Assembly: GCA_003118195.1 (NCBI GenBank)
Contig: BEXV01000332.1
Location: forward strand, 87,874 to 151,873
Direction: 5' to 3'
Length of the DNA: 64,000 nt
From: Hemicentrotus pulcherrimus
Taxonomy: Eukaryota; Echinodermata; Echinoidea; Camarodonta; Strongylocentrotidae
Positions within the stretch are counted from its first letter, which is position 1, and every line of letters starts with the position of its first letter. Position numbers and translations under genes: made by a program. This document shows, piece after piece, positions 1 through 64,000 of the stretch. The notes under the pieces were generated by a model, which did no database searches, was not told the DNA's origin, and worked only from the letters and a program-made list of their open reading frames with translations.

Positions 1-142
1 GGGGGGTGCTTTCGAAAAGAGGGAACATGCATATGCATATCCTAAATTACACTGAACTGGGAGGGGAGGGTGGGGTTGTACCTCACTGGTCCGCTATTAA
101 TTCCCATAATTTGCCTTCTTTTAAAACTCATGTGATGATCAG

Positions 143-308
143 AGATGAAGAAGAACCTGCTACCCTCTTACCCCAAGAACTCCAAGTAGGTAAAGAGTTA
201 TGAGATCGTAATCACATCAAAATCCGGGCTCTATCGGTATCGCATGGGTGACGTCATCAAGGTGGCACGATTTGAACAGGCAACACCGGTCTTTGAATTT
301 GGATACAG
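143..308 (+). CDS. GHDC-like: GHDC-like exon a (first in window)
   Basis: Follows a CAG acceptor ending at 142 and ends at a gttagc donor (TACAG|GT). It encodes the DEEEPATLLPQELQVG block, then SGLYRYRMGDV and TPVFEFGYR. The frame changes at about 198, where GTA-GGT-AAA-GAG is followed by an extra T before TAT-GAG. Without that base the join reads VGKEYEIVITS, as expected for the family. The exon could begin further upstream. Confidence 0.65.
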
Positions 309-2120
309 GTTAGCTTACACTGGGCATTTCGGGGTGATGAAACTAATATTAATAATACCCCTTCCTCCTTCCCCTCTCTGTATATCTGTCTCCAATCCTT
401 CCCCTCTCGTGCCTCTATCTATGTCTGTCCGTCTCTCTCTCTCTCTCTCTCTGATTCTCTCTCTCTATATTTAATCTTGTCTTTGAAGAATCTGTATAAA
501 AATTGCAGAGCGTGTTAAATTTGATTCCAAATGTGTTTAAATAAATATAAATGTATATGAAAGATTTAAAAAAATGTTAGCCACACGATAATGAATTTGA
601 TATAAATAATATTTTCAATAATATCCATTAATTCAATAATATTACATTACCTCCGTTTGTGCCCTGTTTAGAAATGGACAGATTTTGAACTTATTTTTTG
701 AGAAGATTGATCAGAAAGTCTTTTACGACTCGCTCAAGACCGCTATTGATCAGTGGATTGATGTGGAGTTGACTAATTACGCCGTGGCTGAGAGTACATT
801 ATTCGACCGTACAGCCACCCAAGGTATGTTGTAGTGCTCTCAATACTTTTTCATAATATAAAAACCCAGCATTTGACGCGGCGGATAAATTTTTCCCAAG
901 GCCTGACAGAAAGAGTTGATGAAGAAAACTAATTGGCCTCGGGATGATGCAGGCTAATATGTATCCTTCCAGTTTCTGTAGGCAATCTGAATGGCAAAGG
1001 GTTGATAATAGCAATTACAGAATAAGACAAAGGCAAATAGTGATATTAGAAATAGTCTACTCGCTTAATTTTCAGATACAAAACATGCCGGTTGACGAGG
1101 TAATGCTAATAACCTCCAAGGAATTGGTGTCATGAATGATACTTTGAAATGAGATAAGATATTCAGACAATGTGACATTTCCCAAGTATGGATGAACCTA
1201 TTATAATAATGTCCCAATATATCCATGAAAATAACAAGGAGTGCAGAGTGAATATCATTTGGAGCTTCGAGACTGGAATGTCTTTTGGATATAGGGGATT
1301 ATGACTACCGAAATAATTATTACTTTTATCTATCTGTATTCCATTGCCAGGACACGCTGCTCCTTGCTATATCCTTTTTTATTGAGATAACTGGCAGTGT
1401 AGCATGAGGATCAAAAGAGAATGGTGAGATTATTTGAGTATATATAATAACCCTTTCTTATTTATTACCTATTTATTTAAATTCATCCTTTCAGAGCCGC
1501 TTCAAAACAAAGAGTTGTTATTATTCTTCCCTCGTGTAATGTAGGTCATTTCTGCTTGTAGAGTACCGATGTGTGACGTCATGCAGGCCAAGATGACAAG
1601 GTTACTGTTTCAAAACAATTTTGTGCAAAAAAATATGTAGTGTGGTGATCAAACCAGCCTCAAACACTGAATTCCCCTTGCTCCAGCACGTTGCTTGAAT
1701 GATTTCACAGTAAACCTCATGCGCAGTCTCTGTTGTTCAGTGGAATCAGTAACCTAAACAACGAGCTAGTATATGGTGTTAGCACTTTTAGTACTCTATA
1801 ATTATCAAGGCATCAGTTTATTATTGAACATAAGACTTATTCTCATTGTTATCTTTAATAAAGGTGATACTTAAACCGAAAAAATACGATATTTTGAAAT
1901 GTCATTATTATTATGATTATATCATTGTTGTATAAATTTGTTTGACTAGATTGACACCGAACTACGAGGCAGTAACTGTATCTATGACAGACTGCGATCA
2001 GATGGTAGGATAGATCCACCCAAGATCCACCTCGTTAGACAAGGGGCGTTCAATAAGCTCCAGCACGACTCGGTCACCAGTGGGGGAGCGTTTGATATCC
2101 AGTACAAAGTTCCTTTGTAA
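143..2120 (+). CDS. GHDC-like: GH3 domain-containing protein (GHDC-like), 3' part, frame-broken
   Basis: Four exons (143-308, 672-823, 1351-1423, 1950-2120) give the C-terminal third of a GH3-family protein. Matching blocks, in order, are an acidic stretch then TLLPQELQVG, SGLYRYRMGDVIKV, TPVFEFGYR, FYDSLKTAIDQW, NYAVAES, HEDQKRM and KIHLVRQGAFNKLQ, ending in QYKVPL and a TAA stop. Plant GH3 proteins are adenylate-forming acyl-acid amido synthetases; the role of animal GHDC is not established. Splice phases agree from exon 1 to 2 and from 3 to 4. The homologous frame is kept only if one extra base is ignored at each of about 198, the T-run 1375-1380, and about 1402. The gene is therefore either a recent pseudogene or a locus with sequencing errors. 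The 5' part lies outside the window. The family call is firm; coding status is open. Confidence 0.72.
309..671 (+). other. GHDC-like intron with CT repeat
   Basis: Intron with a GT donor at 309 and AG acceptor at 670-671. A pyrimidine-rich stretch and a short CT microsatellite occupy roughly 355-470. Nothing else is recognised. Confidence 0.6.
672..823 (+). CDS. GHDC-like: GHDC-like exon b
   Basis: Acceptor ccctgtttag, donor CAAG|gtatgt. The first base completes an Arg codon begun in the previous exon. The exon encodes NGQILNLFFEKIDQ, FYDSLKTAIDQW and NYAVAESTLFDRT, the GH3 segment holding the conserved Y-x-x-x-E-S. It is open throughout in the expected phase. Confidence 0.75.
824..1350 (+). 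other. GHDC-like intron
   Basis: GT donor at 824-825, AG acceptor at 1349-1350. No repeat or other feature is recognised inside it. Confidence 0.5.
1351..1423 (+). CDS. GHDC-like: GHDC-like exon c, frameshifted
   Basis: Acceptor attgccag at 1350, donor ATG|gtgaga. The exon should encode the segment that matches APHYVLFVE in the family. It reads APCYILF, then IEITGSV, then HEDQKRM, in three frames linked by two single-base surpluses (six-T run at 1375-1380; G at 1402). Its length of 73 is two more than the splice phases of its neighbours allow (71), which independently supports two extra bases. Confidence 0.55.
1424..1949 (+). other. GHDC-like last intron
   Basis: GT donor at 1424, AG acceptor at 1948-1949. 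Ordinary AT-rich sequence with no recognised feature. Confidence 0.5.
1950..2120 (+). CDS. GHDC-like: GHDC-like terminal coding exon
   Basis: Acceptor gtttgactag, then 56 codons and TAA. It begins IDTELRGSNCIYDRLR and contains KIHLVRQGAFNKLQ, the C-terminal GH3 signature (V-x-Q/P-G-x-F). It ends in QYKVPL, slightly short of many family members. The exon is clean, with no frame problem. Confidence 0.75.
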   Translation: MDTELRGSNCIYDRLRSDGRIDPPKIHLVRQGAFNKLQHDSVTSGGAFDIQYKVPL

Positions 2121-2737
2121 CTGATCAAACTGGTGAAGGTTAAACTGGTTGATATTTTGATGGACCAGGTTTATTAATCACTGTTAAAGTGATTACCTTT
2201 CATTTCCCCACTCTATATCACTTAGCATTCTTAGGCCTTATAGGTTAGTAGTTGTTTGTATGCCTTTATACTTATAGTTTGTCAAGCTAGTGACCGTTAT
2301 ATCATTAGGTTAACTTACACGGTCATAAAAGTTGGCTAAATTTACTTGCTTCCCTAAATGCTTTCAATGATTTCTTGAATCATACTTCCATTGATACGAA
2401 AGTATTTTTAAAAAAATTTCAAGTTGTTATATTGAACAAAGTTATATTTAGTAAAATGCCCTCAATATTGTTTGTTAGTTTGTTTTATTTCATATCTGCA
2501 TTTGTCAACGATAATAGAACGTCGTGTACGTATTACACTATAAGTAAATATGAATTAAAATATTATATAATCATATCATAATATAAATCAATAATATATT
2601 TAAACCTTTTAAAAACACAGTTGGGGGTTGTATGAATTAAAATATTATATAATCTTATAATACAAATCAATTATTTAATTAAACCTTTTAAATGTTGAAA
2701 ATGATTTGTTAGTTTGTTTCAGAACTTTTATTTTCAA
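2121..2737. other. 3' flank of GHDC-like gene
   Basis: AT-rich sequence after the stop codon, presumably UTR and intergenic DNA. A short repeated phrase (TATGAATTAAAATATTATATAATC) shows up as two near copies at about 2550 and 2632, each followed by an AAACCTTTTAAA-like run. No gene seen. Confidence 0.4.
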
Positions 2738-2856
2738 GGGGGGGGGAGAACACTCCTCTTTGACCCTTGAACATTCACCCCCTCCCCCTTTGAAAACACC
2801 CTCTGTATGCCATGGGGGGGGGGGTGTTTGAACAACCGAAACACCCCCTCGATACG

Positions 2857-2965
2857 CCCTTGACAAGTAGTTCTTAAACCAGGATAGAATTTGATCTCGA
2901 AGTCCACATGTATCAAGTTCTCGAATCGATATACCATAGTTGAGCGTATCAAACACTTTAATCAA
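2857..2965 (-). pseudogene. LINE reverse-transcriptase fragment
   Basis: The minus strand reads KVFDTLNYGISIRELDT then CGLRDQILSWFKNYLS. This matches the palm region of non-LTR retrotransposon reverse transcriptases (the usual pattern is AFDTVDHDILL...GI...WFKSYLS). Only about 35 codons survive, followed on the same strand by C/G-rich low-complexity sequence (2738-2850). It is a dead fragment of a LINE, probably of the CR1/Jockey group, whose precise clade cannot be settled from so little. Confidence 0.65.
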
Positions 2966-3395
2966 AAAATATTGATATGTGGTCTTTTTTTGCTATTGCA
3001 CTGGTAATTTGGTAGTATACATGTATTTGTATATATATATTTGACAATGAGAAAAGATCATAATTCAATGTTTTTGAAGGTCTTGCTCTAAATAACAAAA
3101 TGAAAATTTACATGTTACATTGAAAAGATTTGTCAAACAGGTGTTAAGCTCATTTTGCTAATTGCCGCGCCTCTTTTTTTCTTGAGTAGAAAGCGAGTGA
3201 ACCAAACTTTCTTTAGAGCAATCATATAGCTTCATTTTTATTTCTTTAATACATACAATTTCAGACATTGTAAAGAATTTGAATAGCCATATCCACTGTC
3301 AACGGGAGTATGGTATGTCGATATGTACTTCTACTTCTATGACAAAACTCAGCAGGATCCATAAGTCGGGATGTAGTGCTGAGGAATAAACTAGT

Positions 3396-3588
3396 TAACT
3401 TATATTTAGTGCGGAAGAGGTTGATCATCGTGGTAGATAGTAAGAGTGGTAGTTGATCAGTTGTCACACGAAGAGAGCAAACGAGAGTTGCCTGACGAAG
3501 ACTAGCAGTTAGCAGTCGAAACGTCGCAGCTCTCGTTTGCTCTCTTCGTGTGACAACTGATCAACTACCACTCTAACTTATATTTAGT
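3396..3588 (+). mobile_element. Short insertion with hammerhead-like core and 15-bp TSD
   Basis: A 163-bp insert (3411-3573) is flanked by identical 15-bp direct repeats, TAACTTATATTTAGT, at 3396-3410 and 3574-3588. Most of it is a near-perfect inverted repeat (3443-3491 against 3526-3574). The loop holds CTGACGA, a GACT/AGTC stem, then GAAACGTC, which resembles a type I hammerhead ribozyme with a palindromic ACGT stem III. Such motifs are known from terminal repeats of Penelope-like elements. An extra A after CTGACGA departs from the canonical core, so self-cleavage is uncertain. Confidence 0.55.
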
Positions 3589-3835
3589 TAACAAACAATT
3601 TCAAAATATGCTATTGCACAGAAGAAGAAAAACAACATTATCTAAAAAGCTAAACTTCTTGATAAAGAAGTAATCAAACCATTCTTTCGACGGCAGGGGG
3701 TTTCATATCTAACATTTACCCATACCAAGAAAAAAAATGGTGGTGGTATGCGTTTGATCCTTGATCTTTTAGAATTAAATCTGAATCTTATGACCCAACA
3801 TTTCAAAATGGAAAGCATACATACAGCAAATTACT
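3589..3835 (+). repeat. Direct repeat, copy 1
   Basis: About 245 bp from TTAACAAACAATTTCAAA to ATACAGCAAATTACTTG recurs at about 4447-4697 with roughly 10% divergence and small indels. The origin is unknown. The hammerhead-like insertion lies at its left edge. Confidence 0.75.
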
Positions 3836-4359
3836 TGCTGACTCAGAACGCAACGAACTCGATGGGCTAACGTAACACAGTTTCAATATCGATTACACCA
3901 TGAACCAATTACAACAGTAGATGGCGCCAGTATACAACCAGGATTTCAGCGGTGGAGATTGGTTAAAGATATTCCTATAGCATCTTGTTATAGCATCAAA
4001 GAGTTTCAGATAAATTAAATATGTTTACCAACACTTTGTAATACCTTTAAGCCTTAAACATGTAGCCTACAGGATGCTTATTATTCGATCCAAAGCAACA
4101 AGAATCTTAGGAAGAGTTCTTGAGATTCAAATGACAAGACAAATGCTGGTAAATTAAAGCCCTACCTAATGGTCTGAAGGATATTTACTAAGATTATGAA
4201 ACCAGTGCTTGCCGACTGACGAGAATTGGAACATGCTCGTTACGAGCTTTTTGTCCACTTTCATAATTTCATGTATCGTTCCTCTGCTGTTATCTAAAGG
4301 CCTTTCCTTCTACAATTTTGCCCATTTCGTTGTGTAGAGAATGTGTTCAACAGTTCCTG

Positions 4360-4795
4360 CACGTGATTTAATGAATCGTTCTTTCCGACGTATCGTACTT
4401 ATCCGAGCAATACTTGTGTGTATATTGAAAAATCAGACTCAACCGTTTAACAAACAATTTCAAATAGATTTATGCTATTGCACAGAAGAAAAAAAACTAG
4501 CATTATCTAAAAAGCTAAAATTCTTGATAAAGAAGTAATCGAATCATGCTCTCCACAGCAGGGGTTTTCATATCTAACATTTACCCATACCAAAGAAAAA
4601 TAGTGGTATGCGTTGGATCCTCGATCTTTCAGAATTAAATCTGAATCTTATGACCCAACATTTCAAAATGGATAGCATACATACAGCAAATTACTTACAG
4701 TTCCTCTGCACGTGATTTGATGAATTGTTTTTCCGTCGTATCGTACTTATCCGAGCAATTCTTGTGTGTAGATTGAAAAATCGCCGACTCACAGA
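4360..4795 (+). repeat. Direct repeat, copy 2, with flanking shorter repeat
   Basis: 4447-4697 is the second copy of the 3589-3835 repeat. It is bracketed by two copies of a second motif of about 80 bp (4361-4440 and 4710-4795) sharing ATCGTACTTATCCGAGCAAT. The layout is B-A-B, suggesting a partial tandem duplication. Confidence 0.7.
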
Positions 4796-4849
4796 TTTTT
4801 CTTTTTTATTTTATAATAACATTAATGATAATAATGATAATTGTGTTTA

Positions 4850-5030
4850 CCTAGGGAAGCCTCAACCACATTAGAGTTATTCTTCCCGAGAGCCCTAAAT
4901 TCTATTTGTACCCCATCAAATTTTTTTCAGGTCACCATGTAAACCTGGGTGAAGAAGGGTAGATGCGGATTAATGTCTTGCCAAAGGACGCTAGTGTCGG
5001 GCCGGAATTCGAACCCTCAACCCTTGTTTT
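4850..5030 (-). repeat. tRNA-derived SINE relic
   Basis: The minus strand carries a B-box-like GGGTTCGAATTC followed by a body that includes CGTCCTTTGGCAAGACATTA. The same body occurs at 24163-24475 and 61245-61440. No clear A box is left, so this copy is 5' truncated. It lies just beyond the 3' end of the sialyltransferase coding sequence. Confidence 0.6.
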
Positions 5031-5141
5031 TTTTTGTACAAACTAAAATGTTTTAAAACCCTGAATTATGGTATGCTAATAAATTGATAAAAGTGCTGAA
5101 TTGTTAATTTATATTAGACTTCTAATGTAACCTTTTTTTCA

Positions 5142-5571
5142 TCAGCCCATCTTTGTTTTCTTCTTCTTATAGGAAGGATGAGGTATGCCTACTGGTCGCC
5201 TTATTCTATGGGACCTTTTAAGGATTGGCCTCCGAACCTTAGCATTACTCAAGGGTTTGGGATTATTCTTAATACCTGGTTTAACATAGATCGCGATACT
5301 CGCGAATGAACCGTCTTCCTTCGCCTTTTTATACACACTCAGGTAAGGCGATTCAAACTCCCCGCTCAAGTTGAACGCACTTTCAGGCCACGTGGGTGCG
5401 CGGAACGTCAGATGTTTGTGTTGTGCCCATTTGGCGTACAGCTTTTTCTCCGTCAAAAATTTATGACCGCCTTTGACCATATATTCTCTGTCATTGAAGT
5501 AACTGCATTCCAGAGGACGGTTCTTGCCGGTGTCGTAGTAGTGATATCTAACCTGAGATTTCGGTTCTCGT
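5142..5571 (-). CDS. ST6GALNAC3/5/6-like: Sialyltransferase terminal exon (III and VS motifs)
   Basis: Acceptor actgcgcatcag, chosen because it alone restores the phase and the family spacing between YCR and YHYY. It encodes motif III and VS (HKFLTE), then PTWPESA as in relatives. A Lys/Arg-rich tail with little homology follows (KRSHRIRRP, SYKKKKTKMG). TGA stop at 5142-5144. Confidence 0.88.
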
Positions 5572-8500
5572 CTGATGCGCAGTGGATGTAAAGTAATTGA
5601 AAAGGGGCGGGGGCGTGAGGAAAGATAGAGAGGGAACAAAATAAAACGTTGATTCCATGACAATTGCTACATGTATATCTCATTTAATTAAAACCGATGA
5701 AGAAAAACAACTAAATATAATAACTCTATAAGTTTACACTATTATTATTATTATTATTATTAAATTAATAAGTTTGTAACTAAAGAACAGTTACATCCCT
5801 GCCAGTCATCTGCCTACAAAATATTATACGTAACCAAATCTGCCGCCACACTATATGCTATAAAAAATAGTCCACTGGTTAACCGAAAACTTTTCATCAA
5901 AGGGGCGTTTTTAAAATCATTATTATTCAAAGCCAATGCACATCAGGTTAACAAAAAAAATAATATTTCAATTTATTCGAAATTTTGAACGATCTTTATT
6001 CAAGCCCCATGAAAGCAAGTTGTACCTGCAGTAGTCTACGTCTGATACTCCATAACAGACGACATTATCACACACATCGAGGGCAAAGAGAACAGACATA
6101 TATCCAGTACTGAACCATGATTTAATCTCCGTTCTGAAACAAACAAAAACGCATTAAAATAATAATGGTGATACAAACAAATGCGACCAATGATTAGCCA
6201 ACGTTGAGTACTATACATGTATAAATGCATTGTAGTGAACCATGTTACAATAGAGTGAAAGCAGAAAAGACAAGAACATTATGGAAAGGTAAATTAAAGA
6301 ATAGAAATGAAAAAGAAAAACAAAAAGAAAAAAAAAAAAAAAACGGAAATCACACATTAAGGACACCCTAATTAAAAAGTGGTTATGAATCGACTACTGC
6401 ATGGGTAACACGATGCTAATGGCTTTACGTTAGGTCAATGATAACACATCTTCTTAGCTGGGTGATTGAATGATTTGCTATTCAATTTATATAATTTTGT
6501 TGGGTTTGTATTTACATTCCTTGACATATTTCTTTAGTTATATGTATATTCATTATTTTTTTTATTCGTTGATGTATTCATTTATATGATCATGCACTGT
6601 ATGCAGCAAAACTTGTTATTGTTTAAGATAGTTATTTACCTGTTTAATCCTGTTTCGTTCATAAATCTACTGTCCATGTCGTTGATCATATCATCAGTCT
6701 GGAAATAAAATTTTACTTTGGGAAAACGCGTGCTCAACCTCCTTGAAGTTTTGAAGACCTCGTGTGTAGTCCTGTTAATGGATTCCTTATAAAGCCAAGG
6801 AACATAAATAATCGAGGGTCTTGTATTCGGGCTCAACAGTATCTCACTCTGCCCAATCTTAGGAGTGAGGAGCCCCTGCTTGAAATTACTGTGGCCAATC
6901 ACACGTACTGTGGTGCGCATGCCCACATCGTCTATATGGTTGCGCACTGTGGCTGTGTTCTGTCTGATGACGCAGTCTGCTCTGTCGATCTCTCTTCCCA
7001 TGTTAGATCCTAGCAGATGGCCAGAACTGAAAACTAAGGCACAATGCTTACAGTGGAGATCCAGCTCCTTAGATAAGGTAGAGAGTTGAAGACGAGAGAG
7101 AAAAAAGAGGAAAAGTTTGAAAAGGATTATACCAAATTTTGTGAAATGTTATTTACTTGTATTTACTCGCCTATTAGTAATGAACAGACAAGAATAAACA
7201 TTTAGTTTCATAGTTAAGTAATGATATGATGATGATAATACGTACTACTAATAATAATTAAGGTAATAATTATATCAGCGATACAAACAATGATGATGAA
7301 TGGTTATATCAACAACACCTCCGACATTAATATAACTTTAGTTTCTTTGATAACATAATGATCCGCAATATGATCCATTCAGTAGGCCTATGTAATGAAT
7401 ATTGTAGGAGTTAATATATCCGGGTTCACAGGTCGCCTATATTTGATCTACAAATATAATGTTATTGTGATATAGTAATGTGATATAGTATTGTGCTCAA
7501 AACACAAAATAATATGAAGAAAATATTAAATATTATAAGCTTTTTATGCAAATAATTACGCAAATTAAAATCTCGTTGAAATGAAAGATTGTTTCCTTTT
7601 CATGTCCGAGCACTTGGCGTACGAATACACTTAAAGTAGTCACACCAAGAAGCAAAAGTGATTTGAACTGATGCAAAAATCATATCATTGCGAAGGGAAA
7701 GCCTTACTGATCAATTACAACAATTTTCCTCTTCAAAATATGTTTTGGGCCCGCAGAAATCAACTTTCAAAAATGTTAGTTTTGAGATCCAGATTCACTG
7801 CCTATTCGTATTTNATGTCTCTAAGCGCTTTACAAATATACTATTACCCCGGTCATTGGATATCTACAAATATAATATTATTGTGATATAGTAATGTGAT
7901 ATAGTATTGTGCTCAAAACACAAAATAATATGAAGAAAATATCAGTTTGAAAAATATCTTGGGACTTAATTTAAGACATGGATTCAAATAATTTTTGATT
8001 TGAACAAGAAATTATACAACTATGATATGCTTTTTTATGCAAATAATTACGCAAATTAAAATCTCGTTGAAATGAAAGATTGTTTCCTTTTCATGTCCGA
8101 GCACTTGGCGTACGATATACTTAAAGGGATCCGGTAACTTTCTTCAGATTCTGAAACAAAATTCTGGATTTAGCTCATGCTGCAATGATAATTATAAACC
8201 TTTAGGTCAGTCAGGAAGCCCATGACTTTTACTAGCCCATTGCCTGTATGATTATCAAGATATTTATAATTGAAATTACAAATTTTGAAAACCGTTTGCC
8301 AAACGGTTTTCATAATAATACTAATAATACATAACATTTATTAGGCGGTTAATACTGATGTTTCTAAGCGCACAGTGTTCTGATTAAGAGAGGACTATAA
8401 CCCGTTGAATTAAATTAGAAGAAAAAGCAACAATACAAAAGTAACATAGATAAGGTAAGAAAAACAGTGGCAATCAACTAACTAAAGACAAATATTGGGG

Positions 8501-9276
8501 AAACCAATATGGTAAAACCGGTCACTCAGAGATTTTTACTTTTTTGAGGCACTTCTTGATAATTTTGAAGCGCAATTTTTTTAGGGCTTCAATATTACAC
8601 CATATCACAGACACTGATAACACGTAGGGCCGTGTATCTTATAGATTTAACATTGTTAAACGATCCCTTTAAGCCCTACCAATGACCAAGCTTCAAATTC
8701 TCCATGCTCGCCGAGAAGAGCTATGTCTCAAGTTTGCCCAGAAGGCACTAAAATTCGACCAATCGAACTGGTTTAAACTTAACGCCAGCACAAGAAACAT
8801 GGAAATCAGGTATTTGTATAGAACCTAAGTCCAAAACAGAACGTTACAGGAAAAGCTCAGTCCCATATCTCACCAGGTTACTCAAAACGCTTAAATTCCC
8901 CTGATTCCTGGCCGATTCCACAACTCCTTTTAAATTGTATGCCTTCTTTTGCTATTAATACTGCTCTACTTTATACTAATCAATTCATAAAGATTAGTTG
9001 CAAGTAATCAACATTTTAATGAATAGATAAACCTATATCTTAACGTTCCCATGTACATTCTTTCTCTTTATATGATTATTTAAAGTTTTTGCGCATTATC
9101 TTGGTCATGTATAATTGGTAAATTGTACTGGTTTTCTCTGTCAAGGAAACTTTGTAGTTTACTTTGTAATTTCTTTCTAATCGCTTTCCCTTCGTCGTCT
9201 TACTTTCATCATCATTCCTCTTCTCCATTTCTACACAGTTCCAACTGTTCCATTCTTCTCATACCACTTCCTCCCT

Positions 9277-9307
<31 letters not shown>

Positions 9308-10568
9308 ATCTCATCTTCCGCACTTGTTCTTGTTTTTCTTTCTAACTTAACTCTCTCTCTTTAAATCGTTTTCTCCCTGACACTTTCTCTCTCTTTCGGT
9401 TTTGTTTAATCGTGTTTCTATGATAAATCCGCATATATTGTGTAGCATTATGCATAGACATTCAATTTGCATTTTATTACAGTTCAAAATTAAACAAATC
9501 TCCAGTATTTACTTGTTATTACTCAATTAATCAGCCTCAATTCTTTATTTAAATATGAATATTCCTCACTTAACAATGATTACCAAAAGACTAATAACTA
9601 GGAATCTATTCTATTTGTATCATCAATTTGTTGGCAAGTATGGAATATGTAATACGTTATGATTTATTTTACTGTGTATTATTTGCACTTGTCTATATCA
9701 AAGTTTGTTGAAATGCTTTTTAAAACAGAGCTTGTAAAACTTGCAATGTAATTTAGCTTTTGGGCTACCATTTTGCAGTTGTTCTAATAAAACCATTTTA
9801 CTACTTGTACTTATTTCTTGATTCATGCGTTTGTGAAAGTTTGATACACGAGAAAAAGGTTTGAGTAGGAATCATGGAAAGACGAGAGGTATACAGCGAA
9901 ATACATAAGTTTTCCATCATCCACGTATAATGTCTTTACTCAGACATTGTTAGGGTTTAAAATCGTTGGATGGTAAATACATCACCATGGTAACTGGAGT
10001 CAATGTTAGCTCAGGGTATGAGTGACTTTAGGGCACGTTTGAAGTAGATATTACATCTATCGTTTCTAGCATAAATAGTGCAGTGTGTGATGGAGGCTTT
10101 AAATGTAGCCACCGTTTTGCCCTGCCCCTAACCGTACATTCAAACTTGGAAGTGTTTATCTGGTATACTATTTAAATATTTTGATATCATATAATTTGTT
10201 AAAGGGAAATCAAACATTAGAATTACGCATACCTTATTCGAATCCAGCAGTAAGTAGCCATGCTTTGTCGAACGAGACTTCCCAACGGTGGTCATGGGGA
10301 TAGTAGCTACATTTTGAACTTTTCCATCAGAGTCTTCTGTAGATGTGTTTAGCGTGCTGGGATTGTTCTGACAGAGATTTGAATTCATTGTTGAATAATT
10401 CCGTTTGGGAATGTCTTTCATCGACCCGCGCCTACGGTATGTGTATTCCGATGCTTCCAGCAGGATGTGAGTGTAGTTTATAGCCCAGTGATGTTCCACT
10501 CTGCTCGTGAAGATCATTATCATTAACACTAAGCAGAATGAGAGCAGGAGCAGGGAATGAAACATCAC
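5142..10568 (-). CDS. ST6GALNAC3/5/6-like: ST6GalNAc-type sialyltransferase (433 aa)
   Basis: Four coding exons on the minus strand (10568-10233, 7067-6640, 6133-6026, 5571-5142) join in phase to 1302 nt, 433 aa plus stop. Residues 2-22 form a type II signal anchor (MFHSLLLLSFCLVLMIMIF), as expected for a Golgi glycosyltransferase. The L motif starts at about C121 (CALVFSSGHLLG, then GREIDRADCVIRQN and DVGMRTTVRVI). The S motif lies at about 260-284 (SWFSTGYMS, then VCDNVVCYGV). Motif III is YHYYD at 300-304 with H301; the VS motif is H327-x4-E332. GT29 enzymes of this clade transfer sialic acid from CMP-sialic acid in alpha-2,6 linkage to GalNAc in sialylated glycoproteins or gangliosides. 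The C-terminal 60 or so residues form an unusual basic extension. The exact paralogue within the 3-6 clade cannot be fixed by eye. Confidence 0.9.
5572..6025 (-). other. Sialyltransferase intron 3
   Basis: Between the S-motif exon and the terminal exon. It contains a short TTA microsatellite at 5740-5762 and nothing else recognised. Confidence 0.6.
6026..6133 (-). CDS. ST6GALNAC3/5/6-like: Sialyltransferase exon 3 (S motif)
   Basis: 108 nt, acceptor gtttgtttcag, donor CTGCAG|gtacaa. It encodes SWFSTGYMSVLFALD and VCDNVVCYGVSDVDYC. C276 is the expected partner of the L-motif cysteine. Its phases fit both neighbours exactly. Confidence 0.9.
6134..6639 (-). other. Sialyltransferase intron 2
   Basis: AT-rich intron with an A-rich run at 6300-6343. 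No other feature seen. Confidence 0.6.
6640..7067 (-). CDS. ST6GALNAC3/5/6-like: Sialyltransferase exon 2 (L motif)
   Basis: Acceptor cttatctaag, donor AAACAG|gtaaat. It begins ELDLHCKHC and carries the whole sialyl motif L, the CMP-sialic-acid binding region. One of the two cysteines that bridge motifs L and S is here (C121 by homology). Confidence 0.9.
7443..8128. repeat. Local direct duplication around a single-N gap
   Basis: Inside sialyltransferase intron 1. Two blocks occur twice: ATCTACAAATATAATGTTAT onward (7445-7530 and 7861-7945), and the block beginning GCAAATAATTACGCAAAT (7548-7624 and 8038-8116). The second copy holds about 90 bp absent from the first. A single N at 7814 lies between them, so a haplotype or assembly join is as likely as a true tandem duplication. 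Confidence 0.7.
7817..7862. repeat. SINE tail fragment
   Basis: TCTCTAAGCGCTTTACAAAT and ATTACCCCGGTCATTGGAT match the distal part of the SINE at 24163-24475 and a piece at 18293-18400. Short and 5' truncated. Confidence 0.5.
8121..8672. mobile_element. TTAA-bounded MITE-like element
   Basis: A 544-bp segment is bracketed by TTAA at 8121-8124 and 8669-8672. Its ends are inverted: AGGGATCC on the left and CGATCCCT on the right. TTAA target duplication with short inverted ends is typical of piggyBac-like elements. No transposase is seen, so it would be non-autonomous. Confidence 0.4.
8673..8838 (+). pseudogene. LINE ORF2 C-terminal remnant
   Basis: In one frame 8679-8834 reads TKLQILHARREELCLKFAQK, then SNWFKLNASTRNM, then a stop. 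The pattern of a short helix with L-x-x-R-R-E-x-L-C-x-K-F-A is typical of the extreme C-terminus of animal non-LTR retrotransposon polymerases. Plus strand, opposite to the host sialyltransferase gene. Only the 3' end remains. Confidence 0.55.
8839..10232 (-). other. Sialyltransferase intron 1, proximal part
   Basis: AT-rich intronic sequence apart from the CT-rich tract. No further element recognised. Confidence 0.5.
9230..9400 (+). repeat. CT-rich simple sequence
   Basis: Pyrimidine-rich stretch with a perfect TC run at about 9277-9303 and shorter CT runs after it. It lies within sialyltransferase intron 1. Confidence 0.8.
10233..10568 (-). CDS. ST6GALNAC3/5/6-like: Sialyltransferase coding exon 1
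   Basis: 112 codons: cytoplasmic tail of almost nothing, signal anchor, then a Ser/Thr/Asn-rich stem with N-glycosylation sequons (NYT, NYS). Donor AAG|gtatgc, phase 0. Just before the ATG the minus strand has ttctttttag|ACCGTG, a good acceptor. The mRNA exon therefore probably begins at 10574, with 5' UTR in an upstream exon I could not place. Confidence 0.85.
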
Positions 10569-10582
10569 GGTCTAAAAAGAAG

Positions 10583-11334
10583 AATAGAGCAGGGACTTGA
10601 TAGACAAGGACTGGAATCAAGCCGGCGAAACTCTTGTAATTTATTCAACGCAGTCGCGAGTTCTAAAGCGTAACAATGGGATGTGTAACATTCCACTTGG
10701 CTTTGAAGTTCCATGCTCCGTCCCGCGCTTCCACTGCGGGGACTTTCGGAAGCCAGGCACCAGTTTTACATTTATTACAAAATATCAAATTACCGGCAAA
10801 ATTTCAGTGTAAATCAAAAACTTTATATGGGGATTGTATTGGGAATAGTGCATCAAACAAATTTTCAAATTTAGAACTCCGTCCTTCCTATAATTTGTGT
10901 GCCAGAGTTGGTAAAAGAAAAATTACATCCTGACAAAAACTCAATATTTTAGGATGATGCGCTAATTTGTGCATGCTTTAATGTCCCGTTATTTGATCCA
11001 TGATTTACAATCTTCAATAACATTTAGTTCGCTAATGCGTGTTTTCGCGTGTTTTTTGTATTTTTCAACTTTAAAAAAGGTTGAAATTACACAAGTTTGT
11101 GTTCGCTTGTTCTACTCTTTACACATTCAACAGTGGATGATAAATAATTGGAAGGGACAGCGAACAATTGCTGTGATACCATTTTCTGATGTAGGAATTC
11201 TAAATCCTGAAATTTCATGTGCTCTTTTATTCTACCAGCTGCAGATTAGCGCATAACTTTTCGGCGGCGTGGAGCATGGGGTCAAAGGAGAGCAGCTTGA
11301 TTCCAGTCCTTGTCTATCAAGTCCCTGAATAGAG
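10583..11334. mobile_element. hAT-like MITE with 33-bp perfect TIRs
   Basis: The element spans 10590-11327 (738 bp). Its terminal inverted repeats are identical over 33 bp (10590-10622 and 11295-11327), starting CAGGGACTTGATAGACAAGG. CAGGG...CCCTG ends are typical of hAT transposons. AATAGAG flanks it on both sides (10583-10589 and 11328-11334). It has no transposase; three open frames inside are short and show no family. It lies immediately upstream of the first coding exon of the sialyltransferase. Confidence 0.85.
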
Positions 11335-11432
11335 AAACATGATGCCACAAAATTAAGCGTCACCACGCATCACCACAACTACCAAGTATAGCTTTTTATT
11401 CACGTGTTATCATTCAGTTGACCCTCTTCAGT

Positions 11433-11580
11433 TGACAACTTCCCCCCATCAATTACCCCCTAGGACAACTACCCCTAGGAAAACTAACCCCGGACAAATA
11501 CCCCTGGACAACTTACTCCTAGGACAACTACCCCCGGATAACTTTCCTAGGGGGTAGTTGCCTGGAAGTGGTTATCCGGT
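11433..11580 (+). repeat. Degenerate minisatellite (GGACAACTACCCC)
   Basis: About eight imperfect units of 14-20 bp built on GGACAACTACCCCTA, followed by one inverted unit (CTAGGGGGTAGTTGCC at 11547). Related wording in the opposite sense occurs at about 40390-40520. Confidence 0.65.
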
Positions 11581-12770
11581 GGTTGATGTCCAGGTGTACT
11601 GTCCAGATACGGTATATTTGCCCCAAGCCAAGGTGAAATGTACCAGTGCGCATGTGAGCTTCCATACACAACTGCTTATTATTCTTTCATCATTTCATCT
11701 TCTTCGATTGTTTTATTATTGTTTCAAAAAGATTTATCGAATTATGTGTCTTTCAAATCAAAGAATTCTTTCATAATTTAAATAATACAAGGGAATAGAG
11801 CTGAACAGGGAGGTAAACTTACCTTTTTCATTTTGAATGCTAACATTAATTTTCTCACGCAGTCCAAAATACAAAGGCGCCCGTCATATTATACATGTAT
11901 CATAAATGAAAGTCTTCCATCGCCCGAATACTTAGGTATCTCGTGAAAAACATCTGAGTCTCTCCAGGATGGAATGTTATAGGTGTCCAAGTCCGCGCTT
12001 CTTAAAACCAAACAAAACTATTCATATATAGCTCTAATGGATGACCACATCAAATCAAATTTACAAATTCGTCACAAAGCTGATAGTGGTTTGTTTGATG
12101 TCCATATCGCAAACGTAATTAGAGCTATAAATTTCAAGCCGTTCCATAGCATGTACAAAATAATAATGGAGTAGACTTTGAACTACTGCTAGTATGACGG
12201 CAAATATTAGCCAGGTGTCGTCACTCTTATCGCTTGAGATATAATATCTAAAAGGTATTCGTGCAAACATCGGCGACTTCCATAGGGACTATAGAGAGCT
12301 TTCACCTCCTATCCGTTATACAAGCTATCCTATGCGACTTCGCAGACTTCATGTGCAGGATAGTGTACATATCCTCCGCGTCTAATAAAAGTGAACATGA
12401 TTGGCAGTCTACCGTCTGCGTTCCGTTGTCATGGTGATGTATCAGTGCGGAGATTGATATCGTTTCACCCTACTGCTAGACCCAAACGTTAATGCGTATG
12501 ATATTTACTATTAATTATGATATTACCGCATCGTCATTGTAATTTCGCCGTTTATCAGATTAGGCGTAATCTTTCATTGTCACAATTACCCAACTGCAAA
12601 GACACCGCCCAAACTCGATAATTCAGGCTGCTATATTTGTATGTAAGTTTGAAGTACATGGAAGTAGGAGGAATATCGACTCATCTTATCTCAGTCATCG
12701 AATTTGATATTTTTGGGAGGAGAGAGGGTGATGGTGGTCCCCCTCCCTCCTCCCCTTCCCGTATATGTCT
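11581..12770. other. Intergenic, nothing recognised
   Basis: Upstream flank of the sialyltransferase, including its expected but unplaced 5' UTR exon and promoter. No TATA, CpG cluster or coding homology could be assigned with confidence. Confidence 0.4.
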
Positions 12771-12771
12771 C

Positions 12772-12868
12772 TCTGTCTCTGTCTGTCAGTGTGTGTGTGT
12801 GTGTGTGTGTCTCTCTCTCTCTCTCCTTCTCTCTCCCTCCACCTCTCTCTCTCTCTCTCTCGCTGTCT
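12772..12868. repeat. Compound TG/TC microsatellite
   Basis: A TG run at about 12789-12810 passes directly into TC/CT runs up to about 12868. Confidence 0.9.
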
Positions 12869-12869
12869 A

Positions 12870-14239
12870 TATAAATCAAGTTTATAGACACCAAAATAGA
12901 AGTGAAATATGATATTAGTTTTAGAAAGGAGACAACGAAAGAACGCGGAAGAGCACAAACATTTCGGCACAGGTAATGTTTAGATGGGGACAAATTATGT
13001 TAAGGTTCATATTTTGTACTGAGATTGATGGGTAGGGGGTTGAGGAGATGCTTAGACTGCATTAAATGCCCCCCCCCCTTTCCCATACACAGAGCGCCGC
13101 CTTCGTCCCGAAATTATGGTAAAAATCAAAAGAGCATTATTAGCTAAATACTGTACTGAGATGTAGGAATTTCGTCATGCTCAAAGTTCCATAAAATAGG
13201 CATCATTCCAAATTGAGGACAATTAAAATGACATCAACAATTTTGACATCTCAGACTCAAATGAAATCAAGTGTTCAGCTTTATACACCACCAAGTGCAC
13301 ACTCGCAAATTAAATGTAAAATGTTTATATAAATGCAAGTTGAAAGGGTCATTATCACAGTTTTACTGATACTATTGTATTATTTTTTGTATATAACCAT
13401 AGATTTATTCCAATAAATACGTAGATAAAATTTAAAGATGGCTTATATCCCATTCGCGACCGTGTAGCTACATGTATCAGAACGGAAGATTTGCGGCCTG
13501 CATGAGACTAAACAACTCCGATCACGAGGTCAAGAGCAAAGTTCATTTATGCTATTTAGTCGCTGGTGCATATGTTTTGATAAAACGAGTGAGTGCATAC
13601 TAGCAGGTACTCGTACATGTTCAGTATAACACACTGCGCAATATTGATTTCTGTGATTCCTCCTAAATCTCGCAGGCAGGTGAGTAGAATCAAATTAGGA
13701 AATCCTGAAATATCAAACATATGTGTCGATTATGTATTTACAACGTTTAATTGTGTAAGCTTAGGATGTAGACTAAAATGATAAGAGAGTGCAATGTTAT
13801 CCGGTTCATACATTTCAGGCATATATAGGTCGGGAGTTCATTGATTTGATCATCAGGGATCGATATACTTTATCTAGTTTGCATGCACAAAACCTTGTCA
13901 GTAGCCATGCATAACATAATATACGCCTTTGGTCTGCACGGTGAGACTATGCTAAAGGCAAGTTGCATAAATATGCTCTTTACCTTATCTGCCGCAGATA
14001 TGGCCAGAGACGGACGGAGTTAGGCTATTATCAAGGTTTTATGAATTGTTGTAAAGTGTCAAATAGAGTTTGTGCCTGCAGACTATACTCTATCACTTGC
14101 CCATGGTTAGAGTATAATTGTTCCTGTAGTCGCACTGATGATGTAAGTCGATCATAGAGTGGGTTCATGCAGACACAATGCATTTATTATTATGGCACCA
14201 GTTGTTTTAAAATGAAGTATAGAGCAACTGCACTTGTAG
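12870..14239. other. Intergenic, no gene seen
   Basis: AT-rich sequence with a short C run at about 13071. Both strands were examined and no coding homology or repeat was identified. Confidence 0.4.
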
Positions 14240-14242
14240 GCA

Positions 14243-15966
14243 GGACAGTACATAAATGCGTTGAATGGAGGCTATGCGATGTTGTTCTGGCTAGTCTTTC
14301 CTTCATGCCGATCTTAGGTTGAGTTCTGTGATGATAGATATTTCAGTCATGATTTTTTTCCCCTCTTTTCATTTCAGACGTGTTTATTCAATATAAAAAC
14401 AATAACATAATTTCGCTTACAATGCAGCAAACCGATGGAACATCAACAATACACAGATTATTTATTCAAATATAACTAAGCAAATTCGTAGGGAATTTCA
14501 TAGTTTGTACTTTCAAATGTTCGTTTATTTCTATTCTGTTAGTCATTTCTCAAATCAAATTAAAATCTCTATTATCGTACCCATACTCATTACGAAAATG
14601 ATCATTTTATAAATAGACCAAAAAGCAATCGTCAATATCAAATCGATTCGGTTTGCGAATTCATTTTGAGTAATAAAACAATATGTATCTCTATTTTAAG
14701 ATGAAAGCACATACAACCAAGTCCTTTAAATATTCCAAGAAGTTTTCATTTGCCTTACATGAAATGAAAGCATGAAGCACATCTTCAGTCTCTTTGCATT
14801 TTAAACAAAGGTCATCGTATGAGAGATCCCACTTGAACAGATTTTTACGAACTTGTAGCATATTATATAAAAGCTTGAAATTAAATTCACGTAGACGAAA
14901 TTATTTAATCCCAATCCAATCCCAATAACGTCCTTCTGCAAGACATCTTCCCAATACAAACAACATTTATTTGTTTCAATTTTGTCAAAACTTATCATAT
15001 TATACCACTGTTTACTTTTCAAAAAACTATAAACAGGCTTAGCTGATTTTCGAAATACAATGTGGGGCTTAAAGAAATTATGGTCTTTGCAACCCAAAGG
15101 TACCCTATGGTAATCATTTATCCAAATTTTTCGAATTGATTTTTGTAGCTTTGTATAGTCATTTACTGAAACAAAAGTACCATTTTTAAAGATATCATTT
15201 AAGTATATAATACCACTTTTATACCAGTCTTCATAAAATAACATTTTCTTTTCAAAAACAATATCTTGATTATACCATAAATATTTTCGTCGACATGTTT
15301 CTGTGTCTGACATTCAGCTGATGTGTATTTTTTATGAGGTACCATGCATGTTATATTTCTATGTAAAAATGTAGGACATTTCTAAGTTTTAAGAGATTTA
15401 AAGTATAATCAGTATAATTGCAATTCAGCAGTAGATGCAGGCTTTCCTTAACAGTCAAACCAATGTTTACACATATCTTTCCAATTTCCTTTTGTATTAT
15501 CTAAAAACATCCCAAGCCACTCCAGCCTAAAACTAAACATTTGCCTTTTAAAATCGACAATTCTTATCCCTCCTTTACAATAATCCTCAGTAATAATTCA
15601 TCGTTTTACCTTTTCAATTTTACTTTTCCAAAGCAATTTAAATATCAGGCTATTAAGTTTTATAAAAAAAGTAGACGGTATTGTATCAACAATCATTAAA
15701 TGTAAACTTGACTAATTGCAAGAGATTTAATAATAGTCAGTCTTCCAAACAAAGTCAGATTTCTTTTTCTCCAGTTATCTAGCAGTTTTTGCATTTCTTC
15801 TAATTTATTTTGCCAATCTATCTTTAAAGCACACTGCAGATCAGTTGCGATATGACGTCCTAAGTATTTTACTGGCTCATCTGTCCAATGTAAGCCAAAA
15901 CAAGATAACAACCATCGTTGGCAGGCTGTTCCAATCCAAATCAAGACAGTCTTTTCTCTATTTAAC
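14243..15966 (-). mobile_element. Tx1/L1-like LINE 3' end, copy 1, with flank
   Basis: The minus strand encodes the post-polymerase C-terminal part of a Tx1/L1-clade ORF2: LTIIKSLAIS, FIKLNSLIF, GGIRIVDFKRQ, then a region beginning MSDTETCRRKYLW. Several stops and frame breaks make it a dead copy. Element sequence runs from about 15966 (cut at the N) to about 14372, where a GAATAAA is seen near the 3' end. 14243-14365 is non-LINE flank also present beside copy 2. Confidence 0.8.
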
Positions 15967-15967
15967 N

Positions 15968-18070
15968 AAGGCAGGACAATACATAAATGCGTTGAATGGA
16001 GGCTATGCGATGTTGTTCTGGCTAGTCTTTCCTTCATGCCGATCTTAGGTTGAGTTCTATGATAATAGATATTTCATTCATGATTTTGTTTTCCCCTTTT
16101 CTTTTTAGACGTGTTTATTCAATATTCAAACAATAACATAATTTTGCTTACAATTCAGCAAATCAATGGAACATCAATAATACACAAATTATTTATTCAA
16201 ATATAACTAAGCTAATTCGCAGGGTATTTCATATTTTGTACTTTCAAATGTTCGTTTATTTCTATTCTGTTAGTCATTTCTCTCTTAAATAAATAAATCA
16301 AATTAAAATCTCTATTATCGTACCCATACTTATTACGAAAATAATCATTTTATAAATAGACCAAAATTAAAGCAATCTTCAATATCAAATCGATTCGGTT
16401 TGCGAATTAACTTTGAGCAATAAAACAAGATCTATCTCTATTTTAAGATGAAAGCACATAAAACTAAGTCCTTTAAATATTCAAAGAAGGTTTCATTTGA
16501 AAATGAAAGCATGAAGCACATATTCAGTCTTTTTGCATTTTAAACAAAGGTCATCGTATGAGAGATCCAACTTGAACAGATTTTTACGAACTGGTAGCAT
16601 ATTAAATAAAAGCTTGAAATTAAATTAACGTAGACGAAATTCTGTAATCCCAATCCAATCCCAATAACGTCCTTCTGCAAGACATCTTCCCAATATAAAC
16701 AACATTTATTTCTTTGAATTTGTTAAAAACTTAACATATTATACCACTGTTTACTACTCAAAAGACTATAAACAGGCTTACCTGATTTTCCAAATACAAT
16801 GTGGGGGTTAAAGAAATTAAGGTCTTTGAAACCCAAAGGTACCCTATGCTAATCATTTATCCAAATTTTTGGAATTGATTTTTGAAGCTTTGTATAGTCA
16901 TTTTCTGAAACAAAAGTACCATTTTTAAAGATATCACTTGAGTATATGATACCACTTTTATACCAGTCTTCATAAAATAACATTTTCTTTTCAAAAACAA
17001 TAATTTTTTATCTTGATTATACCATAAATATTTTCGTCGACATGTTTCTGTGTCTGACATTCAGCTGATGCGTATTTTTTTTATGAGGTACCATGCATGT
17101 AATATTTCTATTTAAAAATGTAGGACATTTCTAAGTTTTGAGAGATTTAAAGTATAATCAGTATAATTGCAATTCAGCAGTAGATGCAGCCCTCCCAAAC
17201 AGTCAAACCAATGTTTACACATATCTTTCCAATTTCCTTTTGTATTATCTAAAAACATCCCAAGCCATTCCAGCATAAAACTAAACATTTGCCTTTTAAC
17301 ATCGATCATTCTTATCCCTCCTTTACAATAATCCTCAGTAATAATTCATCGTTTTACCTTTTCAATTTTACTTTTCCAAAGAAATTTAAATATCAGGCTA
17401 TTAAGTTTTATCAAAAAAGTAGACGATATTGTATCAACAATCATTAAATGTATAACGTCACTAATTGCAAGTGATTTAATAATAGTCAGTCTTCCAAACA
17501 AAGTCTGGTTTCTTTTTCTCCAGTTATCTAGCAGTTTTAATCTATCTTTAAAGCACACTGCAGATCAGGTGCGATATGATGTCCTAAGTATTTTACTGGC
17601 TCATCTGTCCAATGTAAGCCAAAACAAGATAACGACCATCGTTGCCAGGCTGTTCCAATCCAAATAAAGACTTTTCTCTATTTCACTTCGGTCCTGCACC
17701 ATCGCCAAAAAACCTCTAATTCGATTAAAATATTTCCAAAATAATTTATATCAGATACATAAAACAAGGTGTCATCTGCATATTGCAGCAATTTCAGATC
17801 AATACCTTTATCATCAATATCTATACCTTTGATTTCTTTATTTTCTTTCACTTTATTTGCCATTAATTCTGCGGCCATTACAAACAATAAGGCCGAGAGA
17901 GGACACCCTTGGCGTATTCTTCTCAGAACATTAAAAGTTTCAGATATTAATCAACCATTTACAATTACAGAACTTGCAATATTAAAAGAATTGTCACCCA
18001 CTCCTGGAAAGCAGGCCCAAAATTAAATTTACTCAGACATTTTTTGATAAAAGTTACATCAATTACGTTA
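15968..18070 (-). mobile_element. Tx1/L1-like LINE 3' half, copy 2, with flank
   Basis: Nearly the same sequence as 14243-15966, including the non-LINE flank (15968-16090 matches 14243-14365), but extending further 5'. The extra part encodes reverse transcriptase: SKFNFGPAFQEW, RRIRQGCPLSALLFVMAAEL and the catalytic YADDT in LLQYADDTLFY (17678-17887). It is broken by frameshifts and stops. Its 5' end is lost at about 18070. Confidence 0.85.
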
Positions 18071-18292
18071 AAAGGATTTAGACAAATTTATTTTATTCAT
18101 GATATTCATAAAAAAAAAAAAACTGGCCTTCCCTCACTGCATATAACAGACCTTATGTTTCCACATTGTATCCGTTGCTTTATTATACCATGTGGTAGGA
18201 TCTGTGCTTGTATAGATCATCGATTTACAGGTGCGTGACGTCAGGGATTAATCAATGAGTAACTTGAGATTTGTTAAATACAATGTAAATTA

Positions 18293-18400
18293 AAGCGCTT
18301 TGCTGATATTATTACGCCGGTCACCGGATATATTCACGCGCAATGTGCACTATCTCCCCTCCCTGGGGAGTATTCTTACAATGTGGTCACCGACGTGAGG
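18293..18400. repeat. SINE tail fragment
   Basis: Contains AGCGCTTTGCTGATATTATT, CGCCGGTCACCGGAT and CTCCCTGGGGAG, shared with the left part of the SINE at 24163-24475. It lies about 300 bp upstream of the dehydrogenase start codon. Confidence 0.5.
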
Positions 18401-18705
18401 GCATTTACTAACACTAGCACGGCTCATTTAAAGGTATATATATTCATGTATGTTCGAAATCGTATCCATTTTATATACATACTTTTCCCTTAAAAATGTA
18501 TTTCCATTATAGTTGTGAATCCATATGAATAAATATTGTATTTGATAAGTTCGTTTAGCGTTTCAGCGTTGCGGAAAGAACTTTGTATTTAATTAAATGA
18601 AATGTGTTAAAAGATTTGTATACTATAATCCCTGTCAAAGTAAATTGTAATAAGTTGTTCTTTTGACCTCGTTTTAATGCAACTCCTGTTTGAATCACTA
18701 TCAGT

Positions 18706-18970
18706 ATGGCGTCTCGAGTCGCTTTAATTACTGGATGTTCGTCTGGTATCGGGATGGAGACTGCTCTACGACTCGCCCGACGATCTCAAGATCCTATTAC
18801 CGTATATGCTACGATGAGGAACATGACGTCGAAGAACGACATCGAGCACCGAGCTGGTGATTGTCTGGGGAAGTGTTTATTCATACGAAGGTTGGATGTG
18901 ACGAAAGAGGACACGATTGTAAATGTTGTTTCTCACATCAAGTCAAAGCACGGGCGACTGGATATACTAG
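18706..18970 (+). CDS. RDH8/HSD17B1-like: Dehydrogenase exon 1
   Basis: ATG to CTAG|gtatgt, phase 1. It carries the TGxxxGIG cofactor motif and the RRLDVTKED segment that sets NADP specificity and the adenine pocket in this family. Confidence 0.92.
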
Positions 18971-21900
18971 GTATGTACTAGGTATGCACTATAAAAATAT
19001 AATGCAGTCGAGACAATATAAATTATACTCGACGATTTGATATTTCTGGAACTAACAATGTGTTCATTGCAAGGATAATTTTTTTTATTTTGTAGTATTT
19101 TTTAAATTGTCTTCATTTGAACCATGTTCATGACTATTGTACATCATTCAAATACAAATCATTTCAAATTACATTACATAACATGTAAAGTTCAAAATAT
19201 ACAGAATATACACAACTCAATTATTTCGAATGAAAAAACAAATCTTGTATTAATAACCCCCTTCCCCTAATTAAACCACAAAACAATGAGGAAACATAAC
19301 AGAAAAATATTAATACATCAGCGATACCACCAAACCAACCGAATCTTTGCAATTTAGCGGTTCGGGTAATTAGTTTTTTATGCTCACCCATAATTACAAG
19401 TTCAGCGACATCCCATTGAAACGCGTGTTAAACTTAATACACGCATTTCGATGGGATGTCGCTCACCCTATACTTGTGACTCGTCATTATGTGGACAAAT
19501 GTCTATACCCGACTCGTTGGGTATACTGACGAAACTGTTATCATGTATCAACTGCAGTTTTTCTTCTTTCTTTTTATTTTTTATTTTTTTTTTGCAATAG
19601 TAAACAACGCTGGGATAGCAGGACCTTGTATTTTGGAAGCGACAGATCTTGACATATTCAGAAAAATGTTCGAAACTAACTTCTTTGGCGTGGTTCGCCT
19701 GACACAGGAAGTACTTCCCATCATGAAGTCTCAGAGGTCAGGCAGAATCGTCAATATTAGCTCCATAGCAGGTTTCGCAGGTAATTGTTATACTTTAGTT
19801 AATTCATTAATTCTTGTTAATCTACCAGAGTGAAAACGATATATATGATTTTATGCTGATAGGCCTACATCTTTTTTTTCCAATAATGCTCAGTTTATTT
19901 AACAAAATAGTCTTGTAAACCAATTGAAATACATGTATTTGATATTGAATGAAGTCTGGATATTACCATCTACAAAATTACTTTAAAAGGCTATTCCTAA
20001 GATATTTTCACTATGTATAACGTATGATTTTTTTATCAGTATGAATAATGTATTGTGTTAATCGAAACTTTGTTTTAATGATGTAGTGTTTCTGACAATA
20101 ATATTTACCCCGAACATTGAAACTGATATATTGCAGGCAGCCAGGCACGTTTATCTATGTATAATCCTGAAATAGAAAGCGATATTCCTATCCGGTATTC
20201 TTTCGTGAAAGTGTTAGTACTTTCAATGCAGGTTTCCCGTTCTATGAGCTGTATGGATCTTCTAAATTTGCTCTTGAAGGATTCTCAGAAAGCTTGGCCA
20301 TGATCTGTAGACGATTCAATATATGGTAAGAATTAACCTAATGTATGATCGCTTTAATTTTGTTTTATTTTATCAAGACTACTGGTTATTTGTAACTTTA
20401 TCATTGTCATCATTATCGGACCTTTTATAAATACCGGCGCCATTTTTTTTTAATGGCAATGGCTCCAAAGAAAGGCAACGCTAAATATTTCCTCTTCTTA
20501 TATTTGTACATAATGCATGTGTACTTTAATTTCTATAGGCGGAAAATAAAACAAACCCAAGCTGAAACCCTGAAGTGAATGTTTTTGATCCCACATGAAG
20601 AATGTTTCGATAAATATTGTCACATTTGCTGTTCAATCCCACTCTCTTCGTGTACATGTAGATGAGTGGGAATCCGATTTTTGGAACTGCATCCACTCCA
20701 AACATATTGTGAAATCCACTCCAGACAGTGGTTCTAATTTCTCTTTTGACAGTGGATTCCACTATTCTAAGAGTGATTTTCCACTCAAAATCAAATTGAT
20801 TACTTTTATGACTCGTGATAAGAAGAGTGGATTTCGACTCGACATGTCAATCTATATAGAGACTACTAACTCTTTGATGTGTGATGCATTAATTGGTGTA
20901 AATATTCACAACTGTATGGTAATGCGACTAAAGCTAAAGTCTAATGTAACAATCTACACTTTCCTATTAATTGCAGGGGGTTATGGCGGTCCAACCAAGT
21001 CTGACAGTAGGGACTTTTAGATTTGCCGAACGACAACGTGGATTGCTACGATCGACGTCCTTTAATGCACTGCCTTGAATGGACTTCATACGTATCAGTC
21101 CACGCAAATCTAAAAGTCTCTAATGACTAAGTTCTAGTACGGTGTATTAATCTACACTATCCCGTTAATGTTACAGGGTGACGGCTATCGAACGGGTCCG
21201 ACTGCAACTATTAAGTTCGAGTACGATGTATTTATCTACATTTTCCCGTTAATGTTACAGGGTGACGACAGGGTGACGGCTATCCAACGGGTCCGACTGC
21301 GACTAAGTTCGAGTACGATCTACATTCTCCCGTTAATGTTACAGGGTGACGACAGGGTGACGGCTATCCAACGGGTCCGACACTGACTAAGTTCGAGTAC
21401 GATGTATTAATCTACATTATCCCGTTAATGTCCCAGGGTGACGGCTGTCCAACCGGGTCCTTCTGCGACTAAGTTCGAGTATGATGTATTAATCTACACT
21501 CTCTCGTTAGGTGCTGGAATTTAGGCATCGCCCAGCAATTAGGTCGGTGCCCCGGCGCCGACCGCCCAGGCACCGAGCGTATATTGGGCGGCGCGTGAAA
21601 AGTGAGCAGGCGCCGCCCAAATTTTAACTCCGCGCTAAAACTTCAGCGGCGACCGAGCGATGCCCTAAAAACGAGCGGTGCCTGGGCGGCCGCCGCTCGG
21701 TGGCNNNNNNNNNNNNNNNNNNNNNNNNNNNNNNNNNNNNNNNNNNNNNNNNNNNNNNNNNNNNNNNNNNNNNNNNNNNNNNNNNNNNNNNNNNNNNNNN
21801 NNNNNNNNNNNNNNNNNNNNNNNNNNNNNNNNNNNNNNNNNNNNNNNNNNNNNNNNNNNNNNNNNNNNNNNNNNNNNNNNNNNNNNNNNNNNNNNNNNNN

Positions 21901-23845
21901 NNNNNNNNNNNNNNNNNNNNNNNNNNNNNNNNNNNNNNNNNNNNNNNNNNNNNNNNNNNNNNNNNNNNNNNNNNNNNNNNNNNNNNNNNNNNNNNNNNNN
22001 NNNNNNNNNNNNNNNNNNNNNNNNNNNNNNNNNNNNNNNNNNNNNNNNNNNNNNNNNNNNNNNNNNNNNNNNNNNNNNNNNNNNNNNNNNNNNNNNNNNN
22101 NNNNNNNNNNNNNNNNNNNNNNNNNNNNNNNNNNNNNNNNNNNNNNNNNNNNNNNNNNNNNNNNNNNNNNNNNNNNNNNNNNNNNNNNNNNNNNNNNNNN
22201 NNNNNNNNNNNNNNNNNNNNNNNNNNNNNNNNNNNNNNNNNNNNNNNNNNNNNNNNNNNNNNNNNNNNNNNNNNNNNNNNNNNNNNNNNNNNNNNNNNNN
22301 NNNNNNNNNNNNNNNNNNNNNNNNNNNNNNGGCCGCCGAGCAGGCTACTTTTGGGTAATGTGACCATAGCATTAGGCATCGCCCAGCAATTAGGTCGGTG
22401 CCCGGACGGCGACCGCCCAGGCACCGAGCGTATTTTGGGCGGCGAATGAAAAGTGAGCAGGCACCGCCCAAATTTTAACTCCGAGCTTAAACTTCAATGG
22501 CGACCTAAAAACGAGCGGTGCCTGGGCGGCCGCCGCCGGGCAGAATTGGTTAAAAATTCGCCGCTCGGCCGCCGAGCAGGCTACTTTTGGGTAATGTGAC
22601 CATAGCATTAGCTCTACAATTATGTATTTCTATGTTCTTCCTTTGACTTATCCTCTTCTCTTTCCTCATGTATTTTCTTGTTTTTCCTTCTCCATATCCT
22701 CTCCACTATATCCTCGTTTTCCACTTTCTATTATCTTCCCTTCCCTGGGTGTACGTGATTGTAATAGTGCGCTGACGACTTATACTCTTTCACCAGAGCA
22801 CTTCTTGGATTTTTTCGCGAAAATTGCAGTTGTGTAAAAAAAAAAAAAAAATATGCGCCTCCCGTTATTAAAATTACAGGGTGACGGCTGTTCAACCGGG
22901 TCTCACTGCGACTTCAGCCTTTTCACACACAGCTAAAATACATTCTATCTAGAGATGATTAGTTTAAATGTGTTTAACTCAACAGTTTTAAACATGTTTA
23001 CAGAAAATTTAAACGATGTTCGGATAGATACGAAGTCGCAATTCATACGCCCCTCAAGGCAGGCTGCAGATACGAAGTTCGTATCTAGAGAGCTTGACTT
23101 TTTGTGTGTGAAAGGTTTAAACGTTTTTTAAACTGAATGAAGCGTGCGCTTTGTTTGATATGACATGACCTTCAAAGCGCAATGGCACTACTAGGCATTT
23201 TAAGAGCAGTAGTTAATACGATGTATTATTAATCTTCACTCTTCAGTTCATGTTACAGGGTGACGGTTGTCCAACGGGTCCGACTGCCACTAAGTTCGGG
23301 TACGATGTATTAATCTACACGCTTCCGTTAATGTTACAGGGTGACGGTTGTCCAACGGGTCCGACTGCCACTCGAGTACGATGTATTAATCTACACGCTT
23401 CCGTTAATGTTACAGGGTGACGGTTGTCCAACGGGTCCGACTGCCACTAAGTTCGAGTACGATGTATTAATCTACACGCTTCCGTTAATGTTACAGGGTA
23501 ACGGCTGTCCAACCGGGTCCTACTGCGACTAAGGTGGAGCACAATACAGACATAACCGATGATCTGATGGCACAGATGGAGGATGAGAGAGTGGATCCTG
23601 AAACAAGGAAATACTTCAGCGATCGTGTTAAGATGAGGAAGGATGCTCTAAAAGACATCTCCCAACCAGTAGAAGAGGTTGTCGACGTCATTGAAAGAAT
23701 CATCGACGACGAGAAACCCTTGCTACGATATCAGACGAGTAAAGCTTCGAGGGAGATGGCTAGAGTTAGATCTCAAGATCCTACTGGAGATACTTGGATT
23801 GAGAAAAATCTAAAGACTGGGTCGTATCATGATGTAAACGAATAG
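18706..23845 (+). CDS. RDH8/HSD17B1-like: RDH8/HSD17B1-like short-chain dehydrogenase (295 aa)
   Basis: Four exons (18706-18970, 19601-19780, 20232-20325, 23497-23845) join in phase to 888 nt. The Rossmann NADP-binding motif is TGCSSGIG at residues 9-16. The product also has LDVT, VNNAG, the catalytic serine in NISSIAG and the catalytic YGSSK (Y-x-x-x-K). QPGPTATKVE follows, as in the retinol dehydrogenase 8 / 17-beta-HSD type 1 branch. These enzymes oxidise or reduce retinoids or 17-position steroids with NADP(H); the substrate here cannot be told from sequence. The length is close to human RDH8 (311). The start codon is supported by the MASRVALITG opening. The last intron is 3.2 kb and contains repeated copies of the exon-4 acceptor. 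Confidence 0.92.
18971..19600 (+). other. Dehydrogenase intron 1 with a strong hairpin
   Basis: Contains a near-perfect inverted repeat at 19404-19463: AGCGACATCCCATTGAAACG against CATTTCGATGGGATGTCGCT, with a short AT-rich loop. The remainder is AT-rich. Confidence 0.7.
19601..19780 (+). CDS. RDH8/HSD17B1-like: Dehydrogenase exon 2
   Basis: Acceptor tttgcaatag after a long T-rich tract, donor TTCGCAG|gtaatt. It encodes VNNAGIAGP, ETNFFGVVRLTQEVLP, and GRIVNISSIAG with the catalytic serine. Confidence 0.92.
20232..20325 (+). CDS. RDH8/HSD17B1-like: Dehydrogenase exon 3
   Basis: Acceptor tttcaatgcag, donor ATATG|gtaaga. Encodes FPFYELYGSSKFALEGFSES with the active-site Tyr and Lys. It ends inside a Trp codon that exon 4 completes. 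Confidence 0.92.
20326..20937 (+). other. Dehydrogenase intron 3, 5' part
   Basis: Mostly unremarkable. Several short inverted phrases built on GTGGATT/AATCCAC occur at 20680-20840. No coding homology. Confidence 0.4.
20938..21511 (+). repeat. Tandem array of exon-4 acceptor units, left cluster
   Basis: Units of about 81-92 bp each contain a branch/pyrimidine region (TCTACA...CCCGTTAATG), a TTACAG or similar AG, and a copy of the first 35-40 bases of exon 4 (GGTGACGGCTATCCAACGGG). AG sites fall at 20976, 21176, 21260 (and 21271), 21344 (and 21355) and 21436. Most copies read CCAACGGG where exon 4 has CCAACCGGG, and so are shifted by one base. Confidence 0.85.
21008..21122. mobile_element. 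Small 115-bp inverted-repeat element
   Basis: Ends TAGGGACTTTTAGATTTGC and GCAAATCTAAAAGTCTCTA are inverted over 19 bp with one mismatch. It splits one unit of the acceptor array between exon-like TCTGAC and the continuing TGACTAAGTTC. It is probably a tiny MITE. Confidence 0.6.
21516..22612. repeat. GC-rich fold-back repeat spanning an N gap
   Basis: A unit of about 240 bp (complete at 22371-22611, partial before the gap) contains GCATCGCCCAGCAATTAGG, CCGCCCAGGCACCGAGCG and, inverted, GAGCGGTGCCTGGGCGG. The 21705-22330 Ns lie between copies. GC content is strikingly higher than in the surrounding DNA, and internal inverted repeats are dense, which explains the assembly failure. No coding content; the long frames called across the Ns are artefacts. 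Confidence 0.75.
22860..23496 (+). repeat. Tandem array of exon-4 acceptor units, right cluster
   Basis: AG sites at 22879, 23258, 23339, 23415 and the functional 23496. The last three intervals are 81, 76 and 81 bp. The first unit (22860-22914) is separated from the next by about 310 bp of foreign sequence (22915-23220). Confidence 0.85.
22915..23116. mobile_element. Possible small inverted-repeat insertion
   Basis: Starts CAGCCTTTTCACACACA and ends near TGTGTGTGAAAGG, an imperfect inversion. It interrupts one acceptor unit. No target duplication was confirmed. Confidence 0.3.
23497..23845 (+). CDS. RDH8/HSD17B1-like: Dehydrogenase terminal exon 4
   Basis: Acceptor aatgttacag at 23496. The exon starts with the last base of the Trp codon, then VTAVQPGPTATKVE. 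A helical acidic segment follows, then LLRYQTSKAS and DPTGDTW, ending in TAG at 23843-23845. Among ten acceptor-like sites in the intron this is the only one followed by a long open frame in phase. Confidence 0.92.
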
Positions 23846-24162
23846 CACAACAACAACAACAACAGGCATTTAAGACTATGCACATCTTAGGAAATAGGCA
23901 ATATTATAGCGATTTCGTTTTATTTTTTTTTTATGTGGAGTCTTTTTTACGGTGCCCGTCATTTTTAGGGAAATATATTGTTCGTTGTTTATTTTCATTG
24001 ACTATACAGGCTTCTTGTATAATGAAATAATGATGTTGCTCAAAAAAAAAGATATCACTGTCGATTTTTTTCTAATGATAGAGGAGTTTGCGAATGAATA
24101 ATACTACTGCTATTAAATACAAATCTGGGTTTATAATTATAGCACTTAGTACATCAGCCATG

Positions 24163-24475
24163 TCTCTAAGTGATTTATAAATATATTATTACCCCGGTCT
24201 GTGGATTCAGGCTTGCCCACACACAATAAATGCCCCTCATCCACTCCCTGGGGAGCATTTCAGACAGGCACCATTCTACAGATTCTCACCACACTGAGCA
24301 AACTGCAATAACATTTGTGTCCGACCGGGTACCCATTTTCAACCTGGGTGGAGAGCGGCAAATGTGGATCAATATCTTGCCAAAGGACGTTAGTGCCGAG
24401 TTTAGATTCGAACCCTCGACATTTGTATTGAGAGTGAAGTGAATAAACCACTTTACCACCATACATCTACACTGG
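24163..24475 (-). repeat. tRNA-derived SINE, near full length
   Basis: The minus strand has an A-box-like GGTGGTAAAGTGGTT (24446-24460), a B box GGGTTCGAATCT (24414-24425), then a body containing CGTCCTTTGGCAAGATATTG, CCACCCAGGTTG and GGGTACCCGGTCGG. The distal part (GCTCCCCAGGGAGTGGATG, AATAATATATTTATAAATCA) also occurs alone at 7817 and 18293. It lies downstream of the dehydrogenase stop. Confidence 0.75.
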
Positions 24476-26250
24476 TTATTACTATTGGTGCTATGATGGG
24501 GCTTTTCATTAGATTGGTACGTGATACAAATAATATTGCGCTGATCGCATGATATAGTTTAACATGTATTCATCTGTTTTCACTGCCATCATTTCTAACG
24601 AACCGTCCGACCGTGAATGATAATTATGTTAAAGATCTCAATATTCACATTTTCTCTCTGCTTATTTTTTTTATTTCGATTCTTATTCAGTACTGTATAT
24701 GCTAACGTTGATGCCTGTGCGTTTACTTGATCATGCACAACATGTTTGTTTTTTCTCTTGAAAAGTTTTTTTTTTGTGTGGGTGTGTGTGCATAACCACA
24801 TACTAATTCAGTTATGAAAGTGTTTTTCTGTTATTTGATATTGTAAACATATTTCTAAGTGTATTGTTTGGCATAACAATCTTGAAACAGAAACAAAATA
24901 TATTTACTGTGGTATCCCTTTATCTGCAGATAATAGTTAATTTTAGTAATTTGTAATCAGTTACATTTTGTTTTAATGTCAACATTTATTATTGTTATAT
25001 TCAATTCAATGTATTGATTTGTCCAATGTAAGTTCAACATGGATATTTGTTTCACTCTCATTTCAAATTAAGGCTCATACAAAGTTACAAAGAACAGAAA
25101 TACAATACAAAACATGGATACATTTTCATAATGACAAAATAATAGTCATAAATAATATTGATTTTCGTTTGGTTAAGGCTTGTTTCGTTTCCTTAAATTA
25201 CGTAATTTAACTGTCTCCATGCATATTAATAAATAACATTATCTGTCACTATACATTTAGAAAATCTAACTTGTAAACTTGAGTATATCAGAATAAATCT
25301 GAAAAAAAAAAGTTGAGTTCATGAGCTTTCCATACTTATAAAACTTTCCCCCATCATCATATATTTCTTATTCAGCAGCCATTTCTAAAGTGTATAGTTT
25401 TTTGGGGACGCGCGGTATTGGGTAACATGTTCTGATTTGCTACAGAATGAATGTGTTTGTTAATCGATGTTTTCTACATCTTCTTGTGTACACATCATAT
25501 TGTGCACACGTTAACAAAAAAAAATGTTTGTATTTTGTTTACTTTGTATCGCTGAAATGTATTTGATTTGTAGAATGCAGAAGAAAATGAATGCAATTCT
25601 ATTCAGTTCAATATATTCAACATATTCAATATGTTGCTCGTTGCCAAAATATGATTGATAATCTGCATCAATTCAAGTCAGTTGTGCATAATATTACAAA
25701 AAGATGACTTAAATAATATAGTACCTTTTTGTTCGAGCAAGAACTTCAATAAACTAATAAAAACCCATTCATTATAAGTTATATCACTTTGTAAGTAATT
25801 TCGTTACGTTTTTTTCATTTCCAATATAGACAACTTTCGGTACTCTTACCTAATCTAACTCGTTCGAGGTACAGGTAAAGAGCAATGAAATGAAATTATC
25901 CTTTATCTTAGTTCTACAGAAAATAGCCCTATTAATTTGAAGCGTGACCTGAACCAGTGATTAAACTAATCATTATGATTATGACACAGTCAACCAGATT
26001 ACTCATAATCCTTGTGAATTTGACGTGTTTTTGTGTTTTTCGTAAATCAAAATGAACGATGGACTGGTTGAATACTGTTAGATGCAAGCTTTAATATGTC
26101 ATATTCTCAAGAAAAATCAATTGGGACAAATACATTTTTTTCAGATATCAATTTAAAAAAATACAAACTTGGTAAGGGTATGAACAATTTAGTTGTGAAC
26201 TGTTTGTCTTCCTTTTTCTGGTAATGATAATTAGGCACATAACGACAACT
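24476..26250. other. Intergenic, no gene seen
   Basis: AT-rich sequence between the dehydrogenase and the membrane-protein gene. Neither strand shows coding homology. Confidence 0.45.
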
Positions 26251-26388
26251 GTCTCTCTCTCTCTCTACACACACAATATGATCTCTCTCGCTCTCACACT
26301 CTCTCTGTCTCTGTCTCTCCCCTTCCCCTCTCACACTCTACCCCTCCCACTCTCTCTATCTCTGTCTCTCTCTCCCTCTATATGTGTG

Positions 26389-26422
<34 letters not shown>

Positions 26423-26432
26423 CCTCTCTTTT
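26251..26432. repeat. CT/GT simple-sequence cluster
   Basis: Alternating TC, CA and TG runs with TCTG quadruplets at about 26384-26404. Confidence 0.9.
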
Positions 26433-29129
26433 ACACTACCAAGCAATGAGTAGCTGCAAGGTTATGAGTATTAGTAGATATACATAGGTTTTTACTTGAA
26501 GACATAATTAATTTGACTACGTAATCGCCTTAGATTTGTTTATGCTTTGCTATTAAGCACCACCAAAATATATCAATCTTAGTGCTTGTAAATGTCTTAA
26601 TGAGCATAACAGAACGCCGCTATACATTCTAAAAGAGACATGAAATAAACAAACGTAAGACATAATATTTAAACAATATATTCAATTTCATTTTATTCGT
26701 TGTTCCAATGTGACATGTGTCATTATCTTGCATGCTTTAAAAACTCATTCGAAGGCTTTTCCAATTCAAGTAATTATCTACATTGTACGGTCTTAATAAC
26801 TACTTTTACAGTATTTACGCATTTTATTTAGGTTGTATCATATCTATTTTACAATCATAATTCTATTGCATGTTGATTGCATTCAATAGGATAAGGAGTT
26901 GTGCAAGTCACCAACAATAATTCATTATAATCTTCATCTACAATCTAAATCCTATTGAAAATGTATGTATATAGTATGTACAAAAATATTTCTTGTAACG
27001 TTATATACACATATAGGCAGCCAAGATGTTCATCTCTTATCTAAATTGATACATACTTTATCTCGGAATGTCATACAAAAACAGAAATAAACGTTTCAAA
27101 ACTTGACAAGAGAAGTCGAAATACAATGATTGCATAATCGTGTTGATATCATCTTTACGCGGTGAGGGCACAGAGTTCTATTACATTTAATAAATTCATG
27201 AAAAAGCTTAGACAGATCATGCATAAAATGGACTACTGAAATAATAGATGCCATATAGAGCACCTTTAATAAATGAATAAAGGAACCACATTTTATCGCG
27301 GGAGTTTTGACATCTTCATAATACTAGCTTTCAAGGTTGATATCGACCTCCCTGTTACCTTTTAGCGCTTAGCAGGCTTTGACATACGTCTTGAATTTGA
27401 AACAAAAATTTAATATGTAAGGCACGACAGACTTTTCTCTTCTTAAGATTGATTAATCCCTTGCATGCTAACTGTCACAACATCACAGACAATACATCGC
27501 AAGCAAGGACTGATGAATCAGATTATACGATTCCCAATTTTTTGACAAAGTTAACATTTATATATATAAATGGCCTGGACACATTTGCCTGACTCGTCTG
27601 ATGATAGTTTTATCAACCCAAAGCAGCCGGTCACGAATGAAGTTTTCAAATTGAAATAAACCTTCTATTTTGTAATATTTTGTCAAAATGAATTAGATAA
27701 TAACATTTAATATGTCATGTTAAGCATCGTTCGTACTATATGACGCGACGAACCGCTGCGCTTTACTGCGTAAATTGTATGAACGAGCCTTTGATGTGGT
27801 TTTGTTTAATTTAGAAAAGAACGCAAGCACAAATCATTTCATTCACAGTGGCGTATCAAGGCAGAGATGAAATCCGGGGTGAAATATATTTGGGCTTCAA
27901 TATGGCAAGCACTCCAGCGCAGCGCTACATGATCATGGGTTAGCCAGCTTGCTCCCAAGTATTTTGAAAGAGTTCAGCCGATTTTTCCTCAAATACATGT
28001 ATTTTTATACGGGTATTTTAAAGTAGTTTGTCATGCTCACGTGGAAGTGTGCGTGGGGTGGGGCGAACTAAGGGTTAGCCAGGTCCACAACTCTATGTAG
28101 AAACACCACTTTTTCAGTACAATATAGTAGCAAGGAGAATACAATCTCTTTGGTAGTAGAAGTGCAACATTATAACCGTTATAAATTGTAAGCCTATGGC
28201 AAGGATAAATATATTCCATGGAGGGAGGGGTGAAGGATTGGGGGAAAAAAAAAAAAACGTTATAAAATGTTAATGAACGAACAAACTGCTACCTCATATC
28301 GGTCTGCCTCATCAAAGAATTTCTATCATTCTAAAGTCAACACTGTCATTGGCAAACTTTGCTATGTTAAAGATGGTAGCTGGTCAGTTCACCTTAAACT
28401 GACAGAATGCATATACTGAGGTAGCCATGTTTCCGTTGAATCGTGCATTGTCACCTGATTATATTCTTGAAGAAAAAAAACATGTTATAAAGGGCAAGGC
28501 AAGATATACGATCATTTCAGTGCCCCATATATTACCATGTATTGTGAACATACATGAACATTACATTAGTCTGGTCTGACCTTTAGCAGGACAACTAACT
28601 TCATATAAATTCAATCAATAAATTATGGAACGTTTTTTGACACATGACTATTCCTACTCGTTATGATAACCAAGAAAATGTTTTGTGGTGCATTTACCTC
28701 AGCGGGCAAAGAAGTCAGATTTCACATTTTAGTCAGACGATACAAATGTATGTGGTATGTAATATGTTTGATAGAAAAACTTATGGCTATCAAAGGAATT
28801 TGTTCTGTTTTTAATACAACTTGATTTGTACGATGAAAACAATTCATAAGACTAACCAGATTGATTGACTTCCTATACTGTGCTAAAACTGTTTTTCATC
28901 AATTAATTACAATTTGATTGCCCCTAATTATAACAAACTTCGTTTCTGTTATAAGGGTACAATTCTACACGCACTGTAGGTTGTAATATAACAACATCCA
29001 TAGAGTTTGATAAATTTGGGCAAAGCAAAGCACATTCGGAATTGCATAATTCAAAAGTAAAATATAAGCAAGCTGCAAAGAAACTTGAGGAAATCATTTT
29101 AACAAAGGGGGCAAAATATTCAACCTTTA
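26433..29129. other. Intergenic and 3' flank of membrane-protein gene
   Basis: No protein-coding homology seen. The region just below 29130 is presumably the 3' UTR of the minus-strand gene, but the polyadenylation site was not assigned. Confidence 0.45.
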
Positions 29130-32010
29130 TCAAAATTTCTCCGGTGATCTAGCTTTGTGCTCCCCATTCCTTCTCCAATCAGACAGGACGTCTTGGTCGC
29201 TATGCGCCCTCACCGGTGACCTGCGTGCCTCCCTCCTGCTCCGCTCTTCCCTGCAATCAAGTAGAGCTGTTTCGGACCCAGACCTTGTTTCGAATCGAAG
29301 GATCTTCTCTGCTTGTTTGGAATGCGGTTTCTGGTGCCTCTTCTCTAACTTCTCGAAATCTATAGGTCGTACATACCTGCCTTGGTGAAAGGTTTGTTGA
29401 TATTCTGGATGATCACGAATTGGTTCGTCGCTTCGCAAGAGACACTCCTCGCTAAATGGTCGACTAACACCTCCAAAGGTGTCGTGCTTCTTGAGCCGAT
29501 GTCGAGGAGAAGAACTAGCAGATCTTCCCATTCCCCGGTTTCCAGGCACTTGCAGAAAATCTCTCCTTCCGTCCAGTGATTCGTGGTAACCTCGATCACC
29601 TCTGTCCATACTAAGGCTCTCCATACTTCGCCGAGGCCTTGTTGGTGATTTAGAAGCCCTATAGTGAGCGTTAATTGACCCTCGACCAGGCGACACAGCC
29701 CTTCCTGGTAATTCTCCTCTGTTTGGACTGGGATCATAGAACCGTTGATGCCTTCTGCTTCGAGGGCTACGAGACCGTTCTTCTGATCGAGCCGGTCGAG
29801 CAAAATCCTCAGGCGGAGGTCTCCTACCAGGGGATACTGGTAAGGGATCCTTGGGCCGTGCTGGTAATCTGTCATCCCTTTCTGGTGTGTGTTGTTGATC
29901 ATCTGGTGTTTCGTATCCTCCTACAAGGATGGTTGGTGGTTCGAGGGTTTGTCTGTCTCGTAGATCTCTAAGATCTAAAGAATGCCTGGAAGGAATGCTT
30001 TCTCTTCTCGTACGTTTTATCTCATCGTCGATCTCGCATGTATCAGCACTGTAGGCAGTGACATTACCATCATGGAAAGAAGCCGCTCCCGCTCGCCGAA
30101 TCTGGGGCGACCTCTTAACCAATCGGAAAGCGCTTCTTCTGTTCTTGACGTCTTCTAACCTAGGAGGCAAGTCGAGTGAAGGAGTCTTTTCAGGTCGATC
30201 ATAATGTTTGAAAGGCGTAGTTGAATGGGATTTGGGATCACCAGTTGGTGATGGTTCTCTAGAGGGTTCACGAGAAGGTTCACGTGATGCTTCTCTCGAT
30301 GCTTCACGGGATGCCTCACGGGAAGGTTCCCTAGAAGATTTCGACTCGGGTGATCCCTCTGTACTATAGGCCTTCTTCCTTTCCTGTCGCAAATATTCTT
30401 CTTCGATGCTATCCTGAGATATAAGCGATTTTGTTCTACCGGTACCAGGCAAGAGAGTAGTCAGCCGATCTTTAGCGGAGCTTTCACCACAGGTTCGTGA
30501 ATCGAAACTGATACTCCTAGGCTCATTACCCCCTTGACTACATAACACCTTGGTGGGATATTCTAACATAGAATCACTATGCTGTTTATTATGAAGCTGT
30601 AATCTATGGCTTCTATATGGACGAGATCTTCTAGAATTGGTATCAAAGAGAACATCTTGTTTTATAAACTCTTTGAACAAGGCATCAGTTTTCTCATCTA
30701 TACTATAATCTCTACCTTTAGGGTAACAACTTAGTCCATCCTCTCTGGACCTAGCTAGAGGACTTGTACGACGGATCTTCCTCTCACGCAGCGCCCCTCG
30801 TCTCTCGTTTAACGTTTGATCACTCTCTTTCCCGGTTGTGACAGTGGATTCAGTTCCAGACGTTTCAGTTTCTTCTTCAGGAAAGCTAAAACTGCCAAAT
30901 ATAGCTTCCTCTCTACCAGCTACAAATTCTCGTCGTTTTGTAGACGCAGTACGGCGATCACCTCTATTACGTGTCAAAGGCTTGCTGTCTTCACTAGCTC
31001 GTCCTACAACAGCATTCACCATAGGATTGTCTACTGTCGGACTACTACTATCACTTGACATGGTAAAGGTCTGTGCACTTTCAAAGCTCGTGCTTTCGTG
31101 ATCACTGGCTGCAAACATTTGACGTCGTTTCCATTCAGTCTCTGTCTTTTGTTCAATGGATGCATAGCCGCTGTCACCGTGCATTCTACGAAGATTCTTC
31201 GGACCATCTTTCCCCGAACCACCACTGTCCCGATCTCGCTCAGATATGTCCGACTCCTCAGCGCTAATACTACTCACAGCTTGCTCGAAGCTATCATCAA
31301 TACCACTCTTGCCATCACTCTTCTCCTGCCCACTACTCTCTTCCTCCAGAGTTGGACTCCTCAGGAGAGGAGGTAGCATGTTTTCTTCAACGTTTGCTCC
31401 TATCACAGTTGGATCATACTCAGACGATCCTGATTCTTCAGACGAATGCTGCATCTCGAGTGTTGACCTCAGCTGCCAAAGGTCTTTGTATTCACTCGCT
31501 CTCACGGTTTGGTTCTTAACCTCTTCCCTTGGACCGTGGATGGGTTCCTTTAGCCCAACAGGAGGGTGTGGATGTCTTTCAGCATCCGGTGCGTCTTTTC
31601 GTCTCGTTCGAGACGGTGAACGATCTCCCTTGATAGGCACTTTGTCATCTGCGCTTCTGTCGCGTTCTCTCTTTCCTCCACCCTCCCTAATAGGGCTCCT
31701 CTGTCGTTCATCAATATGTCTTTTTTGGCTGATGTCACCTTTGCTGTTCTTGAAATCGGGTGATTTGGCTACATGGTCATTGACAGGGTGGTTATGGACT
31801 TGGACATGAACTGTAAGAGAATCACCAGTCTTGGTTCCTTCGCTCTTGACAACCTCTCCTGGATTAAGCAGAGTCCTGGGTGACTTTCCTCGGTATCGAC
31901 CTACACGCTCAAACTCATCGACGGGAGGTGGATGCAAAGGACTGACGTCACCATGACGTCTCATCACAACCTGAGCGTTGTCCGATACGTCACCGTTATG
32001 ATCGCAATAT
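29130..32010 (-). CDS. Membrane protein terminal exon 6 (960 codons incl. stop)
   Basis: Acceptor ttttttctccag, first residues YCDHNGDVSDNAQVV, TGA at 29130. One uninterrupted 2.9-kb exon encoding most of the cytoplasmic tail. It has Arg/Asp/Ser-rich blocks (ERDRSADDKVP, REASREASREPSRE, RSPRSRRHQRFYD), acidic Ser clusters that look like casein-kinase sites, and a more structured end (YVRPIDFEKLEKRHQK, AEKILRFETRSGSE). Long open frames on the opposite strand here are shadows. Confidence 0.93.
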
Positions 32011-35000
32011 CTGGAGAAAAAAATGAGTATTAAAAATGTGAGTCATAATAGCCTGGGCACATAAAAACATGAAATGTATTTTGACCAAGCAAACATGTTT
32101 AATACATTTGAGATTTAAGATATGTCAAAATGTGAGGCGTGTTGTGATCTATATTCGGTGGACAGCTTTTACCACTTTTGTTTATTCCTAATATGCCCTT
32201 AAAATACGGGGTGTGGGTAGGATTAGCAGGAATATAAGTTGAAGAAAAGATGTCAGTGAGATTATTTGGTTGATCTGTGTGTGTCTATTTTCTCATCAGA
32301 GAGCGAAATAATGGGAATTATACAGGAGAAAAACTAAACAAAAACACGATTTCAAAGACTTTCTAGAAGCCAACTCAATACAGTTTCAATACCCCCATTG
32401 TAATTCCGATAGAGACCGGCCTTGTTCAAATGCCGTTGTGATTTCCTTACATTTGAAAGGGTGGTGGACAGGGCTATTGATTGCCTTTAAAAGGTTAAAT
32501 TGTTAAAGGTATTACAAAGTTTTGGGAAATTTTGAAAAATGGGTGGATAGTGATTCTTTACAATTTTGATATAATTGGATGCCCCTGTGGATGTATCAAA
32601 AGCACTAGAAATTTTAGACCCTAAAACACTTCTGCTTTCCAGAAAAAATTGAATATAGAGATTTATCGGTGCTCCCGATAAATGTTTAAAAAAGCTTCTA
32701 CGGCCGTACAATGGTAGCTACGACCATGAAAATCTCAGAATATGTAGTTGTGGTATATAATTTCCGAACGGGAATAGCTGATCGGTCGATTTTAGTCAAT
32801 AAACGTTGTTTTATAGCTTAATTGATATCTTGACCTTGAGAGGGAGCTATTCAATATAAAGTGTTTACTATTTACAATTTCATAACTTTAGAGTGGATTT
32901 CGACCGCGACAACAATCACTGAATAATATAGGATCGCATATGCTTCAAATATGTTCATTTGAACCAAATTTATGACCCCATACCAAAACTTTGTATTACC
33001 TTTAACGTCTTTGAGAACACCAACAAAAGGCAAAAACAGTCAGATGAAGGAATTAAAAGGGATGAAAATTGAGAAGAAACAAGAAGAACAAGAAGAAGAA
33101 AAAAAGAAGGAGGAGGAGAAGAAGAAGAAGAAGAAGAAGAAGAAGAGGTAGCTACCTGTTATCTCTGTCTGAGATTGAGAAGGAAACCTCTCTACTCCTA
33201 GATGTATGATTCGAGCATGGTGTACGGGGTGTGTCCATACCCTCTAGATTCTCACTATCGCACTCTGTGATCTCACCTAGGGTACATGTAGGGGGTATGT
33301 ATGCAGGTGGGCTCCAACGATTCTCTCCTGTAATAACAACCAAATAAATACGTTCAGTAAAATTGTTGAAAAGTTTAAAGACTCCGATTTTTTTAAATGA
33401 CGATCCATAATGAGAAAATTAATGGAAAATGAAGAGACAAACAAGAATTAGCATTCACTAGCATAACACGGCTTATTATAACATCATCAAAATGCCTATA
33501 CAAACACCTATGACATATGAATAGAGCGGCAAATACTTGTACATAAAAACAAACAAAAAATGAGAAAAGAAAGTGTAAATGTAAGATTGATTATCATCTG
33601 GACCCAGTGATGGCAACGAAGCGCACTAAATGTTATCAGATACGAACATCATATAAACAAGCGAAGATATACATGTAGTCATCGTTTTAGCAGTAATATA
33701 ATATATGACTAGTGCCATCTACGACATCGAATTAACATTTGTCCTCCATTGAAATCTTAGATTTACTGGCATTTCCATCGTTGGTTGAAAGGTGAAAGCC
33801 CATAAAAACAAGGAATGCAAGTGAACTGTGATTGCATTAAAACATGTAAAGCTAAGCTCCTATATAAAGCTTTTGCAATGTTTGTGTAAATAACAAAGCA
33901 CTCTACAGAATAGCTTTTGTTTTCCTTTGGTTTGATAACGATAATAATTATGATTGAAGACGATATGAAATGAAAAATAATGCTGAGATTGAAAGCATAA
34001 CACGACACTGAAGTGTTGATTCCTACCTAAAACATTATTTAAAACTGTTATCGTGTTCTATGAACAGTGATGACGCAAAGCGTCTGAGTTCTGAATCGCT
34101 CAGATAATGTTTCGACGTGATGATAAAATATTCTTACCTTCATCTTCGACGAGTTTTTCAGCTGTTTCACCATCTCCGTTAGCCGCTCCATCTTCACGGA
34201 GTAACCTATTAGAAGGGGATAGAGATTCGAAAGGAGAGAAGGGAAGAGAGAGAGGGTTGGAGGGAGAGAGATAGAGAAAGAAAAGGAAACGGAGAGATGA
34301 GAGAACGTTTAAAGCAACATGATATATGTAGTTGGTATCCATGTGTATTGCATCATAATAAGATGACTCTAGATTTGGTTGAATTAGCAATAATGTGTCT
34401 GTGTGTAAATGTCTCGGAAGCAGCGAACCCGTGGTCCCACAAGAAAATACTCAACTTATTCAGTGCAAACGAAATTATGAGTCCCTTGCATTTAACAATC
34501 AGAGTAATGAATATGTTTTTTATCAATACACGCAAGAAGAAGACAAACAAGACGACGAAGATGGGGGATGATGAAAGAAGGAAGGGAAACAATTAAAATC
34601 ACCAAAGAAGAATACAGGGGTGTTTAACAAAGTTCCTGAGGTGAACTTATCTCTGAGTTGGACTTAACAATTATTATGGAAAGCCGTTAGCATTTTTGAA
34701 AATATTGTGTTAAATTATTTTAATGGGCATAAAATGTTGATTCAATTCATTCATATTTTGTATTATCAAGGAGATTTTATGTTCTTGATATGGAATTTAT
34801 GAAAAGTCTAAAAAAAAAAATTTTTGCTTTTGAATATAGTTTAATTTAAGGCTACAAATGGTTCTCAGTAATCTTTTAGTCCAACGTAGAGTTAAGTTCG
34901 ACTTAGGATCTTGGGGGGAATAGGTACTTCCATTAGAAATATGTCATAGAGGAGAAAACATGAATGATAGGAAAATCAAGGATGAAGAAAATCTAGAAGC

Positions 35001-38000
35001 ATTTTGTTTTATTCTTACTCATATTTTGATTAATTCTGATTGCATTTCTTGTAGATATCACCCTGTCAGTGATGAAATTGTTGCATCGCAATGCATGGGA
35101 CGGTAATACTCCAAAAACATAAAGACTGTTAACACCAGAAACTACGTTTCCTGTTCCGTTTCTCACTTTCTAAAAATCTATTTTCCTCTCTTGTTTAGGA
35201 AGTAGGTGACATGCCTTGGGGTAGAGGCACTGCACTTCGATGTCTCTTAAAATGCAAGTGGTTTTCGTTTACATCATTATAATAATGGAACCTTTAGGCG
35301 GCGAAAAGGCCAAAAGGATATTTAACGCCATGTTTCTGTACACGGAAGCTAGGACGATACTGAGGAGTAATAGGGTGATTAGTTATACAGGCGAGGGATG
35401 TCAGTAATCACTATGATATACATGCATCACGGTAATTAGGTCAGGATGAGACAAAATGTGTAGTTATAATGGCGCCCTCTCAGGTGAATATGTGATGTGG
35501 GAGGGAGGGGAAATTGAATGAACAAACGATGGGGGAGAGAATTCGTCAATTGAGATTGTGTAAATTGGTTAAAATACACCAACCAAAAAGTCAATACCGT
35601 TGAACAATTAAACATTATAACTTAATGACATCATAATATGACCCCAACAAAATCTTCACATAAAACATAGCTTGTAATATAAAATACTCTGTAAATGAAT
35701 GTTATCATTTACTTTGTCATCGCATTTGTTTGTGAATATGGTAAACTGTCATTCAACGCAGAATGTATCCAAAATATTAGTCATCGGCAATTGCTGGCAC
35801 CTATGAGAACAGAGATAAAAAGTGAAATACACGAATTTATTGATACACGAGAAATAATATAGCGAAAGGGAGAGGGAGAGAGAAAGAGAAATGGAGATAG
35901 GGAGAGAAGAGGAAGGGGTGGAGAGAAAGGGAGAGGGGAGAAAGGGAGAGAGAGATGGGGGAAAGGAAGCGAGAGAGAGAGAGAGAGAGAGAAAAAAAAA
36001 GAGTAAGAAAGGAAGACAGGGAGACAGAGAGAGAGACACACAGAGACACAGAAACACAGAGCGAGAGAATGAACAAATAAGGAAGGGAAGGATCAAGGAG
36101 GAGAGAATATTGACAAATGTATTTAGAAGTGAGTGAAAGAAATGAACGTAAATTAATTTTCAAAAAAAAAAAGAGAGAAAAAGAGAAAGAACAATAGAGG
36201 GAGAATTTAACAATTCAATACACGACGTTGCAACAGATGATGATTGTAGGCTATAAAGCATACATCAGTAGGATGGCCAAGGTGTAAAACATATCCCCTG
36301 GTTGAGCTTTTCAGCTGCTACCATCGTGTAAACATAGCTACCCATACATAAACCCTAAGATCATTTGTAATGAACAAAAGATGATATCGATTTTTCAAAC
36401 GCCAGAAAAGTACTGCCGGCTTTTGAGTGTGTGCAAAGGCTCTACGGGAATACTGTACGTACAACCAATGATTTACACATACACAAATTTATCGATACGA
36501 CGGCACTGACCGGAACTTAGAAAAAAATGATACGTATGTTATAGAATTGTTCATTATTATCAAATCAAAACACCAGTGTTGTGCATATTGTGTCCGTGAA
36601 TCAGACAAAGTTGCTGTATTTATTAAGACTTATCTTTCATGGCCATGCATCATCAAAAATGCAGAATATAGCCTGATATTGATTACATATACAGTTCTTT
36701 GTTCATTGAGTAAATCATTTAAAAAATCACTCATTGATTAATAAAAATACACTATGGAACGCAAAGTGTTACCCACAATCAGTCTTTCCATAATTTATAG
36801 CTTAAAAATGTAATAATGATTTGCGTGCAAAATTGACATTTTTGATCTTATTATTTAACATTTTGTATTTTTTTGATCATTTTTGTTTAGGTGTCATATT
36901 AAAATATGATAAAGCCTATTAAATAGAATTAGTATTACGAACAGAATATTACTGCTTTTACGGGTGATAACAGAACTGTAGTATCAATGATTATGATTAT
37001 TATAGCTGTTTACATGCACGGAATACTATTACATATTAAACAGGAAAGGGGCAAACATAACCTTCAATGTATTTTTATTTTTTTTTTTATTTTGTTCGTA
37101 GCACTCTTTTCCTCGCAGTATGAATTTGTTTCCGTATCTTGCATGGATGTTTGTCTGCAAAACTCTCTTCTTTCCCCATCTCTCTCTCTCTCTCTCTCTA
37201 CCTCTCTCTCATGTATACGTTCTCTTCCTCTCCACCTCCTAACTTCTCTTATAAATTCGCATTTGTGTCATTATACAATACACCATCATATTGATGCCAT
37301 GAAAATCTATTTCTGAAACTGGTATCATAATTTTCTCTAAATCAGGTGCCTGAAGGCAAAACTGCCGTCATTCAAAACACGTTTGTATTGTCAAGTACTT
37401 ACTAGAGAGGAAACTCATTAAAGCTAAATATACCATTACATATGAATTCTAATTGGAAATCTTTGAGTCTCTTGAGGTTGATATCAAGCACAGAATGCTT
37501 AATTTTTCAACCTTGCTCATAGAGCTTTTATCCGATATATATATATATATTTCATTTTTTTCTGACATGCTTAGAGATCCGGTTCATTTAATGTTTTATC
37601 CATTTACCTGAGCCATTGAAGAAAAAAACAAAACAACTTTGTGACGTTTAACAAATAATTCTAACCATTCGTTTTAATTGTATTTGTGTATAACATTCAT
37701 TAAAAGGTTTCAAACACATTCATTCAATATTCTATCCATTTAGCATGACATTTGCAACACATTTTCTTTGTCACGTGCAGCCTATATTATTTGTTTCATT
37801 TATTTTTGTATCGCTTCTAATTGTCTTTGTTTACACAATGACACACAATTCAGCTTCAACGCCCTCGCGAGGGAGGGTACGTGTGAACATATAGGTACAT
37901 GTCGAGCTTCACAATGACCTTAAACATAATACAGGTCTTCTTGCTTCGTGAAACATACCAGAGTGCATTAATCGACATTTTATATTTGAATACCTTAAGG

Positions 38001-41000
38001 CAAGTGATACCAGGGCAAATGTTACCCAATATCGTTTACCCTACACTACTAGTCATGTACGTACATGTACATGGCGCCGGTATCTATTTCTTCATTTTCT
38101 CATTCATGTTCATCATGTAGCCGACCGGAGACTACATGTATGTCTTAGTGGCGTACAGAGTGACGTCAGGTCAGGGGCAACCTGGACTCGCTGAAGATTG
38201 TACCCCCTTCTAATTAAACTGAAACATTAGCCTTCATTCTCGGAAACATTGGTGTTTTCACCGAGCGAAACCCTTCCGTGGATATTCACACCTACTCCTT
38301 CGCCTCTTCCTTCGTCTGCACTCTAAAACGCTCCCGGAGGCCATGTTTGAGAGAACGTGCCCACAGCTCGACGAGCGTCATCGGTCATCACGAACAATGA
38401 CGGAAGTAGCCGAGCGTCATCGGCCATCACGAACAATGACGGAAGTAGTCGAAGGACTCTGCTTCATTTTCGATTCACGCTGCAAGCTATACATTTGAAC
38501 ATCGTTGTAAGTTTGTTTGTCCGTTTTGGATTGGGAGTTATTGACAACATGGCCGTTCAACATGGACTTCAAGGCAATTTATATGATGAAGGATAAATTG
38601 TTTAAAGGGAAAAGAGAAGTAAATAAATATAAAGACATTAAGATGGAAATCAACATAGAAAGTAATAGGAAAGTGGGGAAAGAAGAAACGAAAACAAGAC
38701 AGCGTTATGACTTCTGATGTTTATTTACAGGATATGTGTAAAGATGATACGAACTCCTTTATCATCAAATCACACTTATTAGGCAGTTTCTCGACTCTAG
38801 GGCAGATAATCTTACTCATTGTTCATCATTCCAGGAACATTTCAAGCTGGTGGGAGATGTTGCATCCACAACGTTCACCTCATTTTGATGGTCATGACTA
38901 GTGATCCGAGACAGATAATAGTATGGATGGTAATGGCGTAAATAAGCGTCTTTATGTAGCTATCTGAGTTGAATGGGTATCTAATAACCTGTATTCTCAC
39001 CCCTAGGTATGGTAAACTGTAGAACATATCGTTTTAGTTTATTTGATTAATATGATTTACGATGTAGTCTTTATTCATAAGAAAATTGAAAAATGCGTGT
39101 TTGTAGAATTACCGAATTTCTATAATGAATATTGAATTCGTGTTCATAATTAAGCGCAATATATGGTGCTTAAAACATTGTAGTTGGGAAAGTTTTACCA
39201 ACATATGTGTGTGATTAGATTGAATAATGACAGTAGTAAGATATGCTCTATATTTTGTTGTTCTTATAGGCGAATCCATTTGAAATAGTCAATACAATGT
39301 TACTATATATATATCTTTAAATATATATATATATATATATACATACACTTTAATAATCACGTTTCTCTATTTCTTTCCAAACTCGAACTCCTCGTTCTCT
39401 TCCACGACCACACCACGCATCATTTTGATAGTGAATCGCAGAGACTCGTGTAACTCTACACCAAAGACTGGTAGGTTTGCCATGGTAATTGATATTGGGA
39501 AGGGGATCTCAATTTCAACTGAAGGGACAGAAGAAATACAACACTCCTGTCATCTTGTGGGACAGAGGGTAGAAAATTACACACCACAGCTCACACAGCA
39601 CTGTACGTAAATATTCTGCTTGGGTTACGAAGTGAAGGTTGTTTGCCAAAGTTCTGATGACTGGACAATTTCCTTTTGAATATTATGTTTAATCTATATA
39701 GCGCAGAATAGTCAATATGTAATTCAGTGTGACATTACTTTATATAAATAGTTTACACAATATAGTTTGCTCTACGTAATGATATGTCCAAAGTTGAAAT
39801 TGATTTTTGTATTTAGTGCATTAAGTTACAATATGAATTTGACTTTGACCATTGACCTCTGACCATAACGTTACCCTTAGGTCATCGCAACAACATTATA
39901 GTCCAATGGGAAGACATTCCCATGTTGAGCACCTCTTTATATACTATGCCGCTATGCAGGAGCCGCAGTGTAATGAGTGCTGGAGTACCCGGTTACGGTT
40001 AGTATTCATGCAGAAATAAAACATTCTTCACAAAAGATAAAGTGACCGAAAGAACAGTATTGACAGTATGTTGATAAAGAAAAAAACGTTTGTGACTTGC
40101 GTAGATCAAGGCCCGTATCCATGCCAGGATAGCTGTCAACCAACATACAACTACAAACCAACAACTATTTTCAAATTTCCTGCTCAGAGCTACTGTTTTC
40201 AGAGAGGGGGGGGGGGGGGGGGGGGNNNNNNNNNNNNNNNNNNNNNNNNNNNNNNNNNNNNNNNNNNNNNNNNNNNNNNNNNNNNNNNNNNNNNNNNNNN
40301 NNNNNNNNNNNNNNGGGGGGGGTTAATGGATGGTAAGTAATTGTCATGTGTTATTTGTCCAGAGGCACTAGTTTTCGTATGAGTGTCCCATCTGGGTAAT
40401 TGTCCGGGTGTGATAGTCCGCCCTGCAATGGTAGTCCATAGGCCAGTTGCCCTCGGGGTCAGTTGCATGTCCTAGGGTTAATTTGTCAATGGTAAGCTAT
40501 TCTACTTGTCCTTTAGGATGTGACTATGCTTACCTTTCGGGTGATCCATCGACTGTGATGAAAGCTTTATGCTCTGTTCTACTCTGTGCTGCTGCTTCTA
40601 AAATCAGCCTTCTCCTTCTTGCTCTCTCATCTTCCACCTCAGAGGGGAGACGATTAAAAAACGCTGGTGTTCTGGAGAAATAAATGAGATTAAAAGGAGA
40701 CCAAGATGATAATAAACTTTTCGTATAGGCTCGACAATAATGGGATCTAACTTGTTTCGTATGAGAAACACTAAGATACAAAAACATACACGTAATGGCT
40801 CTAAAGGTGAAAGACGTGTAAATCGACCAGTTCGTAGTTAGCACATTGTTCATGGTTTTTAAACTTGAACTTAAACTTCAACTTCAACTAAACATAGATA
40901 AATTCCACTTTGTACCCTCTGGAATAATTACAGCTAAAGACATGGCGATGATTCTTCGTTTGCCTTTTTGAAAGGATTACATCCACCTGTGTTCAATAGT

Positions 41001-42581
41001 GTGTTTAATACTAATGTACACGTGACCTTTATCTGCGCATGCGCAGATTGTCTCTAAAAATTGGTCTATTGGAACAGACATGGCGCACTACAAAATTAAC
41101 GATCAATTGAACAATGAACATGACTGCTCAACGAATGAATCTCATAAATAACTCAGCCTGAGGAATCAAAATAAATTTTCGTAGCATGCATGCAAAACAA
41201 ATGCTTCGTAGGCTATGGAAGATAAAAATGCTTGGTACTATATCTCTTCTTCAATTGTAATGGGTTCCGCATAGCATTAAAACCATGGTATTTTTTACTG
41301 TTATTAAAATGTGTACTTTGTTGGTAGTGGGTATATATCAATGGAATGAATTAATGTAATACATTACTCAGATACACTATTCAGACACGTCATGTACACA
41401 AAAGACTATCAAAAACACATTTTCATTATGATAGAAAAACACCCTCAATGAAGCCTTGAAGAACAATGACGAGATATCCATACACATAGCAAATGATGGG
41501 GTAGCGCCACATCATTATTTACCCAGAATCGAAATTGTTTTTACAGGAAAGCGTGAAAAATCATTTCGATCGGATATAACGAGGCTTTTCAATTGATGCA
41601 TTTGACAGCAACTCAATCAATTTGTTCCATTTTCGAGTCGAATGTTTTACTTCTGTTGTTGTACTGGAATAGCTTTTCTTTTATATTAAATACTTTCACA
41701 ATTTAATAGTTACTTCCCGATGAGTGATCGAGGCTCTTAATCTATGTTGACGGATAACGTTCTCATTCTCCTAGCGCTCCATCGCTCTTTCATCTTCACG
41801 AAACATTGTTTTTTCTATTAAAGATACCGTAGCTATGACGTCAAATCGTGATGAATAATTCAACAGGGGGATTGGACAGCCAAGGTCTTTCTGAGCTCAA
41901 GTGGAGATACGATACTCACTCAACATGGAAAATAAGTCCATATTGACGGAAATTGACGGAAATTGACGTTTCTACAGAATAAAAAAAATGTTAACCACTC
42001 ATTTTAAGAAAAAAAATGAAGAAATAATTCAAAACAGTGATAGCTTTACGCGAGCGTTTTGCTATCAAAAAACATCCGCCTAAATTGTGTCCGATGATGA
42101 ACTTGAATGGCCCTGGAAAGACGCATCGAGCAAGGATGTTGATATCAAGAAATTCGATACCTAATCGATAAGTTTCAAATTTCAATCTATCCCTTTACTT
42201 AATGGGTAATAGTTACGTTGTAATTAAACTAAACATTATATTTAATTCGGATACCATAACTAACCGCATAAGCCTTGTATGTAACTCGATGAAATTACCA
42301 TTGTACAATGTATCGGTGCTATACACTGTCAAGTAGAACATCATTAGGTTAGGTAAGGTTTACTTCTAGTATTCACCCTAACGTCCATTTTTCTTCTAAT
42401 TTTCGCTCCCTCAGTCGAATAATAATTTTGTCAAATATCACAGCTTGCCACAGTGAAGAGCCTATATTATAAAGAGTGTTTCTAGTGCCTGCCACGTATT
42501 GTCCAGTTGCAAATCCATCAGAGGACATCCAAAATGAAGATCCTGTAGAGTCTTGTATTAATCCTTACAACTTGTAACCCC

Positions 42582-42669
<88 letters not shown>

Positions 42670-45600
42670 ATTCTCCATTCCTCTATGAGATTGACCATGA
42701 ATTCATATCTTACAGTGCACTCTGAAATCGATCGAAGTTAAAGTGTTGGAAAGGTCATGCAGGTCACAAATAGATTTGTCAAGTGTGTAGATTTTATGCT
42801 CTTGATAGCGATGGCAAAATAGATTACAATCGCTCTAGAACTCATGCATTTTAGGGAGAAATTCACATTTGGTATTTAAGTACATTTTTGGCGACCAGAT
42901 GGTATCCCTTCGTGGTACATCCTTTGATATTGCATGTAGAAGCACCACAAAGTTATTTACATCACAATCCATAAACATTTTAGGAAAAAAGGGGTGGGAA
43001 TAATTTTTTTTATATATTTTGGTTAGTTTAGTTATAATTATATTATTATTATCTTTAGCATAATATTGTCATTGTTAGTACTTTTAGTATTACAGTATTA
43101 ATATTATTATCATATTTAAGTTGACACCAGAACATTGCTTCAGCCCGCTTAAAAATCCCTGATCCAAACTCACTAACGCTCATCCTCTGCGGTAGGTACA
43201 GATGGACTGAACGGGATGCTACCGGTTGACATTTTAGAAAATCCGCGTGAGCGAGAGAGAAAATATGCATACGCGGTGCGTATGGGTGATGTACACCCGA
43301 GCATAAAATAGATTAACTTCTCCATAATTCACGATAGGATGTCAGTTCAATCATGTGGAGGGGGATGTGAGAGGAGGTGAGGGGTAAACAGAATGCAGGT
43401 CAGGGGTGTGTCATGCTGATAGGTGGGGATGGAAGAGGGGGTTTTCTTTTTCCCTACCACCCCTTTTTTTTAATGCAGCCAATGATGATATCTCTCTCGC
43501 TGTTACAATGAATCTACGATCCTGACAATTATTATTCTGATTCATAATAACATTTTCAAAATGCGTATAGATGATAAGTGGGACGGAAGAAGGGGTTCAT
43601 ATTCGTTCCTTCGCCCCCTACAAAATATGCAAGGACTGATTATATCTCCCGTTATCATAATGAATGTTATGATACCCGTCATTTTGATTCATACAATCAG
43701 GCAATTCTTGTTTAAATAGTCTTCCTCAGTAGTATATAAAAGCCCCCGCAAACGTTAAGACCCACCCACGGCTAGAGTTGAACAAAATAATAATAATAGT
43801 AAATTTGATGTATTGTTGTATTTTCATATGACCGAGGAACTCCTTATGACTATTCCAAGATATCAAGATGATATTAATGTTCTTAAACACTTGCCATGTA
43901 TATTATGAGTAAAGTCAGTTGCGGTTACAATTTGACAACGATGAGAAAGTATTTTCAGCACTTATAATACTTATACAATTATAAATCTTTTCCTGTGATT
44001 TAATAGTGTATAGATTTTCCTTTCAGGATGGGTATATAATATAAAAACGGACCAGTGAAGATTTACTTTTTTTTTGTCCATTACCGTTAATTTATCTAAA
44101 ACTAGTGTTGACAGTTAAGCAACTCTGCCTACACCATGCAGGGACGAACATATTCTCTTCTGTATGAGTGTGATACATAATATTCTTCAGTACATCACTA
44201 CAGACGATGAGTGACGGAAGAAGATAATTGTTCTATCATACGAATACATTATTAAATCACGCATAGCATTGCCTCCATCGCGATATATATGCTTATATAT
44301 AGTCTCACTCACCATGGGCCGTACTTTTAAGAGCATTAGGGAACACGTAATACATTCTAAGCTAGTTTTCATTCTATGAAGGATGAAATTGACATATATT
44401 CGTGATCATGTACGCGACTGTGTGCACGCTATTCCATTCGAGAGAAAATTCAACGATGCATATTATTAAGCAATTTTGGCTGATATTTAACTTGTCAATA
44501 TTTGTAATACAATTATAACTAGACATATAATATTTGTTAGGAACAAGTATAGGTGGGCTGGTCAACTCAAATTTTAGAGAAAATAGAGCAAAATTAAGCA
44601 AGATACTGCTTTAAAATTCTTAAAAACAATATCATGTAGATTCATGACATGAACGAAATTCACCTTTTATAGGCATAACAAGCAAAATTAAGAAATTTCT
44701 GACATGAGGCCTTTAATTGAAATTTTCACTATAATGACGTCATTAAAAATTTTTTTTTTAAAAGGTGATAACTGAGCTTGTAGCAAATTGTCTTAGCTAC
44801 AACATATCGAAATTTGGAAGAAAATCGATCATTTTTCATAGAGATACAAATCAATTTTAAATAAATATGCTGACGTCATAATATGCAAATTCGTATTTTG
44901 AGTTCAAAGGCCATTATGATGATGATGTCACGATACATTTAATGGCCGAATGAGACATGAAATCATATCTCCGACTCATACTCTATCTAAATATGAAAAA
45001 AACGAGGGTCCCGGTGCATTCCAAAGAGCTATAATAGATTTTGCGTAGGCATGTTTTTGCCCTTATGCTATGTATTAAAAGAACTCGCGCGCACGGTCAT
45101 TTATCTTGAATGGACACTCAGCTTGTTATTAATGATCATAAAGAGATAAAAATGGTATCAAATTGTTCAAAAAATATGTGAAATATCATGATAGAAAAAA
45201 AATTGCGATTGTATGTTGTGTAATGGTGAAACGCGCGAAAAACGCGCGCGCATGCGCGATTTTTTATAAAAAGCTTAAAATGACCTGAAACGTATGCAAA
45301 ATTGATTTAAGACGATTTTGAGCATTTACAAATTTTGCGCGCGCACTGACGCGCGGACGTACGCGTATGCGCGCGTATTTTGACCTAAATTTGACCGGAC
45401 GGATATTGACCTTGATCATGATAAATATGATTGAGAAATAAGTTTGGGTTATGAAGATATGGTCATGAGTTAATTTTTACAAAATGGCGCCTAGATGACG
45501 TCATCAGTTAAGGTCAAGGATGAAAAAAAAATAATGTCTTGATCTAATGCCTATACATATGTGTGACAAATTTCAAGGTACTTGATTAAACCATTTTCAA

Positions 45601-46942
45601 GTTATCTTGCTCACAAAAAAGTGGGTCGAAATAGGAAAAATAAACTAGATTTGTAATACTTGTTTGGAACAAGTATAGGTGGGCTGATCCAACACAAAAT
45701 TGAGACAAAACGAAGGGTACATAATCATGAGAAAGCTTTTTGTCTCAGCTACAACGTACTCGAAGTTCAGCGTAAATGAAGCTCAAACGACAAAGATATT
45801 GCTCGCGAAAGACGGGAATGTAGAATCAAGTTTTGAGAAAAATTCATGTCCCACAGAGAATACACGCAAAATGTGAAAAAATGATATGCCTCCTTTAATC
45901 GCAAAAATACGCCATGATGCCTTTGTCAAAATGAAAAATTGTGACTACTGGATTTGAAGAAAGTTGTCTAAGCTAGAACATATCAAAATTTTGAAGAAAA
46001 TCGATCAATTTTTACAAAGATACAATCAATTTTCCAAAAATATGCTGACGTCATGATATGCAAATTAAAATTTTGAGTTCGGAGGCCATTATGATGACGT
46101 CATGAGTTAATTGAGGGTCAAATGAGACATGAAATATTATCTCCGATTCATACTTTATTAAAATATGAAAACAAAATTGGAGTCACCTTGCATCATAAAG
46201 AGCTACAAAGGATTTTGCATAGGCATGTTTTTGCCCATATATGCTATGTATTACAAGACTTCGCGCGCACGGAAATGTATGTTTAACGGTCGATCATTCC
46301 GTCATTAATAGTCATAAAGAGATAAAAATGCTATCAATTTGTTTGTAAATATATGTGGAATATTATGAAAGAAAAAAAATGGCGATTCTATGTTGTGCAA
46401 TAGTTTTACGCGCGAAAATTGAGCCATTTTCAAGTTATCTATGTTTTTGTTTCTTCTTTTTCCTTTAAGTATTAGTATTATGTTTTCGACTGATACTTTG
46501 TAATTATTTATTTTGTTGAATTTCAATATTATGTATATTTTGCATATTGTAAACTGGCACCATGGAAGACCAGCAGCAACAATTATAGTTGCAGCTGAAT
46601 ATGGGCAACCAGCCGTATACGTTCCCCTTTTTTTTCTCTCTGTATGATTATTTTATATGTATTTGATTCTGATTTTATTATACGGAAATAAAAACAACAA
46701 CAACAAAAAAGTGGTTAGAAATAAGAAAAATAAAGAATAAATAAATAGATAAATAAATGAAGGCAATTCTAACGAAATTATAAGGTGGTCTGTACTCTGT
46801 ACGTTATACAGCCCACCTGATAAAGAAATGATAATAAAGGCAATTTTATCAAAATTATAAGGTGGTCTGTATAAGATACAGCCCACCTGATTATCATCAT
46901 CATCATCACTGATATTGGTATTAGTAGCTGTAGTAGTAGTAT

Positions 46943-46974
<32 letters not shown>

Positions 46975-48669
46975 ATAGTAGTGATGATAGTATAAATAGC
47001 ATTAGCAGTCATTGTATTATCATCATCATCTCATTATTTTCATGTTGGTAAGTCATTTCAGTAATTAAATCAATCATAAGAAGATAAAATATGGAATTGG
47101 CTAACAATGAAAACAAAGTAAAGAACACCTTCTTTATTTCTAAGCGCCCTTTTTATGACCAGAACTACTTGATATAAGAGTTCACTCTTATTTTCCACGC
47201 ATCCTTCATAAACGTTTGAAGTATCTTTTCCTCCAATTACTCTCAGACTGTCTATTCATACTCAAGAGCTTTGATCTGCACCAGTACTTCATTCAATCAA
47301 GTGCTCATGATAAAAAATGCTATTCAATATGAAATATCTATTTTTGTCCCAATTTGTTCGTTTCTAACATATTTTTTTACTTCCTGTATCCTTAATGGGG
47401 ATTTTGAATTCTGTATGCTACATTAGAATCAGAAACTGAAGTCTGTCTGACTTTTAGCAATCAAAATAGAAGCATTGCTCAATTACGTGAGCATTATGGC
47501 CTTGATTGACTGTTTGAAAAGAAAAATTGTTTATATATTTATAAAGAGCAAATGAGATTTTTTTTTTAGTTCTTGATAAATGTTTATCATTGATACAATC
47601 GTAGGCCAAATTAGTCGGATACAGACATTTATTATTATTGTCCAGATCTAAAAAAAAAAAAAGGAAGCTTAAAGTCACAGGAATATACTTGACTACTCTG
47701 TCACTCTTCCTCTCTCAGGTCTTTGGTACTTTCCTTCTCTCACTCCTCCTATCTTTGCTCTTCCTACCGCTTCTCTCCTCTGTCGCAATATTTCTATATC
47801 CCTATATTCTATATTCCCCACTTTTTCACCACCCCACTCTCCCTCCAATCCATTCGATTGCACAATCACACTTTACGTAGTATTTTGACATTTTTGTCGC
47901 CTGCACAATGCCATCTCTTATTAGTCAAGAAAATGAGGTACTCATGCATGATCCTGAAATCAAATCGCTCTCTATCGCTGTCTCTTCTTACAATTCTAGA
48001 AATATTGTCGCCCTTTCTTTCTTACGATATTCATACGTCACTGCAGAGAGCCTTTTCCGTGCTTGCAATACATAAAGAGAGGCATAGGATTACCCCAGCT
48101 CCGCATCTTCTTATTCTGGTCGACGAAATGATATTAGAAATCAACCAGGCGAAAGAGGATTAAACCGTGTCATGAGACGCAGCTCATAGACTCGCTTCAA
48201 GGCAAGTCTGATGATATCCGTTCGGCGAATTTTAATTCAATTTCACTAACTATTGTGGTCTATTAAACGATCACACTGACTATGCCGCAATTTATTCCAC
48301 TTCATTGACTTAATCAATGTCTAAAAGCCATTTGCATTAGTCTCGATATTGAACCAGATTGTATTCAATAAACTAGATCAATGACCGAGATAATACTACA
48401 ATGAGCAATGTTCGAAAGGAAGAATCTTGAGATGTGTACGCGTGGGTGTAAGACTATTTAGTCATAATTGGACCGAAGAAGGGATCGGTAGGATCTTCGG
48501 AGAAACATCGGTCTCGATGGACATCGATGTTAATAATTGAAGACGGGAAAAATAAGTAAGTTTGCGATATCCCTTGATCCCAAAATGCGACTAGAGACAG
48601 ACAGACAGACAGACATACAGACAAAGGAAGAAGAAAGGAGAGACACTGAGAGTAAGGGAGAGAGAGAAA

Positions 48670-48701
<32 letters not shown>

Positions 48702-51700
48702 AGAAAGGGGGAGGGAGAGAAACAAAAATAGAGACAGAGGAGAGATGGAGTTAAACAGGAACACTGATACCGTCCTTTATAATCGTTGTGAAGCAATTGG
48801 AAGACGTGTTCGTCGTCAATAAAATATACTTCATGGAAAATCGATCTTGTAAATTAACTATTGAGAAGGGGTGCCCCCACATCATACAGTCAGCGCTCTT
48901 ATAACTTATACGAAGCATGTACCAGTTACAGTATGCAGACATATAGGGTGATCCACAGAGGCTGGGGCGGTGCATTTTTTACTTCATGTTCTCAATTTCT
49001 CCCTCTCAGTTTTCCTGTCGTCTTCTCAACGCCTGCTCTTTGTCACGTTATCTCTTAGCATCCTCTATCTATCTATGTCTTATCTAATTTTTGCATTCTC
49101 TTTCCTTTCTCTTTCCCGATTTCCCTTTTTGTGCCAAAAGAGCCCGTGTCCCCCCCCCCTCCCAACACTGAATCATCAGCTAGTCAATATCCAAATGAAA
49201 AATCTCACTGTCCAGTGATCACATGATTTTCCAGTCTTTTCAAACCGTGTCAATTTATTGAGTGCATCTGCTTTCTTCTTTACATTCCCCTTGCGAGTCA
49301 ATCAATTTGATCTTGACCCAGATATAATGAATGATGGCCTTGTCACAATACAATGTATAGCCTACGAGGATTGTGTATTTTGAACCATGTATCTCATGTG
49401 AGTAATATAGAATTAATTATATCATCATCATGATGACATCTGTCCTGTCAAGAAAGGCCACCTGTCTACAGTGGCCACTTGTTCTGTTTCCCTTGGGAGG
49501 TCTTTATAGACAGATTTGACTGTATATGAGTTAACGCCCTTCTTGATCCCCCCTCTCTCTCTCTCGGCCCATTTCTTACCTGTTGAGACCTCTCTTGCCT
49601 TTGACGCAGTATTTACAGAAGAAGATGACAGCGATTACTAATGCCAGACCCCCGGCTACTCCGGCTACTAGAATCACTATGGTCAGGTATGGGTTCTCGT
49701 GAAGGGCGTTTGTGAAGGAGCCAGTGCCACGCTGTTTAAAGAGATAAAGAAAAATCATGTTAAATTATTTTACTTCCCTAGAACATAGAGGAGTATTATA
49801 TAACATCAATAAACGAGCCGAAGCGAGGGTATGTCCCATACGTTACGAAGCAGGCCTTTCATTGAGCTGTGTTACGGAATAGTGAACATAAAGTGACGTA
49901 ACATTATCATTGTATTCGATTTGTTCTCTAATTCAAACTCTACAGGTGCTGTCAGCTTAAAACAGTCATCAAGACCCTGTATTGTAAAGAGCTGCGATTA
50001 ATTCAAATAAATCGCAACTTGAAATAATAGTAATAGTGTACTTAAGAGATAGGAGTTGCGATTCATTTCAAGTTGCGATCGATTCGAATCAGTCCTAACT
50101 CTCTAGGTGTCCAGATATACCGACACCTTGGATATGGTTGGTAGTGTGTAGGATGAAATAGTTTGGGCTTGCCCAATATAATAACATGAAGTGATGTATC
50201 AAAAGAAAAGAAACCGTCAGCTAATGCCTGCAGATCACAAAAGAAACAAGTTCCTGTATGAGTTTTTACTCATTATCTGATGGTAATGTATGATATATAT
50301 TGAAAGTTTATATATTGTATATATTGAAAGCCTTATCATTTTGGTGTGTTGAGGGATAAAGATATGAAATTTAATACGTTATAATGAATATCTGCAATCA
50401 ATGATATATGATTATAGAGTATGATGGGTAGAAGTTAAAGATGAATATATTTGAAATGTATTCATTTGGATATTAACAAATGTCAAGCCCAAGCAGTTCA
50501 CACAAATTTCATCAATTCTCATCTTGAAGGATTCTATTACATTTCTAACAAACTTGAATGTTCCTCGATTCGATAGTACTCGTATATGTAAGCCGCTTGC
50601 AGCACTCGCTACCAATATTAATTGATAATCTATTAGGTCGGTATAATTGGTTGAAATGTATTACGAATCATGATCAGTTAAAACGATCACTTCAAGCAAT
50701 ATCTTTTTAAACAATGATCCTCACAATTATGTGCATGTTTTTCCTGACGATGCCATACGTCAAAAATTACTATAATCAGATAGAAGCTTATGTTATGACC
50801 ATGTTTTCTTTTTACAAGTAAGTGAAAAATGGCCATGATATCATGAATTCAAAAAAGAACAAATGAAATGGATATGTTATTGTAATAAGTTACAAACAGA
50901 CAGAGGGGAAATGCAAGAAATCCGCACGACTAATGAAACCATTTTCTGTCAGTTTGATAAACCGAAACAGTCATTCACACTGTCACTTTAGTTTTCTCGA
51001 TAAAAAAAGTTTTTTATTTTTGTTATAGTCCCAGGCACTGTATATGTTGAGAGGGTCACTAGAGTCAAGATTCGTCAAGTATACCCCATCCAGTGAAGCT
51101 GAGCTTGTCAGTAAGAATAGAACGGGTAAGTCACACACACTCTCTCTGTCTGCCTCTCTCTTTCTCCCTCCCTCTTTCCCATTCGATCGTTTAGTCGAAG
51201 ACAGAGGAAGGAACTAGAAATGGTTACGTTACAGTCGCTTGAGTATAGCTAACATGACTAATATTAAAACATAAATCATGTTTCGTTATATACGGGCATC
51301 ACGGAGGGCTATGACGTTACAAAACAAACACAAAAAGAAAACAACATCAGCATCAACGACAAATATCTACGAACAACATGGCTTAAGCAAACCTAATCAT
51401 GATAATAAATTAAAATGAGGCGGCATGTTTAGTTGAGGAATGGACATTCCAATATATCACATGTATAGTTATGGAGTAGAAGAACCATTATGATATCGGA
51501 ATAAAGAAATAAATACGGTTAGATTGTCTCGCGTTGTTGATTTAATACATTCAAATGATTTTACCGCGCATTCGGTATTTGTACAGCGCTTTAAACTTAT
51601 AACATATTAATTAAGTTTATTTCCCGAATGATGGCAAACTTAAACAACATTTTTCCTTCCTCATCCATATAACTCGACTTAAAAAATGGTATTAACTGAA

Positions 51701-53774
51701 TACATTTCCATGAATGTGATCGAGCGTGCACGTTCCTTTGCTTTGTTCAATATCTGCACATTTCCTCGATTAATAAGTCTCCTAAAAAGCCGAGACGTGC
51801 CTGTATTATCATAACTCGCATGTCATGAAATATGATCTAATCAGTACAGTACATTGGACACTGTGTTTTCATGGGCATAATTACGGTGGTTACTCTCCTA
51901 TTCTATCAGTCTATCTCTATCCGTATCATGTTGATCTATTTTCTTTTTCACTCTCATTCATCCCCCCCCCCTTTTCCCTGTCTTTCAACCTCTCTCTCTC
52001 TCTCTCTCTCCCTCGTGTATTCATATCTTCTTTAAAAATTAAAAAAAAATCATCTTCTTCTCTGTTTGTGTTTTTACTTCACAAACCACAACCTCAGCAA
52101 AATTGTGTATATGACCATTTCCCTTCAAATGACTTTTTTCTTTTTTGTTTGCTGTGTTTCTGAACTTTTTTTCTTTCTCGGATGCATTTCCAACCTAATC
52201 GCATGATTTACACACGTACATACGTTGTTATGACTTTCCATCCAATTCGGTATCCGGATATTCAGTAAATATTTAAGATGTATGAAGTCTTGATCACAAG
52301 CCTGAAGAAACGGAAGCCAAACGCACATGCTCCCATAAATGCTATTCATGTCTTCTATTTTACACCAGGTTTTATCAAAGGCTGACTCTGACGTCAAAGG
52401 CGTGTTCGCGATCCTTGAGCAAATTGTGATTTATGATTCCAAGATTTCATTTGTCTTGGTTACATGATAAAACCTCTCTCAGCTAGACATAATCAGTGCA
52501 ACTGTGTTGATGAAAACAAGAAGAACTCGCCGCCAACACGCAGAAAGATGAGATAAATTGTGGGTTGGGTGAACGTATCCCTTCATCTTTAACAGGTGAG
52601 AATATTGACACCACCTTAAAATGGATAACCTGAGTTACCACCGATATAGGGCCTCTGCATGCCTTGAGAGAGGAAGCTCCAGAGCGATTAAGCTTCGCGT
52701 TCTCTGGATACTTACCGTGACTTTTAGATAATCCTTGCAATGGAATATCCATCTCAATACGGGTACACTGTTGGGATGGGGCAGAGGGGGAGGAGTGGGT
52801 CATAAAGTGCAAAAAAAAAAACAGAGGTACAACATGAACCTCTTTAGAATCTCTTTCTATTTCTTCTATATCTCCTTCTCCTTCATTTACTGCTTCTTCT
52901 CCTTCTTTTACTTCTTTTTTTCTTCTGCTTCCTCTTCTTCTTCTTCTTCTTCTGTTCATCCTTCTCCTCCTTCTTTTCCGTTTCATTTCATTTTCTTCGT
53001 CCCTTTTCATTCTCTCCGTTTCTTCCCATATCTTTGTTTCTTTTCGTGATTTTTTTTCTTTAATTATTCAGTCAATGGTGTGGGGGTAACCCCATTCACC
53101 TATGATACTTTTTTTGCATGGTGAAATTCCGATCATATTCCCCCAGAAGGGAGGGGGCTGGGTGTTTGGCTGATAACAGTTTCATATCTACCGGTGATGA
53201 CAGTATGACATCCACAGTAGCGAACACCATAGTGTGATTGATTTGAAGCGGAGAAAGCCTCTTTTATGATAGACTGAAAGACGTTTGATAATAGATCATA
53301 CAAATACTTATACCACTAAACACATCTGAGGTGGCAAGTACATAGTTCCAGAAACATCGAGTTAAAATGTCAAAAAGAAAGGCGTGAAGAAATAACTATA
53401 TGTGATCCTCATGATCGATGAATTATGTACTGTACGGCATGTATTAAAAAATACAGTGATCATCTATATTTCACCCAGTGGAATTGAATGACAGAGTTTT
53501 CTTTGGCATAGGGTACTACATTAATAATTCAGTAACACACGTTATGAATCAAAAGCCGATCTGATGAATCAAAAGTGTCTCTTTGCGATTGCAACTCATT
53601 TTTACTTTTTTTTTTAACCGAAGGGAAGAAAGGCAATAGGTGCATAAGGTTGATATGGAAAGTTTTTGCAGTCTACTTCACAACGTGTTGTATACTTACT
53701 CTTGATGATACTTATATGGCTGTAGAATAACTTACCTCCTCACTGCAATCGATATGAGTGTCCTCCGATTCCAT
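29130..53774 (-). CDS. Unrecognised single-pass membrane protein with long charged tail (1149 aa)
   Basis: Six exons (53774-53736, 49731-49580, 40671-40534, 34205-34138, 33327-33156, 32010-29130), all with GT-AG borders, join in phase to 3450 nt. Residues 1-28 are short and acidic (MESEDTHIDCSEE). A hydrophobic helix follows at about 29-52 (LTIVILVAGVAGGLALVIAV, then IFFCKYC), then the basic KGKRGLNR. The charge pattern predicts N-terminus out, C-terminus in, without a cleaved signal. The cytoplasmic part of about 1090 residues looks disordered and rich in R, S, D, E, P. It includes ERARRRRLILEAAAQ, a Ser/Glu-rich region (EESGSSEYD) and SRE-P/A-S repeats at about 747-781. No catalytic domain was recognised. 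A scaffold or adhesion-receptor-like role would be speculation. Alternative upstream exons with a larger ectodomain cannot be excluded. Confidence 0.75.
30242..30345 (-). repeat. In-frame SRE-P/A tetrapeptide repeats
   Basis: A 12-bp period encodes about eight consecutive SREP or SREA units inside exon 6, a likely site of length polymorphism. Confidence 0.85.
32011..32512 (-). other. Membrane-protein intron 5, part
   Basis: Ordinary intronic sequence, no feature recognised. Confidence 0.4.
32513..33005. mobile_element. TTAA-bounded MITE, copy 1
   Basis: 485 bp between TTAA at 32513-32516 and 33002-33005. Ends are inverted over about 20 bp with one mismatch: AGGTATTACAAAGTTTTGG and CCAAAACTTTGTATTACCT. 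The whole sequence recurs at about 62006-62513 at roughly 85% identity. No coding capacity; piggyBac-like in its target site. Confidence 0.75.
33061..33147. repeat. GAA microsatellite
   Basis: Imperfect then perfect GAA repeats, ending a few bases from the exon-5 donor on the opposite strand. Confidence 0.9.
33156..33327 (-). CDS. Membrane protein exon 5
   Basis: Acceptor gttattacag, donor ATAACAG|gtagct. Encodes ENRWSPPAYIPPTCTLGE, then an acidic stretch and SREVSFSISDRDN. The donor is followed in the intron by a TTC repeat on this strand (33061-33147). Confidence 0.85.
34138..34205 (-). CDS. Membrane protein exon 4
   Basis: 68 nt; acceptor ctaatag, donor ATGAAG|gtaaga. Encodes LLREDGAANGDGETAEK and LVEDE. 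Both junction codons fit the neighbouring exons. Confidence 0.8.
35865..36075. repeat. GA-rich simple sequence
   Basis: Purine-only stretch with GAGAGA, GGGAGA and CACAGAGA units. It produces low-complexity open frames in all reading frames that are not genes. Confidence 0.9.
38371..38450 (+). repeat. 38-bp tandem pair
   Basis: Two units differing at a few positions: CGAGCGTCATCGGTCATCAC then GAACAATGACGGAAGTAG, repeated at once with CGGCCATCAC. Confidence 0.8.
39300..39345. repeat. TA microsatellite
   Basis: Interrupted TA/AT dinucleotide run in membrane-protein intron 3. Confidence 0.9.
40206..40322. other. Poly-G tract with 89-base gap
   Basis: About 20 G at 40206-40225, Ns at 40226-40314, then 8 G at 40315-40322. 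The gap most likely replaces a long G homopolymer. Confidence 0.85.
40534..40671 (-). CDS. Membrane protein exon 3
   Basis: Acceptor tttatttctccag, donor CGAAAG|gtaagc. Encodes TPAFFNRLPSEVEDE, RARRRRLILEAAAQSR and HKAFITVDGSPE. The ordered look of this segment suggests a membrane-proximal binding motif. Confidence 0.85.
42581..42669. repeat. Long CT microsatellite
   Basis: About 40 uninterrupted TC dinucleotides, ending in GTCTCTCTC. Confidence 0.95.
44530..46430 (+). repeat. Two copies of a dispersed repeat with CRE and octamer motifs
   Basis: Each copy opens GGAACAAGTATAGGTGGGCT (44540 and 45666). The second halves align well (44830-45240 against 46000-46425), sharing GCATAGGCATGTTTTTGCCC-like text and AATCATAAAGAGATAAAAATG-like text. 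Copy 1 is about 1.1 kb and copy 2 about 0.76 kb. TGACGTCA occurs five times. Alternating CG-rich runs lie at 45231-45260 and 45337-45377. No open frame of note; the class of mobile element is not recognised. Confidence 0.75.
46760..46890. repeat. Tandem pair of short hairpins
   Basis: Two copies of AATTATAAGGTGGTCTGTA ... TACAGCCCACCTGA, each able to fold (GGTGG with CCACC, CTGTA with TACAG). Confidence 0.65.
46888..47030. repeat. ATC and TAG trinucleotide runs
   Basis: ATC repeats at about 46892-46910 and 47017-47030, with TAG/GTA repeats at about 46930-46982. Confidence 0.9.
48598..48735. repeat. GACA and GA simple sequence
   Basis: CAGA/GACA quadruplets, then GA dinucleotides and GGGA purine runs. 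Confidence 0.9.
49580..49731 (-). CDS. Membrane protein exon 2 (transmembrane)
   Basis: Acceptor tctttaaacag, donor CAACAG|gtaaga. Encodes a short juxtamembrane RGTGSFTNALHENPY, the hydrophobic helix and the positively charged stop-transfer segment KYCVKGKRG. Confidence 0.85.
51029..51125 (+). CDS. Candidate isolated exon, plus strand
   Basis: 97 nt between a strong acceptor (tttatttttgttatag) and a strong donor (ACGG|gtaagt). One frame is open through both borders and reads SQALYMLRGSLESRFVKY then TPSSEAELVSKNRT. No family recognised and no partner exon found nearby, so it may be chance. It would be nested in an intron of the minus-strand membrane-protein gene. Confidence 0.2.
52850..53000. 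repeat. CTT/TTC-rich simple sequence
   Basis: Pyrimidine stretch with TTC repeats at about 52920-52952. Its low-complexity open frames on both strands are not genes. Confidence 0.9.
53736..53774 (-). CDS. Membrane protein exon 1 (start)
   Basis: 13 codons from GAAATGG (fair Kozak context) to GAGGAG|gtaagt, phase 0. The frame is open only 10 codons further upstream before a TGA, so this ATG is the best start. The weakest exon of the model, since it is short. Confidence 0.5.
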
Positions 53775-55240
53775 TTCATCAAGTCGTGTTGACGGTACAA
53801 GTCAATATTAACGTTCTAATAGTGAAGATGGTGGCTGTCCGATATGTTTATACGCATAATGACATACAACACTCATAAAATATTTCATTCAATTTCCCTT
53901 CATGTTCAAGATAATCGATGCAAAGATTAGCATTACGTGGTGATTGTTTAGCAGCAGGTACTAGGGACTCTTTGAAGGCTGTAGGCCTATACGCACGCCA
54001 TGAAAAGATCTCCTAGAAGGTAGAGTAAGACTGAAATCTGAACTTAGAGCGCCCGACTCTAAGCACCCGTCTTTTCTCGGAGTTGCTCGGAGATGGATCT
54101 TTAGTTTTCAAGAATGCACTTGGCTCTTTCTTCGTGAAAGGATTATCTTGCGAAGAATGAAAGCCTTAATAATCGCCACACATCACTGAGTGGCATATTC
54201 CTCTAGTTTAAGATACATATATAGCAGAATAGAAACGTCTAGTCTGGAAAACTATTTGGTTTCTGTGATGATTTTTTCATAGGTCATACGACATTGCTCT
54301 CGAAAAGAAGAAGCCATATACATAAATCCTATCGATCTCCTCTCATGGACTAAACAATAGAAATAGAATTAAGTCCAATGTTAGAGGTCAGGTGCTTATA
54401 ATAGAATGCATAGAAGGACATGTTCGATCATCCAACAATCCAATCCTTCACGATGTCCTCAAGAAACATTTCAACAAGAAGGAAATTCTACTCGTCGATT
54501 CAAGTTTGTTTAAGCACCACATGAATTCCATTTCCGACTTGGCAGAAGCATTGACGGACACGAACAGAGTAATGTGTGTAGATACAGCTGATAAAAGCCA
54601 ACAATAATATTGACCGGATGTCTAATGATCACCCATGAGCCATTAGGGGCATCAATGTGGACCACTGTCGATGGTCAGTGTATAAACGATGCTATCAGAG
54701 AATGAGATCAAAACACTACACCAAGCAGCCGAAGTGATTGAGGAGTGAATCTTCGACATTTCTCTATCACCCTCTCATCCAACCCTAGTCTCCTGCTTGA
54801 ATACTTGATAAGCCTCAATGCAAAATTAATTGATGATTTTGGTAACTTTTTGTTTGTGTATCCCTCTGCCCGTGGGCCCCGCTAAGCACCACGCAGGAAG
54901 TCCCAGTGCGCGTTCATTGTGATCTTCCTACGCTTGTAGAAGTGAACCAAAAAACATTGATGTGGGGTGAGAGAACACCCAGAATGGGAATAAAATTCCT
55001 TTTTAGAGTTACTTTCATTTGTCTCTGATACAGGGGCTTATTAACATTTGACATTTTCCCATGCTTCCAATGGAGGGAGGGGTTGCGGCGGAACTTAGCC
55101 TCCATAGGGTTTGATTAGCATTAGACTCATTACAAGTCACCCACCATACTCAAATAAAAACGTTATGGGATTTAATGCGCAGAAGGTTATACGTGCTCCC
55201 ATCACGCACAAATTGTTATGACGTCAATACAAGCCATGCA
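53775..55240. other. 5' flank of membrane-protein gene
   Basis: Expected to contain its 5' UTR and promoter on the minus strand. No TATA or initiator could be assigned with confidence. A 71-codon open frame at 54392-54607 (plus) has no recognised homology. Confidence 0.35.
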
Positions 55241-55254
55241 TTGCCTTCCGAAAG

Positions 55255-55345
55255 AGTAACAGTGTGGGTGTGTTTGCGTGCGTTTATGTTGATGTGTGTG
55301 CGTGAGTGTGCGCGCGTGTTGTGTGTGATGCGTGTGTGTGCGTGA
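55255..55345. repeat. GT-rich microsatellite
   Basis: Interrupted GT/GC dinucleotides (GTGTGTGCGTGAGTGTGCGC). Confidence 0.85.
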
Positions 55346-55929
55346 GATGAGGAAATGGGGTCAGAATTAATAAGCGTACAGTGTCTGTAAATGAGGGGGT
55401 TTATGGTATATTAATCATGATGATGTCTAGTGAGTGGATATTGCTTGTTTAAGTGTATATACAACAAAATCGAGAGAAATACTGAAAGAGGGACGGAAAA
55501 GTCTGTAATAACTCCTTTTAGTTTTTGAAAAAGGGGAGAAATGTTCCCTCAATTAGTGACTTTATATTTTTATTAGACACCCACAGTTTAGGCTTAATAA
55601 TGCACCCAATTAACGAAGTAATGTGTAAGAAGCGCTTTATTGGAAAATAATGTACTAAGAAACGAGTATTTGTATCATGACAAGTACCCCCAGCCCCCCA
55701 TTTCCAGGGGAAATCCCTTCAAGCACTCCACCCATCACAGCCCCAACCACCATGACTTCTACCCTACAAAAACTAACCAGGGGATAAATAGATTAAGATC
55801 TAGGTGTCGAGAGCTTTACATCATCGGGTAACTACCCAAGAGGAACTTTTACACTGCGTGGTTTCCCGGAGGTAATAGACGAAGGGTTATTTCTACAAAA
55901 GTCTATTTTAATCGGAACATCCCTTTCTT

Positions 55930-56035
55930 CCAATAATAATAATGACAATGATGATAATAATACAAATAATACTACTACTAATACTAATAAAATTAATAAT
56001 AATAATAATCGTAATAAACAATAATGATAATAGTA
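55930..56035. repeat. AAT-rich trinucleotide tract
   Basis: Imperfect AATAAT and ACT units. Confidence 0.85.
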
Positions 56036-56109
56036 ATATAAAAATGATGATTTTGTTCACCCAGGGAAGACCCATCAGCATCAGCTGCTCTTTCTGAGGA
56101 CCATGCAAT

Positions 56110-59100
56110 CACTACCCCATACATTTCTAGGTACCATTTTTTTTTACCACAAATACACCACAACACATGGAGAACTTGTTGCATAGGTTATTCTAAAATC
56201 TTGAAAATATGTTCTTATAAAATGGTGTGGAGTGATAGGTAATTTACCGTGTTTTGCAAAAATATGTGTGTGTGGCATGCGGTTGTTTGATGGGTTTTAT
56301 TTTACCTGGCTCCTGTAAAGGTGTGTGTACGAGTTGTAAGCAACGAGGGGACCAACGGCTTTAAGTCCTCTCCGAGGGACATGGTAATTACATTAATTTA
56401 CTACCAAAGGCGTATCGACTTGGCTTCGCACCCGGGATCTCCCGGTAAGAAGATCACTGCCCTATCACTGATCCATTGCCTTTCCATTCATCTTTATTCA
56501 ACATGACAATATATATTTTTGCTGTTATATAAAAATTTAAAAAACACCATTTTTGTAATACAAAAACGAGGTTAGTGCATCTAACGGACATCACTAACTG
56601 AAGTAATCAAAGATTTTGGCCTATTTCATTATTCAACTTGAAGGAGAAAAAAGTCTGGAATGATTCTGAATCACGTCAGCCGACGAAGTCTTGCACGATC
56701 AAGTTCTCCTCTTTAAGAAGAGATTAATTATCCCACAAAATAATGAAACCTATACATTTTATTTCTTATAACATTTGAACGGGTTTTGCTTTTCCATGTT
56801 GATTAATACTATTTTGCTTTGTTCCAAATAACCAGATTGTGATAGAAATGCGAGGGAGTGTGGGTGAAATTGATGATAGGTTAAAAGCATGGATCCCACT
56901 TGTTCGCTTGATTTCCCACTGGAACTCTCAAATACATTACAAGATTACGAGCTCATATCACTCAGCCAAGATTTGATAGCAAGGCCTGACAACGTAATTA
57001 CATGACTTATCTCCTATAGTTACTCTCCACATTTTCCGTAGAAAAAAAAATCACTTATACAGTATCAGGAAAACAACTCAGAAATATCGAGCTTGGTATC
57101 ATCTTGTTCATCTGTTTATGACAGAATTATTGTTACAAGTACAGATAATGATAATCTGATAATGGACAATAATTATTTTCATCATCATTCCTTTAAATCA
57201 CAACAAGTTTACAAGAAAATGCATCAGCTCACGATTACAGAATGAATACTAAACATGCTGAACGAGGTCTTCCAAAATGAATTAGTGCATACATACATCT
57301 ATGGGCTACGCTATAACAGTTTCAGACGAAGGAATAACATAGAAGTTAGTGGTTCATTGTACGAATCAATTTATGTTCCCATAAATTCAATTTATACTTT
57401 CAATAAAACAGTGCTGTTCTGAATGTTCCTCAACACCCAATAGAAAATTAAATTAAATCACTGTAAAGTAAATTTGAATGAAAGTAAAATAACCATCTCT
57501 TTCAATATATTGTGTGCTGGTAAAGTTTACCCATGCCTTTATTAAAAAGTCTTGTTCATGTAAATTCCAGTGTTAAAAATGTGAAACTTTCCATTCAAAT
57601 TGTGAAATCATATCGTTACCAACGTCATCTCAACCTTTCTTGAACATTTCTAGTTCATCTTTATTTATCTATCGTTACCCTACTCGACTTCCCGGAGATT
57701 CTTCTGTGATATTGATTTAAAACATTAACTGTTGGGAAAATTGTAAAGATGGGATGATTGACTCCAAAAAATGTGCTTTTCAGAAACATGAACCAGAATA
57801 TCATTTCACCGAAAAGGCATTTTCTACTTTAAATTATTGTTTACATTTTCTGTTACTCAATGTTCCTTTTTTTCTGGTTTTAAGGTTAATGAATCAATAT
57901 TCTAAAAAGAGGAACAACCTTTCGTATAATCGATTTACTACCCATATTCACTGTTTTCACCAATAGATTACAATTTCCTGGAGATTCTGGTTGTGACTTT
58001 CGTGATTTGACAATATCAAAAGACAGGTCAAACTTAATGAATACAATAAATGGAAGCCCATGTGGGTAGAATGACGCACTAATTTTTTTTTTTTCATTGA
58101 AATTTGAAAAGATAATCGCAAAACTGCTCAAGTGGCATTCTGCTCTGTAGAATTGCTAGGCTCAGTGATGCGGTGTTTGTCAAACTGGAAGACGCTTCGC
58201 CACGTATTATAAGTCATAAATAGACCCTTCTCATGCACGTCAGTAACGATACTCACAATTCGACAATACAGGGTAAAAAATCGAAGAACATTCTGTTTCT
58301 CAGAATGGCGGGAGTTGCCATGACAACGTCTCATGGGAAACAACCGGTTAACTTCGTTTAACAGCCGACGGTCACTCAGACTACAGGTGAGGACTGGATC
58401 GAAAATCTATACTTTGAAAGTGCGATAACCGAGCATCATTCAGGAAGAATGAAAGTGTTCACGTTCGGTGCAATATATTATTCAATGTGAGGGACCACAT
58501 CTCAACTGCTAGAGTACGATGAAGATGCCCCTCGAATGTGTACATACTCCAGGCAAATCTTTATTACTTAAGATAAGAAATATATTTGTGGACCCTCACT
58601 TAGCAACTTACATTCAGTCTCCCCTTCTCTTCAGCCGTATTTTATTTTCTTTTTCTTGTTTAGATATATATTATAAATCATATAATTTTCCATTTTTTCT
58701 CAACTCAGATTATTTTAATCTTTTTCTACCACATATGCATAAAGGAATCATCTTTACCATGCCAAATCGCATGTCACGTTTACTAGATTATTACAAATGA
58801 TATGTGTACTAAACATATGTATTTAATATGTGTTCTCATATGGATTTTTAACAATTTTTTTAAAATTCCACCTCATGGCTGCGAGACAGAATTTCAAGAA
58901 AACATTATAATTATAACATTAAAGAAATATAAAGAAATATATTCACACCACTAACGACTGAAGATTGCCAGGGGAGGCGTGAGAACTCTACTTAGTTACG
59001 AAATTACCAGTGACCTTTAGAAAAAAAGATTGAGAAATAAATAAGATAATTCATCCAGGCGAGATGGTACGCATGGGTGATAATCGTAGGTACCTAGATC

Positions 59101-59290
59101 ATATCATAATTCTCTCTCACCGTCTTGTGTAATGCGTTTAATTCAAATGAGGTATATTAACAGGATCCTCCACACGGGAATGACCTCATCAATACGGATA
59201 CATCGCAAAGTGAACCACTCACCTATAGTGCATCCACCTAGCGATAATATTCTGTTTCCTGTGAAAAGTAAACTTAAGACTGGCGTATCC
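56110..59290. other. Intergenic, no gene seen
   Basis: AT-rich, both strands read, no coding homology. 56370-56465 has a weak tRNA-like text (GATCTCCCGG, CACTGATCC) on the minus strand that may be an old SINE head. Confidence 0.4.
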
Positions 59291-59296
59291 AGCAAA

Positions 59297-59390
59297 GGGC
59301 AACCCCGGGAAACGCCCTCGTAGACTCAAGGTATCGCTAGCATAGGGGTGACCCCGCGAAACGCCCCTGTAGACTCAATGTATCGCGATA
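59297..59390 (+). repeat. Tandem pair of about 47 bp
   Basis: Two units share GAAACGCCC, TGTAGACTCAA and GTATCGC with several substitutions. Confidence 0.7.
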
Positions 59391-59686
59391 AAACCTCAAT
59401 GCAGTTAAATGGATTTAATACTTCTGGCGTGTTTGGGGCCCCTTTGGGGCTACATTCCCCTTCGATCCTGAGCTAAATGGGGGTACCTTAGTGAGCGTAC
59501 AAGCTGCAACTCCCCCCCCNTCCTGCCTATTAATGTCTGGTCTGGAAAGGACGCTGAGAAGGTTACAGGGCTTCTTCGAAAGTTTTGCCAGGACCAAACA
59601 CTTATCTTCTAAAAACCTTCATTGATAATCTTCCATTCTTCTTAACATCTGGTAGAAATATTCCACTGCATCAACCGCTCACACAC

Positions 59687-60471
59687 TTAAAGCCCAAGTC
59701 CACTCCAAAAATACCTTACTTTCAATAGAACCCGAAAAATCAGACAAACCAATCAAAAAAAGTTTGAGCAAAATCGGATAACTAAAAAGAAAGTTTATAT
59801 GAATTTGTAATGACATGAAAAACTTTGTAAATCACTACACAAATTGGCATCTCACTCATGAGTCTGTGACGTATAGTACTCACTATCCACCTATTATTTT
59901 CTTTATATTGATCATATAAATTTCCTATTTTCACCCTAAGAATCTTATTTATTCATACCAGCATCCAAGTTAGATTGTTAGTAATATTTTTTTTGTGTGG
60001 ATGCACAAATAAAGAGTAATTTTGTCCAGTTAAATCATGAAACATTGAACTTTGACAAACTATATAATTATGTTAAAATCAATAATTATGAAATACAATA
60101 TCTAGAAAATAGTATCAATTCTTCAAAGTTCATGAAAGTTTTTGGGAAATGTCATGCATGCAATATGAAACAAATCATATAACCTGGGCAAAGGCATGGG
60201 GAAATTATTTTGGGGGGATAAAAAGGGAAATTAAAGGGATTAAACTATACAAAGCAATTGATAGGTTGTGAGGACATGACCTCACAAACTGATAACCATT
60301 TTGGCAATTTGTGTCGTGATTCTCATTCTTCTATAGTTTTACATACTTTTTCGAAAATTCATAACTTTCTTATTAGTTATCCGATTTAGCTCAAACTTTT
60401 TTTGATTGGTTTGTCCGATTTCTCTGCTTTTATTGAAAGTAAGTTATTTTTCGAGCGGACTTGTCCTTTAA
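59687..60471. mobile_element. TTAA-bounded element with long inverted repeats
   Basis: 777 bp between TTAA at 59687-59690 and 60468-60471. Left and right arms are inverted over about 110-120 bp at roughly 85% identity, sharing CAAACCAATCAAAAAAAGTT and TTACTTTCAAT. The centre is AT-rich, with a short frame (59997-60182) of no recognised homology. A fold-back, non-autonomous DNA element. Confidence 0.75.
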
Positions 60472-61244
60472 GCTTCATGATATTGTAAAATAATCATCAC
60501 GAAGGTAAGATGATTGTATTTCCTTTCGTTACTCTCTTTCTATTCCTGTCTTTTTTATATACGTCCAAATCCAATCACACGAACAAACGCAGCGCAAGTG
60601 TTTTCCTTGTGTTTTATGTTTTCGTTTAGAAAGAGCTTACGCTAAAAATAAGGCCATCATGGTCATTGAGTGCGTCATTAAATTAAAATATTAAATAGTT
60701 TACACTTGGAGTCTGTCATGAAAAATATTTCAAAACTACAGACGTCAGTGTTTCAAATTTGACAATGTGTCTAATGTCCCAACCTGCTCGTTTATTTGTG
60801 TTTGAACCTAAAAAGATTGAACTTTTCGAAAAACTTCGAAGCAGATAACACCTGGGCTGTCCTTTGTTTTTCTTTTTCATTTCTGTCATGATTCACAAAA
60901 GGTCTCTACCATACAAGATTTTATAGGCGATGAACGATGACTGTATTATCAAAAACATGTCTCTGTAAAACTGAGGTTCGAATATATGCCTCCCAAATGG
61001 TGCAGGTAGTCTTAAAATTCAACAGGGTGGTGCCATACAATGTGTGCAAAGAAACGTTGTCCTTCTGGTCAAATGTGATACAGATTCATGAATTATGAAA
61101 CTCTATTTCACGAAACAATACTTGTATCAAGATAAACTGAAATGTAAACTTGACTCACAAAATATCCTATTGTAAGAGATCTAATTGGGTCTTGTTTTCC
61201 TAGGATAGCCACGTCAATCGAAATACTGCTCTTCGTGCGGGCCC
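60472..61244. other. Intergenic, no gene seen
   Basis: No coding homology or repeat recognised. Confidence 0.4.
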
Positions 61245-61440
61245 TGCAATTATTATTACCACACCAATTGCCAGGTATCTTTATAGGCCCGGGTAGAGAG
61301 TGGCAACTGTGGATTACTATCTTGCCAACAGACGTTAGTGCCGTGCTGGGATACACACCCTCAACCCTTGGCTTGGGAGCCAGGTAAATGACACCTCCAT
61401 ATGAGACAAGCTGGTAAAGCTTACGGAACCATGCATGGGT
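61245..61440 (-). repeat. tRNA-derived SINE, diverged
   Basis: The minus strand carries a degenerate B-box region (AAGGGTTGAGGGTGTGTATC) and the body phrase GGCACTAACGTCTGTTGGCA. It is related to the copies at 24163 and 4850. It yields a 120-codon frame that is not a gene. Confidence 0.6.
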
Positions 61441-62005
61441 CACATTCCATCTTGAGCATGGGTACAACATTGCGACCAGGAGAATATTGTGCTCCGAAAA
61501 ATTAAATTTGGGTGTTTAGGGAGCACAATATAATAAGCTTCTGATTAATCTCTATCAGTTTAAAATATCAGCAGATCACACATCTAATTACTACGTAATT
61601 TCCTTAAAAATTCAGTACATCTTAGCCTCCCATGATTACTGGTTCACTGAAATGAAGATGCAGGAATAAACCATCAATGGATTATCATCCTCACATCATA
61701 TTGACTTGAGCGAAAGCAGAAAAAAAAATAATGATTTACAAATGTCGTTTATCATTATTATATCATCAAGAAAGTAGGTGTTCCATCAAAAAAAAAATAA
61801 CTTTGAGTAGTTTTAGAAACAGTAAAGTCAACCGTATATGACCGACAACACACGACATTAAACAATTTTCGAATTAAGGAATTAAACTTTTGAAAAATAA
61901 TGAATTCTTATTCTTCGTTCAATACATCCCAAAATATTCACTACTTTGTTTCTCTGAGGTTCTGCTTCCATTATGTACAATTTTGTATCAACTTGTTAAC
62001 CTCCT

Positions 62006-62513
62006 TTAAATGTATTACAACGTTTTGGGAAGTTTTGAAAATTGGTTTGATAGTGATTCTTTACAATTTTAATTAACTAACAACTTTAAAATATTTTGAT
62101 GCCCTGTAGATGTATTCAAGAAATGTAGCCCCTAAAACACATCGGCTTTCGAGAAAAATTAAATATAAAAATATATTGGTGCTCCCGGTAAATTTTGATA
62201 AATTTTAAATAGCGCCTACCGCCGTACATTGTGGATGTGACCCTTAAAATCTCAGAATATAAACAATTTTCAAACGGGAATGGCTAATCGGTCGATTTTA
62301 GTCAAGAAACATTGTTTTATAGCTTGATTAATATCTTGACCTTGAAAGGGAGCTACACAACACAAAGAGTTTATTATTTACAATTCCATAACTTTACACT
62401 CGATTTCAACCACGACAACGATCACAAAATATTGTAGGATTGCATATGATTCAAATAATATTATGTTCATTTGAACCAAATTCATGACCCCATACCAAAA
62501 CTTTGTATTACCT
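62006..62513. mobile_element. TTAA-bounded MITE, copy 2
   Basis: Aligns along its length with 32513-33005 (shared TAGTGATTCTTTACAATTTT, GGTCGATTTTAGTCAA, TATCTTGACCTTGA). The left end keeps TTAA; the right end is mutated (TTACCTGTAC). Confidence 0.75.
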
Positions 62514-64000
62514 GTACTATGTCCCATTTGCAGGCCGAAAAAAAAAATGAAAAGAGCTAAATTACAACTGCATTTAAAAGATAGGACAAATACTTATTTA
62601 ATACCTCCCTCAAAACAAAAGGGCTCGAAAATGCGTTTACGTGCGAACCGACTTCAGTGATTGCAATCCATTTAGTTATAGTCTGATTTTCAGACTCTTT
62701 TACCAAATGGTCGTACCTTTTGTGCTGTGCAAAGATTCAATCAGTTTAATTTTGGCCATTACAAAAACTGGGTTATTGATGTAGACTGATCATGTACCCT
62801 TCGCAGCTCATTTTCATGTATGTTATTACCAAAGACAACAAAAAGTAAGTCAGTCAATCACTCAATAGTGTCTGACAGTGAAGTCTAGAAAGTAAATGGG
62901 TTTCCTTGTGTAAATCGAATATTAAGACACTGCTAACGTTCAAATTTCACAGATAGGACCTACGTGACATATTAATAATTCATGCGATGTTCTACAGAAT
63001 TTGATGTTGACTGCAAATGGGACATAGTACATTTAAGGCTACCGAAGTGATTATATCAGCAGTGTACAAGGCCTTGCCTTCATTATGGCCGGAATGGGTC
63101 TTCTTCCCTATCTCATTACCAACGAAGCCCTTTCGTGTCGAACTAATGAGAATTCATTCAAACCGCCATTTTAAATAGGTATACCTTAGGTATATTGACC
63201 ATCGCTAGCTTTAAATATATCGTGTTGCAGATCACTAAAATTGAAATCAATTTGCTTTAATGCCATCTTAGTCCTTGATAAATTCTAAACAACACAACAA
63301 TACGAAGATAAAATAAAGTCAAAAAAGAAACAATTGTTTCCATGAATCAATGGCATAAGCATATCATCCATGTAAAATTAGTTCATTTAATGTAAATGAT
63401 ACGAATAAAAAAAAATGAAATAGAATAATGATACAACTTCAATGCTCTATATGAACACTCGCAAAGAGCAGAGTAGCACAAAACACATTAAAGACTGCAT
63501 TCCACCAGCTAAGGTGACATTTACAAAAGAACCGAGATATCTGAAGTAACATCAATCACTTCTCAAATCACAATATATCCTGCCATTTTATCTCTTTCAC
63601 TTTGACTGCCTAACGGTTTTACCCATCTTTTCTCAACACTGTGTCAACGCGCTTCTCAAATCGTATCATTCTTCATGAACAAGACCATCTAAAAAGATCT
63701 TCAATCGTGTGTTCATCGACTCACTAAGCGGAAGGACGAGGATCTAGGTGTGTGGGGGAGGAGGGGGCGGCACCCCTCCCCTTCCCTGTTCATAAACGAT
63801 GGTGTTCATATCAAGAGAGTAAATCAAGATGTTCTTTGCAGTTAATAATCCTTTAAAATGTAATAATTTTACGATTATTTTACGAAATCTTAAAAATAAA
63901 ATGTTTATATTACTTAAATTCATCAGACGACCGTCCCTCAAAATGACAAAGTTGAAACGGAAAATAAGGCTTATTGTGAAAGACCATTGAGCGCAATGAA
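62514..64000. other. Intergenic, no gene seen
   Basis: AT-rich, both strands read. A short C/G-rich stretch lies at 63755-63785. No coding homology. Confidence 0.4.

Follow-up and report, generated by a model that had tools for sequence, protein, structure and literature searches.

The RDH8-type gene and its third intron

We identified a four-exon gene for an RDH8-type short-chain dehydrogenase (SDR) in the sea urchin Hemicentrotus pulcherrimus, the third intron of which contains a tandem array of acceptor-like units. Positions are those of the window, the whole stretch of 64,000 nucleotides that was analysed. The gene lies on the plus strand, with exon 1 (ATG to donor) at 18706..18970, exon 2 at 19601..19780, exon 3 at 20232..20325 and exon 4, the last coding exon, at 23497..23845 through the stop codon. 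Joined together, the exons encode a protein of 295 amino acids. Intron 3 is 3.2 kb long and its acceptor AG ends at 23496. Exon 4 measures 349 nt to the stop, and a candidate AATAAA is found 3' of it at 24225. The protein matches PF00106 (E 2.2e-51) and contains, in alignment with its relatives, the TGxxxGIG and YxxxK motifs of SDR proteins; these features place it in the RDH8/17beta-HSD1-type class, and its best relatives with a solved structure are 17beta-HSD1 proteins. Among the best 120 of 7,869 matches (8,000 candidates scored), the host protein is 93% identical to P0001, 91% identical to RDH8 of S. purpuratus (P0002) and 80% identical to an RDH8-like protein of Lytechinus pictus (P0003). 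All three are continuous across the intron 3/exon 4 junction in the alignment, without an insert. P0001 is probably the product of a spliced transcript, since its contig, at 1,094 bases, could not accommodate a gene with introns of this size. The coding frame of the host gene is unbroken across all 295 amino acids and the SDR motifs are retained, which does not give the impression of a decaying gene.

The tandem array in intron 3

An earlier note on this DNA had described ten AG sites in intron 3, all in the same context and each followed by a copy of the start of exon 4. All ten are present (20976, 21176, 21260, 21344, 21436, 22879, 23258, 23339, 23415 and 23496), and the count was slightly too low: two more AGs, 21271 and 21355, result from an 11-bp internal duplication, which brings the total to 12 copy AGs, namely the real acceptor 23496 and 11 decoys. 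A profile built from seven units identified 11 copies across the 64 kb of the window. They all lie on the plus strand within 20943-23533 and have E values of 9.4e-6 or better; the next match had an E value of 2.5, and the best match in five block-shuffled windows had an E value of 0.21. The array in intron 3 is real and far above chance. TRF reported a period of 81 (3.8 copies, score 507) and a period of 84 (2 copies, score 312). The units are arranged head to tail, are within the range of some 10-100 bp of a minisatellite, carry an AG in 10 of 11 cases and span the splice site as well as exon sequence, as a minisatellite at an exon-intron border does. A regular unit of 81 bp, as proposed earlier, is not what was found, as the spacings are 84, 84 and 92 on the left and 81, 76 and 81 beside the exon. 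That the unit is a multiple of three is coincidental, because 81 already counts the lost C.

The array starts with a decayed copy at 20943..21005 (AG 20976), followed by a copy at 21131..21210 (AG 21176), two copies with the identical internal duplication at 21215..21307 (AGs 21260 and 21271) and 21307..21390 (AGs 21344 and 21355), and a copy at 21391..21473 (AG 21436). The next unit (21473..21509) is truncated, having been cut by an insert before its AG. A second decayed copy at 22860..22913 (AG 22879) precedes the right-hand group, which consists of units at 23215..23294 (AG 23258), 23294..23372 (AG 23339), 23372..23451 (AG 23415) and 23451..23533, the last of which holds the real acceptor AG 23496 and the start of exon 4. 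The repeated units listed in the earlier inventory are real; missing from it were the truncated unit and an older, decayed exon-4 fragment on the plus strand to the left of the array (20909..20932). This fragment is identical to exon 4 at 17 of 24 letters, and none of 61,127 other positions scores as high.

Directly after the AG, eight decoys read GGTGACG and the real site reads GGTAACGG. A copy of the exon 4 start indeed follows the AG in eight decoys, which are identical to the first 37 nt of the real exon at 30-35 positions (counted after the second AG for 21260 and 21344); the 20976 copy has decayed (GGGGTTATGGCGG), and only 24 of the 37 exon letters can be aligned to it with free end gaps. 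The loss of one C that had been noted for most upstream copies applies to six of nine. The C is kept in the copy at 21436, which matches the real exon at 35 of 37 positions and has the frame-keeping CCAACCGGG, and in the copy at 22879, which keeps CAACCGGG; the 20976 copy instead reads CCAACCAAG. Beyond the copied 37 nt, the next 15 nt match at 9 positions, which is reached by 280 of 61,173 15-mers in the window (67 with transitions given half weight) and, among the in-frame 15-mers of the host gene, by 5 of 291, itself included. Over 18 nt past position 37 the match is 9/18, reached by 2.8% of 20,000 draws. Six differences in 15 nt are odd beside the 2-7 differences in the preceding 37.

The array is interrupted at several points. 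At the first decayed copy lies a MITE-like insert on the plus strand (21005..21125) with 22-nt terminal inverted repeats (TIRs) that are 91% complementary. The truncated unit is followed by a GC-rich tandem element, also on the plus strand (21521..22611), which contains an assembly gap of 626 N (21705..22330) that is situated inside the intron and was absent from the earlier note. Alignment of its parts over 176 bases gives 87.5% identity, an exact repeat of a 45-bp piece has a spacing of 236 bp, and internal inverted arms flank the gap; the element is likely to be an unresolved longer array. An unrelated stretch (22914..23214) with a perfect 11-nt inverted repeat (22921-22931 and 23103-23113) separates two of the units. 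Rfam gave no match at gathering level in the whole window. Because the inserts sit at the oldest copy, after the truncated unit and between units, the array is probably older than at least the TIR element and the GC-rich tandem element. The right end of the array appears to have been amplified more recently, and this is probable because, on the intron side, the units of 23339, 23415 and 23496 hardly differ.

The source of the unit was searched for in the genome (414 Mb, 4,189 contigs; match counts are lower bounds). A query of 624 bases comprising units and exon 4 matched at this locus only, with at least two matches (two candidates). With the host protein as a query at least 22 matches were obtained (34 candidates scored), and outside the locus the best exon was 62% identical. 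Since other loci match at 62% or less per exon, these comparisons indicate that the unit stems from the intron 3/exon 4 border of the host gene itself. Origin from a close paralogue was considered and rejected, the nearest other exons being just 46-62% identical. The earlier reading of the array, as a minisatellite derived from an exon-intron border and now presenting decoy 3' splice sites, agrees with the profile copies, the acceptor identity and the acceptor scores given below.

In a paralogue (locus L022 on contig C1704), exon 4 begins with GGTGACTACTATTCAACC and the acceptor is conventional, with a good pyrimidine tract. No copy of this acceptor was seen by eye in the 750 bases before its exon 4. 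GGTGAC is found in eight decoys and at the start of the paralogue's exon 4, and the real exon has GGTAAC, which is a synonymous change. When the last decoy was compared to the real unit, 0 of 44 intron positions and 5 of 37 exon positions differed (Fisher p 0.017, post hoc). A simple account of this pattern would be that unequal exchange homogenises the intron side and selection holds the coding side. Intron 3 of the paralogue contains a minisatellite as well (2007-2228 of L022), situated in these 750 bases, with a 26-bp unit and 8.5 copies, which by eye is unlike the paralogue's acceptor.

Splice signals and predicted products

From -20 to +3, two decoys, 23339 and 23415, show no difference from the real acceptor, and for 23415 the identity extends over all 44 intron letters up to the AG. 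A YTNAY branch-point-like motif starts at -30 in 7 of 10 sites. Splice sites were scored with approximate matrices that were not trained on sea urchin. The real acceptor scored 8.94, which ties it for ranks 8-10 among 111 AGs (20401-23500). Of the 11 decoy AGs, seven scored as high or higher by this approximate matrix; 21176, 22879, 21271 and 21355 scored lower, with 0.56 for each of the last two. The crudeness of the matrix shows in the acceptors of exons 2 and 3, at just 5.56 and 6.00, and in the high rank of AGs outside the copies (21569 first, 22579 fifth). As two decoys are identical to the real acceptor and seven score as high, the local sequence, judged from these comparisons, does not single out the real site among the copies. 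The real site is not weak by the matrix, so weakness cannot be invoked either way.

The full frame opens from 23496 alone among the 12 copy AGs, in agreement with the earlier statement that only the last AG leads into the real exon. The products predicted for the 11 decoy AGs stop at 184-243 amino acids. Every one of them lacks the real C-terminal part, and nine also lack the QPG motif, which is kept in the products of 21436 and 22879. All 11 end inside the extended last exon, with no known junction after the stop, and the decoys do not have the arrangement of poison exons in AS-NMD. Classical nonsense-mediated decay, which depends on the exon junction (EJC), is not expected for stops within the last exon, and thus is not expected for the decoy products. 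When the tail that the decoy encodes in one of these 11 products, that of 23339, was used as a query, no protein matched at E 10 or better (50 candidates). The regulated non-productive splicing that had been suggested for the array is therefore unsupported, while the observation and the proposed origin were right; the remark that the cell has to skip nine acceptors is an inference.

Two further uses of the repeated sites were considered. A ratchet point for recursive splicing consists of an acceptor directly followed by a donor, AG|GT, as defined in PMC8605326. Such points were rejected here, since GG comes after the AG at 12 of 12 sites; the donor-like G|GTGACG (score 6.3) is found one base downstream and would add one base per step. 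An array of cassette or mutually exclusive exons was rejected as a rule, two 12-nt pieces excepted. Among pieces of up to 400 nt there are 18 acceptor-donor pairs that are in frame and stop-free. The two exceptions, 21261-21272 and 21345-21356, run from AG to a donor-like aggGTGACG (donor score 6.3) and, as microexons, would preserve the frame. The donors of the other in-frame pairs score 3.72 or less; the gene's own donors score 7.71, 8.59 and 8.47 by the approximate matrix, and the strongest donor-like site, 23299 (7.79), belongs to no in-frame pair.

Acceptor choice and meaning of the array

We propose, with a probability of about 0.75, that the array is a minisatellite which arose from the intron 3/exon 4 border, was broken up by inserts and is passive, and that the true site wins by means of its complete exon. 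The border would have undergone tandem duplication and grown into a minisatellite within intron 3. A good unit has a branch-point-like motif some 27 nt ahead of the AG and further comprises a purine-interrupted pyrimidine tract, the AG itself and 37 nt or more of exon 4. Old copies would have decayed and been hit by inserts, and re-amplification of the right end would have given rise to the two acceptors that are identical to the real one. The copies would be by-products without a task, the array most likely having spread by accident as a repeat. Of all the acceptors, only the real one leads into the full terminal exon, with 349 nt to the stop and then the 3' end, which is probably why it is chosen; the full exon may carry enhancers that are absent from the 37-nt fragment. 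Recognition of the complete terminal exon would be the likeliest factor to decide acceptor choice. The sites lying 81 and 157 nt upstream would be expected to be used to some extent, yielding a truncated, probably dead enzyme.

When equal 3' splice sites compete, the upstream site is favoured, although significantly less so where long introns flank the exon and exon definition applies; the passages of PMC9225289 that describe this concern internal exons, not terminal ones. If the upstream-favouring rule applied, the host gene would fail unless exon definition rules here. The proximity rule, as given in these passages of PMC9225289, would favour an array that is leaky and unregulated, in which substantial use of decoys leaves the gene partly crippled in this species or allele, and by the approximate matrix the real site is not the strongest one; the intact frame of 295 amino acids and the kept SDR motifs argue against this, and we regard it as unlikely. 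It is unlikely, too, that the array is regulated, the number and use of the decoys tuning the amount of working enzyme through unproductive splicing or U2AF/U2 competition. Such a role would suit the fact that seven decoys equal or exceed the real site in score and two match it exactly, as well as the retention of the AG in all 10 complete copies, where harmful decoys might be expected to lose it. A calculation on AG retention gave p 0.023, a value not to be relied on, since two copies (20976 and 21344) had been misaligned and the copies are non-independent. The stops in the last exon, for which EJC-dependent decay is not expected, the 23339 tail without a match, and the decay and interruption of the old copies all speak against regulation. 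A copy-number rheostat, in which the number of near-identical acceptors sets by competition the share of transcripts that reach the productive acceptor, is very unlikely; if it were true, expansion and contraction of the minisatellite would change RDH8 output between individuals. An assembly artefact, in which repeats had been wrongly joined, or haplotypes set one after the other, around the 626-N gap, is extremely improbable. The gap does lie inside the intron and the assembly consists of 4,189 contigs, but the left and right parts of the array differ in flanks, inserts and sequence, the gap sits in a different element, the GC-rich tandem one, and the acceptors 23258, 23339, 23415 and 23496 are contiguous with exon 4 in a stretch (23215-23845) without any N.

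Minisatellites at exon borders are known, and the acceptor version is an unusual variant of them. In one system, as described in PMC4526556, a minisatellite of repeated splice sites lies at an exon border and two downstream repeat units act as splice donors; the likeness is in the repeated splice sites at the border, but donors are repeated there, and acceptors with a branch-point-like motif and exon start are repeated here. For human genes in segmental duplications, PMC2812944 reports internal tandem repeats at exon-intron boundaries, with 27 intron modifications. Minisatellite expansion at exon-intron boundaries is common to both cases, but those genes are paralogues differing in repeat number, whereas here there is no close paralogue and the acceptor module is present about 10 times inside an intron. 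Tandem duplication that copies splice signals is likewise the subject of PMC4974935; in contrast to that case, an existing intron gains extra acceptors here and no new intron position arises. In the literature searched, which left most subscription papers outside, no multi-copy acceptor array was found, and absence from print is not claimed.

The competing sites of Reed and Maniatis are said to have been exact duplicates in built globin genes. As outlined in the account of that work in PMC9225289, near-equal 3' sites competed for one donor, as they would here; unlike in that system, the sea urchin case is natural, has more than two sites and offers in each copy a short exon piece only. Work on the choice among equal 3' splice sites mostly uses built constructs with a small number of sites. 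Intron 3 provides a natural test in an intact gene with about 10 sites, two of which are identical to the real one over the window that is commonly scored and only the most distal of which gives the full protein, and its splicing bears on the question of proximity across the intron versus definition of the terminal exon as a whole. Should copy-number alleles exist, they would form a dose series.

Elsewhere in the window, a direct duplication of 1.7 kb (14238-15966 and 15969-17686, 91% identical) meets at a single N at 15967 and is retroelement-like by eye. On the minus strand, an open frame at 6636-7148 resembles, by its motif, a sialyltransferase exon, and a second open frame, of 970 amino acids, extends over 29130-32042.
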